64,000 bases of DNA from Psococerastis gibbosa. Taxonomy: Eukaryota; Arthropoda; Insecta; Psocodea; Psocidae. Positions 1-64,000 of the stretch are shown here, in pieces. The stretch spans positions 24,205,464 to 24,269,463 of the forward strand of contig OZ020490.1 of the NCBI GenBank assembly GCA_963971405.1, written 5' to 3'. Every line of letters starts with the position of its first letter. Within the stretch, counting starts at the first letter, position 1. Made by a program: the position numbers and the translations under genes. The notes under the pieces are model-generated. The model was given only the letters and a program-made list of their open reading frames with translations. It made no database searches and was not told the DNA's origin.

Positions 1-985
1 CAAACATTAAACAATGGGCTTCATTAATTATTGTTCTTTAACTTTAATTAAATGCCTTCTCATAAGATTAAATCAATACATAAAAGAACATACCAAACTG
101 GGCAATAAATCCGTGACTGACAGCGAAGTGCTGAACATATGATGCCGATGAGTCATTTATCTCAACCTGGAAAATCGCCATTAATTCCGAGAAGAAGAAG
201 AAAGTTGACTTCAAGTATTATTGCCAAATAGCAGAAGGAAACGAAACATGTGCAGAATTTTAATGGCGGGTTTGCCAAGCCAAGATCACGTGTTACGTCA
301 ATAAACTCGTTAGAATGGAAAGAATTTACTGCCACCAGAAATCGAATACTGGTTCATAATAGAGGCAAGAGAAGAGTTCCAGGAAAATTGAAAGAAATGT
401 ATCAACTCAGTTTCATGTCCTTTCAATCCGTTGTAATTGTTAATTGTTATTAAAACAATAACTGGAGATACAGACGTAAATGCGCGTAAATGACGCAGGC
501 AAGTACGTTTTTTGTCAATAAAATAAAATCACATTTATTGCGAAATCAGCTTCACTACTTGATATAGGAATCCCATGACTGTAAGCGCTAAGGATTAATT
601 AGTCCCAACACGTGTAGAAAAGGTTTCATGAGGAATCCTGGCATGCCGTTATGCATTGGAAGAGGTAATTTTCGCTGAATTATTGGGTAAATCCAATACC
701 CTTGAGTAATTGAGCTACCGTTGTCCCGATTGAAGTGCAAGCTGTCTAACCACTCGACCACAGCCCTCGCCCAGCTCAATCTAGAATGCCTGTGGCGCTA
801 GTGTACTCTACAGCTTTTGATGGGCTCCTGTCATCTACGACATCTACGAAGTACGAACAACTCGCGGAGGTCGGTCCTTCCAGCGGCTTCAAGGATGTTC
901 CTACAGTCGTCTTCCCATCATGTTTGCTTTGTACATTTTGCTCGGCCTATGGTCTCCTGCCAAAGTGTCCCAGTCATCTTAGACA
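1..985. other. Unassigned AT-rich sequence
   Basis: No convincing exon, RNA gene or repeat was recognised. The short open frames here have no family resemblance and no supporting splice context. Confidence 0.4.
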
Positions 986-989
986 TTCT

Positions 990-1280
990 TCTTCAGTTAC
1001 AGCCGGCTGGCTGGTTGGCAGCAACAAGTGGCATCGATACGTCCACTCCCCTCCATCCTGGCACGCCCTCTTCAGTTCCACGTATGTATTGGCCCCTACA
1101 TCCTCCATCACTTGCTGTCTCTTTTCTCGGGCTCCCAGGTCGGCTGACGCCTTTTATGGTTCCTTGTATGATGCAGCTTACGAAGTTCTCCTGTCGTAGC
1201 AAATACCTGATCCGGTGAGCTCTTCTTGTACATATCGATGCAACCAGAGTTTTGCTTTCGCATATTCTGGTTAGAACCTC
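990..1280 (-). mobile_element. LINE reverse-transcriptase tail, degenerate
   Basis: Read on the minus strand, the frames around 1202-993 give GTIKGVSRPGSPRKE followed, in another frame, by TYVELKRACQDGGEW. This is the pattern (EGKIEG..RRGRPRK, then a YxELKRxAQDRxxW block) found at the extreme C-terminus of many insect non-LTR retrotransposon ORF2 proteins. The frames are broken, so only a fossil 3' end is present. The flanking sequence towards 790 has no clear domain. Confidence 0.55.
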
Positions 1281-1849
1281 CTCATTAATAGCATCTTAGA
1301 CATGCGCTTTTATATAACAGGATGTGTTGTCTTCACTATTGAGAATTGCGTCTGATTCGGCGTCTTATACACCACTCTCCGTTATCCGATTCGAATCTAC
1401 CGGTTGCTTCCAGTCCGGATGACTGACCAGCGGCTAGAGCCCATGACTGAAGAGTTGACGGAAGTGCGCTAAATCCTGACATTGACAGAGCCTCGCTCGT
1501 TGCGTTCCTGACTGGATTCCCACAATCCAATAATTCGCCATTGTCCTTGGTCTAAACAGTATGCACGGTTAAAGTTAGGTAATTACGGGCCTATACAATG
1601 AAACGTAGGTTGATACTTTTTATTACGCCAGTCGCGTAAATTCGGGTACAAAAAATGGAGCTTACACATTTAGCTTCGTGGTCTGCCAAGTGAAATGCAA
1701 CCTAAGCTCAGTGGCAGTGCAAAGGATGTCATTTTTTCGAGTTTTAATAGTGTGACAATTCCCGTGGAATAGCTCCCAGGAAGTTACGTAATCATAGTCC
1801 GATGCATTGCATCCAATTACCAATCAGAATAGGTAAATTCGAATTTTTT

Positions 1850-2290
1850 TCCGATCCTACTTTTCTGATCCTCCTTCTGCCTCTTCCCTCTTAGTGCCGT
1901 GTGCGCAGCTTGACGAGGAGGTCGTCTGGGATCCATTTCTTGAACTCGACCCGGTCGGACACTAACGTCATGAGCTTGGCGATTCTTTTTCCTCTTGTTC
2001 CGGCGAGTTTTTCAATTCTTCCCTCGAGGGTTGTCCTTGGTCTGCCGATGGGTCTTCCACTTTGTGGCCTTGCATCCGCCAACCTCCGGGTGGTCCTATT
2101 CTTTGGACGTGGCCAAATCATTGCAGCTCCTTGTTCTCCATTCTTCTCGCTGTGGTATCCATTTGCAGGTATTGTCTGATGCGGTCATTTCAGATTCGGT
2201 CCCATCATGTTCGACCAGCAATCCGTCTTAGGCACTTCATCTGAGTCGCGTTTATTTTACTCAGGTCGCTTACTGTGGACGTGGTATTGC
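1850..2290 (-). mobile_element. LINE ORF2 C-terminal fragment, degenerate
   Basis: The minus strand encodes QxFGHVQR-like residues near 2130, then GRPIGRPRT and a tail ending DRVEFKKWIPDDLLVKLRTRH before a stop at about 1891. The order WxGHVxR, RRPxGRPR, DRxxW is the usual end of a non-LTR retrotransposon ORF2. At least one frameshift separates the blocks, so it cannot be functional. The 76-residue open piece covers only the last part. Confidence 0.6.
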
Positions 2291-2299
2291 AAAATTATG

Positions 2300-2505
2300 C
2301 TGTGAAAATTCACAGTAAGTTGACTGAGGCATACTAAGCAAGTGTTCCGCGAACCAAAGTCATCTATCAAATGATAAATACATGATACGAGCCTTCGTAT
2401 ACATCATTTCTAAGATGACTGTTGTTGCGTTAACACATGGGCAGTATGTTTCGTTCAACTTGTCGTGATTCTTCTGCTATGACTAATGGCTCAACTCAAT
2501 ATCGT
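2300..2505. mobile_element. MITE family M1, copy 1
   Basis: Inverted ends share the words CACAGTAAGTTGACTGAGGC on the left and a degenerate complement on the right, around a short AT-rich centre that includes TCATCTATCAAATGATA. The same layout recurs at about 24190-24400, where the ends are better preserved. No coding capacity. Confidence 0.5.
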
Positions 2506-3079
2506 TTAACTACAGTCATTGAAGATGATTTTTTAGTGGGCAAAAGTAAACTCTTGTAAAGTCAGATCGCTTGATTCACAATCTCAGTTTTTCTCGGATT
2601 CATGTTCTAGATGTTAAAGTTCTGTGGAATTTTCCACTCATTTTTCCATTTATCACAAGAGGTCAAACCCCTTTATGGGTCGTAGCGCTATTGAGTACAG
2701 ATACAAGTACTTCCCATCTTTCCTTTTGCCTGGGGGCACTCCGCGTGTTTCCCCACGTGTAATAAATGCAACGCCTATGCATTCGAATACTTGGCAACCT
2801 GATCGACTAACAAGAGCCAAATCATTATATAGTACGTTACTATCTGTTACTCTATCACATTACACATAGTAACCAGTCCATCAGTATAGAATAAACCCAG
2901 AGATTCTCGAATTAGAGAAATGACACTTTGGCGATACGATTAAACCCTGAAGGTTACTAGTTGACCCCAGCCACATTTTGAAGATGAAGAGGGCACATCT
3001 AAGATGGTTACGGCTTCTAATAATAAAAGCCAGATATATTCAATTCAATATATTCAAAGGATAAACGATAAAAGATCCC

Positions 3080-3330
3080 TCATTACCTCCATTTCGGTGA
3101 GAAGAGCAAAATGGATGGGTCACCTGATCAGACAAGAAGGCTCTTAAGCATTATAATAGAAGGCACAATCGAAGGCACCAATGCAACAGGATGACCAAGG
3201 AAGGCGTACGCAGAAGACCTCAAGGAAGATATGAGATGCGGAACCTACTTGGAACTCAAAAGAACGGCCCAAGACAGGGAGGAGTGGAGAAGGAGGTGGA
3301 AAGATTTACTGCAAACCAATCGCTAGATTG
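3080..3330 (+). mobile_element. LINE ORF2 C-terminus (RTE/CR1-like)
   Basis: One plus-strand frame reads ISVRRAKWMGHLIRQEG; after a stop, another reads IIIEGTIEG and then PRKAYAEDLKEDMRCG, continuing through TYLELKRTAQDREEWRRR and ending WKDLLQTNR-stop near 3327. The WMGHLIR, EGTIEG, RPRK and AQDREEWRRRW blocks in this order are the canonical tail of insect non-LTR retrotransposon ORF2. Only about 80 residues remain, with an internal stop and frame change. Confidence 0.75.
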
Positions 3331-3537
3331 CAACTACAGAAGAAGAACCAAAATCTTGGAGGAACTCGCCAGTTGGACTACCGAGGCTAAGATGGCGAGA
3401 TATCGTGAATGCCTATCTCCGAGAGATGGAGGCATGGCCGTAGCCAGAGGGGGGAGGGTCCAGGGCGTCTGGACCGAAATATTTTCAGGATATTTTCAGC
3501 GTACACTAGAGAGAATGGAGTTTTAAATATATTGAGG

Positions 3538-3770
3538 TTACCTCACCTCCGGTGGTGACGTCAGATGGACCCCCCCCCCCTACGGATTTGGATGGAGGGG
3601 ACTTGAGTTCTATCTAGGAGAGGTGAGAAATGTGCTCCCGTCTAGAACATTTTTGCTTTCCTATTTATACTATTTTAAGAGTATAAGGAAAGCTTTGTGA
3701 TGGTCAAAATTTTCGATTCCGAGATTTCAACGAATTTACACGTTTTGAGGTCCCAAAAGGAGGTCCCATG
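3538..3770 (-). repeat. Dispersed repeat R5, partial reverse copy
   Basis: It contains the reverse complement of two R5 hallmarks: the ACCTGACGTCACTGGAGGTGAGG block (seen at about 8632 and 49805) and the end block with GGGACCTCAAAACGTGTAAAT and AAAGCTTTCC. A C-run of 11 to 12 bases sits beside the first block where the 8477-9365 copy has a G-run. The centre is much shorter than in the full copies. Confidence 0.6.
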
Positions 3771-3808
3771 AGGTCCCATGAGGAGGAAAAGCATAAACCA
3801 CACACACG

Positions 3809-4065
3809 CCAGTGCCGGATTAACCCCTGGGGGGGCCGGGGCACACGATATGCGTGGGTGCAACTGCAAACTCCTCTAAAATTCATAAATCTACCAGCAA
3901 AACAAAAGAAAAACACATTATTTCCCACCAATTTCAATACTTTTAATTTTTTATATTTTTATCTAAAAAAAATCTCGTTTAGGGGGGCCGGGATTTCTGG
4001 CATTTCTGGGGGGGGGGGGGGCGGGGGCCTGTGCCCCAAGTGCCCATGGGTTAATTCGGCACTGG
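3809..4065. mobile_element. hAT-like MITE, CCAGTGCCGG ends
   Basis: Terminal inverted repeats CCAGTGCCGGATTAACCC and GGGTTAATTCGGCACTGG bound a 257-bp AT-rich centre with G-runs just inside the ends. The flanks share CACACG on both sides (3803-3808 and 4066-4071), a plausible remnant of the 8-bp hAT duplication. No transposase frame is present, so it is non-autonomous. Confidence 0.75.
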
Positions 4066-4108
4066 CACACGAACTAGTCCTGCGGTAAGACAAAAAAAAC
4101 CATAGCCT

Positions 4109-4410
4109 CTAACCTCTAGCTGTCTAACCCTGCATCGAAAACCAAACTCTCTGATAATATACTTGTATTGTAATATAAAAATTTAATATAAGAACGCGGG
4201 CGAACCACAACCTCTGACCTCTCTGTATAACCCTGTATCGAAAACCAAACTCTCTGAAATATACTTGTATTGTAATATAAAAATTTAATATAAGAACGCG
4301 GGCGAACCACAACCTCTGACCTCTCTGTCTAACCCTGTATCGAAAACCAAACTCTCTGAAATATACTTGTATTGTAATATAAAAATATAATATAAGAACG
4401 CGGGCGAACT
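4109..4410. repeat. 102-bp tandem repeat, three copies
   Basis: Three units contain AACCTCTGACCTCTCTGT, CGAAAACCAAACTCTCTGA and AGAACGCGGGCGAAC. The word GAACGCGGG recurs at 4192, 4294 and 4396, so the period is exactly 102 bp. As 102 is 34 codons, stop-free frames persist on the minus strand, but these repetitive frames look fortuitous. Copies 2 and 3 are nearly identical; copy 1 is more divergent. Confidence 0.85.
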
Positions 4411-5084
4411 AATCTGTGGATTTTGATGAATTTTGGCATGTACGAGGTTTTTAGGTTCACAATAATCATACCTCGTGATAATTTTGTTTATATTTTCGGC
4501 TAACTCAATTTTGGAGGGTTTTACCTTCAAAAAACTTCAAAAAAAAACAACTAAAGAAATTATTTCTCTACAACGGCTTTCAAATTCCGATATATTGTAG
4601 TCTCCATCACCCTGCACCAGACGAACCTTACCTATTTTTATTATTGTAAGTCTAATACGATACGACTATACGAACAAAAACATGACTGTTTCGCGTTTAC
4701 ATGCTTTTTTAATCAACAATGGCGGCTTTCTTTTGTGTTTTTGCACTAACAGCTTTGATATTAGCTGTGTGAAAGAATGCAACCTTGAAAAACTGTGCTA
4801 TATTGTCCCAAGGCTAAACCGATGACTCCAACCAAGCGTTCGGTTCCCGGACTTTTTGCTCAATAGAACAATAGTGATGGTACCAAGTGCGGTAGCGCAG
4901 AATACAAGTTCACCAGCAAACTATCCAATGCCTACGTCAAACTCACCCAACTTTCCTATATGCTATACAACCGGAGGAAGGTAGAAAGGTAGGAAAAGAG
5001 GGCTAGATAACCAAAGGAAGGTAGTAAGGTAGGAAAAGAAGGTAGGAAGAGTAGAAGAGTAGTGGTAGCGCAGAATACAAGTAA

Positions 5085-5520
5085 AGTAAATGTATTTCAA
5101 AAATTTTCCTTCGTAATACATTAATAAACATATGGGGCCCGTTAGGCTAGGCCCGTGATGGGCCCCTAAACAGTTTGCAATACAAATAATATTTAAATAC
5201 ACTAGTTACACTATAATAATTTATGTTTAAATCATGTAAAAATCACAGAAAAAAATATTAGTAAGAAGCAGAAAGATAAAATTATAATAATAATGGTAGG
5301 TTTGTATAATATATGTAAGTAGATTAATAAATTAAATTAACAGCTTGAGCAAAAACTGAGGCTGTTATTCGGCTAATTGGGTGAAAATAAGTTTTTTTAT
5401 GGTGCGATCGAAAAGTTTAATATTGTTTAGTTGTTTAATTGATTCTGTAAGACTGTTGTATGGGGAAATGGATCTATATCTATATATGTGTGATGTTTGA
5501 AATAGGGATGTTTTTGGGGC
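5085..5520 (-). mobile_element. LINE 3' untranslated end with GC hairpin
   Basis: Near one end lies a hairpin with GGGGCCCG and GGGCCCC arms (about 5133-5167) in otherwise AT-rich sequence. The same arrangement, hairpin then AT-rich sequence then a TATATCTATATATGTG-like block, recurs at 60830-61170, and a related hairpin is at 22278-22316 in the opposite orientation. The hairpin position near the element's 3' terminus suggests minus orientation here. No coding remnant is visible. Confidence 0.5.
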
Positions 5521-5611
5521 AATAGTTCTGAGATCATCCAGCCAAGCTACCCAATGCCTACATCATCCTCACACAACTTTCCTATGCTAGACGGCCAGAG
5601 GAAGGTAGAAA

Positions 5612-5679
5612 CAGGGACGGTTTCAGAAAATGTTTTCGGGGGGGGGGGGGTGTGACCGCCCCCCAAGGATCCGTCCCTG
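5612..5679. mobile_element. 68-bp hAT miniature element with G-run
   Basis: The element begins CAGGGACGG and ends CCGTCCCTG, and is flanked by perfect 8-bp direct repeats GGTAGAAA (5604-5611 and 5680-5687). The 8-bp duplication and CAGGGA-type ends place it in the hAT superfamily. The interior is essentially a run of about 13 G and a short C-run. It inserted into the surrounding about 170-bp repeat, whose sequence resumes on the other side. Confidence 0.88.
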
Positions 5680-6392
5680 GGTAGAAAGGTGGGAAAAGTA
5701 GGTAGGAGAAGTAGAAGAATAGTGATGGTACCAATTGCGGTAGCGCAGAATACATGCTCACCAGCCAAGCTACCCAATGCCTATTTATGGGAGGGGTGAG
5801 ACACGAAGGAATGGCTGAGCCAGACATTTTCCCTGTGACCCTGTATATTTTCTCGGCGTAAAGAAAGAAATAAAGAAAAAGGTATTAATTTTATTATTGT
5901 CTGTTTTTATTTGTTTTTGTTTGTTTGAAAGGCCCTTCCCCCCCTTGGACTTGGCCACTTTTTGCTCCACAGAGCGTATACAATACTTTGAGTTACTGCA
6001 CGTCCTGTATGCTGTAGCTACTTGTTTGATTGTTTAGGTTCCAATTAGACCCTTAACTATATTATTTTACAATGTTGTGACGCCCAATATTCACGGTTTG
6101 TTATACTGAATCAAATGGATTTTCCCTGTGCATCCAAAGAACCTTGAATATTCCCCAGCTACTATTTCAATATAGTCTGCTTGGCATATCCAAAAGAAAA
6201 CAGATCACAGCAAAAACAGGTTCACGACAGGGTGAACGGCATTGAGGACTTGATCTTGCAATTAGGCAAACGTATGAAGCTGAACCTATAGTATTCCAGG
6301 TTTTAAACACCTATTTGATTGATTTTAATCATATTTTCCTGCTGGGTTTCTCCAGCGGATTTATTTTCAATCATGTATAGCCTGGCAGGACT

Positions 6393-6640
6393 CCTATCTG
6401 CACTTGGTTAAGTCATGCCTTCGCCTGTTTCATTGCGTCAATGGTAAGCTTATCTCAGCTTGTCCACTATAGCTTGTAGCCTGTGTAGGTTGACATCGAG
6501 AACGTATACCAGTTTGCCAATGGCCAAAAATGCATACGGAAATAATATAAATAATGTCCGAAATCCATGGGGTCCTTGGCATTGGACAAGGGACCTAATG
6601 GCCGCAATAAGTAGGCCTGGGTCCATAAAAAGTCCTTAAA
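6393..6640 (+). mobile_element. Retroposon R1, copy 1
   Basis: A member of a dispersed family of about 240 bp. It begins near CTTGGTTAAGTCATGC, passes through CAGTTTGCCAATGGCC and TCCGAAATCCATGGGGTC, and ends with GTCCATAAAAAGTCCTTAAA and an A-rich tail. Orientation is set by that tail. No tRNA- or 5S-type promoter boxes were recognised with confidence. A duplication is clear for the copy at 17646. Confidence 0.65.
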
Positions 6641-7057
6641 AAAGAAGGAAAATAACCTGACATTCTACTTCTACGGGGCTTATAAACGAGTGAGGTCACT
6701 TTTGGTCACTCATCTATCAATCAAAGATAATAAAAATAAATAGACGGCACCTAACCATAAGCTAATTAAGGCCGGTAGCGGTAAAACGTAGGGGGAAATG
6801 CCAAATGAAAAGGGAAGTGTGGTCAATGGAAATTTGCCAAGCTTTTTGTTCTAGACCGGAACAAACTCAACTTACAAAATGTTACCAATGTTGTGATAAA
6901 TAAATAATTAATTCGTGTATTTTTCACAATATACAACACATATAATATGCTATTTTGTTCTGTTAATGTGGGTTCCCTTAGCCACCGGTGACCGGGGTAC
7001 CGATATTATGATGTCTTACACTATTTTGAATTAGGTACCTACTAGGTACGAGGTAGC

Positions 7058-7725
7058 AAACGGCCTTACCAAGTTGAATTCACAAGGGCAGAGTGTGTTT
7101 CAAACTACGGCAAAATTGGTAGTGTGCACAACATTGGCAGGGGCACATGGTGGGACGTGATAACGCGCTGAGACTATACCAGTCAGTCTACGTGCGTGGC
7201 GAGTCCTGGTCACCTCCTAATTATTCGTGTGCCTTTACTATGCTCCCCCTTGCTTTGGAATCCACTATAACCAGGAGGTCCACCCTGTCAGTCAATTCCC
7301 CTTTCCCCCGAGGTGAAGGAGTCTGCCCTTAGTGTGCCTCAACCGGCAGCCATACCAAGTTGAATCCAGCGGACCAGAGCAGGTTCAAAGCTGCAGATAA
7401 TCTGGTCGTGTGCACAGTGCCGGTAGGGAAACATGGTAGGACTTGTCCTGGTCACCTCCGAATTAATCGTGTGACTTCACTGTGTTTTCCAAGTGGTTCG
7501 GAATCCACTATAATCAGGAGGTCCACTGTCCTATGGGCTGGCATAGGACAGTCAAGTCGGGATCGCTCTATGGGCCGAGATATGAGGCCTTAGTCGTTAT
7601 TAACCCGACGAACATAACTACGACTACTAGTGTGCCTCAAGTTAACAAACAGACTCATTCCCACTGCCAGGCTGACAGCAGGGTTGCTTATGGCAAAAGT
7701 ACTGAAAGCAGGCTTGGAGACAACA
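7058..7725 (+). mobile_element. 5S-headed SINE R4, split by an R3 insertion
   Basis: The R4 head lies at about 7058-7100, the body with CACCCTGTCAGTCAA runs to 7342, and the tail (AGGCTGACAGCAGGGTTGCTT, CTGAAAGCAGGC) resumes at 7641-7725. Between them is an R3 element (7343-7627) bounded by TAGTGTGCCTCAA on both sides. R4 was therefore already present when R3 inserted. Confidence 0.75.
7343..7627 (+). mobile_element. 5S-headed SINE R3, nested copy
   Basis: The element starts near CCGGCAGCCATACCAAGTTG and carries the family core AAGTGGTTCGGAATCCACT and TAATCAGGAGGTCCACT, ending in a CTA-rich tail. A 13-bp duplication TAGTGTGCCTCAA lies at 7330-7342 and 7628-7640, showing insertion by target-primed reverse transcription into an R4 copy. 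The tail region is somewhat longer than in the other three R3 copies. Confidence 0.85.
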
Positions 7726-7794
7726 TTACTAGTCGTTTCTTTCACAAAATCGAATTTCTCATAAAATAGCGATCATACAGGCATAATTGAGATG

Positions 7795-7965
7795 TCAAGT
7801 GGTTCGGAATCCACTATAATCTGGAGGTCCACCCTGTCAGTCAACTGCCCTTCTCCCTGAGGTTAGGGAGTCCGCCCTTAGTGTTCCTCAAGTTAATAAA
7901 CGGACTCACTCTCTCCACCGGGCTGACAGGGTTGCTTAAAGCAGAATTGCTGAAAGTAGGCGTTT
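7795..7965 (+). mobile_element. 5S-headed SINE R4, 5'-truncated
   Basis: It starts inside the family at GTGGTTCGGAATCCACTATAA and runs to the R4 tail with CTGAAAGTAGGCGTTTGAAA. The head is missing, typical of incomplete reverse transcription. Confidence 0.7.
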
Positions 7966-8272
7966 GAAAAAAACTCATCATATCTGCAAGGTCATGACCA
8001 GAGCCTACGGGAGTAGGTTGATACTGCAGAATTTAGGTACCTATTATCTTCTCAAGTGGATCCCATACCTTCAACATGTAAGGAGTACTTAAATGAGTTC
8101 TCAGGGCTAGTTATAATGGTGAAGATGACTGCGAATAGGGAGAGGACATAGTTTTTACTGGTATTTACGTAGACAGGGTCAAGTAGCCATGAGCGCAAAT
8201 GCAGTAACGACGTTGACGCATAGGCGTAGGTAGGACCAGGGACGGTTGGGACGCCTGGGTACTGATAGTAAT

Positions 8273-8475
8273 TTAACAAAGGGTTAGTTGGACTTACATT
8301 GCCTGCTGTATTAATAGTCATTAGAAGCATGAGCCTCATAGTCATCGAACAATTAGGGCCGAGCCCATTGTCAGGGGAAGAACACGGGATGAGCTTGTTC
8401 GATGATTACGAGGCCCATGCCTCTAATGACTATTAACACTGCAGGCAAGGTAAGTCCAACTAACCCTTTGTTAAA
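8273..8475. mobile_element. Foldback MITE with about 80-bp arms
   Basis: The left arm (8273-8351) and right arm (8396-8475) are near-complementary: AACAAAGGGTTAGTTGGACTT pairs with AAGTCCAACTAACCCTTTGTT. About 45 bp separate the arms. A lone right-half relative lies at 32772-32832. No coding content. Confidence 0.75.
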
Positions 8476-8476
8476 C

Positions 8477-9365
8477 AACCGGTCCGAGTTTACTCGAACA
8501 TGCTTTCCAATTTATCAAAATTAGTCTAAGTAATTAGTTATAATAATAATAATAATAATTAGTAATTTCATGGTAAATAATTTTCCTATGGTTAAATTTC
8601 CAATGTCTCGGGGGGGGGGGGGGGGGTTGTCCACCTGACGTCACTGGAGGTGAGGTAAATTAGAGATAGGTCAGACCAACACATTACCATACAGCAATAA
8701 TAGCATAATAGCAGAGCACTCAATGCATTTGAGAGTGAATTTTCTATCATTAAAAAAAAAAAAACTTTTTTGCACAAAACCAAATAGCTTTTTGGGTAAG
8801 CAACCTGTCCAGTTTCGTTACTCAATTTAACAACTAAAACACGCCTGAAGATAGAAATCATCGATAGGAAAGTTCCGCAGAAAAATTACTTTTTAGTCAT
8901 TTTTCATGAAAATTTAGTTATTTTTATTTTTTCACCCCCAGAAGCAAACTATCAAGGGGCAAGCGACCCCCCGCATTTAGTCATCATTAATAATGACCAC
9001 CATATACTGTACGTCTGTATGTGAATTTGACAGAAATCGTTGGAGCCGTTTTTAAGAAATAATTTTTTTAAACGTTTTTTTGGAGTTTTTTGAGAATAAA
9101 AACCCCCCGAATTGAGTTAGCCTAAAGTAAAAAAATAGACCCGAGGTATGATTTTTGTGAACATACATGCCAAATTTCATCAAAATCGACCGAGTAGTTT
9201 GCCTGGAAATCGATGAACAGACAGAACTACAAACAGACAGACATTTCGTAAAAACCACTTTTTTGGGTTCCTGGGACCTCAAAACGTGTAAATACGTTGA
9301 AAACTCGGAATCGAAAATTTCGACCATTACAAAGCTTTCCTTATACTACGTATAAATTTGAAAGC
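8477..9365 (+). repeat. Dispersed repeat R5, long copy
   Basis: This starts at CAACCGGTCCGAGTTTACTCG and ends after AAAGCTTTCCTTATACTACGT. A second long copy is at 49727-50420. It contains a G-run near 8612, a GACGTCA block, the phrase AAATTTCATCAAAATCGACC and CAGACAGACA repeats. Such phrases are common in insect non-autonomous elements. No terminal inverted repeat or duplication was established, so its class is open. Confidence 0.65.
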
Positions 9366-9618
9366 AATAATATTACACCATTGTTATGAATAAATGAGGC
9401 AAGAAATAAAAGAGACCAGAAATGAGTGTATATTAAAGGATGCCCCAAATATTTATAATAAAGCAGTCAGCACTTCTTAACACGAATACACCAATCAAGA
9501 AGCACCTCTTTGCCCTGATTGGCTAATAAATAAACAAATACGATAAATATGTACGAATTGTGAGTCGAGACACCCTGAAAGGGCTACTAAAACAGGTTGG
9601 GTCAGGGTTGTCACTTGT

Positions 9619-9795
9619 TAGGACATGTAGAGTAGTGGTACTACTCCGACATTCACCCCAATAGGTTGTTAGTTCGAGTGCTACACTGGCTACATTTTAT
9701 GGCCATGCTTCGGAGGGCATGTAAAGCAGGCAATCCCACTTCAGTGTAAGAGAGGGCTTCATTAGATTGCGCTTAGTAATAGAACAATAAGTCAT
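9619..9795 (+). mobile_element. tRNA-derived SINE (tSINE), copy 1
   Basis: A box A-like stretch ATGTAGAGTAGTGGTA and a box B-like stretch GTTAGTTCGAGTGC are followed by the body CTACATTTT..GGCCATGCTTCGGAGGGCAT and the tail GCTTAGTAATAGAACAA. These match the family consensus, in which box B is GGTTCGAGTCC. The sequence is diverged and would not fold into a working tRNA. Confidence 0.75.
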
Positions 9796-9909
9796 AATTT
9801 AATTATTAATTTTAGGTAAAGAAGAAGTAGAAGAGGAAGAAGAAAATTGTTTTCCGAACTTGACCATATAAAACTTTATTCTTTACTTGAGCCATGAATT
9901 TGTTTATCA

Positions 9910-10197
9910 TTGACTATTAATAATTGCTTTGCAACTACGTCACACTATGTCACTATCACACGTAACATGGCTTATACATTTTTTGCATACATTTTAAAAA
10001 TTGTTACCTCGCCAATAGACGGAAATACTCGACTGAATACGATTGTCGCCGAGCCAAGAGAAAGGAAACGCCCTATAGCAACTAGTAGGGTGATTGATAT
10101 TGAAGAAGACTTTGTCGACAAGATCAGTGAACCGAAAATACATAAGACAGTCACAAAGGATTCCTCACCGGACCAATCGGAAATCCGCCCTTAAGCA
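9910..10197 (+). CDS. Possible exon or chance ORF, unrecognised
   Basis: The plus-strand frame ends with a charged, non-repetitive stretch: AEPRERKRPIATSRV, then DIEEDFVDKISEP, then HKTVTKDSSPDQSEIRP-stop. Amino-acid use there looks more protein-like than in other frames nearby. A possible splice acceptor (CGCCAATAG before ACGGAAAT, about 10019) would make it a terminal exon. No homologous family was recognised, no partner exon was found, and it may be chance. Confidence 0.15.
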
Positions 10198-10243
10198 TGC
10201 TTACTTAATAATGTCCAGAATAACGTTTTTATGAGCCTAGGAG

Positions 10244-10402
10244 CAGGGACGGATCCAGCCCACTTCTGGGGGGGGGGGGTAGTTGTGGGTGAAAATAGGA
10301 AAAACATATCTAAGTTCGATTATATCAGAGCGTGAATTTACAATAGATTTCCAAAATTTGGGGGGGGGGGTGCAGCTACCCCCCCCCCTGTGTCCGTCCT
10401 TG
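10244..10402. mobile_element. hAT MITE with two G-runs, 159 bp
   Basis: The ends CAGGGACGGATCCAG and CTGTGTCCGTCCTTG are imperfect inverted repeats, and the flanks are perfect 8-bp duplications CCTAGGAG (10236-10243 and 10403-10410). The interior has G-runs near 10268 and 10363 and a C-run. It belongs to the same end family as 5612-5679 and 23288-24139. Confidence 0.88.
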
Positions 10403-10618
10403 CCTAGGAGGCTTACTTGGTCCCTTGTCCAATGCCAATGACCCCATGGATTTCGAAAATTACTTGTATTGTTTCCGTATGAATTATGGGTCATTGGCAA
10501 ACTAGTATACGTCCTCGATGTCAACCTACACCGGCTACAAGCGATAATGGACAAGCTCTGACAAGCTTACCAATGGTGCAGTGTAACAGTTGGAAGCATG
10601 ACGTAACCAAGTACAGAT
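10403..10618 (-). mobile_element. Retroposon R1, copy 2
   Basis: It holds the reverse complement of the R1 body: GTCCCTTGTCCAATGCCAAT, ACCCCATGGATTTCG, GGCAAACTAGTATACG and CATGACGTAACCAAGTACAG. The hAT element at 10244-10402 abuts its A-tail side and probably inserted at that end. Confidence 0.7.
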
Positions 10619-10639
10619 ACAAGTCCCGCCCAAAGTGCA

Positions 10640-11012
10640 AAATAAATATGCTACGCAGAACATTATTAGAACCCCAAAATTTGTTGTGTTTATTGACTTA
10701 TTTTTAATTAATTAACAAATAAAACTATTAAAGATTTGGCTCATGTAAGTTGTAGAAGACTACTTAATGCATCATGTAATAGACTAGGAAATATTAAATG
10801 TTTGCGACCTTCTTTCATAAAACTCGCGTAATCTGGGATTTTTGAGAAAACTGCAAAATCGAAAAGTAAAAATACCCGATTATATGATGTACGAAGTAGT
10901 CTTCTACAATTTAAATGAGCCAAATTTTTAATAACTTGCTGATATAATGAAATAAAAAATGAAATGTATTTAATTGTGGGGTGCCAATTTTCTACGTAGC
11001 ATATCCTCTTAA
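10640..11012. mobile_element. MITE family T, copy 1
   Basis: It carries TTGGCTCATGTAAGTTGTAGAAGACTACTT and its inverted partner AAGTAGTCTTCTACAATTTAAATGAGCCAA, with outer ends GCTACGCAGAAC and GCCAATTTTCTACGTAGCATATCCTCTTAA. A homologous copy lies at 30945-31330. The right end reads CTCTTAA; the left end is diverged here. Confidence 0.75.
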
Positions 11013-11334
11013 GAAATTTTTCTCATCTCTCATTCTCTTCGGGAACAGTGTAATAATAAATTATTCCACTCACCTTCGGCTACGTCTGAAGAATTAATTT
11101 TGGCATCTCGATATCCTCCGAATGCTTTTGCACCTCGGAGGCGAAAGAACCGTTGAATTCACAGCCATAATAACAGACACTTAACTGCCACTTAACACTT
11201 GTTCATATCCATAGTCGGTTACGTTATGTCGACATGCCCGGAGCAAGTGTCACTCAAGTTGTTAATTACTAAAAACAAATTATAGTTTTTTAACTTCATT
11301 CTGCGAAACCAGGTATACATAGGTCTTGTTTTTT

Positions 11335-11490
11335 TTTCTTGAAAAGGTTATTCGCATACGAACAATTCAATGAATGTATCCCAATAACCTCTTCAGCCGG
11401 TAGGTAATACCTGTGTTGAGTTACGACAAGTTTAGAGACTCACAGCGCAAGTACGAACAAGCTACCACTATGCCATTAAAGACCATACTG
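11335..11490 (-). mobile_element. SINE-2, copy 1
   Basis: It contains TTCGCATACGAACAATTCAATGAATGTATCC, then CCTGTGTTGAGTTACGAC and GCTACCACTATGCCAT. Read on the minus strand it starts ATGGCATAGTGGTAGC, like a tRNA box A. The family ends in a T-run on its own strand. Confidence 0.6.
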
Positions 11491-11883
11491 GAGTTTGAAA
11501 TGAAGACATGTGGAGATGGGGCATTCATTTCCCGCCAAAAATATGTTTTTTTAATATCCGTGGTCCCTCGCATTGTCCCCATGTGACCATCAATTGAGAA
11601 AACGTAACCCCAGGATTCAAAATGTATTTTTGGCGCCCTCAAATGTCCCATCTCTCTTATATTGTACTGTAGTCACTTCATTGTACGACTCGGGCTCCGG
11701 TTCAGTCCAGTTGTTCGAGTAATGGACAATGAAACAGAAGGTCGAGGTTCAAAGACGACACTCGGTCTGTACACAGGTATTTCTCAATCAGCTACCTTGA
11801 AAAGAAAGAGTGTCCCCAGCATAAGATAAGGCCTTTCTTTGGCTGTCAAAACTGGATAAACAATCTATATAATGTCAAAACAT

Positions 11884-12262
11884 GCCAACGGCCCTACCAT
11901 GTTGAATCAACCAGAGCAGAGTCTGTTCCAAATTGGGGCAAACTTGGTAGTGTGCACAGCGTTGGCAGGGGAACATGGTGGGTCATGATAACGAATTGAG
12001 ACCATACCAGTCAGTCTGCGTGCATGTCGAGTCCTGGTCACCTCCAAATTAATCGTGTGACTTTACTATGTTCCCCAAGTGATTCGGAATCCACTATAAT
12101 CAGGAGGTCCACCCTGTCAGTCAACTCCCCTTTCCCCCGAGGTGAAAGAGTCTGCCCTTAGGGTGCTTCAAGTTAACAAACAGACTCACTCTCCCCGCCA
12201 GACTGACAGGGTTGCTTAAAGGCTAAAGCAGAAATGCTGAAAGCAGGCGTTTGAAACAACAA
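11884..12262 (+). mobile_element. 5S-headed SINE R4, full copy
   Basis: The head GCCAACGGCCCTACCATGTT followed by GAATCAACC closely matches the 5' end of insect-type 5S rRNA (GCCAACG.CCATACCATGTTGAATACACC). A later CTTGGTAGTGTG may derive from the 5S internal element region. The body contains GTGATTCGGAATCCACT and CACCCTGTCAGTCAACTCC, and the tail GAAATGCTGAAAGCAGGCGTTTG. It is non-coding. Confidence 0.75.
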
Positions 12263-12272
12263 CACATTCAAA

Positions 12273-12350
12273 AATTCATGGGGTCGTTGGCAGGACAAGT
12301 ATCAGTGGGCCATTATGTAAATATAGGCCTGCGTCCATAAATAACGCTAC
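12273..12350 (+). mobile_element. Retroposon R1 fragment
   Basis: A short stretch, AAATTCATGGGGTCGTTGGC to AGGCCTGCGTCCATAAATAA, corresponds to the 3' third of R1. Confidence 0.45.
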
Positions 12351-12359
12351 GCCTTGTTG

Positions 12360-12510
12360 AAGTGGTTCGGAATCCACTATAACTATAACAAATTAATCGT
12401 GTGACTTTACTATGTTCCCCATGTGATTCGGAATCCACTATAATCAGGAGCTCCACCCTGTCAGTCAACTCCCCGAGTTACTTTAAGTAGAAGTACTGAA
12501 AGCAGGCGTT
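12360..12510 (+). mobile_element. R4 SINE fragments, rearranged
   Basis: The core GTGGTTCGGAATCCACTATAA appears twice within 80 bp, followed by TCAGTCAACTCC and the R4 tail. This suggests an internally duplicated and deleted R4 copy. Confidence 0.55.
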
Positions 12511-12947
12511 GGAAAAAAAATATGTTAGTACATTATTATAATATCTGAAGTCTCTTCTTCTTCGATTACATGCAGTGTGTTAACATAAACTAAGACTTAA
12601 CCCATAAAGCGCATTTACTGGGACATTTCCTTGGTAATAAGGTATTTATAGGGTATGTATTTGTAATATATTTGTGTTGGGTAAATGTCAAGAGGTCAAG
12701 GGAAGCCGGAGATGAGCAGAAGACGTTGACGAAGAACCCAACACATGCTCAAGAATACTAAACTTCACTTCAAGGCCAAGGAGAAAAAGGAATAGTACTT
12801 AAATCGGAACAGGTTTATAATTGAACAATACACACGTTTTCGTGAATGCGAAACGGATATACAACTTGATTCGCGGCAAATTTGAAAATGCATTATGCGA
12901 TACGATGTTTAATGCAGCCACAGCCTATGTCAGTAATCGTCAACCGT
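12511..12947. other. Unassigned sequence
   Basis: AT-rich sequence with no repeat partner or exon recognised by reading. Confidence 0.35.
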
Positions 12948-13157
12948 CAGGGCATGTAGAGTAGTGGGACAGACTCCGACTTTCTCCCAAAAGGTTGTTG
13001 GTTCGAGACCCACATTTGCTACATTTTCTGGCATGGAGGGCATGTAAAGCAGGCGGTTCCGGGCCTTCCCAGTTGAGTGTATAAGAGAGGGATTTATAGC
13101 CCTAACTCCGCTAGTTTGGCTTAGAGTTATAAATAGAGCAAAGTCAATATTTATTTA
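12948..13157 (+). mobile_element. tSINE, copy 2
   Basis: Box A-like GCATGTAGAGTAGTGGGAC, box B-like TTGTTGGTTCGAGACCC, the body with GGGCATGTAAAGCAGGCGG and GTATAAGAGAGGGATTTATAGCC, and a tail ending AGTCAATATTTATTTATTTAA are all present. It is one of the longer copies. Confidence 0.8.
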
Positions 13158-13313
13158 TTTAACCTTAGGCCTATTTCTTTTCAAGCCTCTCTAACTGTGG
13201 CATGATACAGGAGTAAACCCTTGAAGGTTTAGGCACCATAGTATGGTTTGTTATATTGATGGGCTTATTTGGTAGGATAAGCTATTGCTCACATTCATTG
13301 CTGTGCCAACCAA

Positions 13314-13656
13314 TTTGATTCCACGAGAACAGAGCTTGTTCCAAACTGCGGCAACTTGGTAATGTGCACAGCGTTGGCAGGGGAACATTGTGGGGCATGA
13401 TAACGCGTTGAGAGGTCAGTCTACTTGCGTGGCTAGTCCTGGTCACCTCCAAATTAATCGTGTGACATTACCATGTTCCCCAAGTGGTTCGGAATCGACT
13501 CTTATCAGAAGTTCCACCCTGTCAGTCAACTCCCCTTCTCCCCGAGGTGAAGGAGTCTGCCCTTAGGGTGCCTCAAGTTAATAAACAGACACACTCCCCC
13601 GCCTGGCTGACAGGGTTGCTTAAAGCAGAAATTCTGAAAGCAGGCTTTGGAAAAAT
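13314..13656 (+). mobile_element. 5S-headed SINE R4 with 13-bp duplication
   Basis: The head is TGCCAACCAATTTGATTCC, more diverged from 5S than other copies. The body has CCAAGTGGTTCGGAATCGACT and CACCCTGTCAGTCAACTCC, and the tail GAAAGCAGGCTTTGGAAAAAT. The flanking 13-bp repeats ACATTCATTGCTG at 13301-13313 and 13657-13669 match perfectly, showing retroposition. Confidence 0.88.
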
Positions 13657-13669
13657 ACATTCATTGCTG

Positions 13670-14265
13670 GGATGATTCAAAAGTGCAGTTGTAGTGATAG
13701 CGCATTACCAACTAAGTCAGCGGTCAGAATAAAAACTAACTTGGAAAACGTTGTTGCAAACCAATCTATAGATTTAAAATTGTCTAACTAAAGTGCAATA
13801 GAAGATGTTATATTTGATACGATACTCTGTTGGTGATGGTGCGCTAGTACAGGATATAAATTGGCATAGATATACTTTAAAGAGGTGTGTATAACCAACA
13901 TTCAATACCATCAATGCGCCCATGTGGAAAATGAAGACAAATTTCTTTCTTCTTCTGCTTCCAGTTGGCCAGGTAACGACAATAAGCGCAGAAAAAATAA
14001 TACCAACAGATGTGAATTAGAACAATAGAGATGTTAGGAATGACGCCTTTAATAGACGAATAGTGAGTAAGACGCAATCAATCTTATGAAATCTAGTTCT
14101 ACAAGATTAAGATAGGAAAGATAACGTGGAATTAATGGGAATAAAGTGACTCAAAGTGTCGTGGAATTAGCGACGCGGAAATTCGGACCTAATCTGTCGT
14201 ATGTAGATCAAGGAAAACACAGGAGAATAACCACCCACTGATAAAAGGTTTTTGGGTGACAGATA
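13670..14265. other. Unassigned sequence
   Basis: No exon, repeat or RNA gene recognised. The minus-strand 66-residue frame at 13877-14077 has no domain features. Confidence 0.35.
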
Positions 14266-14269
14266 CAGA

Positions 14270-14665
14270 TTTAAGAAAGAATGAAAACGGTAAATATAAT
14301 AGAGAACTTTGTACAATATGCTGCGCTTATCTGGGAGAGATCGTGTGTCTATTGCCGAGGCCCTTATGCAAATGGATGCAGAAGCCGAGTTGCTGTTGAC
14401 GGTTAAGAAATGGAAACTAACATATTTCGGTCATGTGATGATAAACGACTAATATTGCCTTCTTCTAGTTAGAATCCAAGAGAAGATAGAAGCTAAAGAG
14501 GGTCTGAAGGCTCCCGGCAGAAGAAGAACATCCTATTAGTTTGGCAAGGGCGCGACTTCCCTTTTCAGAGCAGCAGTTGTCAAAGTCCAAACTGCCAATC
14601 TTCTCTACGTAGGCTATATATTCAAGAATTCGGATGGGCAGGCAGTAAGTTATATGCAGCAATTT
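14270..14665 (+). mobile_element. LINE ORF2 C-terminal fragment
   Basis: The plus strand reads MLRLSGRDRVSIAEALMQM, KKWKLTYFGHVM, then QEKIEAKEGLKAPGRRRTSY-stop-FGKG and ATSLFRAAVVKVQTANLL. The order WxDRVSxxEAL, KLxYxGHxM, GRRRxSW, TTSLFRAA is a widespread insect reverse-transcriptase tail. It has an internal stop and no upstream catalytic domain, so it is a dead 3' fragment. Confidence 0.7.
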
Positions 14666-14904
14666 AATATACATCTACACTCCACAGTATATGCATATCT
14701 ACAACAATGGAAAGATACGAGTATTGATTTTTATGCGGGTGGGGACCTCAAGTAACAAGTAAAAAGTAAATAAAAATAGGTAATGCATAATAAAAATAAA
14801 TAAAAATTGTTTCTGCTAAGCTTATTAGGAGAGCTCCCACCATCTTAAGTAAAGCTATAGAAAACGGAATCGGAAGGAAGTCGCCATGCCTTGGAATAGC
14901 AAAA

Positions 14905-14990
14905 AAAATTGGTTGTCTGTAAGTCGGTTGTAAAGTCGGTTTACGGACGATAATTTAACGTGACAACGCCTAAATTAATAAATTTTACAT
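14905..14990. mobile_element. Solo end of MITE family F
   Basis: TTGGTTGTCTGTAAG, GTCGGTTTACGGACGATAAT and TTAACGTGACAACGCC are the reverse complement of the right end of the element at 47768-48010. No opposite end was found nearby. Confidence 0.5.
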
Positions 14991-14997
14991 ATATAAT

Positions 14998-15850
14998 ATA
15001 TGGCTGGAAAGAGAAAGAAATGTCGAAAAGCTCATAAGTAGTTGGAAATTTTTTAAATAGAGAACAACGCGCCCGAAAGAGGCCGATTTTTGTTGAAATT
15101 CGAGTGTACCCCCTGACATTTCACAACCCCAAAGCCAAACTCCTTGCTTAATCACCGCAAATATAGCATGGCCTGAAAGAGGAAAAATAGATTAAATGGG
15201 TATAATTTAAATTAAAACAGGCCTTCTACATCTGGCAAAAAATTGCTTTAAACCCGCCCATGCAATTCCAATGGGATTGGTGGAAATGCGTTTCAGTTTA
15301 CTAATTTTGTGTTCCACTCGTGTTTGAGGGATGAAGGGGTAAATTTGAAACTATGTATTTCTACTCATTTGAAACCTTAATTTATATTGCTTTTAATGAG
15401 ATATTAAAAATTCATTTCGGTTGAAAATTGCAGGCTGTGGAATTTTTTTTATTCTATATGCATGTAATTGGAAGAGTACCCTTTGAACCTGTTTTCCGCC
15501 GAAACACGGATGGCTTACCAACTCACCTGAGCCTGAACGAAGAGGCGGATAGTAAAACTGAATATATGTCTGGAAAGAGTAAGAAAGGTGGAAAACAACT
15601 AAAGTAGTTCTCAAATTGATATTGACACCCCCAAAAACGCGGCCGAAAAAGGCATATTTTCGATGAAAATCGACAAATTCGGGTCAAATTTGGGCGCACC
15701 TCCTCACGTTTCCACCCCCCAAAGTCGAACCCCTTGCCCTATCACAACAGATATAGCATGGCCTGAAAGAGGAAGAATAGACGACGACATGGTTATAATT
15801 TAAATTGGAATAAACCTTTTACATCTGCCTAAAAAAGTTGCTTTAAACAA
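14998..15850 (+). repeat. Direct repeat, two copies of about 270 bp
   Basis: The stretches 14998-15260 and 15565-15850 share ATATATGTCTGGAAAGAGTAAGAAA-like starts, then GCCCGAAAGAGGC / GGCCGAAAAAGGC, AGATATAGCATGGCCTGAAAGAGGAA and a CTGCxAAAAA..TTGCTTTAAAC end. The offset is about 565 bp. The intervening 300 bp is unrelated. The family was not identified. Confidence 0.65.
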
Positions 15851-15869
15851 GCGTTACTGACCCGTTTTT

Positions 15870-16730
15870 CCGATCCGCGTCAGTGACCCGCGTTTCCCTT
15901 TTCTTACATGCACCTAGTATTCCACCCAACGCGTGTAGTAACCCAATAAATAAATAATGACTTCATTTTTTACTGAGACCCTAGCGGGTCATACACTCAG
16001 CCAGGGGTTAGCAACAAACGCAGTAGTACAATTTACAGTACATTTATATCGAATATATCGAAAACTACATAAGCAAACACTCAATTATGCTGTATGTCTT
16101 ATCCAGCTCTTTTTCTAGGCACATACCCACATAATATTCCATTCTAAAGAAGGTTTTCTTCACAATAACTGGAATATGCAGTTTTATTTTAAATACTTCC
16201 AAATTGTTTCATAAGTGAAACATATCAAAGTTTCTGAATTTGCCAGATTAATTACAAATAATATGCATGTTTATGTTAATTACTGCGTATATAAGAGACT
16301 TCCTTCTATAACGCACATCACATTCGCACGCCCTTGGTTTAAATGTTGGTATAACTCAGTCATACTAATTATTAAGTATTATCCCGGCCTCCATGTATGT
16401 CTACGTACTGTATATTGTATACTAGTTAACAAGTGATTTCCAGTAGTTTGCTTCCTGAAGCCTCAAGTCATAAAATTATAATAAACTCATCAGCGATGAA
16501 TGTGGCATCATGTTTGCATATGTTTTTTGCTTGTTTATGTTTTAATTATTAAATAAAATACCCAGGAGAATGGTTTTTTTGAAATGAAGAACCAGTTGCT
16601 TATAATTTTAATACTGTGGGTTGTGGCATCCTTCACTTTTATTTTAATAGATCGCTTTGGACCCGACAGACCCGGCAACGAACCAGCTGGTTTCGAGTAC
16701 CGTTGCCAACTCCCGAAAGGGGTCTGCCTG
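15870..16730. other. Unassigned AT-rich sequence
   Basis: No repeat partner or exon recognised apart from simple AT-rich stretches. Confidence 0.35.
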
Positions 16731-16734
16731 CAGT

Positions 16735-16897
16735 CTGATCGAGGCGTTTATAATACCGGGGTTAAATAAATACCCTAGGATTATAACTGTAAACAAACAA
16801 ATTTTGAATAGCACTTTCCATTATAAAATTATCTTGTTTACCAGTGGATTAAATAAATACCGGTATTATAAACGTCCCGATCAGGCTGCTGGAAGTA
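16735..16897. mobile_element. Palindromic MITE family D, copy 1
   Basis: The arms contain GTTTATAATACCGG.GTTAAATAAATACC and its complement GGATTAAATAAATACCGGTATTATAAACG, ending CCCGATCAGGCTGCTGG. The centre TAGCACTTTCCATTATAAAAT is the reverse complement of the centre of the copy at 18071-18251, so the two copies lie in opposite orientation. Confidence 0.75.
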
Positions 16898-16962
16898 TTT
16901 AGACCCTTGTCTTAATAGGAGAACTTAATGTTTCCGATCAGGGAGGAGGAAAAGGGGCATGG

Positions 16963-17095
16963 GCATACCAGTTTGCCAATTGCCAAAATTGCATACGGAA
17001 ACAATATAAATAATGTACGAAATCCATGGGGTCGTTGGCATTGGACAAGGGAACAATGGGCCACTTTAAGTAGACCTAGGTACATAAAAAGACAT
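16963..17095 (+). mobile_element. Retroposon R1, 5'-truncated copy
   Basis: It starts within R1 at ACCAGTTTGCCAATTGCC and runs to AGACCTAGGTACATAAAAAG, the family 3' end. The first half is missing. Confidence 0.65.
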
Positions 17096-17645
17096 TACTA
17101 CTAACCAGAATTATTTTTTAGCCTTACTAAAGAGCTCTTTTACAGAATGAACATGGAAGAATATTGTTGCCAGGAAGTACTTATAGAGCCAGTGCTATCA
17201 ATCAAGATTTAGCCCATAAAAGTTGTTAAGACAAGAAGAAATCATGAGGTTTGACCTTTCAAAGGACAAGCAGAGACTACTTATCAGTGGCCGTTTTCAC
17301 TAGGCGCTGAACACTCAAAATGCTGCTAAAATATAGCTAAGGCTGGCTTAAGAAGGGCAACGCAGGGAGTTTGACAGCGGTGGATCCAGGAACTTTGATT
17401 TTTGGTTTGCACTAATGCCTATAATATCTGTTAGTCTTGTAAATAAGACTGAATGAATTTTTTGTGAATTTTAATTTAAAAAAAAGCGGTTTTTTATCCA
17501 ATTTAATATTTAGTACCTACATAATTCAAACATGACGCATAAACGCCCAACGCATATCTTAATAAAAGTAAATGAAATACCACAATCCATCAATCAACCT
17601 TGAATTATCCTAAAGTACAGCATTAGACCCATGGACACTACCTAG

Positions 17646-17870
17646 TTAATTAATATTATTTAAGGACTTTTTACGGACACAGGTCCCATAGGTCCCGTGA
17701 GCAATGCCAACGACTCCATGGATTTCGGACATTATTTGTATTGTTTCCGTATGAATTTTTGGCCATTGGCAAACTGGTATACGTTCGCGATAATAGACAA
17801 GCTGAGACAAGCTTACCATTGACGCAATGAAACAGGCGAAAGTATGACTTAACCAAGTACAGATACTAGT
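17646..17870 (-). mobile_element. Retroposon R1 with 10-bp duplication
   Basis: This is a full-length reverse copy: TTAAGGACTTTTTACGGACA, GGATTTCGGACATTATTTGT, GGCCATTGGCAAACTGGTAT and CATGACTTAACCAAGTACAG. Flanks CACTACCTAG occur at 17636-17645 and 17871-17880. With the A-rich 3' tail on the minus strand, this marks R1 as a retroposon. Confidence 0.78.
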
Positions 17871-18070
17871 CACTACCTAGATACATTCATATTTTCATTT
17901 TTAAAAATTGCCTCCAACTCCTTCCAAGTATGTCCTTTAGGTATTTACAAGCATCTGCTGATAGTACTTTTGTAAAAACGAATATGGGGTAAACACCGTA
18001 CCGTATTGTAACAGCGGTGACATGAAATGCACACCGACTACAGTAAGGCTGTTCTCTACTAATTTCTCTA

Positions 18071-18251
18071 CCAGCAGCCTGATCATGGCGATTATACAAT
18101 AATACCGGTATTTATTTAATCCCCTGGTATTAAAAATGTAAACAAGATAATTTTATAATGGAAAGTGCTATTCAAAATTTGTTTGTTTACATTTTTAATA
18201 CCTGGGGATTAAATAAATACCGGTATTATAATCGCCATGATCAGGCTGCAG
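18071..18251. mobile_element. Palindromic MITE family D, copy 2
   Basis: Arms of about 75 bp start CCAGCAGCCTGATCATGGCG and end CGCCATGATCAGGCTGCAGG, with internal AATACCGGTATTTATTTAAT paired across a centre of about 35 bp. A half-end resembling it lies near 56545-56600. Very strong cruciform or hairpin potential, no coding. Confidence 0.85.
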
Positions 18252-18311
18252 GTTCCGTGAGGATTTGGTATCTTGACGAATTTAGCGAATCAATCATCAT
18301 AATATGCCTTC

Positions 18312-18472
18312 GATGGCATAGTGGTAGCTTGTTCGTACTTGAGCGATTCTCTAGACACCATGGGATCGGAAACCTGTCGTAACTCAACACAGGTATTACC
18401 TACAGAGGCGGTATAACAGGTTATTCGGATACATTCATTGAATTGTTTGTATGTGATTTTTTTTTTTTTTAA
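18312..18472 (+). mobile_element. SINE-2, copy 2
   Basis: This starts CGATGGCATAGTGGTAGCTT (tRNA box A-like), continues GATCGGAAACCTGTCGTAACTC (weak box B match) and ends ATTGAATTGTTTGTATGTGA followed by a T-run. The T-run at the 3' side is shared with the 23572 copy. Confidence 0.65.
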
Positions 18473-18799
18473 GCATAAATTGGGTCGATCGATACCGTGA
18501 ATTTTATGCTACCTACCGATGTACCGTAATAATAATACCTACAAAACTTTATAGTAAAAAAAAACATAAAAATTTCTATATGTATTGGATTTGAACTGGA
18601 GTCGTTACGGCCTTCCAAGTAACCATGCACACAGACCATTTTCTTTGGAATGAGGAGTAATCGGGTCTTGATAATTATCATAAGTAATAATAATAATAAT
18701 AATGCAGGTACTGGTTTTTCCATCTCTCATGAATAGGTAACTCCAGTTTTTACTCATAGCACTATTTGCACAAAGAATAATTAATTATTTCGTTATCTT

Positions 18800-19260
18800 G
18801 TTTTGAAAAAATAAAGCTGGTAAAACTGGTACGAGTACGGAACAACTAGGAAAATTTACTGTGGGTAAAACCTTTTCTACTGTCCTACAAGTCTGTTCAC
18901 AAAAAATTAAAGAAGGACAGACAGTGAATCGTTTCAAACAAACGAAGAGGAAAAATTTATAATAAACTAAACTAACAATAAAAAAAAAACTAAACAAACT
19001 AATAATAAAAAAATAAAAAAGGAGCCCCAATGTTTTGAAAAAAGTAAAGCCGGTGAAACTGGTACGAGTATGGAGCAACTAGGAAAATGTACTGTGGGTA
19101 AAACCTTTCCTACTGTCCTACACGTCAGTACACAAAAATTTAGTAAAGAAGGGACCGACAGTGAATCGTTTCGAACAACCGAAGAGGAAAAACCTATGAT
19201 AAACTAATCTAACAATAAAAAACTAAACAAACTGATAATAAAAAATAAAAAAGGAGCCCA
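18800..19260. repeat. Tandem duplication, 232-bp unit
   Basis: Two copies start GTTTTGAAAAAA at 18800 and 19032, share ACTGGTACGAGTA, ACTGTGGGTAAAACC and GACAGTGAATCGTTTC, and end AAAAAGGAGCCC. The copies differ by point changes and A-run length. Confidence 0.85.
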
Positions 19261-19720
19261 AGGACTATTTTTTTAAGCGTCGAAATAAACAATGTCGATT
19301 GTTTCTAAATGTTAACATTTAAACTTGTGAAAGCAAAGTCTCGGTTACGGCCCTGTGGCCTCCTATTTAATAAATATATTATATGCAGAATGTAGGCTAC
19401 ATTTAAAAAAAATTTGAATCCGTAAAATAAAAAAGTACCCCCAAGACTATATTTTTGAAGCCTCGAAATAACCAGTGTCGTTTCTAAATGCTAACGTTTA
19501 AATTAGGGAAGACCCTGCGGCCTCCTATTCCATCAATAAATTACAGACAGAATGTAAAGTTAACAAAAAATTATTGAATCTTTTAATGTAAAAAAGGATC
19601 AGATTATTTAAATTATTTTTTAGCCTCAAAATAAAGAACTTTTCTAAATGCTAACGTTTCAAATAGGGAAGACGACGTCCCGGTTACGACCCTACGGTCA
19701 CCTATTTACAATCAATCAAC
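19261..19720. repeat. Tandem repeat, three diverged copies
   Basis: Each unit of about 120-180 bp carries a CTCGAAATAA-like word, TTTCTAAATGCTAACGTTT and GGCCTCCTATT (last copy GGTCACCTATT). They start near 19261, 19441 and 19601. They directly follow the 232-bp repeats and precede a CpG-rich stretch. Confidence 0.75.
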
Positions 19721-19739
19721 AAGTAACTACTTCTCGAAA

Positions 19740-20115
19740 TAACAACACACTAATATATAACAAATTCACACCTTAAATGGCACAAACAGTCCACTACTTC
19801 ATTGCCATGGTCGACTGACACCACAGAGTTACACACACGTCACCTGACACAACCAATAACGACTTTGCCCGACTATTCGTACTTCTAAAAAAATTTATTG
19901 CACTCGACTCGGGAAAGCGTTGTGCCTTCAAACACTTCGCGACTTCTGTGAACCTGAAAGCTCCCAAAGCCTCATGCCAAGACTACGCGAAAAATCGCGA
20001 GCCTGTTTCGCTTATGTGCAATAAACAGGTACCCGAGTCGCAAATCAGGTTTGCTATGTTTCGCCTATGGCGGAGCCGGTATCGGGAGCGCTGTTACCGT
20101 GCAAAAATGTGCACA
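19740..20115. promoter_or_regulatory. CpG-rich stretch, possible promoter
   Basis: This stretch is richer in CG dinucleotides than its surroundings (for example CGCGACTTC, ACGCGAAAAATCGCGAGCC, GGAGCCGGTATCGGGAGCG). In a genome depleted of CpG elsewhere, such a stretch may be a promoter, an element 5' region, or recently inserted DNA. No open frame or TATA position fixes a direction. Confidence 0.25.
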
Positions 20116-20483
20116 GTGAGATAGTGAGGATGACTCTTTAAGAATGATAATGAATTTGTTGTAGGTTAGAGTTTAATATTGTATTATAAGATGCATTAAG
20201 AGCAAATTGGAGTACACCTAGTAAGAGTTTCTTGCGCAAAGTCGATTTTCACAGGAAGTACCGATTCTAAGCGCCAATATCCATTAAATTACCGGAAATG
20301 CTCCCCAGCGTTTCGATTCGTCACCCTAAAGTCAGAAGGGCCTACCATAAAAAACCACAATTCCGGGGAAAATGCTGACCAAACAGGGTTATGATGAAGA
20401 AAGAAGAACCTCTTGCCTCTATGAATCAGACTGGAACCATTTTTATTGTTTAGAGACAAAATTTTTATTTTATCTACTTCAGA

Positions 20484-20672
20484 ACCTGTAGAGTAGTGGT
20501 ATGGACTCCGACATTCCCCCGAAAGGTTGTCAGTTCGAGTGCCACACTTGCTATATTTTTTGACTATGCTTTGCAGGGCATGTAAAGCAGGGGGCCCCGA
20601 GCCAACCTAGCTGCGTATAAGAGAGGGCGTTATAGCTGTAACTCTACTAGGTTGGCCTAGTAATAGAACTTA
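20484..20672 (+). mobile_element. tSINE, copy 3
   Basis: CCTGTAGAGTAGTGGTATGG (box A), AGGTTGTCAGTTCGAGTGCC (box B), the body GGGCATGTAAAGCAGG and the tail GGTTGGCCTAGTAATAGAAC are all present. Confidence 0.78.
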
Positions 20673-21230
20673 CTTTTTACTTTTCCCTCGCTTTTATCCC
20701 TAAGAGGAGTCAGCGATACGGCATGTTCTCTTCCACTCCTTGCGTTTCTGTGTAATAGAATAGTAATTGAACAAATCATTAATTATTATTTTTATTTATA
20801 TTTAATGTAAGACAACTTTTTAAAATACTGGTGTACCGGAACATGGAGAAGGGTCTACACATCCTCAACGACTGCCCCACGAGTCTCAACAGGGACAACA
20901 CCCCCCCCCCTCTAAACAAAAGTCAACGAGACCGTTTTCAACGAAAATATGAATATTAAAAAAAAAACTGAGGGAAACCTGGTATATCCACACCTAGCCT
21001 CATTTACCTTACCTTTGAAAATGTAGGCTTTACAGTATCATTGATATATTGTACATCATCATCCCTTGTTCAAAAATCAAAAGCTTACCTGAAATAAAAT
21101 AAATAAATTGGATTACTTGATTGTCAACATGATACAGTTTTCCTACTTTATTTACACAGCAAATAGGTTCTGTACCTATACAATATTATTTTTATTATTT
21201 GATGGAATTTAAATACACGTAGATCTCCTT
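20673..21230. other. Unassigned sequence with a C-run
   Basis: A CAGGGACAACA followed by ten or more C at about 20890-20912 resembles half of a G-run hAT element, but no opposite end was found. The rest is AT-rich and unassigned. Confidence 0.3.
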
Positions 21231-21234
21231 GTTG

Positions 21235-21425
21235 TGGTCCATTGAACTTTGCCCTGCCAACGACGCCATGGATTTTTGGACATGGAATTTCTGGCCGCTG
21301 GCAAACTGGTATACGTTCTAGATGTCAACCTACACCGTCTACAAGTGATAACGAACAAGCTGAGTCAAGCCTACCATTGACACAATGTAACAGAAGCAAG
21401 CGTGAATTAGCCAAGTTCGGGTACT
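21235..21425 (-). mobile_element. Retroposon R1, copy 5
   Basis: CCTGCCAACGACGCCATGGA, GGCAAACTGGTATACGTTCT, TCAAGCCTACCATTGAC and TTAGCCAAGTTCGGGTAC follow the R1 order in reverse. Part of the body is deleted near 21290. Confidence 0.65.
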
Positions 21426-21540
21426 AGTCTACCATAGCCTAGTAGGTACTTTTAACTACTGCAAAAGAGGCAAGCCAAAAAACAGATTAATTAACCTATT
21501 TTGTTCCGATTTTGAGTTTTTAAATAAATAAATATATATT

Positions 21541-21785
21541 GAAATGAAATGAAATGAAATATCGTCTTTATTTTCAGGCGAGCTTTAGCCCCGAAGGGCT
21601 ACTCTTCCAGCTAACCTTCACAATTTTTTGTTTACATTAAATTTTTTTGAACAAAGATCGTTTTCCTGTAAAAAAAAAAAAAAAGATAGCCTAAACATAA
21701 GAAAAGAAAAATTCATGCACTCACTCATTTACTCGCACACAACATTCCCCAGAAATTGATGGCAGGCTGCCTTAAATCTCCCCAA
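21541..21785 (-). mobile_element. LINE 3' end with TTTCA-type tail
   Basis: On the minus strand a coding remnant LGRFKAACHQFLGNVVCE-stop (about 21785-21725) is followed by an untranslated stretch, a hairpin AGTAGCCCTTCGGGGCTA, AATAAAGACGATATTTCA and an ATTTC tandem tail. The tail style matches the LINE ends at 46552 and 52270. Five-prime truncated. Confidence 0.65.
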
Positions 21786-21824
21786 GCTGCTCTCGGTCCT
21801 AACCTAACCTAACCTAACCTATAT

Positions 21825-21885
21825 TGACTTTTTTGTCCTATTACTAAGCCAACCTAGCGGAATTAAGCCCTCTCTTTTATTATAT
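21825..21885 (-). mobile_element. tSINE 3' fragment
   Basis: TATTGACTTTTTTGTCCTAT, TACTAAGCCAACCTAGCGG and AAGCCCTCTCTT are the reverse complement of the tSINE tail. The copy stops where the LINE at 21896 begins. Confidence 0.65.
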
Positions 21886-21895
21886 CGATTTAAGA

Positions 21896-22383
21896 GAGCA
21901 AAAACCTCTTTTTGTACAATCAATGATTTTGTACAACATGAAATTAATAGGGAATGGTCGTAACCTCAAAACAATAAGACCAAATACAGAACTTTTTAAG
22001 CACTCACATATACATAGATCAATACAAGTATACAATTCTCTACCAGAATACATTAAAGACTCCGTCAACATGTCATGTTTTAAAAGACACATAAAGAATT
22101 GCAACACATTTATATACAATATTATCAATACTTAGATTCTTAATTAAATAAACAATAATAATAAAAAATAAATAATAATAATAATAATAAACTGTACTGT
22201 ATGTCGAATGTCCCCTATTCCAATGTTAACCTTTTATTTTTAGATTATATCACGTTATTTATTTTGTATTTTTGTAAAAGGGGGGCCCAGCACGGGATAT
22301 CCTTTGGGCCCCCCTTCCAATTGCAACAAAATTGTACTTATTTAACATTCTTTTTTAAAAAATATATTTATTCTATTCTATTC
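21896..22383 (+). mobile_element. LINE ORF2 C-terminus and 3' UTR
   Basis: The plus strand encodes IRPNTELFKHSHIHRSIQ, then YNSLPEYIKDSVNMSCFKRHIKN and a stop at about 22133. RSIxxxNSLPxxI...FKxxIK is the standard C-terminal end of CR1/Jockey-type ORF2. The UTR has an AAT microsatellite, a GGGGGGCCC..GGGCCCCCC hairpin (about 22278-22316) and a TATTC-rich tail. Truncated at the 5' side and unable to move. Confidence 0.75.
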
Positions 22384-22386
22384 ATA

Positions 22387-22527
22387 CACTAAACTAGGAA
22401 AGCTCGTAACCGCCTGGTTTACATGCCCTCCGAAGCATGGCCAGAAAATGTAGCAAGAGTGGTACTCGAACCAACAGCCTTTCGGGTGAAAGCCGGAGTC
22501 TGTACCACTAACCTACTCATGTCATAA
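22387..22527 (-). mobile_element. tSINE, copy 4, truncated
   Basis: It reads AACTAGGAAAGCTCG, CATGCCCTCCGAAGCATGGCC, GGTACTCGAACCAACAGCC (reverse box B) and ACCACTAACCTACTCATGTC (reverse box A). The 3' tail part is absent, replaced by the LINE end to its left. Confidence 0.75.
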
Positions 22528-22617
22528 CTTTTGGTTTTCACTACTGGTTTTTAACCTCCAAATTGACCAATACAAAGGATACGCAATACTTTAACAATCT
22601 CAATCTGTTTTGTGTGA

Positions 22618-22845
22618 AGAATCCGGGCTGATGGGCCGTGGTCGAAATGAAAGCGAACTTCCATTTGAGGTAGTAGGGAGCCAATCAGGAGCGAGGATTA
22701 CTCCGCCTCCACCCCCCACCACCCCGCAGCTTAGTATAAACTTCAGAGCAAAACCCCCTGCCCCCACAGTCGCTGCTGAGCCTCCGAGATACAATCTTAG
22801 AAGTCTACGCAGTTCCACAGACCACGGCCCATCAGCCCGGATTCT
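22618..22845. mobile_element. MITE with perfect 26-bp terminal repeats
   Basis: The ends AGAATCCGGGCTGATGGGCC (continuing GTGGTC) and GACCACGGCCCATCAGCCCG (continuing GATTCT) are exact reverse complements, 22618-22643 and 22820-22845. A lone related end lies at 23240-23265. The interior has a CCTCCACCCCCCACCACCCC stretch that produces a proline-rich frame, judged incidental. Confidence 0.8.
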
Positions 22846-23287
22846 ACTGGTTCTTCATTCGACTCCGGCCGTGAAAGTCTTTGCTGTTATATCAATCTGT
22901 GTTCACTAATGCGAAGGGTGAGACTTGAATCTACACAAGGTTCCAGGTTTGCTTTCAGGATCAATGAATTGGAGAGGTCCTTTATAATTAATAGGTACCT
23001 ACTGTTACTAACTAATTGATTGACATTATAGTAGTTATTACTTCCGTAAACACAAGGAGAATTCTAATAATCGTTCTTGACTTTCCTGGAAAATAAAATT
23101 AGTCTCTACAATCTTACATGGCCTAGATAGTCTAATAGGTTATGGGCCATTTAATTTCGTTATTATGGAAAAGCTAATTTTAGTCATAATAAACAACGAA
23201 GGCTTTGGCGCCCGGAAGCAATCGGTGAAATAGAAGTATACGGGCTGAGGGGCCGTGGTTGAAGTAGAATATTTATACGAGCCGACT
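22846..23287. other. Unassigned sequence
   Basis: AT-rich, with a lone copy of the GGGCTGAGGGGCCGTGGT end at about 23242. No gene seen. Confidence 0.35.
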
Positions 23288-23343
23288 CAGGGACGAATCC
23301 AGCCCATTTATTTGGGGGGGGGGGTGTTTTATAGAGGTTATTT

Positions 23344-23795
23344 CTTTTGCAGACTTTTTTCGGACCCAGGCCTACTAATAGTGGCCTATAGGTCCCTTGT
23401 CCAATGCCAACGACCTCATGGATTTCGGACATTATTTGTATTGTATCCGTATGAATTTTTGGCCATTTGCCGACTGGATGGTATAGGGCTACGTTCTCGA
23501 TGTCAACCTACACCCGCTACAAGCGATAATGGACAAGCTGAGACAAGCTTACCATTAACGACTTCGACTTCGATGGCCAGGTGGTGCCGTGCTTGCACTT
23601 GTGCGAGTCTTTACACGCCATGCAATCGGAGACGTGTCGTACTCATCACGGGTAATAACCTACAGAGGCGACTGAAAAGGTCAATACATTCATTAAATTG
23701 TTTGTATGCGATTTATCCTTTTTTTTTTTTTTTTTTTTAAACCGCAATGAAACAGGGTAAAGCATGACTTAACCAAGTATAGATACGAGTCATAG
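23344..23795 (-). mobile_element. Retroposon R1 split by SINE-2
   Basis: R1 sequence runs from CAGACTTTTTTCGGACCC to GACAAGCTTACCATTAACG and resumes at GCAATGAAACAGG..GCATGACTTAACCAAG. The break at 23572-23742 is filled by a SINE-2 copy ending in a T-run. Confidence 0.75.
23572..23742 (+). mobile_element. SINE-2 nested in R1
   Basis: CGATGGCCAGGTGGTGCCG opens the copy (box A-like), GCAATCGGAGACGTGTCGTA lies in the box B position, and TTAAATTGTTTGTATGCGAT leads into a T-run of about 18. It interrupts R1 exactly between two R1 words that are adjacent elsewhere. Confidence 0.72.
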
Positions 23796-23867
23796 GGAAG
23801 GGGGTAGTTGTGGGTTAAGAAGATAGAAGAAATACATGTATAATCGATTAGATTAAATGAATAAATA

Positions 23868-24073
23868 AATAAGGGCTTTTTGTTCTATTACTAAGCCAAC
23901 CTAGCGGAGTTAGGGCTATAAAGCCCTCTCTTACACTCAACTAGGAAGGCCCGGGACCGCCTGCTTTACGTGTCCTCCGAAGCATGGTCAGAAAATGTAG
24001 GAAGTGTGGGACTGGAACCAACAACCTTTCGGGTGAAAGTCGGAGTCCGTACCACCACTCTACATGTCTTGAA
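23868..24073 (-). mobile_element. tSINE nested in hAT element
   Basis: TTCTATTACTAAGCCAACCT, CTTACACTCAACTAGGAAGG, CATGGTCAGAAAATGTAGG, TGGGACTGGAACCAACAACC and CCACTCTACATGTC follow the tSINE in reverse, complete from tail to head. Confidence 0.82.
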
Positions 24074-24189
24074 ATTAGATTACATTAAATTAACTTACAA
24101 TAGATTTAGTAAATTTTGGGGGCCCCGTATCCGTCCATGAGCCGAGCTTGGGAACTGACATCTTCACTGTGAGTTAACTGAAGTAAAAT

Positions 24190-24400
24190 TACGCCGAGTT
24201 GAGCTAAACGTTACAGCAGAAAAATCACGGTAAGTCGACTGAGGCATAGTGTGCAAGTGTCATCTAACAAATGATATACGAAAGCTCACATCGCATATAA
24301 CATTTGTAATAAGATGACTGTCGTAACGCTTGCATAGTACGCCTCAGTCTTACTTACTTACCGTGATTTTTCTGCTGTGTCGTATGACTCAAATCAACTA
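24190..24400. mobile_element. MITE family M1, copy 2
   Basis: The left arm CAGCAGAAAAATCACGGTAA and right arm TTACCGTGATTTTTCTGCTG are inverted, with a further inverted pair GACTGAGGCATA / GTACGCCTCAGTC inside. It is homologous to 2300-2505. Confidence 0.8.
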
Positions 24401-24875
24401 AAAATAATAAAGTCGTTATAATTTGCATGTTGGTTTGTTATATCCAACAAGGAGTTGTTTTTCTTCAGAATTTTAGTCACTTTCAAGTTGTTTGGACAAA
24501 ATGGTATCAAGACGAAACATGCACGTTTCTTACTTGAACTTGGAGAGCGATTTTGTTCTCAGAGCGCATCTAAACGTCTAGTAGGACGGTAACCAAATTT
24601 AAAAACAGCCTACCAACAGAATTCACCATTTACAGGTAAGCAATTTATTTTTGAAAACTCTACTGACCGCACCTTTTATTTAATATTAATACTATTAATA
24701 TACATTAATATTTATACTCATAAATTAGCGGGTTTAAAATTTATTTCATTTTAAATTGATTTCCATGAGTTAAATTTTAAATTTTAGGGAAAAAAATACT
24801 GTTATTGCAAGATGTTGCAAGATGTTCATTTTTTTATTTTTTTAAATTGGGGTACAGGTGTTACCTGTGTGCACT
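24401..24875. other. Unassigned sequence
   Basis: Contains an isolated MVSRRNMHVSYLNLESDF frame at about 24501 and a GT-type donor-like CAGGTAAGC at about 24637, which do not connect to a recognisable gene. Confidence 0.3.
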
Positions 24876-24879
24876 TAAG

Positions 24880-25395
24880 CCGATTGGGCCTATTGTGCCC
24901 CCTACAACAGAGTATCTACATCACTTCTACATCAGTGAAGGAGGATGTGCTTGGTGTCCTCCGCTCCTTCATTGCAGAATATGCAAGACTATAGTTGTCT
25001 CCCCAAGAGACTCCAGATATTCAACCCCAGGACCAAAAACGCCAAGGCCTGTTCTTGGTTTTGTACTTCCTAGCCTAGAGCCATCAGTAAACCACTTGAT
25101 TGTGTGACTATTGAGAATTCCTGCTGATTCGCAGTATTCTTTCTTTGTCCCTAATATAGTTTCGAATTCCCTCCTAAAACAGTAATTTGGATGGATTCTA
25201 TCGCTTGGCATACATCCAGGCAGTGGTCAGACGTAGTCAGAGAGGCTGAGTCTCTCTTAATTGCCCTTCCACGCCTAATAATGCCATTTCAGCTGAAGTT
25301 TCCACTGCAACAGGAGGGGTGGGAAGTCCAGTACTATCTCCAATGCTGCAGTGGGACTGGATTTCATAGCCCCTGTAAAGTATCATGTTAGACAA
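24880..25395 (-). mobile_element. LINE ORF2 fragment with RNase H domain
   Basis: On the minus strand a segment near 25395-25215 (SHCSIGDSTGLPTPPVAVE, AEMALLGVEGQLRE, frames shifting) resembles the connection region after a reverse transcriptase. It is followed by IKWFTDGSRLGS, GLGVFGPGVEYLESLG and TTIV. TDGS carries the first catalytic aspartate of RNase H, as in Jockey/R1-type elements. Later catalytic positions are missing or out of frame, so the enzyme is dead. Confidence 0.75.
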
Positions 25396-25399
25396 TACG

Positions 25400-26040
25400 G
25401 GCTTCTGAATTTAGCTATGCTTTGGATAATTCAGAGAAATACTCTCATATGGTTTGATTTTGCCGTGTCCATGAAGCCATGACCAATGGTATGATTACAG
25501 CAGGAAAAGACAGGCGGAAAGAAGTTCATTTGAAAGAGGCCTAAAAAAAATTTCATGTAGAAACCTGTTGATTTAGACGTTATTTTTGCATAAATTTATA
25601 CAGTAGGTACCTACGTACTTGAGTTAATGAATTAAATTATATTCGAACTTACAATCTAAGGCATACAGTGCATAATTAGGCCAATTTTAACTGTAATTTA
25701 TTGTTTTTCAATTTTTAATTTATTTCTTCTGTTAATGTACCGACCTATATGCGACCGTACTTTTTTTGTATCACAGGGGGCTCTGAAGAAAAATAACAAA
25801 TCGTGCATGGCAATACTTTCTGAATAATTTTGTATAAATTACATGAATTGATCGATAATTTCTACAATTTTCAAAAAATTAGGTACTAAATAGGCCTACC
25901 TACTATATGTCCTCCTTAACCGTGGCTAATAGCGGTTAGTGTCATACTGTATACATCAAAATTTGAAGTAACATTTCTTCTATTGTATTTTATTGATGCT
26001 CTGAGGTATTCAACATTGTATAAAATTCAGATAACGTCTT
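25400..26040. other. Unassigned AT-rich sequence
   Basis: No exon or repeat partner recognised. Confidence 0.35.
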
Positions 26041-26041
26041 T

Positions 26042-26270
26042 TAGTGTCTGTACTTGGTTAAGTCATGCTGTCGCCTGTTCCATAGCGTCAATGGTGAGCT
26101 TTTCTCAACTTGTCCATTATCGCTTGTAGTCGGTGTAGGTTGACATTGAGGACCAGTTTGCCAATGGTCAGCCAAAATTAATACGGAAACAAAATAATGT
26201 CCGAAATTCATGGGGTCGCTGGCATTGTTCGAGGCCACTAAATGGAGGCCTAGATTCATAAAAAGTACTT
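26042..26270 (+). mobile_element. Retroposon R1, copy 7
   Basis: It reads TCTGTACTTGGTTAAGTCATG, ATAGCGTCAATGGTGAGCTT, TTGTAGTCGGTGTAGGTTGA, GTCCGAAATTCATGGGGTCG and ends with CTAGATTCATAAAAAGTACTT. Confidence 0.72.
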
Positions 26271-26996
26271 CAGGACATTTTTATTACTATTTATTATTTT
26301 ATTTAATACCTGAACAGCTCTAAAAATTTCTTTTGTACGGTACCTATCTTATAATTATTGCTGTCCAGAACTACGATGCCTGGATAATGGGCATGGAAAT
26401 CACGGTAGTTTCCAAAATTTTGGCGGCCATTTAGTGAGGTATTTAATGACTGTTAAAGGTTCCTCCCACGATCGCTTGAAACGTCTCAGTGGGTACATGA
26501 AATTCCCGTGCAGTTGCTTACCTAGAATTCTCATGCGAACGTGGGAGCTACCCTTATAAAAGCGAACGAATTTAAGTCTGAAAAGGAATTTCTCCCTTAG
26601 CGTAATTTACTAGACAGGTGTAGCCATTACAAGGTTTTTGGCGGGATTTTGCCGGAAATCTATATATATGTAAGGTCTTAACCAGTTCCATCAGGTTCAA
26701 ACATGATCACTAAAAACCGTTAGAGTTCTTTATTAACATAGACATTTAGGTAAGTCTTGCGCTTCTCATTCAAAATACAGTATTTGACATTTAATTTAAT
26801 ATTAATTATTATGTAACTACAATATTAATATGAATTTAAGAAAATAGGCTTTGTACTTAAATTTAACAAGACGTACAGTCCAGTATTTAGTAATTTCATA
26901 TAGGAGCAAAGAATTGATCTTGAAATACAGCGTATCTGGTCGACTAAATAACATTATTATAAAATGAGAAGTGGATTTATGTATATATTATAAATA
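26271..26996. other. Unassigned sequence
   Basis: No gene recognised; a few GC-richer patches near 26470-26560 without exon signals. Confidence 0.35.
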
Positions 26997-27210
26997 AATA
27001 AATAAATAAATAACGAATTTTAATCAATTACTAAGCCAACATATCGGAGTTAGGGCTATAAAACCCTCTCTTAAACTCAACTAGGAAGGCCCGCCTGCTT
27101 TACATGCCCTCCGAAGCATGGCCAGAAAATGTAGGAAGTATGGGACTCGAACCAAACAGACTTTCGGGTGAAAGTCCGTTCCCCTACCTACTCTATATAC
27201 ATGTCCTACC
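26997..27210 (-). mobile_element. tSINE, copy 6, with AAAT microsatellite
   Basis: An AAAT run precedes ATTACTAAGCCAACATATCGG, CTCAACTAGGAAGGCCCG, TGCCCTCCGAAGCATGGCC, ACTCGAACCAAACAG (reverse box B) and TATATACATGTCC. The microsatellite lies at the 3' tail side of the element. Confidence 0.78.
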
Positions 27211-27221
27211 TGTATATAATA

Positions 27222-27258
<37 letters not shown>

Positions 27259-27415
27259 TTAATCGCATACAAACAATTCAATGAATGTATCCAATTAACC
27301 TCTTAAGTCGCCTCCGTTGGTTTTTACCCGTATTGAGTTACGACACGTCTCCGATCGAATGGCGTGTAAAGACTCGCACAAGTGCAAGCACGTTACCACC
27401 AGGCCATTAGGTCTA
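27222..27415 (-). mobile_element. SINE-2, copy 4
   Basis: A run of about 31 T, then TTAATCGCATACAAACAATT, CGTATTGAGTTACGACACGT and GTTACCACCAGGCCAT, give the reverse of the family. Here the run lies left of the reversed 3' end and is read on the plus strand as T. Confidence 0.6.
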
Positions 27416-27639
27416 TACTAGTCGATGGAAAACATAATAAAATAATATAATTAGGCCTGAATAAAATATTATGCAAAAAGTCATTATTTACTATACAGTT
27501 ATAAATTTACGACAGTTTCATAGCTAGTCCATTCACACAATACGGACATACGGTATGACACTAACAAAAGAAAATTGTTATTCTTGATGCTTAAGAGGAA
27601 GTTGACTTTGGCCACCCCTGGGTCACCATAAAATATGTT

Positions 27640-27805
27640 TTTTGTTTATAAAAGATTATTCGCATACAAACAATTCAGTGAATGTATCCAAACAACCCCT
27701 TCAGTCGCCTCTGTATGTAATACCTGAGTTGAGTTACGACAGGTCACCGATCGCATGATGTGTAGAGACTCGTACGTTTAAGCTACCGCTATGCCATCAA
27801 AACAC
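27640..27805 (-). mobile_element. SINE-2, copy 5
   Basis: TTATTCGCATACAAACAATT, CAGTCGCCTCTGTATGTAAT, GAGTTGAGTTACGACAGG and AGCTACCGCTATGCCATC follow the family in reverse. Confidence 0.65.
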
Positions 27806-28159
27806 CTTTAATAGATAAGTTTTAAAAATTTAGTGTCCTCAAGTGGTAGAGGACTATTTCTTTACATAGTACTACGAGGATTTTTTTGTATGAAGGAGGG
27901 GTGTAATCGTGAAACCTAGGTACTCAAGTACTCTAGCACGGTCGAGGGCGGGTACTCGGGCTGTAGAGAAGCAAAAACAGAACCACAAATAAATGATTAG
28001 GTAAATATGTGCGATGCCCATATTAGTTCTGTCATAGCCTTGAGGATACATTACGGCGATTGTCACGCTTGTTGGTTAGTTGTCATATTCGGCCACTACC
28101 GTCCATAAGCTCAGTATTTTAACAGTTAACAGAAAATATGAATTAATAGTATTGAAGAT

Positions 28160-28240
28160 CACGGCCGTAGCCAAGGGGGGGGGGTTCATGGGGGTTCAAC
28201 ACCCCCCCCCCCCCGAAAACAAATCCTGGCTACGGCCTTG
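28160..28240. mobile_element. 81-bp hAT-like element, GGCCGTAGCCA ends
   Basis: The ends CACGGCCGTAGCCA and TGGCTACGGCCTTG are inverted, and the flanks TTGAAGAT / ATGGAGAT agree at six of eight positions. The interior is a G-run and a C-run separated by TTCATGGGGGTTCAAC, which could itself fold. Confidence 0.72.
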
Positions 28241-29427
28241 ATGGAGATAAACGCTAAATGGAAATAATATAACGTGAGCTCTGGATAAACAAACAAAAAC
28301 TGAGTGTTTTATCTAAACTTTAATTTCTGCTAATAACATAATAGGCCATGCGCCGGGTAAAGCGCTGTGAATGTCAAGTGAACGCAAAATAATGTACGAG
28401 GTGCAAGTTTACCAAGCTGCAGCTCCTAAACTGTAAATGCTACGGGAAAAAGTTTCAAATAATATTTATAGGAAATTTTATGCTCTACAAATAAGTTGAC
28501 ACGATTTTTAATTTATCATTGACCATTAACTAAATATTTAGCAAAAACCATATTGTAAAAAGTTCGAAGCGCTACAAATAAAACACTATGCATTTTACAG
28601 AAAAACGTTTCAAATAAAAAAGATGGCAAATATTATTATCTATAAAAATGACTCTGCTGTTTTTATCGTACGATGCCCGGTTCCTGAGATATTCAATAAA
28701 ACGTGTTTTTCAAGATGGCGGCTGAAGCTCCCCACCCCCCATGACGCCAACTTGGATTTACATTCAGGGGACACCCCTGAACATATTCCAAAGAAAAAAA
28801 TACCCGGTCCCGAACATTTTTTTTGCGAACCAACTTTTTTTTCAGCGGCGCTTGGACTATAAGCACTATACAAACAGGACGTGGTTTCCTCACGGTTCCT
28901 AATTACAAATTAACACGCAGCAGAAATTCTGTCAATTACCGAGGTTTGATTTACTATAAAGAAATGATCAGGGCCAGATACCATGAAAATATTACATTGT
29001 ATGTAATTAAGAACTGCATAGGTATCTATGTATATATGTACATACTGTATATGTCTACTCAAAGGTACAGATTTAACTAATATAATAAAGTAAATTGTGC
29101 GGTGATCCCAACGCGCCTTTCTTGGCTTTGTGGCACCGGTTATTAGAAGAATTTGTATTGTTTTTTTTGGTTAAATACACGCATTATTATTATTATTGTT
29201 ATAGCAACTACAAGAATTAGTATAAAACCCAAATAATCGTTAGGTAATTAACTTTGTCTGCGAAACCCGCTGGTGAGCCTTCGAGCAATCTCTTTGTCTA
29301 AAATAGTTATTAGTGTCTTTGTCTGAGTAATCTCTTAATCTAAAATAGTTATAAATGTCTTTGTCGCATGGCGCGTTAGGGATTAGATTTATTTTGCAGG
29401 CGTAATTTTGTGATTTAAATAAATAAA
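28241..29427. other. Unassigned sequence
   Basis: Overlapping frames at 28623-28893 are low-complexity readings of a CCCCACCCCCC patch and were not accepted as genes. A half-copy of the inverted repeat found in the intron at 33007 (TATAAAACCCAAATAATCGTTA, AACTTTGTCTGCGAAACCCG) is at 29221-29275. Confidence 0.35.
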
Positions 29428-29623
29428 TATTGACTTTTTTTGTTCTATTACTAAGCCAACCTAGCGGAGTTAGGGCTATAAAGCCCTCTCTTACACTCAA
29501 CTAGGAATGCTCGGAACCGTCTGTTTTACATGCCAAAATGTAGGAAGTGTGGGACTCGAACCAACAACCTTTTGGGTGAAAGTCGGAGTCTGTACCACCA
29601 ACCTATAGGCTGCATGTCCTGAT
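29428..29623 (-). mobile_element. tSINE, copy 7
   Basis: ATTGACTTTTTTTGTTCTAT, TAAGCCAACCTAGCGGAGTT, CACTCAACTAGGAATGC, TGGGACTCGAACCAACAACC and GCATGTCC follow the family in reverse; the box B complement is perfect. About 20 bp of the CCGAAGCATGGCC segment is deleted. Confidence 0.8.
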
Positions 29624-30129
29624 CCTGATTTACTGCTAAATGATTTTGTACATTACTCTAATTACCCTCCTCGGCTGCTCCTATATGCTCAAAAGTGTAA
29701 GAATGTGTTTAAAACTTGTTATGGCGATTCATGTGATTTGTGATCGAATAGTATAGAAAACCTTTGTATTAGCCTGGAGCTTGCATGCATTTTTCTCCCT
29801 TTTTGAATCCAAGATTTCCTCCAATACTTTTAATAGATCTAAGTCATAGGAATGTTCGAATTCATGATTAAGCGTCCAATAGGCTAACTTTCAATTTCTA
29901 CTGCATTGGTTCCTTCCACTGTGTCCACAATGCTGGTGTTTACCTGGTTTTCGTGTCATAATACTATAAAAGCCTTACCCATTTCGATCTTCTACTTTTT
30001 ATATGAGGTAGCAGCTGCCTCTCTTCTTCATGGCGTGACTAATACGTTAAAAGTTAATAGAGGCAGAGATCATGAATTATAGCGCCGCTCTCTCCAAAAT
30101 TCCTTGATTTCCATCGTCCAACGACTGAA

Positions 30130-30200
30130 TAATCAACTAATCAGCGGCAAACCAATCAAAAAGGGATGCGACGTCATTTTTAAGTGTATAGTAGTATTTT
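30130..30200 (+). promoter_or_regulatory. CCAAT and CRE-like sites
   Basis: ACCAATCA (30151-30158) and GACGTCA (30170-30176, seven of the eight bases of the CRE palindrome) lie 20 bp apart, upstream of the small gene. They could be part of a promoter, but no transcription start is visible and each could occur by chance. Confidence 0.2.
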
Positions 30201-30278
30201 GGATTTCTTTATGAAAAATATTCAATGGTTAATAATATTGTATTCATGCGGCTGACAATAAGTTTTTTGTTCTTGCAG

Positions 30279-30344
30279 AAGTTGTTTGGGAATATCTACT
30301 CCATCTGCAAGGAGTTGCCAAAAGTTAAGAAATCTTCTGGTTAA
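30279..30344 (+). CDS. Possible terminal exon, unrecognised
   Basis: A good acceptor (TTTTTTGTTCTTGCAG ending 30278) is followed at once by 21 codons and a stop: KLFGNIYSICKELPKVKKSSG. The peptide looks protein-like, with a lysine-rich end. No upstream exon was found. An AATAAA occurs near 30819. It could be the last exon of a gene with long upstream introns, an untranslated first exon of the small gene at 31396, or chance. Confidence 0.25.
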   Translation, partial: KLFGNIYSICKELPKVKKSSG

Positions 30345-30944
30345 ACCAAAACAGCCCATACGTTAGTACTAGCATTAATCTTATTTCAATTTAAGTGAGT
30401 ACTTTATACTTCTTTTATTTCCTAGCCAGTAGCTGGGTGATAGCCTAGATATTTCTTAAGAGAAAATATACCACACGTTGTTTTTGAACAAGTTACTCAT
30501 GAAATATCTGTTCCAGAGTCATAAATGTGATTCCACAAAGTAGCAGAATGCCCTTATACATTTTGATTCATTGTTTTTGAAGGCGTTGACCTAATATTGC
30601 ATTTTTATCACGTCTTCAAAACCTGTCACCAAACGGTGTTAGTGCCGGCTACTTAGATACCGCATCAAAATGTAGAAGAGCATTTCATCTACTCTATGTG
30701 CTATCATTTATAGGTCTATGCAGTACAAATTACATGCTTTAGGATAGGCTAAAATGTCCGATTTCATTGTCGAGGGGTTGGTGGGAGTCACCTGAAACCT
30801 GTATCGGGTGCCTGAAATAAATAATATATTTTAAGAAGACGTAGCTTAACCCTTCGATATACAGTAAGAAAACCTTATTGTAATTTTTTTTGTATTTAAA
30901 GTCAGAATGCTGTACAATAGTGGAGCCTGCATCATATTATACTA

Positions 30945-31330
30945 TTAAGAGCTAGGTAGAAAATTGGCACCCGAAAATTAAATACTTCTCATTTTTTATT
31001 TCATTAACTCAGCAAGTTATTTAAAATTTGACTCATTTAAGTTGTAGAAGACTACTTCGTGCAGCATATAATCGGGTATTTTTACTTCTCAGTTTTGTAG
31101 TTGTTCCAAAAATTCGATATAACGCTAAATTTTAGTCTCCTCTGGTATTTATGAAAGAACTAAGGCACCAAAAGTTTAATATTTCCCATTATACGATACA
31201 TAAAATATAGTCTTCTGCAACTCACATGAGCCAATTCTTTAATAACTTGCTTTGTTAATTAATTAAAAAATTAAAAGTCAATAAAGACAACAAATTTACC
31301 GGTGCTCATTTTCTACGTATGTCCTCTTAA
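30945..31330. mobile_element. MITE family T, copy 2
   Basis: The outer ends are TTAAGAGCTAGGTAGAAAAT and ATTTTCTACGTATGTCCTCTTAA; the inner arms are GACTCATTTAAGTTGTAGAAG and CTTCTGCAACTCACATGAGCC. TTAA at both outer ends could be a piggyBac-type target duplication, though that is unproven. It lies directly upstream of the coding exon at 31363. Confidence 0.78.
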
Positions 31331-31395
31331 CTGTTCCTAGTCATAAATTAAATTATTTGCAGACACCTGAAGAATCAGCCATTTTTTTCTTCAAA

Positions 31396-33749
31396 ATGTG
31401 TGATGGCCCACCATGCTACGAGGATGTTATGGGCGGGAAAAAGGGCAAAAAGTACGCCAAAAAGCCTGCTGGGAAACAACCATCTTCCAAAGCCAGACTA
31501 AGCCGTCGGAAGTCCCGATATGAAAGCTCAAGCAGGTTAGTCCAATGATTTTAAAACAATAGAGTAGATGACGTGAGCTAATACTTGTCTTAGTTGTCTT
31601 ACACCTTTTAACCTGCTAATGTTAGTAAAAAATCCTAGTCGCTTTTAGTGTAAATTGTCATGTCAATTCTACTAGAACAGTTGAATCCATAGATTTTAAT
31701 AATAATACTAGATAGCGAACTCCCATACCCTCTGTAGGGAGTGTTGTGAAGCCATCCGCCATTGCTATAAGTGCATAGAAAGAACGGAAAGAACGCAAAG
31801 TACCTGTTCTTAAATGGGTACTTCTCGACGAAATAAATTTTATCTTGATTTAATTTCAGTTAATATTGTCTTTTATGTAACTATTGATCAAAATCCACAG
31901 AAAATAAACTGAAAGATTGAACTTTTGAAAGTAATTTTCACAGAAAATGTTAGGAAATCTCATGAAAACTCAAGGTGTAAATGATTGTAAACAAAGTTTT
32001 CTATGCACTTATAGCAATGGCGGCTGGCTTCAAAATATGCAGGGGAGTTCGCTATCTAGTATTATTATTAAAATTTATGGTTGTATCATATCAACGATTT
32101 CTGAATTGTTCAACACGAATGACTCTACTTTTGTTTGTATTGACTTAGAATATACATTAATGCGCATATTCCACCTACGTCAATAGTCAATGCCACATTT
32201 ACTATTGACTATTGACGTAGGTGGAATATGCGCATTAATGTATATTCTAAGTCAATACAAACAAAAGTAGAGTCATTCGAAGCCGCCAACTTAACAACAA
32301 TACTATCACAGTTTAGCCAGACTAATTTTAAATAGCTATGGCGGCTATTCCACCGGCGATTTTACTTCATATTTGATTTTGTGAATTTTGTCATTGATGT
32401 TTGTTTTGTTTTAAGGAGACTATTATGTAGATACTTAACTTATCTCTAATAAATTAAGTTATAATATGGTAGAGACTTATTATAACTTAATTTATAATAG
32501 ATAAGTTAAGTATCTACATAATAGTCTCCTTAAAACAAAACAAACGTCAATGGCAAAATTCACAAAATCAAATATGAAATAAAAAATCGCCGGTGGAATA
32601 ACCGCCTAATGGCGGGAAAATATTTTAAGACTTAGCAGAAACTTTATAGAAGACGCTAGAGTTTTATATCCATTGTATAGGAGATGGGTCTCCCGCCAAA
32701 TTTTGTTTTTTGAATTTTTGGTGCTAACTTCTTTGGCCAGTCACAGCACGCGTTGGGTACTTACAAACAATTACAAATCTAATGACTATTAACAGGACAG
32801 GCAATTTAAGTCCATCTAACCCTTTGTTTAATAATAACAAATCCCGTCGTGGCTGCAGGACTTCAATTGGCCGAAGTTCTTGGCAAAGAAAATGTGGCAT
32901 CGAAAAAATTAAATTACTCGTGAATTCGTGGTACAGTATTTAATTTTGATTAACAAACGAAAACAACGTGTTTTATCTAAACATGTTATAACAGATATAA
33001 CTAGAATTAGTAAAACCCAAATAATCGTCAAAAAATTAACTTTATCTACGAAACCCACTAGCTTTTGTAATAACACTAGTGGGTTTCGTTGACAATGTTA
33101 ATTATTTGGGATTTACTAAGGCGGGGTTTCCACATACGTCAATGGTCAATGAGAAATATGGTTTATTATTCTTATTATTCAACTTATAGTTGTTGTAGCA
33201 AGTTTAGAGAAAACACTTTTTTCGTTTGTTTACTAAAATAAAATACCAAGAAGTTTTTCCATTAATAATGCCCCGTTTTTTTGCCAAGAACTTCGGCCAA
33301 TTGACACGTCTTCAAGCCTTGCAACCATGTTTTATTATTTGTTATTTTTTGGAAGTACTCAAAGCGTGCTCTCATTGTTCAAAGAAGGTGGCAACAGGAA
33401 TTTCCAAAATATTTTTTAAGTAGATGTCCCATCTCTTTAGAAGAAGCCAATACAAACTACCCAACAGGGAAACCCTTTTTAATTTTTGATCTCGGCCGAT
33501 TTCATCTCGACCTGAATTTGAAGGATTTGTTTGTAAATCACTTTATTGTCGTTCAATATAATGCTAATTAATTCATTCATTCAACAGCGTTGTTGTTGTT
33601 GCAGCGAATCAGAATCATCTTCCTGCGACTGTTCAGACTGCGAGCCGCCAACACGCAGGAGGAATTCAACCGGGGCCAAACGCTCGCGCGCCGCGCCAAA
33701 AAAGAAGACTTCGCGCCAAAATTCCTGTTGCTGCGGAGACTGCTGTTAA
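31396..33749 (+). CDS. Small basic Cys/Ser-rich protein, two coding exons
   Basis: Coding exon 1 is 31396-31535 and exon 2 is 33605-33749, giving 94 residues. Exon 1 follows an acceptor (TTATTTGCAG, ending 31362), with ATG at 31396 after a short leader, and ends at a consensus donor CAG/GTTAGT. Exon 2 follows TTGTTGTTGTTGCAG. The split codon (two bases plus one) stays in frame to TAA at 33747. The protein starts MCDGPPCYEDVMGG, then has a Lys-rich stretch (KKGKKYAKKPAGK), an Arg/Ser block, an acidic Ser patch (residues 43-53, ESSSSESESSS, CK2-like), CDCSDCE, a second basic block and a terminal CCCGDCC. It has 23 Lys/Arg, 10 Cys and about 17 Ser; no signal peptide or membrane span. High charge with paired cysteines resembles protamine-like sperm nuclear proteins or a metal-binding tail, but no family was recognised. 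Function is therefore unknown. Confidence 0.6.
31687..32080. mobile_element. MITE with about 80-bp terminal repeats
   Basis: The left end CCATAGATTTTAATAATAAT, then ACTAGATAGCGAACTCCC and CCGCCATTGCTATAAGTGCA, is mirrored at the right by TGCACTTATAGCAATGGCGG, GGGGAGTTCGCTATCTAGT and ATTATTATTAAAATTTATGG. The centre is AT-rich and non-coding. Class not determined. Confidence 0.82.
32116..32279. repeat. Perfect palindrome, 76-bp arms
   Basis: The left arm 32116-32191 and right arm 32204-32279 are exact reverse complements at all 76 positions, separated by a 12-bp loop GCCACATTTACT. It includes TGACTTAGAATATACATTAA and CCACCTACGTCAATAGTCAA. The open frame at 31947-32186 crosses it and is not a gene. 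Confidence 0.95.
32340..32606. repeat. Foldback with about 127-bp arms
   Basis: The arms 32340-32466 and 32478-32606 pair almost fully: GGCGGCTATTCCACCGGCGA with TCGCCGGTGGAATAACCGCC, and AGGAGACTATTATGTAGATA with TATCTACATAATAGTCTCCT. The loop is 11 bp. A few mismatches and one or two small indels are present, unlike the neighbouring perfect palindrome. Confidence 0.92.
32863..33303. repeat. Nested inverted repeats
   Basis: The outer arms are TTCAATTGGCCGAAGTTCTT (32863) and AAGAACTTCGGCCAATTGA (ending 33303). An inner pair, TTAGTAAAACCCAAATAAT with ACGAAACCCACTAG (33007-33060) and CTAGTGGGTTTCG with ATTATTTGGGATTTACTAA (33073-33120), lies between them. After the inner pair comes GGCGGGGTTTCCACATACGT, related to the palindrome at 32116. 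Confidence 0.75.
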
Positions 33750-36700
33750 GGTTTTACCATTTTTTTTCTTATGCATGTTTCTCGTTTATTCGTCAACATT
33801 AAGTTTGTTTGTGTGAATTTCTCAGTTAATACTTTGTTGGAGGCATTTTTTCATTTTATATTTCGAACCGATGCAATCCTTGAGCATCTAAAAGGCATTT
33901 TTGTATTTTTAACCTTGCCCCTTTCTGGTTCATCTTTTTCATGAGACCTCAACAATAACACCACTAATAGGCTCAAGCTATTAGTAAAATATCAACATTT
34001 TATTACTTACAGTAACTACAAAATTGAGTATCCCCATAGAGTGGCCAATTTTTCATTTGTTAATTTTCTAGTCAACACGAAACGCTGTTTCAAAGCACAA
34101 TTCACTGAAGCTTGCTAGTAATTGCCGTCAGTTATTTCTTGGAATTTTCCAGGATTTTCCTCTATAGGCAAGCGTTTTAGGGGGGGGGGGGGGGCTGGTG
34201 ACTGGTTATAAGCGATATAGCCCAGCGGCTGTGAAACCAAGTTATGCGCGCGCCGTCTATTGCAACAAGCCACCCCCAAATTGACTGTAGGAAATGAAGC
34301 GGCGTAATAGTGGGGAAATAAATGAAGTTTCGGTTTTATCAAAATTGACACCCAGTAGCGTTAGTAGCCTTAGTAAGTAGTAGCCTATTAACGTTCCAAT
34401 CTTGGAGTGGCTGGCTTGGAATTGTATGGGCTCGTGGCGATTCTTTTGGCTCCAGGCTAAAAGTCGACATTGTGCGAATTAACGGCGGGTACATTGTTGT
34501 TGAATTTTCCATAAAAATTTACCTGTAAGGCCATGACACCGAAACGCTAAAGCGAGATACACATGGATGATCGAAACGCGGCAGAAGCGCTGACAGACGG
34601 AACAGACGAGTTTGTGAATGGTTGGTACAAAACACAGTTGATTTCTGAGAGTTCTTCAAACAAATTTTTGATGTCGAGGGGAAAACCGTGCACTTGCGTG
34701 TGGTCAACATCTAGTTAGCGTAAGAAATTTTCGGAAGTTGAGTCTGGGGTTTCTCAACTACCCATCTTCTGCAAGGAGCAATTTTCCAGCGCTTCGCTGG
34801 CGTCACGATCGTCCGTGTGGAATGGGTCTAAAAACCGTGTCTTGAATACTATTGACCCAGAGTGTGTCCATCTAAAATAAGTGTACCCAAAAAGGTTTTG
34901 GTATATACAGCTTTATTGCTTCCTTTTGTTATGTTTTGGAGTGCTGATCCTAAACCTGAATTTGCTGACAAATTTATGGAATAACAGAATATCAATAAAA
35001 CAAAATAGAAATAGGAATTATTGTAATTTTTTGGTGGTACATCCACATCTCGTAAAAAAATTTGTTACATTAAAAATATATTTTTGCTACATTTAAGTGG
35101 AGAACTTTCATTCAACCAACTATTTGGTCATGAACAACAGAAAAATGCATCCAAAATTTAGACCTTTCATACATAGGTACTTAAATAAATAAATAAATAA
35201 ATAAATTTCTGTTAGATTGTATGCAATCAATTAATCAACAAGTAATTGACAAGAAAGTATAAAAGAAAATCGTCAAAATATCGTCAAAATCAGGTAGTTC
35301 TGTCATTTTCATTGTGCTAGTGCCTCAGTGACAGTGTAGAAAGCTTAAATGACAGCTTCAGGATTCAGCAGCACTTTCAAAATATAATCTAGCTATATAA
35401 GCCGTATCAAAACTATGCCAAAACTTTACCATTAGGAGTAGGTACTTTCACCTTAAATTGACTGCGGTTTTTATCAGAATCGACGAAAATTAATAGTACC
35501 TAATACCGAAACATATTTAATAACGTGTTTACAAGCCTATTGGAAACAAACAATTTTCTTAAGTTTAATATTTCAGGAAAAAAATAATACTTTGACAGCC
35601 GATAAAAATAAGCTAAACGTATATTAGCCTTAACATCTATTTCATTTCTCAATTTCTTATGGATAAATTCATCTCTAACCCCTTCAATGATAGTTTAATA
35701 TCTGACCCAAAAGCGTTAGGAAAGCCTTAGGCTAGACTATCTGACAGTTATACTAATTGCTTGGCATGTGAGCCACACATCGAGAATATCTAGAAGTATG
35801 CAAATATTGTGTGAAAATAAATCTAGTGCCGATGAGTGATACGTGTAGCAGGGAATTTGTTATCTGTCAGATAACGGAAAAAAATTCAGACGCTACCTCA
35901 AAGTCAGAGTGTTGCTTGAAATTAAATTACATTAAAATTAAAATAGAACACATCCTATCAATAAACCAGTTTATTACGGAAATACGGTACAAATACAGTT
36001 TGATTACATCTAAAAAAAAATTCATTAAATACAATACTGTGAAAATAATACCAGTACAATATAGTAATATTCGTATGTGTCTTATAGTGACTTTTCTTTT
36101 CAGGCAAGTATAAATCTTTCATAATATTTTATCAACATTTTATCGTAACTGTTAATAGTTATTGTAACCCAATACAGTGCATGTATATTTAATATGTTTC
36201 TGGTATAAAAGGTTGATATTAGGAAAAAATTGCTTTCGTGGCGTATTTTCAATTTCCTTGCAAAATGAAGTGATCCTAGACAAAATTTGACTAGAGTAGT
36301 AGTAATCATCGATTAACCAATAATACATCAATGAATATCTATTACCGGCTCAATAGATACCGATACGCATCAGGCACTAACACAAAAGGAAGACTAATAG
36401 CTTAAGCTAGCCTAATTATAAGGTTGCTTTTGCTCTTAGATTGAGACCGAAATATCCGATAAAATGCCTACAATTCTATCTAATTGAAGTATACCAGTAT
36501 ATTTAGCACTAAATACAACTCTGTGCTGCGGTTTCTTTCCAACAAAAACTAACTAACAAATAGCATATCTAGATGTTAATTTTATTGCACCAGATTGTGG
36601 ATAGGATCACTACATTGAACAAGAGAAGACATGCTGAAGATTGTACAATATTGAGAATCATCTTACTTTTTTAGCGCAACAGTGACATCAACTGCTTTTT

Positions 36701-39700
36701 GGTCCTTAAGAAGACCCGTAACTAGATAGGTTCGCGTAAATACAGAGCCCCGCAATTCAATCAACGCATGTTGCCCCATGTGGCGGAATTTAAATTTGGC
36801 CGAGAAATAATTGAAGTCAGTGTCGCACTAGAGAAGTCAGAAAAATAATAAAACTAGGTAACTGCCCCATTGGCCTACCTACATTATGATTTTCTTATAG
36901 TATTTTCCATCCATAATGGGGGTTCAAAAACTGGGCATTTATTAATTTAAATTTATTTTTCTTCCAATTAAACAAAGGTACATCAAAAAAACGGGGAATA
37001 ATGCCTTAGAAATTAATAAATTTACTTTTTTCTTTGGGGAGATTTATCTTATTCATATCAATATTGTCAATTATTATTGGTAAAATCAATGTCACTTAGC
37101 AATTTTTCTTTAGATTCACAAGGGTAGAGTATATTTTGTATTTCATGGCAAAACTTATAGGTAGGTGCAAATAAACCAAAGTATTTTGAAACGAAAACGG
37201 GTTCAAGTCTGCAATTAAATAATAAAGAAATTTTATTTTAATTTATTTTTTATTTATTTTAAATTTTGAAATTAGCACTGATATGCAAATGCAAAAGGGC
37301 ATACATTTCTGTATGGTTAGTAACAGAAGGGATTACGAAACATGGGTGAGGGTTCACACTTTTCAAACTTACATTGTCCCTTGATATAATCAAACAAATA
37401 TTTACGTCAATACGTATCTCTTATTACACCATCGTTGGCAAAGCCAAGGAAAGTGGAATCCGAAGAACCCAGCTAGGAATTGGAAATAAACATTTTCATA
37501 ACTTTACTACCCTTTAGGAGTTTATAAACAAACAAACTTATGTCAATGCGTTCCATTAGATCACCAATCATGATCGAGGCAACTTACAAATAATAAAAAA
37601 TTCACCAATCCTGATTGGCAATCGGGTTCATGGCATTTAATTTTAAGTTTGATCACTTATAAATTGATTTACTTCGACAAATTCAAACTTCTTTATCAGC
37701 CTAATTTTGAAAATAAAAGAACTATATATACCTTCGTTAAGCATTTAAATTGTTTAAAATAATGTTATGCCTTGCATAAAATGAATTTTCAACATATGTA
37801 CGGTACCTTAATTACTCTTCACTTAAATTTTGTAAATTACTGTAACTACCGTATGGTAGGTATATTTTTTAATAATAAGGGGTGTAAAAAAGGCCAATCG
37901 GTGGTGGGTACGTTAACCTAGTCATAGAAATAAGTAGTTTTAAGTAGTAATTTAAGTAGATTTAAGTAATTCTGAGAGTTGGTCCGAAATATCCTTTTGT
38001 TTAGTCTACTTTGGCAATTTCGTTACCATAGCAACAAACAAATTAACAACAAAAGGTAACACCAAATTAAACTAATCGCAAGATATTTCGAACGGATTCT
38101 AAATTGTTTCTAATGTCAAACTGTGGACTTTTAAGTTGCCCCTAAAAAAATCCGTATCAAACTTAACTGTTCCAACAGCTAGACATTCCTTCCGCCTGAA
38201 AAAGGCTAATTTATACATTTCCGTAGACTTAAGGCACTTTGAAAACCAAATGCAAACAATACAAACGGTTCTTAGAAGACTATGAAGAAACATGTCTGCA
38301 ATTCTTTGCATTTGATTGGAAAGCTTTTTAAAGGAAATGCTTTAACACTGTACTCAAGTCTGCGGAAGTTTATAAATCGGCCATAACCCAGCAGCTAAAT
38401 CACAGAAGAGCAAGGAAAATATTTCTTAAATAAAATTATTAAAAATTAATAAACATCTTGTAAGACTGATGAAGCGTGATTTATGCCCATTTTTGCATGT
38501 TGCTATTTAAGAGCGAAAAAAACATAAGTTGAAATATTGTCGCTTAAATATAATTTTTTTGGCATTACAAAAACCATAGACTTACGTCTAGTCTCAATCG
38601 TGTCTGATGCCACAGGCAAAATAGCAAACTTATGTGTTTGTCGCTCTAAAAATCGTTATGCATAAATAGACTTTCAGCTGCTTCTGTTGGGGCTATTTAC
38701 ATATAAAGTATATACTTATCTAGACATTGGGTGTTCATCTTCAAGAAATTTTAACGAATGTTAAAGTTGTTTTTGATTTTCATTCAAACATGAGTTTTAG
38801 CAACGCTACATAACACCTCCATTGTATTGTTGTACTGACCTCAAAAGACTTTCTGGTTCATAACGCAATTACTATTGTAAAATAAGGCAGATCTATTTTG
38901 TCTGACAATGACTAATTTAAGCGCTGCAGAACTAAGAAAACCAATCATTTAATATCTCGTTAATAACTAAATTTAGTTCGTAAAAAGGGAAAAGTCAGTT
39001 TGCTTGCAAGTGAGAATTATCCACCAGTATGTTCTTGAACTAACCCATACTTCTAGATACAATATTTGTAATGAATACCATTTGCTTGGACAGCGACATT
39101 TATAAAACCCATAATACGCGATTACAAAAACAGTTAGTATTTTCATACAGATTCCAACCTATTATAAATATGCTTGAATTGCAAATATTTCTAAAAACTT
39201 ATGACGATAAATAATTAACAAAACCGTAAAAATTGTCGAGTTCATGCAAAAGGTCTCAGCCGCCCCAACAGTGGGATCATCGAAATGTAAATATTTGATG
39301 TAAAACAATAAATTGAAACCATCATGAGTAAAATATTTTTCAGATTTAAGTCGCTAAGTTTTGTTTACCAAACTTTGGAGTCCGTCCGAATAACCTTTTA
39401 ACAGCTAAAAAGTAACAGTTTAAACAGCCAGTTACGAAATGGTTACCATCACAAGTTGACTTCTTCTTCTTCTTCTTCCCCTTTAATCCGCAACATGGGG
39501 GGGGGGGTCACCCCTAACCCATTTCCTGGTCAAAAGTTGACAAATTTACTAAACATCTCGTATAGGAGCAGCAAAAATAATTTTAAGTCGAGTCCGGGGT
39601 TTTTGATGGCGTAGGTGTTTAAAAAAAACAGTTAATCAGAAAAATGTGTGTTTCCAAGGTATTTGGATGATATCTCTCTAGCCACTTATGAAATAAATTT

Positions 39701-39790
39701 ACAGGTTCTTATGAGAAACGAAAAACCATAATTTGAACAAATAAAGGTAGCTAACTGCACTTTAATACAGTATTAGGGCTTAAAATTTAT
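33750..39790. other. Long AT-rich, repeat-poor stretch
   Basis: None of the SINE, R1, R5, LINE or G-run hAT families recognised elsewhere was seen across 6 kb, apart from a G-run at about 34178, one at about 39497, an AAAT microsatellite at about 35180 and a CTT run at about 39462. It may hold the 3' UTR or downstream region of the small gene; the first AATAAA is at 34317. Frames such as 35811-36113 are AT-driven and have no features of a gene. Confidence 0.4.
34500..34730. other. CpG-richer patch, possible transposon end
   Basis: It contains CATGACACCGAAACGCTAAA, GATGATCGAAACGCGGC and GGGGAAAACCGTGCACTTGC. The repeated AAACGC words look like transposon terminal sequence, but no partner end was located. 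Confidence 0.2.
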
Positions 39791-39849
39791 GATACACAAA
39801 CCAGGCACACCAATCTGCTAAGTAGTTATATAGTCCACATTGGCATATT

Positions 39850-41890
39850 TGATGCAGACGTTTTTGTGCAGAATGATGAAAAATGGTGCCAAGTTTAAAT
39901 TTGCATAAATAAAACATTCATCCAAATTCCACCGCATATTTGGCAAACAAAACTTAGTGTATTTATTTTGGTTAATGCTAACAAGAATGATTCACATAAG
40001 ATCGTCAATATTACTCAGGCAAACTGATCTATTTTGATTGTAATCATAAAACGGACAGGGAAAATTCTTCTGATGATGATACAGCCGTTTTTGTCTAATA
40101 CGTGTCAGAAAGCGAGCCATGGTCCAAATTCACATGACATAAAACATGACTTTTTTTTACAGCTGGCAGGCAAGTTTAGATATCAAATTTACGCGCATAA
40201 AATTCCTCTTCACATTTGTCAAACAAAACTTAGTGTATTTATTCTGGTTAATGCGAACAAGAATGATTCATATAAGGGCGTCAAAATTACAAAACAGATT
40301 TTTTTTAAACTCAGGCAAACTGATCTTTTCTGAGAAAGAAAGCTTTCGAAAATTCTTCTGATGATACAGCCGTTTTTGCCTAGTTCATGACAGAAAGCGA
40401 GCCATGGTCCAAATTCTCAAGACATAAAACATGATGTTTTTTACAGCTGGTAGGGCAAGTCTAAATTTCAAAATTACCCGCATCCAAATTCCACCTCACA
40501 TTTGCCAAACAAAACTTAGTGTACGGTATTTATTCTGATTAACGCTGACAATAATGTTATTAGGTTATCAATATTAAAAAATAGATTCTATAGAAACCGA
40601 GTGTTAGAAAATTCTTCTGATGAATGATACAGCCGTTTTGCCTAGCATTATGACCATGACAAAAAGTGAGCCATGGTCCAAATTCATATAAATATAGAAT
40701 AAAACATTTTTTAGTGGCAAGTTCAATTTTCAGTCAGTGCGCGTGTACCTATGTCTGAATCCCTGTCCAATCGCATATTTGGAAAACAAAATTTTTTGAT
40801 TAATTTTTATATCATGGTTAAGTTAGTTTAGTTAAGAATAATTAGAAACAATATTTCACATTGGATTTTTCAAAATACTTTACACTCCAATACAACGGAA
40901 ATGATGCTCCAAAAAATTTTCCTAATCATAATACAGCCGTTTTTGCCCCATTTCTATCAGAAAATGGGAGCCACGGTTCAAATTGACATTAAATAAAGAG
41001 TAGAACATTTTTGACTGGGCAAGTTTACTTTTCATTAATTCTATATTAATCTATTATATCCCCATTCAATCACATATTTGGCAAACAAAATTTACTGATT
41101 TAATTTCGTAGTTGGTGATAAAACGGGTGTTTCTTCAATATGTCAAAATAGACTCTTTCAAAATCCAATACCGATTATATTTTACTATAGCAAGTGATAG
41201 GAGGTCGGAAAATTTTTCTAATGATGGTACAGCCGTTTTATTATGATTAAACTTAGGGTAGCCCATTTGCCGCTGTACAACTGACATCAAAGCCAGATCT
41301 GAGCAATTTATCTCAAACATCTCAAATAAAAATAATAATTTAGTTTAATGCCGAATCGGTCTCATTAAAAATTAAAATTCTACTAATGAACATTCTGGTA
41401 ATATCGTAAAAGTAGGAAAACAAAACTTAGTGATTTACTGTTAAAGAAACTAAAGCAGTAAATCTACCCTAATTTTTTTCAATTCGATGTTTCCAAAACT
41501 CAGGCAAAACTATTGTTGTATATGTGTGTTCAGTGTTCGTAAATGCATACGCTACATCCGTTTTATTATGATTAAACTTAGGGTAGCCCATTTGCCGCTG
41601 TACAACTGACATCAAAGCCAGATCTGAGCAATTTCTCTCAAACATCTCAAATAAAAATAATAATTTAGTTTAATGCCGAATTGGTCTCATTAAAAATTAA
41701 AATGCTACTAATGAACATTCTGGTAATATCGTAAAAGTAGGAAAACAAATCTTAGTGATTTACTGTTAAAGAAACTAAAGCAGTAAATCTACCCTAATTT
41801 TTTTCAATTCGATGGTTCCAAAACTCAGGCAAAACTATTGTTGTTTGTGTGTTCAGTGTTCGTAAATGCATATGCTACAGCCGTTTTCAA
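39850..41890 (+). repeat. Divergent tandem array, about 300-bp units
   Basis: The anchor word ACAGCCGTTTT (with variants) occurs at about 39854, 40081, 40366, 40629, 40933, 41229, 41554 and 41878, spaced 227-325 bp. A second anchor, AACAAAACTTAGTG or a variant, occurs once per unit in the same phase. The last two units (325 bp) are nearly identical; the others are strongly diverged. No coding frame is shared between units. Confidence 0.88.
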
Positions 41891-41899
41891 ACAGTTTCA

Positions 41900-43540
41900 C
41901 GCCACAAATAAAGCCTTGAAATTTGAATATAATAAAAATAATATTCTATTGATTTGACTAACTTCAAATTTTCACAATTTTGCGCCGTTTCAACTCTAAT
42001 CAAAATTTATTTAACAACACGAGCTTTTAATAGATACAAAAACTGAACAGCTTGTACAAGAAAATAATGGCAACACTTCCAGCTTTTCATTAAAAACAAA
42101 CAAAAATGTTTTATGAAGTTACTTTGATGTGAACTTGGACATTTGGAAAGTTCTGGCTACTTTCAGACTACTTAAATGCAAATCACCATCTCCCAGTAGA
42201 CAGAAATACTTAGGAATAAAAATTTTTAATTAAAAATTTAAAAGGGGCATTGTTTCGTAGGAACAACTGCAAAACTGTACTGCAATTGCTAAATTAACAC
42301 ATTTAGATGCCAAGGCATTGCGATCGGATATTTGTTTGTTTATGAATGTATGAAATTGTGTCACTTTTTAAAAATTGTTGTTTCATGCATTCGATGTGCT
42401 CTGTTGTTAAATGATTTTAATTTTTTAACGTTTTAATTCTTATACAGTGCATTGTGGCATATTTTGTATGTATAGCATAGTTAACATAGATAATGCTACA
42501 AAACTTGGAACAAAATTATAACGTATAGTTTTATTTCTCTCATATAAATTAGATCTGTCCATCTGTAATATTTGAAAGTAAAGCAACCTGAAAATGAACT
42601 AGGCTATAGTTCCAAATTTTCTAGCCTTATTTACGTTCTAAACTTGTGTTTTGTGCCTGGTTTCACTTGATTTTAATGAATGTTTTGTGCCTCAAGTGTT
42701 ACAAATAAATTATAATAATGCACTACCCAATTTTTCGTTATTATTTACCTGACAAAGAAACAGAATGCAAATTAATTTGTTACATTTCTATAGGCGCTGG
42801 GAAATGAGAAAAATAGTATGTATATCGATTTTCTATTATGTAGGTACAAAATAACCGCTTAGAAAGCTTACAATTCAGAGTGCCGGCCAAGTCTCCCCAG
42901 GCAACGGTACACCACGGTACGGTAGGCTGGTTTAAAACAGTTCTGGTATTATTTCTACTATGCTTTTACATTGCCTACCATTCCAGAATTTTATTTTATT
43001 GATTAATATATTATTATAAACAAATGGTATAATATATATATATAGATTGAATAATATTCGTAATAAAATATTGTATTGTAGTTAAAAAAAAGTTACAAAA
43101 TGGGACACTCAGTTGAAATGTTAAACTATGTGAAATTTATTGAAAGGAGCATTTCTGATAATTTCATGGATAATTTTGACGATTCTACAATCGATATTTC
43201 CTATGTGAAAATCGACAATAGAACAAAAAAGGGTTGGGGGGGGGGGGTACTTCGATTTGCATTAAGTAACCTAGAAACGGTTGCGTTTACATCTATATTA
43301 GAATAAGCACCAGTATAAATACAATACCTAGCTGGCAAACCTACACTGGCCAACCACAGGCCATCGGCACCAATAACCTACGGCTTAAGGTATAATATTT
43401 CCATTAGGAAGAGGAAAGGTGTTCACTGTTCACGGCCACGGCTAAACTAGCATTTATATGCGGCGACTACGTAGCAGCAATCTTCCGTCAATCGTGTAGA
43501 CATTTCTATGCTATTTCATACAACTGAGCGATGACAACGT
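41900..43540. other. Unassigned AT-rich sequence
   Basis: No exon or repeat partner recognised; one G-run of about 12 near 43227 and a TA microsatellite near 43035. Confidence 0.35.
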
Positions 43541-43572
43541 CAGGGCAGCAGTTAAACGAAGAAACGACGAGT

Positions 43573-44370
43573 GAGACGAATCGCAGTCATATTGACGCAG
43601 AAAATGTATTGAGCTTCCGACAGTAAAAAGTCGCGACAAAACGTAGAGCGTTCACCAATCGCGTGGGTAGTTGTACGCGGTTTCATACGACTGAGCGATG
43701 ACAACGCCAGGGCAGCAGCAACACAGCAGAAACGATGAGTGAGACGAATCGCAGACATTTTGACGTAGAAAATGAATTGAACTTCCGACAATACAAAGTC
43801 ACGACAAAACGTAGCGGTTTCACCAATCGCGTGGGTAGTTCTACGCTGTTTTATCCAGCTGAGCGATGACAACGCCGGCAGAAGCAACACAGCAGATACG
43901 ACGAGTGAGACGAACCGCAGTAATCGACAAATATTTTTGACGTTGAAAATGAATTGAGTTTCCGACAATACAAAGTCTCGACCAGACGTAGAGCGTTAAC
44001 CAATGCTGAGCGGGAACAATTCCAGGGCAGCAGTAACGCAGCAGAAACGATGAGTGAGACGAATCGCAGACATTTTGACGTAGAAAATGAATTGAACTTC
44101 CGACAATACAAAGTCACGACAAAACGTAGCGGTTTCACCAATCGCGTGGGTAGTTCTACGCTGTTTTATCCAGCTGAGCGATGACAACGCCGGCAGAAGC
44201 AACGCAGCAGATACGACGAGTGAGACGAACCGCAGTAATCGACAAATATTTTTGACGTTGAAAATGAATTGAGTTTCCGACAATACAAAGTCTCGACCAG
44301 ACGTAGAGCGTTAACCAATGCTGAGCGGGAACAATTCCAGGGCAGCAGTAACGCAGCAGAAACGACGAGA
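43573..44370. repeat. Higher-order tandem repeat, 315-bp dimer
   Basis: The word GAGACGAA recurs at 43573, 43741, 43907, 44056 and 44222, with GAGACGGT at 44371, giving intervals of 168, 166, 149, 166 and 149 bp. The 166+149 pair is duplicated as a 315-bp unit almost without change; the first 168-bp monomer is an older outlier. As 315 is divisible by three, repeated minus-strand frames stay open, but they repeat the array and were rejected as genes. Confidence 0.9.
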
Positions 44371-44389
44371 GAGACGGTCATTCACCAGA

Positions 44390-45050
44390 TAATAATTATT
44401 AAATACTAGAGTGTATTTTCTAGATTAAGTTAATGCAACGCTGATATTTGGAACAAAACTCACATTTATCTTATTCAGGATTTCGGGGGGGGGGGGGTTC
44501 TTGGGCTGTTCCCCACTGGCCCACTATTGGGAACGGGAGCAGCCATTGCTCCCTCTTATAGGGGTTTACATCATCCCTAGAATCCAGTTTCTGGTGCAAC
44601 TAAAGGAACGAAATCACACACATCACAATTATATGGTAAACTAGTATTCCATCAAAATGGCACAACCACAATACTATATACCGAAACACTTGTATACGCG
44701 TGGGGTGTCTGCGCGTAACTGACAACTTAACACCTTACACGACGAGGGGTGACAACCGGACTTTGAAATGGTACCGGAACTCAAGCCATAGATAAAGGAA
44801 TTCCAGACACTAAAGATAATCCCATCTCTCCCACCCCTGGGCTAACTATTGCTAACTTAGTCCTAAAATGCAAGAGGGCATTCTAGCCCCTATTGTAACA
44901 CTGTTGGAATGACGAGCAAAATTAGTTTGCATAGGGAAATTTCTTAAGAGTCATCGATGCATTATGATGTCCTGGAGACTTAGTACTCAGATTGATCGAT
45001 TGATCATTTTAAATGAGCCTAAGTTATAAGCCCAGGACAAAATAGGCACA
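44390..45050. other. Unassigned sequence with G-run
   Basis: A G-run of about 14 at 44484 may be part of a degenerate hAT miniature. No gene recognised. Confidence 0.3.
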
Positions 45051-45896
45051 AGTAGTGGTTGCTTACTTAGTGGTGGCAACTATTCGCCCTCATCCTCGGG
45101 CTACTGTGTCTTTTTCTAGACAAGCCTGCACCACCAGACTTGCCACCACATCCTCCGATTATGCCACTGCTTGGTCGGGGACTGCTTATTCGTTATATAG
45201 TCGCAGCTAGCCACATTGTTCGGTGTTCTTTTAGCTACAGGTACCAACTCAGTTAATGAATGCAATTTTTGGAGGCTTTAAAACCTGTACGGGGAACGTG
45301 TCTTCCGTCAGTTCATTAATAGCCTATAATAGCATATTGATAAGACAAAAAATTTGGCACAGAACTGTACTTTAAATGCCAATTTTATTAGCGCGGCCAA
45401 ATACAAGCTTATAACCATTTAATAGGTACGCGGAAGAACCTTATGTTATAGCCTAGACACAGTAAATTTATATTCCACACCGTTGCTCATCCTTGTTCTC
45501 GTATATGGTCAGAACCTATTAAAATCCATCTCAGGGGATAGCTATAAGGCCTATAAGATTTATTATTATAGTATAATAGCGAAGTTAAGATGCGTTTTGT
45601 AGATAAACAGGGTTACTGGAATGCAAATGGGTCTCATTAAATTAATCTCTTAACTTTTTTCTTCTTGTGTCTTATGCCATTGTCAAGCTGTATTTTCGCC
45701 TGTTTTATTTCTTTTTTATAAGAACTTTTCTTTTTGTCAATAAGCATTAAGTCACACTCACTAGACTGTAAACTGGTTGTTCTCAACATCGTGGCGTTTT
45801 TGAGATATAGTATCGCATATTATTCATTATTGCTTGGGCAAAGTAGCAGGCTATACTAGCGGGGTCGCAGGTGATGGATAGCAAAAAAGCCACCAG

Positions 45897-46650
45897 ATAT
45901 GTAGAGTAGTGGTACAGACTCCGACTTTCACCCGAAAGGTTGTTGGTTCGAGTCCTACACTTGCTACATTTTCTGGCCATGCTTCGGAGGGCAATTAACA
46001 TAAAGAAAAATAATGTTTCCACGCTTATTACCCCACTATTTGATTATTGTATTGTATTATCATCCAGTCGCACGGATTATCTGTCTCGCCATTTGCTACG
46101 GGCAATGAACAGTTGCATCCGATTTATTTTTAACTCTAAGCGTCGCGACCATATTAGCCCACAGTACAAAATACTAAATTTCCTAACCACCGACCAAAAA
46201 ACACAATACCAAGCACTGATGCTAATGTATAAAGTAACCCACTCAAACGCACCTTCCTACATCATACAAAAATATACAAAATTACAGTCACAGCGCAATG
46301 GCACAACATATGAAATACCACTACATAAGACCACAGGACATGGGCAATCTACGGTATTGTACTCGATTCGCCACTGGAACCGCCTACTATTCCTCTCTTT
46401 TCATCTTCTCCATTTAATTTTAATTAATATATAATAGCCTACAATGTTTTTTTTTTTAGTTTTTAAGGTTAACATGAAAACAAGACTTTATCGTCTTATT
46501 TATTGCTCGCCTTTTGTTAGCAATAAAGTCGTTTTTTCATTTCATTTCATGTAAAGCAGGTGGTTCTGGGCCTTCCTAGTTGAGTGGAAGAGAGGGCTTT
46601 ATAGCCCTAACTCCGTTAGGTTGGCTTAGTAATAGAACAAAAAAGTCAAT
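45897..46650 (+). mobile_element. tSINE interrupted by a LINE
   Basis: ATGTAGAGTAGTGGTACAGA, TTGTTGGTTCGAGTCC (perfect box B) and GCCATGCTTCGGAGGGCA form the 5' half, to 45993. The 3' half resumes at GTAAAGCAGGTGGTTCTGGG (46551) and ends AGTAATAGAACAAAAAAGTC. Elsewhere in the window these halves are contiguous, so the LINE inserted within GGCAT/GTAAAG. Confidence 0.85.
45994..46552 (+). mobile_element. LINE ORF2 C-terminal part and 3' tail
   Basis: The plus-strand frame encodes TLITPLFDYCIVLSSSRTD, RAMNSCIRFIFNSKRRDHIS, QALMLMYKVTHSNAPSYI and SIRHWNRL. PLFDYC..V..., RAMNxCIRFIF and the LMxMYKxxHxxxPxYL segment typify the region after the reverse-transcriptase domain in CR1/Rex1-like elements. 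The 3' UTR ends AATAAAGTCGTTTTTTCATT with a TTTCA tail. Five-prime truncated to about 560 bp. The frame at its upstream edge reads SINE sequence and is not part of the protein. Confidence 0.85.
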
Positions 46651-47767
46651 ATTTAATTTATACTTACTTACTAGCCAACGCCCACCCTTGGCATGTCGGC
46701 CATTTGGTGACGCGCTGACCATTAGCGACGTGCTATCTTTTCGAATTCGTCTTCATTTGTCGGCGTGTGGTCGATCGCCGGGCATGACGCGAGGTGTTCA
46801 GCGTCCAACAGGGGGTGTCCACATAGGTCGCATGCGCAGGAATATTCAATTTATACTAGCTGCGAATATAAGGAATAAGCAGTCCCCGACCAAGCAGCGG
46901 CATAATGGGAGGATGTGGTGGCAAGGCGGGTGGTGCAGAAAAATCCACAGCAGCCCGAGTATAACCAAGTGACGGGGCGAATATTTGCCGCCACTAACTA
47001 AGCCAATGCTAGGGCACTCTTTTGTCCCGGGCTGGGTACCGAAGGCGGAGGAACTCAATGAAGAGTCAACGGCATAAAGATGCAGAAGGCAATGGAAAAC
47101 CTGTTGCATTACCATAGTACATAGTACCATACTTGTACAGTCAGCATGCCTATAAAATGGCTAGAAGAGTTGCCTTAGTTTGCTCTTGATACAACCATCC
47201 ATAGTCCGTGAAAAAACCACCATGGGTGGCACAACCCAGAACTTTGCCCTCACATCAATGAACTTTTGACCTTTTATCAAAAGCCACTTTTAAGTCTAGA
47301 TCATTAATCGCTAAGTTAGGTACATGATCCAGGCATTCTAAACGTACCTGAAGCCTCTCGAGACCTCTAAGAAGAACTCGTTCTAAGGCGGCTGATGTAG
47401 TCAAGCAGTCTGCCAAACGGCTATTTACCATTTTTTTTTTGCATGGCGTGATGTTATGGGAACAGCCATTTTAGGATTCATGACAGGGCAACATTTTTCA
47501 ATTTGTCAGTGCAAAATTTCTAGGCTTACAGGTTGCGAGACAACTACTAGTACTGTACTACATCAAGTAATAAAAAAACGACTTCCCATGTTTTGAATAC
47601 GCTATAGATTGTGTTTGAGTCACATGACACGTGTAGGAATTATTTATAACAAAAGACTATGCCATTACATATTTAACACCGTTATCACTAGAGTTATATA
47701 CATATTCAATAACTGATGGCTGTGGTTTTTGCATTGTTGTTTTGGTTACGGGCTGTTTTTGACGTGA

Positions 47768-48010
47768 CAACGTCTAATAAATCGATGAGCGCTGGCTGGA
47801 ACACTGGGTGCATGCACGAAAAGCCACGCCGATGCGTGACGTGACGCTCATCCGTGACGCCGCATCTTAGTGTGGTTTTCATCGCTTAATACAACAACAA
47901 TTTAATTCATTTATTTCATTTTTTTTTAATTTTTTTATACTTATTTTTTGTTATGACGTTGTCACGTTAAACTATCGTCCGTAAACCGACTTTACAGACA
48001 ACCAATTTTT
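47768..48010. mobile_element. MITE family F
   Basis: The left part has GACGTGACAACGTC and the right part GACGTTGTCACGT, inverted; the right end is ACTATCGTCCGTAAACCGAC followed by ACAGACAACCAATTTTT. The same right end is at 14905-14990. The left boundary is uncertain. Confidence 0.5.
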
Positions 48011-48019
48011 ATTTATTTT

Positions 48020-48190
48020 TAAACTTCTTTTAAGGGCGACTGCAAGCTAGGGCTTGCTTATACACCCACCGAGTTTATTATTGTCCTGACAGTGTAACTG
48101 TGAACTGCAATCAGGAGCAGACTGGACAAAGAAGTTACCCAGGGGCTGTCAAAAACAGTCTCTGTATATACATGTGTATGTGTGTGAATG
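48020..48190 (-). mobile_element. LINE 3' UTR-like fragment
   Basis: GACTGCAAGCTAGGGCTTGC, GAGCAGACTGGACAAAGAAG and TTACCCAGGGGCTGTCAAAA resemble the sequence at 58020-58110, which abuts a LINE coding remnant. No coding remnant is seen here. Confidence 0.35.
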
Positions 48191-48414
48191 CTACCTGAGT
48201 TAGAAGGGCTGGTATTCATTTATTGACACAATCCACAATTCCTTTAGAGTAGGTAGGTACTTAGTGCTGGGGTTGAATTTGTAAGTGTACCCATCCATTT
48301 GTTATTCGTACACTTTCGACGAGGGTAAACTTGCAAATTCGTCCCCAGCATTTATAGTTGGCAACAGTCGACGCCACGAGAGAAATTCAACGGGAATAAA
48401 GAAAGTACTGCCAT

Positions 48415-48512
48415 TTTGTTGTATTACTAAGTCAACCCAGCGGAGTATACTCAACTAGGAAGTGTTGGGTGAACGTCTGAGTCCGTACCACCACTCTACA
48501 TGTCGTAACTGA
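48415..48512 (-). mobile_element. tSINE, internally deleted
   Basis: TATTACTAAGTCAACCCAGC, ACTCAACTAGGAAG, GAACGTCTGAGTCCGTACCA and ACTCTACATGTC show both ends of the family, with the middle missing. Confidence 0.65.
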
Positions 48513-48682
48513 CAATATACTGTATATAGTACTCTTGCCAAAAGTCTATAGTAAAATATGCACTGAAAATTCGACTACGATACGAGTACGTTCATCTTTA
48601 CTGCACTAGCTTAAATGAGAGATGAAGCAAGATCAAATTCAGGCAGCTACTACGGATTGTAGCTGAGTTAGTACAGCAATCA

Positions 48683-48908
48683 TGCCGGCCGCCATACCAT
48701 GTTGAATCCAGCGGACCAGAGCAGGTTCGAAGCTGCAGATAAATTGGTCATGTGCACAGTGCCGGTAGGGAAACATGGTAGGACTTGTCCTGGTCATCTC
48801 CGAACTAATCGTGTGACTTCACTGTGTTTCCCAAGTGGTTCGGAATCCACTATAATCAGAAGGTCCACTGTGGCCTGGGACTGTGTCAAACCATACTACT
48901 ACTACTAC
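48683..48908 (+). mobile_element. 5S-headed SINE R3 with 14-bp duplication
   Basis: It starts TGCCGGCCGCCATACCATGT and GAATCCAGCGG, close to the 5S 5' end, then carries GGTTCGGAATCCACTATAA, and ends with CATACTACTACTACTAC. The flanks TAGTACAGCAATCA are identical at 48669-48682 and 48909-48922. The clean duplication and similarity to the other copies suggest recent mobility. Confidence 0.9.
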
Positions 48909-49264
48909 TAGTACAGCAATCACCGCGAAACCTGAAGGTTGCTGGATCATACCCCCACTAGTTCGCGCCAAATTCGTCTATAGACGAGGCTATAACGGTT
49001 TCTACAGTATTGAAGCCCTAGCCATGTTCCTTATCCAATATATATTACCGTATAGCCAGGTTCCAGTATCAACGAGTTGATACCGGTTCGGTGTATGCAA
49101 ATTGCATCAATCATATCATGACATTTGATTTTGCTGGGGTTTGTTTTAGACAGACGCTAATTACAAACCAACCTCTCTTTTAATGAATTGGGTAGGTAAC
49201 ATCTTTGTGCGTGATGTATTACTAAGGGAAGTCATCATGGACGATGAGACTGAGCTCTTCTGTT

Positions 49265-49591
49265 CAAGGCCGTATTTATGGGGGGGGGGATCCAGGGGTC
49301 CGGACCCCCCCCCCCCCCCCGTCGCGAAAAATTCCATCATCCACAAAGTATTTTCATATGCACTTTCATTCTTTACCAGTCCATTAAAAGGTCGTTTTAA
49401 AATTAATAAAAAATAAATTTGTTCTGTTCTTTCTATATTTTTACTTGTTGTATTAACTAAAATTCAGTTTTGCTTTCTTAAGCTCGGTATAAACTACTAT
49501 GGTAGCCTCGGGCCTTAGGCTAGCTTATCTCATCATACCTACCCCCCACCCCCCCCCCCACCCCCGTCGCAAACCTATAGCTACGGCCTTG
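49265..49591. mobile_element. hAT-like element with C- and G-runs, 327 bp
   Basis: The ends CAAGGCCGTA and TACGGCCTTG are inverted; the flanks CTTCTGTT / CTTCTGCT agree at seven of eight positions. Inside are GGGGGGGGGATCCAGGGGTC, a C-run of about 15 and another of about 9. It shares its end type with 28160-28240. Confidence 0.82.
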
Positions 49592-49726
49592 CTTCTGCTT
49601 TACGAGTAGTCGTGCAAGTGTAAATGTTAAATAATCAGTGGTCGGTGAAGTAAAGAACCAGTACGATTAAACCAGTACATGCCTTCCTATTTATTAATAA
49701 GTAAATATAGTTCCCTGGTAAAGAAC

Positions 49727-50420
49727 CGGTCCGAGTTTACTCGAACATGCTTTCCAATTTATCAACATTAGTAGATAGAGAATATGAGTAATTTGGGGTT
49801 GTCCACCTGACGTCACTGCAAGTGAGGTAAATTCTAGATAGGTCAGACCAACACATTAATTACCACAAAGCAATAATGGCAGGGCACGCAATGCATTTGA
49901 GCGCGAATTTTCAATAATTTTTTGTGCAAAACCAAATGTATTTCTTTGGGAAAGCAACCTGTCCGGTTTCGTTACTAAATTTAATTCCTAAAACATGCCT
50001 GAAGGTAGAAATCATCGATAGAAAGGTATCGCAGAAAAATTATTTTTTAGTCATTTTTCATTAAAATTTAGTTATTTTTATTTTTTTACCCCCAGAAGCA
50101 AACTATCAAGGGGCAAGCGACCTCCCGCATTTTGTCAACATTAATATCGACTACAATATATGAGAATTTAAAAGAAATCGTTGGAGCCGTTTTTGTTTAA
50201 TAATTTTTTTAGACGTTTTTTTCATCAAAATCGACAGAGTAGTCTGCCCGGAAATCGATGCACAGACAGATACACAGACAGACAGACATTTCGTAAAAAC
50301 TACTTTTTTGGGTTCCTGGGACCTGAAAACGTGTAAATCCATTGAAATCTTGGAATCGAAAATTTCGACCATCACAAAGCTTTCCTTGTACTACGTATAT
50401 AAATTGGAAAGCAATAATGT
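49727..50420 (+). repeat. Dispersed repeat R5, second long copy
   Basis: AACCGGTCCGAGTTTACTCG, ACCTGACGTCACTGCAAGTG, CATCGATAGAAAGGTATCGC, CAAACTATCAAGGGGCAAGC and AAAGCTTTCCTTGTACTACG align in order with 8477-9365. It lacks the long G-run and about 90 bp near 50220. Confidence 0.7.
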
Positions 50421-50554
50421 CCCGTGGTTAAAAATAGGTTGCCTATAAATATGATTTCTCCATCTTTAAGCGCGGCATTGATCGACAATTGCCTAGTATA
50501 GGATGGGCATGCCAATAACATGATACTACACAATACTACCGACAGAGCGACATT

Positions 50555-50680
50555 TCGTAAAAAACACTTTTTGGTTCCTGGGACCTCAAAATGTGTAAAT
50601 CCGTTGCAATCTCGAAATCCATCACTTCGACCATTTCAAAGCTTTCCATAATACTGACGCATAAATTGGAAAGCAATTTA
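50555..50680 (+). repeat. R5 3'-end fragment
   Basis: CATTTCGTAAAAAACACTTT, GGTTCCTGGGACCTCAAAAT and TTTCAAAGCTTTCCATAATA repeat the R5 end directly after the longer copy. Confidence 0.6.
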
Positions 50681-50689
50681 ATAATCTAT

Positions 50690-52055
50690 GTGTCTACATT
50701 GAAACAGTATTATGAATCATACAGCAAACAATAATATCAAAATACAAACAATGAGTCCAAACTTAAGTTTAGCCTATGCCCTAGGCTAAATAGCTATTTA
50801 TGTCTCTTTGACTATAACATATCAGAAGGCAATCTAAGTACACAACGCCCCGCTTCCCATTTGAGACCATATCAGGATAGTTTTGAGATGTGCCAAAGAT
50901 ATGTGCCCACGCTTCAGCTTTCTAAATTTATGTTGTACCTACTTTTTGATAAATTCACGGGTTTTCTATCCATTGAAATTGATTTGTGCAACAAACGATT
51001 AGAATGGTAGACCCGAGGAAGGAGTTCAAGAACTGTGGCCAATTGGTGTTAATGTGCAATGTCTTACATCGAAATGCAGGGGAACATTTCTACTAATTTG
51101 ATAGATATATTTGACGGTTCTGCGATCGATATTTCCTGTGAAAATTGACAATTGGAACCGAAACACGTCGTCCCGCCAGTGGTTCTGACTTTCTCTTAAT
51201 TTTCTGAGGAATTGGAATCTTACTCTTGATCCACCTGTGTCGCATGGTGCAGTCAACGCAAGTTAACGAAGACATTATATTATAACTCTGAATTGGTACG
51301 TGGATTTTTAATGCAAAGTAAATAAAGAATAAGTAAATAGAGTAAGTAAGTAATTAATAATAGGTAATCGTTGTAAATATTTATTGCAAACCCAAATGAA
51401 AAATTTGAGTGTAACATTTTTTTAACTTCAGTCGACTGTATATTTACTCAATACATACATTATTAAATTGTAATAAATGTTCGGCTTTAAATTTTGCAAA
51501 GCAAAAACGCAACATTTGCATTACTATTTATATCTCTAAAGGTGTCAATACACACGACTAAGATAAAAATACATCCAATAATTTGGCAATCTCATTAAGA
51601 TATAGGAAACAACAAAATGTCAACTGCTTTTTTCAATCTAAAAGCATTTGAAACAACACGGGCTATTCTCATAATGATGCTAATACACGCGCAAAACCAT
51701 GTTTTTTGAAGCCAAGGTGGGTAATGTTGGCAAGACGTTTAGGCTAAAAAGAACTCATTTAATACACATTTTCTACTTAGACAAAATATAAGCATGTTGT
51801 TTGTTTCTTTTTCATAGGGTGAAGTTTCTTTTTAAGCAAATTCTAATAGCCTCTTAAAAAACGAAAAATACCTTATGCAAACGCAGAACAACAAGATTAT
51901 ATTATGTTTTTGTCGATAAAAATATCGCTGTGTACAAGTGAGCTCTTAAAGGCAAGGCAATTTCGTAAGATAATGTTCCAAGACATTTTCAGTGACAACA
52001 GATAAAGTTGGTTGGTCACAGCTCGCTCTGTACCTTTTTACCATAGTGAATTATT
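50690..52055. other. Unassigned AT-rich sequence
   Basis: No gene recognised. ATGTTGTACCTACTTTTTGA..TTTTCTATCCATTG at 50932-50985 resembles the LINE tail at 52630-52690. Confidence 0.35.
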
Positions 52056-52059
52056 ATCG

Positions 52060-52690
52060 CATATTCGTAACCTCAGATCACTAAACGTATTCGTTGAAGC
52101 ACATAACGTACACAACGCTGTTTCACAATAAAGACCTCTATGCTGGAGTAAAATTTTTAATAAGTTGCCAAGGCACCTGCAAAGCGCTGCGAGTCTGAGT
52201 AACCACTTTAGGGCCCGACTTAAAGGTTATCTGATTGAAGAGAGAATATATGACATTGGGGATCTGAGATGAGTGCATGGTATGATATGAAATGAAATGA
52301 AATGAAAAATGAAAAAACTACTTTATTGCAAACAAAAGGCGAACAATAAGACTATAAAGTCTTGTTTTCATGCTAACCTTATTATGATTATGATCTTTGT
52401 ATTTGTTTTTCGACCATATACTGTTGTATAAGTTAAGGATAAGATATTTTTTTCTTCTATATTTAAGTCATTATATATAGTAAGTAATTTATACATTAAT
52501 ATGACAGTTTTCTATCTGTCTCGCCACACCTACAGAAATACACGATATTCTATTCTATTTCATTCTAATTAAATGTAAATTAAACTGTCAGATTCAGGTT
52601 CGGCTTGCGGGGGCACAGTTTTGTAATTGTATGTTGTACCTATTTGTTTTTGATGATAAATACACGGATTTTCTATCTATTTATCTAGGG
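52060..52690 (+). mobile_element. LINE ORF2 C-terminus and 3' UTR
   Basis: The plus-strand frame gives WSKIFNKLPRHLQSAASLSN and HFRARLKGYLIEERIYDIGDLR-stop at about 52271. xxFNKLPxxL...FxxxLKxxLIEExxYxIxDL is the usual last segment of Jockey/CR1 ORF2. The UTR continues past a second, opposite LINE end (52270-52381) to GATAAATACACGGATTTTCT and a TCTAT-rich tail. Confidence 0.7.
52270..52381 (-). mobile_element. LINE 3' terminus, short
   Basis: ATGAAATGAAATGAAATG, AACTACTTTATTGCAAACAA, AAGGCGAACAATAAGAC and GTCTTGTTTTCATGCTAACC are the reverse complement of the last 110 bp of the LINE at 45994-46552. A very short, dead-on-arrival copy inserted in another LINE's 3' UTR. Confidence 0.85.
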
Positions 52691-52699
52691 TTGATCCAT

Positions 52700-53860
52700 C
52701 GTGACCAAAGACCATATTGTCCGTGAATGCCTCGCATTGCAAAAGCTAAATATAGTTGCGGGTTGTTGTCGCAGGTACCTTGCCCTAAATCGGGTAGGTA
52801 CACAAGTACTCATCCCCGCATTTTACAGTTAGTCTTAATATTGCAACGGCTCCGATAGGTTCTAATTATTTACCTATTGTTAATTTACATTAATTTTATT
52901 AGTTGTGGTTGTAGTGTTCTCTTGTTTGTGTTATTATTCTTTATATTAAACAGTGTTTATTGTGCTCACCCCTGCTGTGATTCCTGCGGATACTTTGCAA
53001 GCCACGGACTCCAGCAGTAGATAAGTAGCGTAGCCTATTCACTTAAAACACATACACCCAGACACCTTACAGCACCACACTATACATTACATATTATAAT
53101 AGGTCTACCTACTGTACTACACCTTCACCGAGTGAGCAGAGTACGGTAGGCTTATTCTCTTATTCTCTTACCAAATCATATTAATTTTTTATACAGTCCA
53201 CTCTTTTCATAGGTACCTAAACCTTCAGGAGCGTAATTTGGAGTTCCTAGTTATTAGCTTATTAGGATACGCCCCTGTTGTGAGTTAGGTACTTATTTTA
53301 ATTTACTGAGTTATCGCAGAAAACCACACATATAATATACTATAGTACCATATTCTCTTTTCACGTATTTCCCGTGCAAAAGTTAACAAGTAGCTCACTT
53401 GAACTAATCGTTTCATCGTGCCCCCGCCATTTGCAAAGCGCCAACTAAACGGTTCCGACTACATCAGGTACAGGTAGGCTTCAATCTTAAGCGAGCTTTA
53501 GCATGCGAATAATAGCCTACCTTAAAGCCATAGGGTCATTAACATTCAAGTTGAAGTACATACTCGAGAAAAAAGCCTTAAGGCATCCACTCTCAACAAT
53601 GAACCACCCATTCGTTGTTCGCGATAAGTGCGTATTTCTAGTACAATACAACTTGCAATTTTGAGTCGATTGAGAGGAGTGTATTGTAGCGTTGAGGTTT
53701 TAAAATTGGCAGGTACCTTCTTTGAATGGGCTGACCTTGAGATGGCGCTATAGCTACATCATGGTCCCCATAAATAGCGATTCGCAAAAATGGTAATCAG
53801 TCTGAAACCGATTTGAATTTGGGTGTTGAAAGTTATGAATTATCCTGCTTGAGTAGTACA
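52700..53860. other. Unassigned sequence
   Basis: No exon or repeat family recognised by reading. Confidence 0.35.
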
Positions 53861-53867
53861 TCAGCCT

Positions 53868-54330
53868 TTGGTAAAAATTTATTCTATAAATGGCATTGTA
53901 AGCCCGCTGCAGACATGGGTTATGACTCGGAAGAGTGAGGAGCTGCTTGAAAGGTGGGAGCGTAAGATACTCCGAAAGGTGTATGGACCAGTGCAAAATC
54001 AGGGAGAGAGGGAGGGACAGAGATTCGTAGACATGATGAGCTCTACGCGATATACCGAGAACCTACGATAGTAGCCGAAGTCAAGAGAGCCCGCATCAGG
54101 TGACTAGGACACGAGGAATGAGTGCCAGACAACAGGGCTACAAGAGCAGCACTACACAAGATGGCCCAAGGGAGAAGACGAGTGGGACGACCACGCTTGT
54201 GATGGCTGGACGACGTCGAGGTGGATGTGGCGACCCATCGCGTCGATAACGGGCGAAGGAAAGCGCAGAACCGCGCAGGCTGGTGCGATGTGGCAGACCA
54301 GGCTAAGGCCCTTCACGGGCCGTAACGCAA
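53868..54330 (+). mobile_element. LINE reverse-transcriptase C-terminal fragment
   Basis: The plus strand gives QTWVMTRKSEELLERWERKI and LRKVYGPVQNQGE. After frame changes it gives YREPTIVAEVKRARI, GRRRVGRPRL, WLDDVEVDVA and RKAQNRAGWCDVADQAKALH. WVMTRK..LxxWERKILRKxYGPV, then RxxGRPRxxW and DRxxWR, is typical of insect non-LTR ORF2 ends. A lost glycine/frameshift after NQGE and an internal stop mark it as dead. Confidence 0.8.
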
Positions 54331-54430
54331 AGGAATAGTTGCATGTAAGTACGGTAGTAAGCCCGTTGCTAGTTGTTATGAATACAGAAAACTGTAGCAT
54401 GGCCTTTCTAGTTTAGTTAACACTGGGGTA

Positions 54431-54664
54431 TCCCATACCAAGTTGAATCCAGCGGACCAGAGCAGGTTCAAAGCTGCAGAAAAATTGGTCGTGTGCACAG
54501 TGCCGGTAGGGAAACATGGTAGGACTTGTCCTGGTCACCTCCGAACTAATCGTGTGACTTGACTGTGTTTCCCAAGTGGTTCGGAATCCACTATAATCAG
54601 GAGGTCCACTGGAGTCCTATGGGCCCACACCGTGGCCTGGGACTGTGTCAAACCATACTACTAC
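54431..54664 (+). mobile_element. 5S-headed SINE R3 with 13-bp duplication
   Basis: It begins TCCCATACCAAGTTGAATCC (a few head bases lost), has the core GGTTCGGAATCCACTATAA, and ends CAAACCATACTACTAC. The flanks TAACACTGGGGTA are identical at 54418-54430 and 54665-54677. Confidence 0.9.
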
Positions 54665-54677
54665 TAACACTGGGGTA

Positions 54678-55300
54678 AAACTTGGAAGCGAGCCAATGAG
54701 AAGACGAGTTACAAGTATTGGTCAATCTGCCCCTGTTCTAAATGTAGGGACACGGCTTGCTGTCGAGCCTCCTAGGTACTCTCTTTGAAGTCAACGGAGT
54801 ACGATCCTCTGACAATGCAGAGCTTGGCGTAACTTTTACTAGTACAAGCACTGCAATATGATTATCAGCCTCGAGGGTATTTCCAATTCACAAATTTGAC
54901 GATTTTACTTTATACCTTCTTGTCCATTACTTGATAGTATAATTAAACATAAATATACCGTATATTTATTTATATATTTAGACTACAAGCCTTTCCTCTT
55001 ACATTTACACTATACTGCATATTGCACGCTGAGACACCCCTATGACCAAGCCTTTTCCCATAGAATCAAGTCTTTAGAGATTGTTTGACTAGTATTTCAA
55101 TTAATAAAACTGCCAGTGAATAATTAATAGGAATAGGGGCTGGCCAGTGTCTGATTTCCCAATACGTTAAGCATGGAAGTTAGTTGGAATCCTGTTAAGT
55201 TCTTGATCTTACATCATTTCTTTCTAGTTCTTAATTGTATCACAATTAGACTTTATTCGAATGGAACCCAAGAAAATGCAGAGGCTACATGTACATTACT
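54678..55300. other. Unassigned sequence
   Basis: No gene or repeat recognised. Confidence 0.35.
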
Positions 55301-55307
55301 ACATTAC

Positions 55308-55470
55308 TTATTGGCGCCTGAGCGGTCCGGCGCTCCCCTTCGCCAGTAATCGACGCCAAGGGCCGCCAGATCCACCTCGACGGCGTCCCTCTCGTCTTGT
55401 CCCTTGAGGCACCTTGTATAAGGCTGCTCTTTTAGCCCTATGAGGTTCTGTAGGGACAGTTTTGGTCACT
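55308..55470 (-). mobile_element. LINE ORF2 tail fragment
   Basis: The minus strand reads RAKRAALYKVPQGTRREG in one frame and DAVEVDLAALGVDYWRRGAP with DRSGANK in another. It parallels the 54150-54280 tail (RAALHKMAQGRRRVGRPR, DDVEVDVA, RKAQNRAGW), with one frameshift between blocks. Confidence 0.6.
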
Positions 55471-55761
55471 AGGTTCGCTGACGACAAACCGATATCCATA
55501 TTATTCAAAATGGCCGCCGTTTGTATGTGAAAGCTAAGCTCTTAGCATCTAATTAATTCTTTTAATATTTTTAATAATATTTTTACTACGCCTGGACCTT
55601 ATTTCGCTGCATATAATTTATAATATAGATATATTCTCAATGATATATAGAAAAATATCACTTTAAAATAATACATAAATAAAATAATTTTAAAATAGTA
55701 TTGAGGCTTATGGAAAAATCAACTCTTTGATATCAGTGCAACTGGTGCTGCCACCTACAAA

Positions 55762-56245
55762 ATGACGTCACAAATGAACCTCATTGTCTCTTTTCGGCTA
55801 CTATCGTATGTTCTTGGTATATTGGTATATGGCGTAGAACTCATAGTTCCTACCGATGCGCCCTTCTCTCTCCCATCTAGAACCATTGTTTATGTGAATT
55901 TGCAAGTCTATGAGCTACGCACAATGAGGCCCCCCTTGCACAAATGCAGATTCTACACAACATACCTGCTGTGCACCGGACCGACGATTATACCAAAGGC
56001 AGCCCTTGGCCGTAGCTTGTGGAGACACAATACTTCTTATTGGTACCGGTACTCGATTTGCTACAACCGCCAAATATTGTGCATCCAATATCCTGCTACA
56101 ATATATTCAATAGCCTCTGTACATGATAGATTGCCTATATGCCTCTATGCCTCTATGAAATCATGGGAGCCCTAATTGTATTTTGTCTAATAATTGTATT
56201 TGTTGGAAATAAAGAATTGTTATTATTATTATTATTATTATTAAT
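55762..56245 (+). mobile_element. Unrecognised ORF then TTA tail, possible LINE end
   Basis: A 137-residue frame (55762-56175) has no recognised motif. It is followed 40 bp later by GGAAATAAAGAATTG and a TTA microsatellite (to about 56245), the format of a polyadenylated LINE or SINE 3' end. The frame may be chance. Confidence 0.3.
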
Positions 56246-57140
56246 AACAAATTGTTTTTTCTCAATATATGCACCTTGTCCGGGGTTACTGGTCAAGGAA
56301 AAAAGTGAGTGAAAAAGTGATTATATAATATAATGCAATACTCGTTTTGAACACATTTAAAAATTAAACCTTATTCATTTTAATGTATATTTCTAGGGCG
56401 ATATGTGTTTATATTACTATTTATATTTGCTACGACATCGTCGCGTCAGTATTGCCAACATCACAATTTAAAAAATTCAAAAATTTACTGTTCATTTAAT
56501 TTAAACAATTGAATTAATACTATCACGTGACATGGTATTATATTAACCCCGCTATTATAATAATACCAAATCGCCGCATGATCGGGCCGCTGTATGGGGT
56601 ACTATCAAGGTAGATAAAGAAGAAAAACCATTTTAAGCCGTAACCAACAACTTTCGCAGTTCGCTCTCCCCCCGTTCCTCCATCGCATCGTATCGGCTCC
56701 ATGGCTTGCCTTGCCCCCTTTTGTCCTTCATTCTTTACGTGCTTTACGTGACCGATACACATAAATCAGCCTTTTTTATTTTTCTGGAATTCAAGGAAAT
56801 TAACTTCCAGCGCATTTCCTGTGGTCGCCGTGACCCCGGCGGACAACCTCGTTCCTCTGCTCTCCCTCGGGCCACGCCCCCTGTTGTTAAGCCACCTTGA
56901 TCGAAGACATAGTTGACATTTTCCGCGAGACTGCGCGACCTATACCTGTCGCAGCCACATCATTACGCACTGAGTTACTGCCTACACTGCTAAGTAGGTT
57001 CCCTAAACAGGTGTGGGTATTCATGCTGTGCCAAGAAAATGTTGGCGGATGCTTGAGCTATCGGGGTCTGCCACCGCGAAGGAAGAACACACAAGCGTCG
57101 GCTCCCTGAGGAAACAGTGCCAATGCCAGAATCGTAGAAC
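56246..57140. other. Unassigned sequence
   Basis: A half-end of MITE family D is at about 56545-56600 (CGCTATTATAATAATACC, CGCCGCATGATCGGGCCGC). A GC-richer patch at 56650-57115 has overlapping short frames on both strands without recognisable domains. Confidence 0.3.
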
Positions 57141-57525
57141 CTAGAAGAGGAGAGGGTAAGGTATGGTTTTTATTGTACTTCGAAAAGGAAGATACCTCCA
57201 GGAAAAGATATGAATGGGCTTACATATTAATACGAGTAGGTACATTTTTAAAAATAACTCGTGGTGTAATGGACACAGTTTCACGACTTTAGCAGTAAAC
57301 TTGTAGTACCTAATGATGAAATAGGTATCTAACCTAATAAATTTCACCTTACTGTAGAAATGACTGAATACCTCATCTGCTTCCAAGGGGAAGGAAACGC
57401 CGATCAGCTTTTTAGCTGCAATGTCATTGAGGTAGAAAACCAAACCATGACATAGGAGGGAATGGGCCAGCTCTACTATGCGGCACGGCGTCAAATGACC
57501 TATCAGCCAAGGGTGGGCATTGACT
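57141..57525 (-). CDS. Possible exon, unrecognised
   Basis: The minus-strand frame reads SVNAHPWLIGHLTPCRIVEL, AHSLLCHGLVFYLNDIAAKK and LIGVSFPLEADEVFSHFYSKV, then becomes AT-rich. A possible acceptor TCATTCTTCAG precedes it (about 57526), and AGTAAGGT near 57355 could be a donor. The first 60 residues look protein-like, but no family was recognised and it could be a transposon remnant. Confidence 0.2.
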
Positions 57526-58005
57526 GAAGAATGAGAAGAAGATTTGCTACAATGGCAAATCTCTCAGCGAGTCAAACGGCCCGTGTGTATCGCGCCTCAT
57601 TGGGCATCATGCCAATAGAGAGTTTTGCCTACTCTGCAATTTGTGCGCGTGTGGACAAACCTTTATATTACACTGGTAGACAGTGGGTCTCCAGTCTGGG
57701 GGACTTTCGTAATGGCGTCTGCGGACTAGTGTGATGGTGGCACCTACGGTCATAAGTATGTTGTTGTCATATGCTGGAGTTTGGTAACAGGGTGGGCCAT
57801 GATATAATATTGATTGTGGGACTATTCGTGAGTTACGCCTTCACATGTTTGAGTACCTGTTGAACCTACAAGACGAATTATTGGGTATTGGTACGGTACC
57901 TGTCAGCAAGTTCGATCACCTAGTGTACTGTCTCATAGATTTGTTTTACACTGAAAGTAAATTATAACAAGAATACTTTCGGATAACCAATAAATACATT
58001 TTTTT
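57526..58005. other. Unassigned sequence
   Basis: No gene or repeat recognised. Confidence 0.3.
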
Positions 58006-58008
58006 TTT

Positions 58009-58334
58009 TTTTTTGCTTAACGGTTTACAGCCATCTGGCAAAAACTGCTATCGGGAGCTCACTGGACAACGAGGTTGCCCAGGGACCGTCTAAAACAGCT
58101 TGCCCAACGTCCTACCACTTTTGTCCGATACTCTCCAGGAAGCTGACCACCTCCATCAACACCTCTCTGTCCAAGTCCTGGAGCACATCCATGTATGTGA
58201 ACGGCGGAAACTTCCCCTGGTCCTGCAACCTGTTAATAAGCTTTGTCCTCTCCCGGCTGTAGAGGGGGCACTCAAAAGTGAAGTGGTCCGGAGTACCCTC
58301 TTGATCCCCACACAATAAGTACATCTGTTAACTC
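58009..58334 (-). mobile_element. LINE ORF2 C-terminus with zinc-knuckle-like end
   Basis: The minus strand has RCTYC in one frame and LLCGDQEGTPDHFTFECPLY, SRERTKLINRLQDQGKFPPF and LDREVLMEVVSFLESIGQKW-stop (about 58112) in another. CxxC...H(4)C followed by RxxL is the terminal motif of Jockey/R1-type ORF2. One frameshift splits the zinc motif. The 3' UTR (58111-58009) ends at a T-run that is its A-tail on the minus strand. Confidence 0.82.
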
Positions 58335-58759
58335 TAGTGATGTGCAAAATTGGTCTTGGTCTTGCGAAAAAGCCAAGACCGAGACCAAAACCATTCTTCT
58401 ACTCGCAAGACCAGGACCAAGACAGTATGAATGAGAACAAGACTAATACAAAGACCGACTATGCAAGATCAAGACTAAATACGCATAAGAAATAATATCT
58501 TAATGAACTTTTTTTAATTCAAAGATAGTAAATTTAGGTTTAAGAATGTTTGTTGAATAAAAATAAAATGTTTACAAAATGTTTTGAAAGATGTTCGATA
58601 AGAAATTATGGCAAGACCAAGCCTAAAACCAAAACCAAGACGAGGTAAGCAAGACCAAGACCGAGACCAGAGAGATTTGAGCTACACCAAGACCAAGACT
58701 GAAAAAGCAAGACCAAGACCAGGACTGTTCGAGTCTTGGTCTTGCTTTGCTCATCATTA
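58335..58759. mobile_element. hAT MITE with CAAGACC subrepeats
   Basis: The ends TAGTGATGTGCAAA and TTTGCTCATCATTA are imperfect inverted repeats; flanks GTTAACTC / GTTACTTC agree at six of eight. Both halves are filled with CAAGACCAAGACC-type words around an AT-rich centre, so the element folds on itself. It sits at the edge of the LINE fragment ending 58334. Confidence 0.75.
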
Positions 58760-59037
58760 GTTACTTCAACTTACGGGCCTAGAAATTGGAATCCCCGGTC
58801 TGTAAGTTGAATTAGAAACAAGCTTGTAGACGAATATGGTACGATATATGTATAATAGCGGGGCATTTTTGAGAAAGTTGGGTATTCTAGTGTCCCGAGC
58901 CGCCTTTTAGGTGCAACGGGACACTATTGGAAAACATGACTGTCCCATTCAAAACAAATCGGGTTTCACTTTTGGGATACGCCTAACCCAGCAGTCGTAG
59001 TACTAAGTGTATTGGCTATAGACTTAGGCCACGGGGC

Positions 59038-59276
59038 GCCGGCCGCCATACCAAGTTGAATCCAGCGGACCAGAGCAGGTTCAAAGCTGCAGATAAATTG
59101 GTCGTGTGCACGTGCCGGTAGGGAAACATGGTAGGACTTGTCCTGGTCACCTCCGAACTAATCGTGTGACTTCACTGTGTTTCCCAAGTGGTTCGGAATC
59201 CACTATAATCAGGAGGTCCACTGGAGTCTTATGGGCCCACACCGTGGCCTGGGACTGTGTCAAACCATGCTACTAC
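59038..59276 (+). mobile_element. 5S-headed SINE R3 with 13-bp duplication
   Basis: It starts GCCGGCCGCCATACCAAGTT, has GGTTCGGAATCCACTATAA, and ends AACCATGCTACTAC. The flanks TAGGCCACGGGGC (59025-59037) and TAGGCCATGGGGC (59277-59289) differ at one base. This is the most complete head among the R3 copies. Confidence 0.9.
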
Positions 59277-59289
59277 TAGGCCATGGGGC

Positions 59290-60610
59290 CCATATAACTG
59301 CCAAGGGCAATGCGACTATATAGCCATTTCTTTAGCAAAGTTCGCTATAACTGTAAGACTAATTCCCTACGTAATAATCCCAAGTTGCCCTTTTGGTTCA
59401 ATGGGACAATACTTGAAGACAGGGCTGTCCCATTAAAAACGAAACGGTTTTCACCTTGGGAATGTGTCTAACACAAAAATAATTAGCCCCAAAGAACTGT
59501 GAACCAAGAGTTATTAACTTGACCCCAAAAGGTCCATTGCCTGGGAAATATTTTTAATCAGTAATTTCTACAGTAAGATGAAATTTATTAGATACCTATT
59601 GCGTCATTAGGTACTACAAGTATACTGTTAGACAGTTAGTAACAAGGAAATCACTGAAGAAAGCAACGGAATGATGATTTTATTTTATACTGACTATTTT
59701 ATTTTATGCTTTACTTGTATTGTATAATTTAACGGAAATATATAATGTATTGTATTGTATTGAAGTGCCTGAGCATATTTTAAGGAAGCCCCATTGGGGT
59801 AAGCGTGCTCCGACCCCCAGTGAGGTGATTTTGCCCCCTACTTTTGGACATATTCCCCACAGAAATTGGGCACAAATTTCAAATTCCAATACTCAGAAAA
59901 CTAGAAATTAAAAAAAAAAATGGTCAAGAGTTACGTTGTCCGTCGTATATAAATGGTTTTGGTGATCTTGAAAAAGTGTGATGATTTAGAACTTGATACC
60001 TAGGTATACTACCCATTATTAAAAATAATAGATCTAAGCCTGAACTTATTTATGGAGGGGGGGGGGGGGGTGGATACAAGCGAAATGTACACTATATGGA
60101 ATAGGATTTAAATTTGTGCCACCTAGTGAAAATTTCTTAAAATATGCTCTGGTAAGTGCAAAGAAAATAAAAGACTTGCATTCATCGGCTAGGTCCTTAT
60201 CTACTCCGCTGACAAATTGGATCCCTATATCGGTTTCTGTTCCTTATAATACTAAATAATATAATAGATGAGCAATTAATTACACCAAGCAACGAAATTA
60301 AGAATTATTTATGGTAAAGCTGCGGAGTGAACGTAGTTGCCTAATTGCAATCCTGCAGGCGTTGTCCACAGTTCTAAAGGGACCACGTACATTTTTCCTA
60401 TATCGGTCTCAATGGGCGAGCATTTCCATAAGCTCTTCTTCTTCAAGTTACACCCGGATGATGGCTGGTTGGCAACAAGATATATTCCATAAGCTAAGCA
60501 AATAAAAATCTTCTTCTGTCATACCAGTAGAAACTAGTGATATATATTTAATAAAAATAGTTGGGACACTGTTGATTTCTTTTTTTCATTTTCGTACCTA
60601 ACCAAGTATA
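59290..60610. other. Unassigned sequence
   Basis: A G-run of about 14 at 60057 and short complementary frames at 59704-59911 were seen. No gene or complete element recognised. Confidence 0.3.
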
Positions 60611-60618
60611 AGTACAAG

Positions 60619-60777
60619 CAGGCCGTAACCAGGTTTTTTTCGGGGGGGGGGGCGTTTCTGAAATTTCATTGGATTATACATAGGGGTTTTTATTTTTCCT
60701 CTCAAAATCCGATTCTATCTAGTATCACGCCATTTCCGGGGGGGGGGGGGTTTGATCCCCCCTTGGGTACGGTCTTG
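60619..60777. mobile_element. hAT-like G-run element
   Basis: The ends CAGGCCGTAACCAGG and CTTGGGTACGGTCTTG are imperfect inverted repeats related to those at 28160 and 49265. G-runs near 60642 and 60740 and TTTCCTCTCAAAATCCGATT lie inside. No target duplication was found. Confidence 0.55.
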
Positions 60778-61250
60778 GTTTTTCGGGTGGGTTTGTTTCA
60801 GAAATTTCATTGGATAGATATTACATCAATCAATCAATATAATATAATCATACTGTATGTACATTTGAGAGACAAAAAATACTGTGGACCCGATAGGCCG
60901 TGGCCCGTGATGGGTCCAGAACAACTGTTATTGTTAATACTAATTATAATAATAGTTAATAGGAAATCCAAACAATAAAATAGGAAATATAAATAAGTTA
61001 GTAGGGAGCATAATATTTAATTGTAGTTAGGAACTATTTGTGATAAATATTCTGAGTTGTTAGAATTTAGGAATTGGCTAATTTGAGTCTGGAAATATTT
61101 AATATTTGATACCTGTAGTGGTTATATTTCATCTGGTAGTCTATTGTAAGCTAAGATAGATAAATATGCATATATATAGTAGTTTTTATTTCTCCTCTCA
61201 AAATTCGATTCTATCTAGAATCAAGTCATTTCATTTCGGGGGGGGGGGGG
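60778..61250. mobile_element. Second G-run copy split by LINE 3' end
   Basis: CAGAAATTTCATTGGAT (to about 60815) and TTTATTTCTCCTCTCAAAAT, CGATTCTATCTAGAATCAAG and a G-run (61178-61245) are the two halves of the sequence just to the left. Between them, about 60830-61170 in minus orientation, lies a LINE 3' end with a GGACCCG..GGGTCC hairpin like that at 5085-5520. Confidence 0.65.
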
Positions 61251-61439
61251 AGGCTCTTAACTTATGCCAGTGCATTTACAGTCTAAACCGCCCTTCTTTA
61301 TACGCCAGCAAATGTTCAATCATCTATGTCTTAACATAAAACTTACATAATGCGTAGATTTGTCATAGTTTGCACTAAGCCTAGGTTCAAAAGTAGTTGC
61401 CCTTCCTATTGCCCTACCAGGTCAGTATGATCGTAAGTT

Positions 61440-61822
61440 ACATTATTTCACCTTTTCTCCTCTATATTACCACCTGTGAATATAAGTTTACCTTGCAGTC
61501 AGCATGGTATTGTGTATATATTAACAATATTTATTTAAAATGTTTCAGTTGCCCTTGCAATTAGTTTGATTTTAGTAAAAGCTCAAACTGAAGCATTTAA
61601 AAAGACAGTCTTTAAGCTGGGACAATAAGAACACAAGGAGAACATTATTTTACCTTTTCTCTATATTACCACCAGTGAATATATAAGTTTACTCTGCAGT
61701 CAGCATTGTATTGTGCATTTATTAACATTATTTATTTAGAAAAAAAGTTTCAGTTGCCCTTGCAATTAGTTTGAATTTAGTTCCAACTAAACAATTTAAA
61801 AGATACTTGAAGCTGGGACATG
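61440..61822. repeat. Tandem duplication, about 202-bp unit
   Basis: ACATTATTTCACCTTTTCTC (61440) and ACATTATTTTACCTTTTCTC (61642) start two copies sharing CAGTCAGCAT, TTTCAGTTGCCCTTGCAATT and AAGCTGGGACA. The copies are diverged by point changes and small indels. Confidence 0.82.
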
Positions 61823-62776
61823 AAATATATATTTGAAATGAAATACATTTGAAATATATTTATCATACAATACAAAATGAAATTAATTATACAACAAACC
61901 CACTAAGAAATTAACAATTTTCCTACTAAATATATATATGTATAAATTCCTCCGTGGGCACATCAATCAAAACCTATGAAAGGTTTGTGTGATTGAAATT
62001 GTGATGTTTTAACATAAGAATTATCCTTTTACTTTTAGGGCGAGCGCGACCGAAATTACCGAGTGAGGTGAGAATAGCTGAAGAAGAAGGTTTTAAATAC
62101 CTCATGGCTAAGGACATTCGTGACGGACGATATAATTTACAATGTAGTGGTTAGTTGTCTGTCCATAGCCATGAGCCTAGGCAAAGATAAGCGAATCTTC
62201 TTGTGTTAGGCCTAGGGCGTAACACCAGGATTTTGCAGACGATTACATAACAAACAGTGCAGAGGATCATTTGCTATGCCAGTCCGCAGGCACAGACCTT
62301 CATTGGATTGTCCTGCCATCGCGTTTTTTTATATTTTTCAATGAAGGACTAAAAAGGAATACCCAACTACTACGCCTATGCGGCAGTTGTCTTGAGTAAA
62401 AGAGCTGTAGATAGGACGATGGCCGCCTGGGTTGGATGAAGACTAATCTGGACGGCCTTGTTCCCATATACATAAATTATTACGAACTGGAGTAAAGTCA
62501 TTACATTGATGCTAACTCGTCTTTGCTGGAATTTTCTGGAAAATAATTGTAATACGGTATCGTGATAATATTAGTTGATAGGGATATCAAAGGAGCGGCG
62601 TTACAAGTTAAGTAATGGTGCCCTTTATTGTCTGCGATCACCTTCAACATTCGGCTTCAGCCATTCTCACCTCTTGTCCCAGCTTCAAGTGACTTTTTAA
62701 GTGTTTTGGTTAGAACTTTTACTAAATTCAAAACACCAGGTCCCAGTTGCTGACCTGCAGCAACGTCAAAGTGAAC
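61823..62776. other. Unassigned sequence
   Basis: No gene or repeat recognised. Confidence 0.3.
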
Positions 62777-63494
62777 CAGGGGTTCCCAACCTTTTTTGTC
62801 CGTGGACCACTTGATTATTTTATGATTTTCCGTGGACCACCATGGCTGAGATAGGAAAATCGTCAAATTCTAGGACCAAGATCAAATAGTTTGTGTTGTT
62901 TCCAACGCCTGCTTTCAGCATTTCTGCTTTAAGCAACCCTGTCAGCCTGGCGGGGGGAGTGAGTCTGTTTGTTAACTTGAGGCACCCTACGGGCAGACTC
63001 TTTCACCTCGGGGAAAAGGGGAGTTGACTGACAGGGTGGACCTCCTGATTATAGTGGATTCTGAACCACTTGGACAACATAGTAAAGCTACACGATTAAA
63101 TCGGAGGTGACCAGGACTCGACACGCACGTAGACTTTCTGGTTTAGTCTCAGCGCGTTATCATGTCCCACCATGTTCCCCTGTCAACGCTGTGCACTCTA
63201 CCAAGTTTGCCGCAGTTTGAAACATGCTCTGCTCTCATGGAATCAACATGGTAAGGCCGTTGGCAAAACTATCAAATAGTTTGTGCCTGCAATTAGCCTA
63301 CTAAATACGTGCTAATATTTTATTAAATGTTTGGGACTGATATCGGTTAGATTTTATACTGTAGTTCTGTGCCAAGACTTACTGTATTTTACTAATTACC
63401 AATAACTCAGCTGTTTTATTTTGTTATTCCTTACTTTCCTCCGTGAACCATTTGATATACAGTATGTCTGTGGACCACAGTTTGGGAACCCCTG
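62777..63494. mobile_element. hAT non-autonomous element, nested SINE
   Basis: The ends CAGGGGTTCCCAACCTTTTT and CAGTTTGGGAACCCCTG are classic hAT terminal repeats, each followed inward by GTGGACCAC words. The 8-bp flanks are poorly conserved (four of eight). Removing the inner SINE (62896-63270) and one duplication leaves about 330 bp with no transposase. Confidence 0.82.
62896..63270 (-). mobile_element. 5S-headed SINE R4 with 15-bp duplication
   Basis: On the minus strand it starts GCCAACGGCCTTACCATGTT, runs through GGTTCAGAATCCACTATAA and CACCCTGTCAGTCAACTCCC, and ends GAAATGCTGAAAGCAGGCGT. The flanks ATCAAATAGTTTGTG are identical at 62881-62895 and 63271-63285. It retroposed into the middle of a hAT element. 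Confidence 0.92.
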
Positions 63495-63499
63495 ATCTA

Positions 63500-64000
63500 G
63501 ACACAGTGCCTCCCCCTGTTGCTGCTACTACACGTATTTCAATGGTCTCAATGACCATGCACGTGATAGAGGCTGCCGCCGTAAAATGTGAAGCTCCGTT
63601 TGGCGGACTACCTTCCTTATGGCGCGTACGCGGTAGTAGGTCTTGGGATATCCAAGCGTTCGACGTCAGGTGAATGGTGTCCCTATAGACCTTGGTGCGG
63701 CATGGGTGTTGGACACCATCGCTTTTATTTCCTGGCTGCGCTGCCTTCACCTTACCTGGTGCCGTTGCCAGCCGTGAACTTGTCCAGTGCCGGCCCCAAA
63801 ACTTTTTACCGCGCCATTCGCGACACAGATTTGGCTTTGGGGTGTTCTCTATTCCCTATGTTACACTAACAAGGGTGCGTTCACTGTATCGTACGTAGTA
63901 TATGAAGACGTCAGGGTTTTCCTGAACTTTTGGCCGAAACTGAGATAATGGTGGCATTTTGTTGAGTTTCTAACGCAGTTTTAAATTACCTAACAGAACT
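63500..64000. other. GC-richer unassigned sequence
   Basis: Several overlapping frames on both strands exist because the region is GC- and CpG-richer. The minus frame 63750-63424 runs into hAT sequence. No domain was recognised; a host exon or an unknown element remnant remains possible. Confidence 0.25.

Follow-up and report, generated by a model that had tools for sequence, protein, structure and literature searches.

Short interspersed elements (SINEs) with 5S rRNA-derived heads have been described from several arthropods. They include SINE3-1_TC of the beetle Tribolium (named in PMC3272025 and PMC6401454), HaSE3, PxSE4, PxSE5, LaSE2, CsSE2 and further lepidopteran SINE3 elements, and the SINE3-1_TC motif is carried by planthopper elements (RPSlS). 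PxSE4 and PxSE5 of Plutella xylostella have one 5S head and a common 5′ part followed by two 3′ ends; in their promoter region, where box A, IE and box C can be identified, identity to 5S is ~63% (PMC8010984). In HaSE3 of Helicoverpa armigera (PMC3272025) and in lepidopteran SINE3 (Kojima 2024, PMC10886601), the box A-IE-box C region is the most 5S-similar and upstream sequence is divergent, as far as the available text of these papers describes them. A first-pass annotation of the DNA studied here had called 5S heads in an arthropod noteworthy on the ground that such SINEs are known mainly from vertebrates. That ground falls away, since 5S-headed SINEs are already reported from Tribolium, Helicoverpa, Plutella and other moths, and one pair among them combines a single head with two 3′ ends.

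Two SINE families, R3 and R4, were analyzed in a 64-kb stretch of Psococerastis gibbosa DNA (the window) and across the genome. By the available description, they resemble PxSE4 and PxSE5 in joining a 5S-like head and shared body to two 3′ ends and tails, in having thousands of copies and in their arthropod host; they differ in that the boxes are recognised there and not here. They resemble HaSE3 and lepidopteran SINE3 in being 5S-derived and in modular exchange with other SINEs, whereas similarity in those elements, as excerpted, peaks in the promoter and R3 and R4 show the reverse, with the start kept. SINE3-1_TC and the planthopper RPSlS can be likened to them, again by partial description, as 5S-type SINEs outside vertebrates. 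What appears novel relative to the published elements is a similarity confined to the start, ending at about nt 24, with boxes that are not recognisable.

The host had been taken for an arthropod, and this is supported by a 5S that is presumably of insect type and by a mitochondrial contig with trnL2(taa) between cox1 and cox2, a pancrustacean trait. The first 10 kb of this contig (L029) are rearranged, with trnM, trnC, trnI and trnQ ahead of nad2 and without nad3 between trnG and trnA. Nuclear COX1 fragments are many; of the 43 matches listed, 42 lie outside the mitochondrial contig.

R3 and R4 are genuine high-copy SINEs with a 5S-derived start. Both are short and dispersed, with consensus lengths of 376 nt for R4 (29 copies: 27 genomic, among 40 scored, and 2 from the window) and 242 nt for R3 (22 copies: 20 genomic, among 40 scored, and 2 from the window). 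Across the 409-Mb genome, which contains the window, a core 37-mer has 12,357 matches, an R3 head 49-mer 4,745 and an R4b head 34-mer 2,938, each at ≤3 mismatches. An R3 head 26-mer occurs exactly 1,782 times, an R3 tail 20-mer exactly 564 times and an R4 head pattern with one free position 484 times. Reversed-pattern controls gave 0 for every count. The tails are triplet repeats, (AAC)n in R4 and (CTA)n in R3. An automatic rule with a minimum of 8 bp detected target-site duplications at 16/22 R3 and 14/29 R4 copies, 9–15 bp in length; the remaining 6/22 R3 and 15/29 R4 copies have none by this rule, which is strict and misses some duplications visible by eye, such as one beside 62894-63264. 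Among 30 duplications, 14 abut the first aligned head base (nt 1 in 13 of these) and the other 16 stop 1–2 nt before it, the largest gap that the rule allows, so that the retroposed RNA would have begun at or beside the equivalent of 5S +1. Ten R3-tail loci without a listed exact head were all R3 copies, and 4/10 are 5′-truncated, starting at nt 23, 77, 188 and 194, as after target-primed reverse transcription. These features bear out the first-pass identification of both families as SINEs. Mean identity to the consensus is 99.2% for R3 (n=22, range 89.3–100) and 95.9% for R4 (n=29, range 92.1–97.1), values that overstate youth because the copies were chosen as best matches. R3 looks recently active, judging from its 1,782 exact 26-nt heads.

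The R4 copy that drew attention lies at 11884..12262 on the forward strand and, across 11884-12264, shows 92.1% identity with the R4 consensus. Its nt 1–24 (11884..11907) form the 5S-like leader, with 2 mismatches to host 5S. CGTTGGC at 11960..11966 (head nt 77–83) is complementary to nt 1–7, as the 5S helix I equivalent, and shows compensatory changes in R3. The core common to R3 follows at 12031..12112, and the R4-specific 3′ end, with CTGAAAGCAGGCG and a short (AAC)n tail, at 12172..12264. The automatic rule detects no target duplication around this copy. A second forward-strand R4 copy (7056..7342) is broken by an R3-type insertion and resumes, reaching 7725; the inserted R3b-type SINE (7343..7628, forward) is flanked by a 12-bp duplication, AGTGTGCCTCAA, read by eye at 7331-7342 and 7629-7640. 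Further forward-strand R4 sequences are a 5′-truncated copy (7796..7972), a rearranged fragment of core and 3′ end (12393..12518) and a copy without the first ~12 nt (13309..13653). On the reverse strand, the R4 copy at 62894..63264 is 96.5% identical to the consensus, with duplication ACAAACTATTTGAT by eye and 6 extra nt ahead of the head. R3 copies, all forward, lie at 48684..48904 (duplication TAGTACAGCAATCA and (CTA)n tail), 54433..54666 (matching from head nt 9) and 59038..59278 (98.8% identical to the consensus). A degenerate R3/R4 head pattern allowing ≤3 mismatches hits 6 sites in the window and 0 in shuffles.

Other repeats occur in the window. A further family is present at 9626-9724, 12955-13053, 20487-20585 and 45900-45998 on the forward strand and at 22445-22515, 23992-24062 and 29535-29605 on the reverse strand. 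It is probably a tRNA-derived SINE, to judge from its sequence; the 45900 copy contains the box-B-like GGTTCGAGTCC, and ARAGORN finds no tRNA. Near-perfect hairpins lie at 32116-32279 (arms 76 nt, 100%) and 32360-32584 (arms 107 nt, 95%), with microRNA-family matches below the gathering score. Both are probably hairpin transposons, because parts of the second recur in a dispersed 5S locus (L084). Direct repeats at 43489-44305 and 41228-41852 have spacings of ~168 and 315–325 bp.

R3 and R4 had been proposed as two related families with a common head and core and different 3′ parts, and the consensus sequences agree. Nucleotides 1–103 align without gaps at 78/103 identical positions. R3 lacks a stretch of ~44 nt that separates the head from the core in R4. 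The 82-nt core is closer between the families than the head, at 77/82, and beyond it the 3′ parts are unrelated. Each family also occurs in a second form: R4b for R4 and, for R3, R3b, which keeps the (CTA)n tail behind a different 3′ part. The CTA tail originally assigned to R3 stands; CTGAAAGCAGGCG, originally read as the R4 tail, is instead part of the unique 3′ end that precedes the true (AAC)n tail. Use of the core behind other heads was considered and rejected: all 20 perfect-core loci on C1, picked for having no exact head listed, carry an R4 (12) or R3 (8) head. Two exact core patterns had 0 matches in IMG/VR. Six R3/R4 strings returned a single, unrelated match in literature text, a search that lies outside Repbase and Dfam.

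Host 5S genes were read at 15 loci, where the commonest starts are GCCAACGGCCATACCATGTTGAAC. Against the host's own 5S, nt 1–24 match at 22/24 positions in R4 and 19/24 in R3, in register from +1, so both families have a 5′ end from 5S rRNA. The chance of such a match for one fixed 24-mer is 9e-12 (R4) and 4e-8 (R3). Local alignment of the whole consensus with 5S scored 42 for R4 (shuffles: mean 19.9, sd 2.9, largest 31) and 34 for R3 (mean 19.2, sd 2.8, largest 33), and 0/500 shuffles reached either score. Scanning the window with the 5S start at ≤3 mismatches returned 2 sites, both R4 heads, and a mean of 0 in 100 shuffles. The copy at 11884 matches host 5S at 25/29 of its first 29 nt. The 5S-like start that had been claimed is thus present, but the strong match ends at about nt 24 and not at 26–29.

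The R4 start fits the array 5S type, GCCAACGGCC, and not the GTCAACGACC type, which begins 13/15 dispersed 5S loci (L074-L088). These dispersed copies were considered as longer-headed 5S SINEs, and this was rejected. At 14/15 a full-length 5S precedes T-rich sequence and the flanks vary, as would be seen for scattered genes or gene copies; the fifteenth, L084, was not placed by script, and 5S is readable in its sequence. Some of the dispersed loci have upstream flanks in common.

Beyond nt 24, 5S similarity was sought by several alignments. From nt 25 onward, the local score was reached by 93/500 shuffles for R4 and 295/500 for R3. Global alignment of nt 25–98 under four scorings was equalled by 177–1072/2000 (R4) and 60–349/2000 (R3) shuffles, and alignment with one cheap long gap under three scorings by 527–1287/3000 (R4) and 194–550/3000 (R3). 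Semiglobal alignment and fixed-register counts did not recover box A, IE or box C, and cmscan with the covariance model found no 5S match in the window or around each element. Drosophila 5S has intragenic elements at 3–18, 37–44, 48–61 and 78–98, as cited in the available part of PMC3215682. Element I of this type is kept at 15/16 positions in R4 and 12/16 in R3, and element IV in register at 12/21 in R4. Elements III and IV together, scored near register and post hoc, were equalled by 84/5000 (R4) and 1495/5000 (R3) shuffles. The best promoter-region results are this R4 value and the 60/2000 obtained for R3 under one of the four global scorings; given how many tests were run, neither remains significant.

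When 5S heads were decayed in simulation by substitution alone, with no indels, they were detected over nt 25–98 in 500/500 cases at 50% identity and 354/500 at 45%, and 0/500 scored as low as the observed heads at any identity tried. Statistical power is not limiting for substitution decay of the head.

Alignment of the heads to box A, IE and box C had been set beforehand as the test of the 5S assignment, and only partial counts were obtained. With shifts of ≤2 allowed, box A reaches 6/12 (R4) and 5/12 (R3), IE 3/6 and 4/6, and box C 7/11 and 6/11, and none is recognisable. R3 and R4 are left out of SINE3 because the internal promoter of that class, with box A, IE and box C, was sought and is not found in them. 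No Pol III promoter was identified: the best A box is 6/8, and the best B box 8/10 in R4 and 7/10 in R3, scored against a general box consensus with no shuffle control. On the same basis, R3 has an A box (6/8, nt 93) and a B box (7/10, nt 154) in possible order; the strongest R4 B box, at nt 141, has no A box ahead of it among the top three. A tRNA origin of the core is conceivable, as its string GGTTCGGAATCC looks like a B box carrying an additional base. ARAGORN found no tRNA. TTTT is absent from the elements, as expected by chance.

The heads can form a stem comparable to 5S helix I. Nucleotides 1–7 of R4 pair with nt 77–83 (GCCAACG/CGTTGGC) over 7 bp, and nt 1–6 of R3 pair in the same columns over 6 bp, including one G-U. 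Two compensatory changes separate the families, with A-T in R4 against G-C in R3 at pairs 4-80 and 5-79; one further pair is G-C in R4 and G-T in R3, and pair 7-77 is lost in R3, forming in 1/38 copies. The table covers 85 copies, with 6 lacking letters at stem columns left aside, and pairs 1–6 form in 39–40/41 R4 and 35–38/38 R3 copies. The evidence amounts to the two changes between families, because copies within a family are related. Stem length alone is weak against shuffles (255/5000 for R4, 869/5000 for R3). Shuffles fold nt 1–83 as well in 5/200 cases for R3 and 90/200 for R4, so only R3 beats them (folding energy z -2.2; R4 z -0.02), and the R4 stem drops out of the minimum-energy structure when the folded sequence is extended by 20 bases or to the whole element. 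The pattern is suggestive of a helix I equivalent that may have been kept by compensatory change.

R3 and R4 are probably LINE-dependent SINEs with a composite 5′ half, a 5S-derived start and, in each, its own 3′ end and triplet tail. They would be non-autonomous retroposons sharing a ~103-nt head and the 82-nt core, with a head RNA that begins where 5S rRNA begins. Beyond this start, the head would have diverged or been replaced until the 5S internal promoter became invisible. Transcription most likely starts at the first head base, and the RNA 3′ end is most likely recognised by a LINE reverse transcriptase. Copying into the genome would proceed by target-primed reverse transcription, whose signature is seen in the duplications, triplet tails and 5′-truncated copies. 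The two families may have separated by exchange of 3′ ends behind the common 5′ half.

How the head acquired its start admits several explanations. The resemblance over 24 nt is short, as chance or convergence would have it, but a 22/24 match from the exact first base, reached by 0/500 shuffles and recurring in two families, makes that origin very improbable. If R3 and R4 were standard SINE3 elements whose 5S-type internal promoter still works, the kept element I and element IV in register in R4 would be accounted for. This reading is nonetheless improbable given the low counts for all three boxes, since the available accounts put the PxSE4/PxSE5 promoter regions at ~63% identity to 5S and make the boxes of HaSE3 its most 5S-similar part. 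A head that comes from a small RNA and lacks a clear internal promoter may have a precedent in the snRNA-headed SINEU elements, with a different RNA and host.

A decayed whole 5S head is only slightly more likely than a captured leader. If the head descends from an entire 5S gene, the last three quarters of it, with IE and box C, disappeared or contracted and both strands of helix I stayed; we rate this as a realistic possibility, though short of an even chance. The helix I equivalent in the same columns of both families, its A-T to G-C exchanges and its pairing in nearly all copies argue for it, as does the post hoc result for ICR III plus IV in R4 (84/5000). The corresponding R3 value (1495/5000), the broken pair 7-77, the weak stem lengths, the ordinary folding energy of R4 and the non-significant alignment with a free long gap speak against it. 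It is nearly as likely that only ~24 nt of 5S were gained, by a template switch of reverse transcriptase, and that the promoter and the rest of the head derive from elsewhere. R3 and R4 are similarly alike in nt 1–24 (19/24) and nt 25–103 (59/79), yet only nt 1–24 are 5S-like, and the simulated heads, which remained detectable in 500/500 cases at 50% identity without indels and never scored as low as those observed, point the same way. A captured leader alone does not predict a helix I-like stem (1–7/77–83) that stays paired through two double changes. Nor does it sit easily with the best ungapped match of R4 to 5S 49–66, which falls at offset -1, ranked first among 180; in R3 this offset shares first place.

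The different 3′ parts had suggested mobilisation by different LINEs, and it is plausible that R3 and R4 were mobilised by two. R3 and R3b, however, have one (CTA)n tail in common despite different 3′ parts. Of the 150 reverse transcriptase places listed, 30 loci that are mutually similar downstream of that domain were examined and gave no LINE tail match, only a SINE insertion in L105. The ten R3-tail loci were all SINE copies and included no LINE. In the window, a reading frame from 45910 to 46434 looks like a LINE C-terminus, although it has no Pfam match, and the 3′ end behind it, up to 46545, contains ATTTC repeats. This element was rejected as the R3/R4 partner by its tail.

A more doubtful proposal is that 5S supplies the RNA 5′ end only, as a 24-nt leader closing a helix I-like stem that compensatory change has maintained, and that another promoter drives transcription. 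If true, 5S would give the retroposon RNA a cap with a structural or protein-binding role. R3 and R4 separate two roles of a SINE head that are usually confounded, promoter and RNA 5′ structure, and a family whose identical heads number well over a thousand makes this question accessible to experiment.
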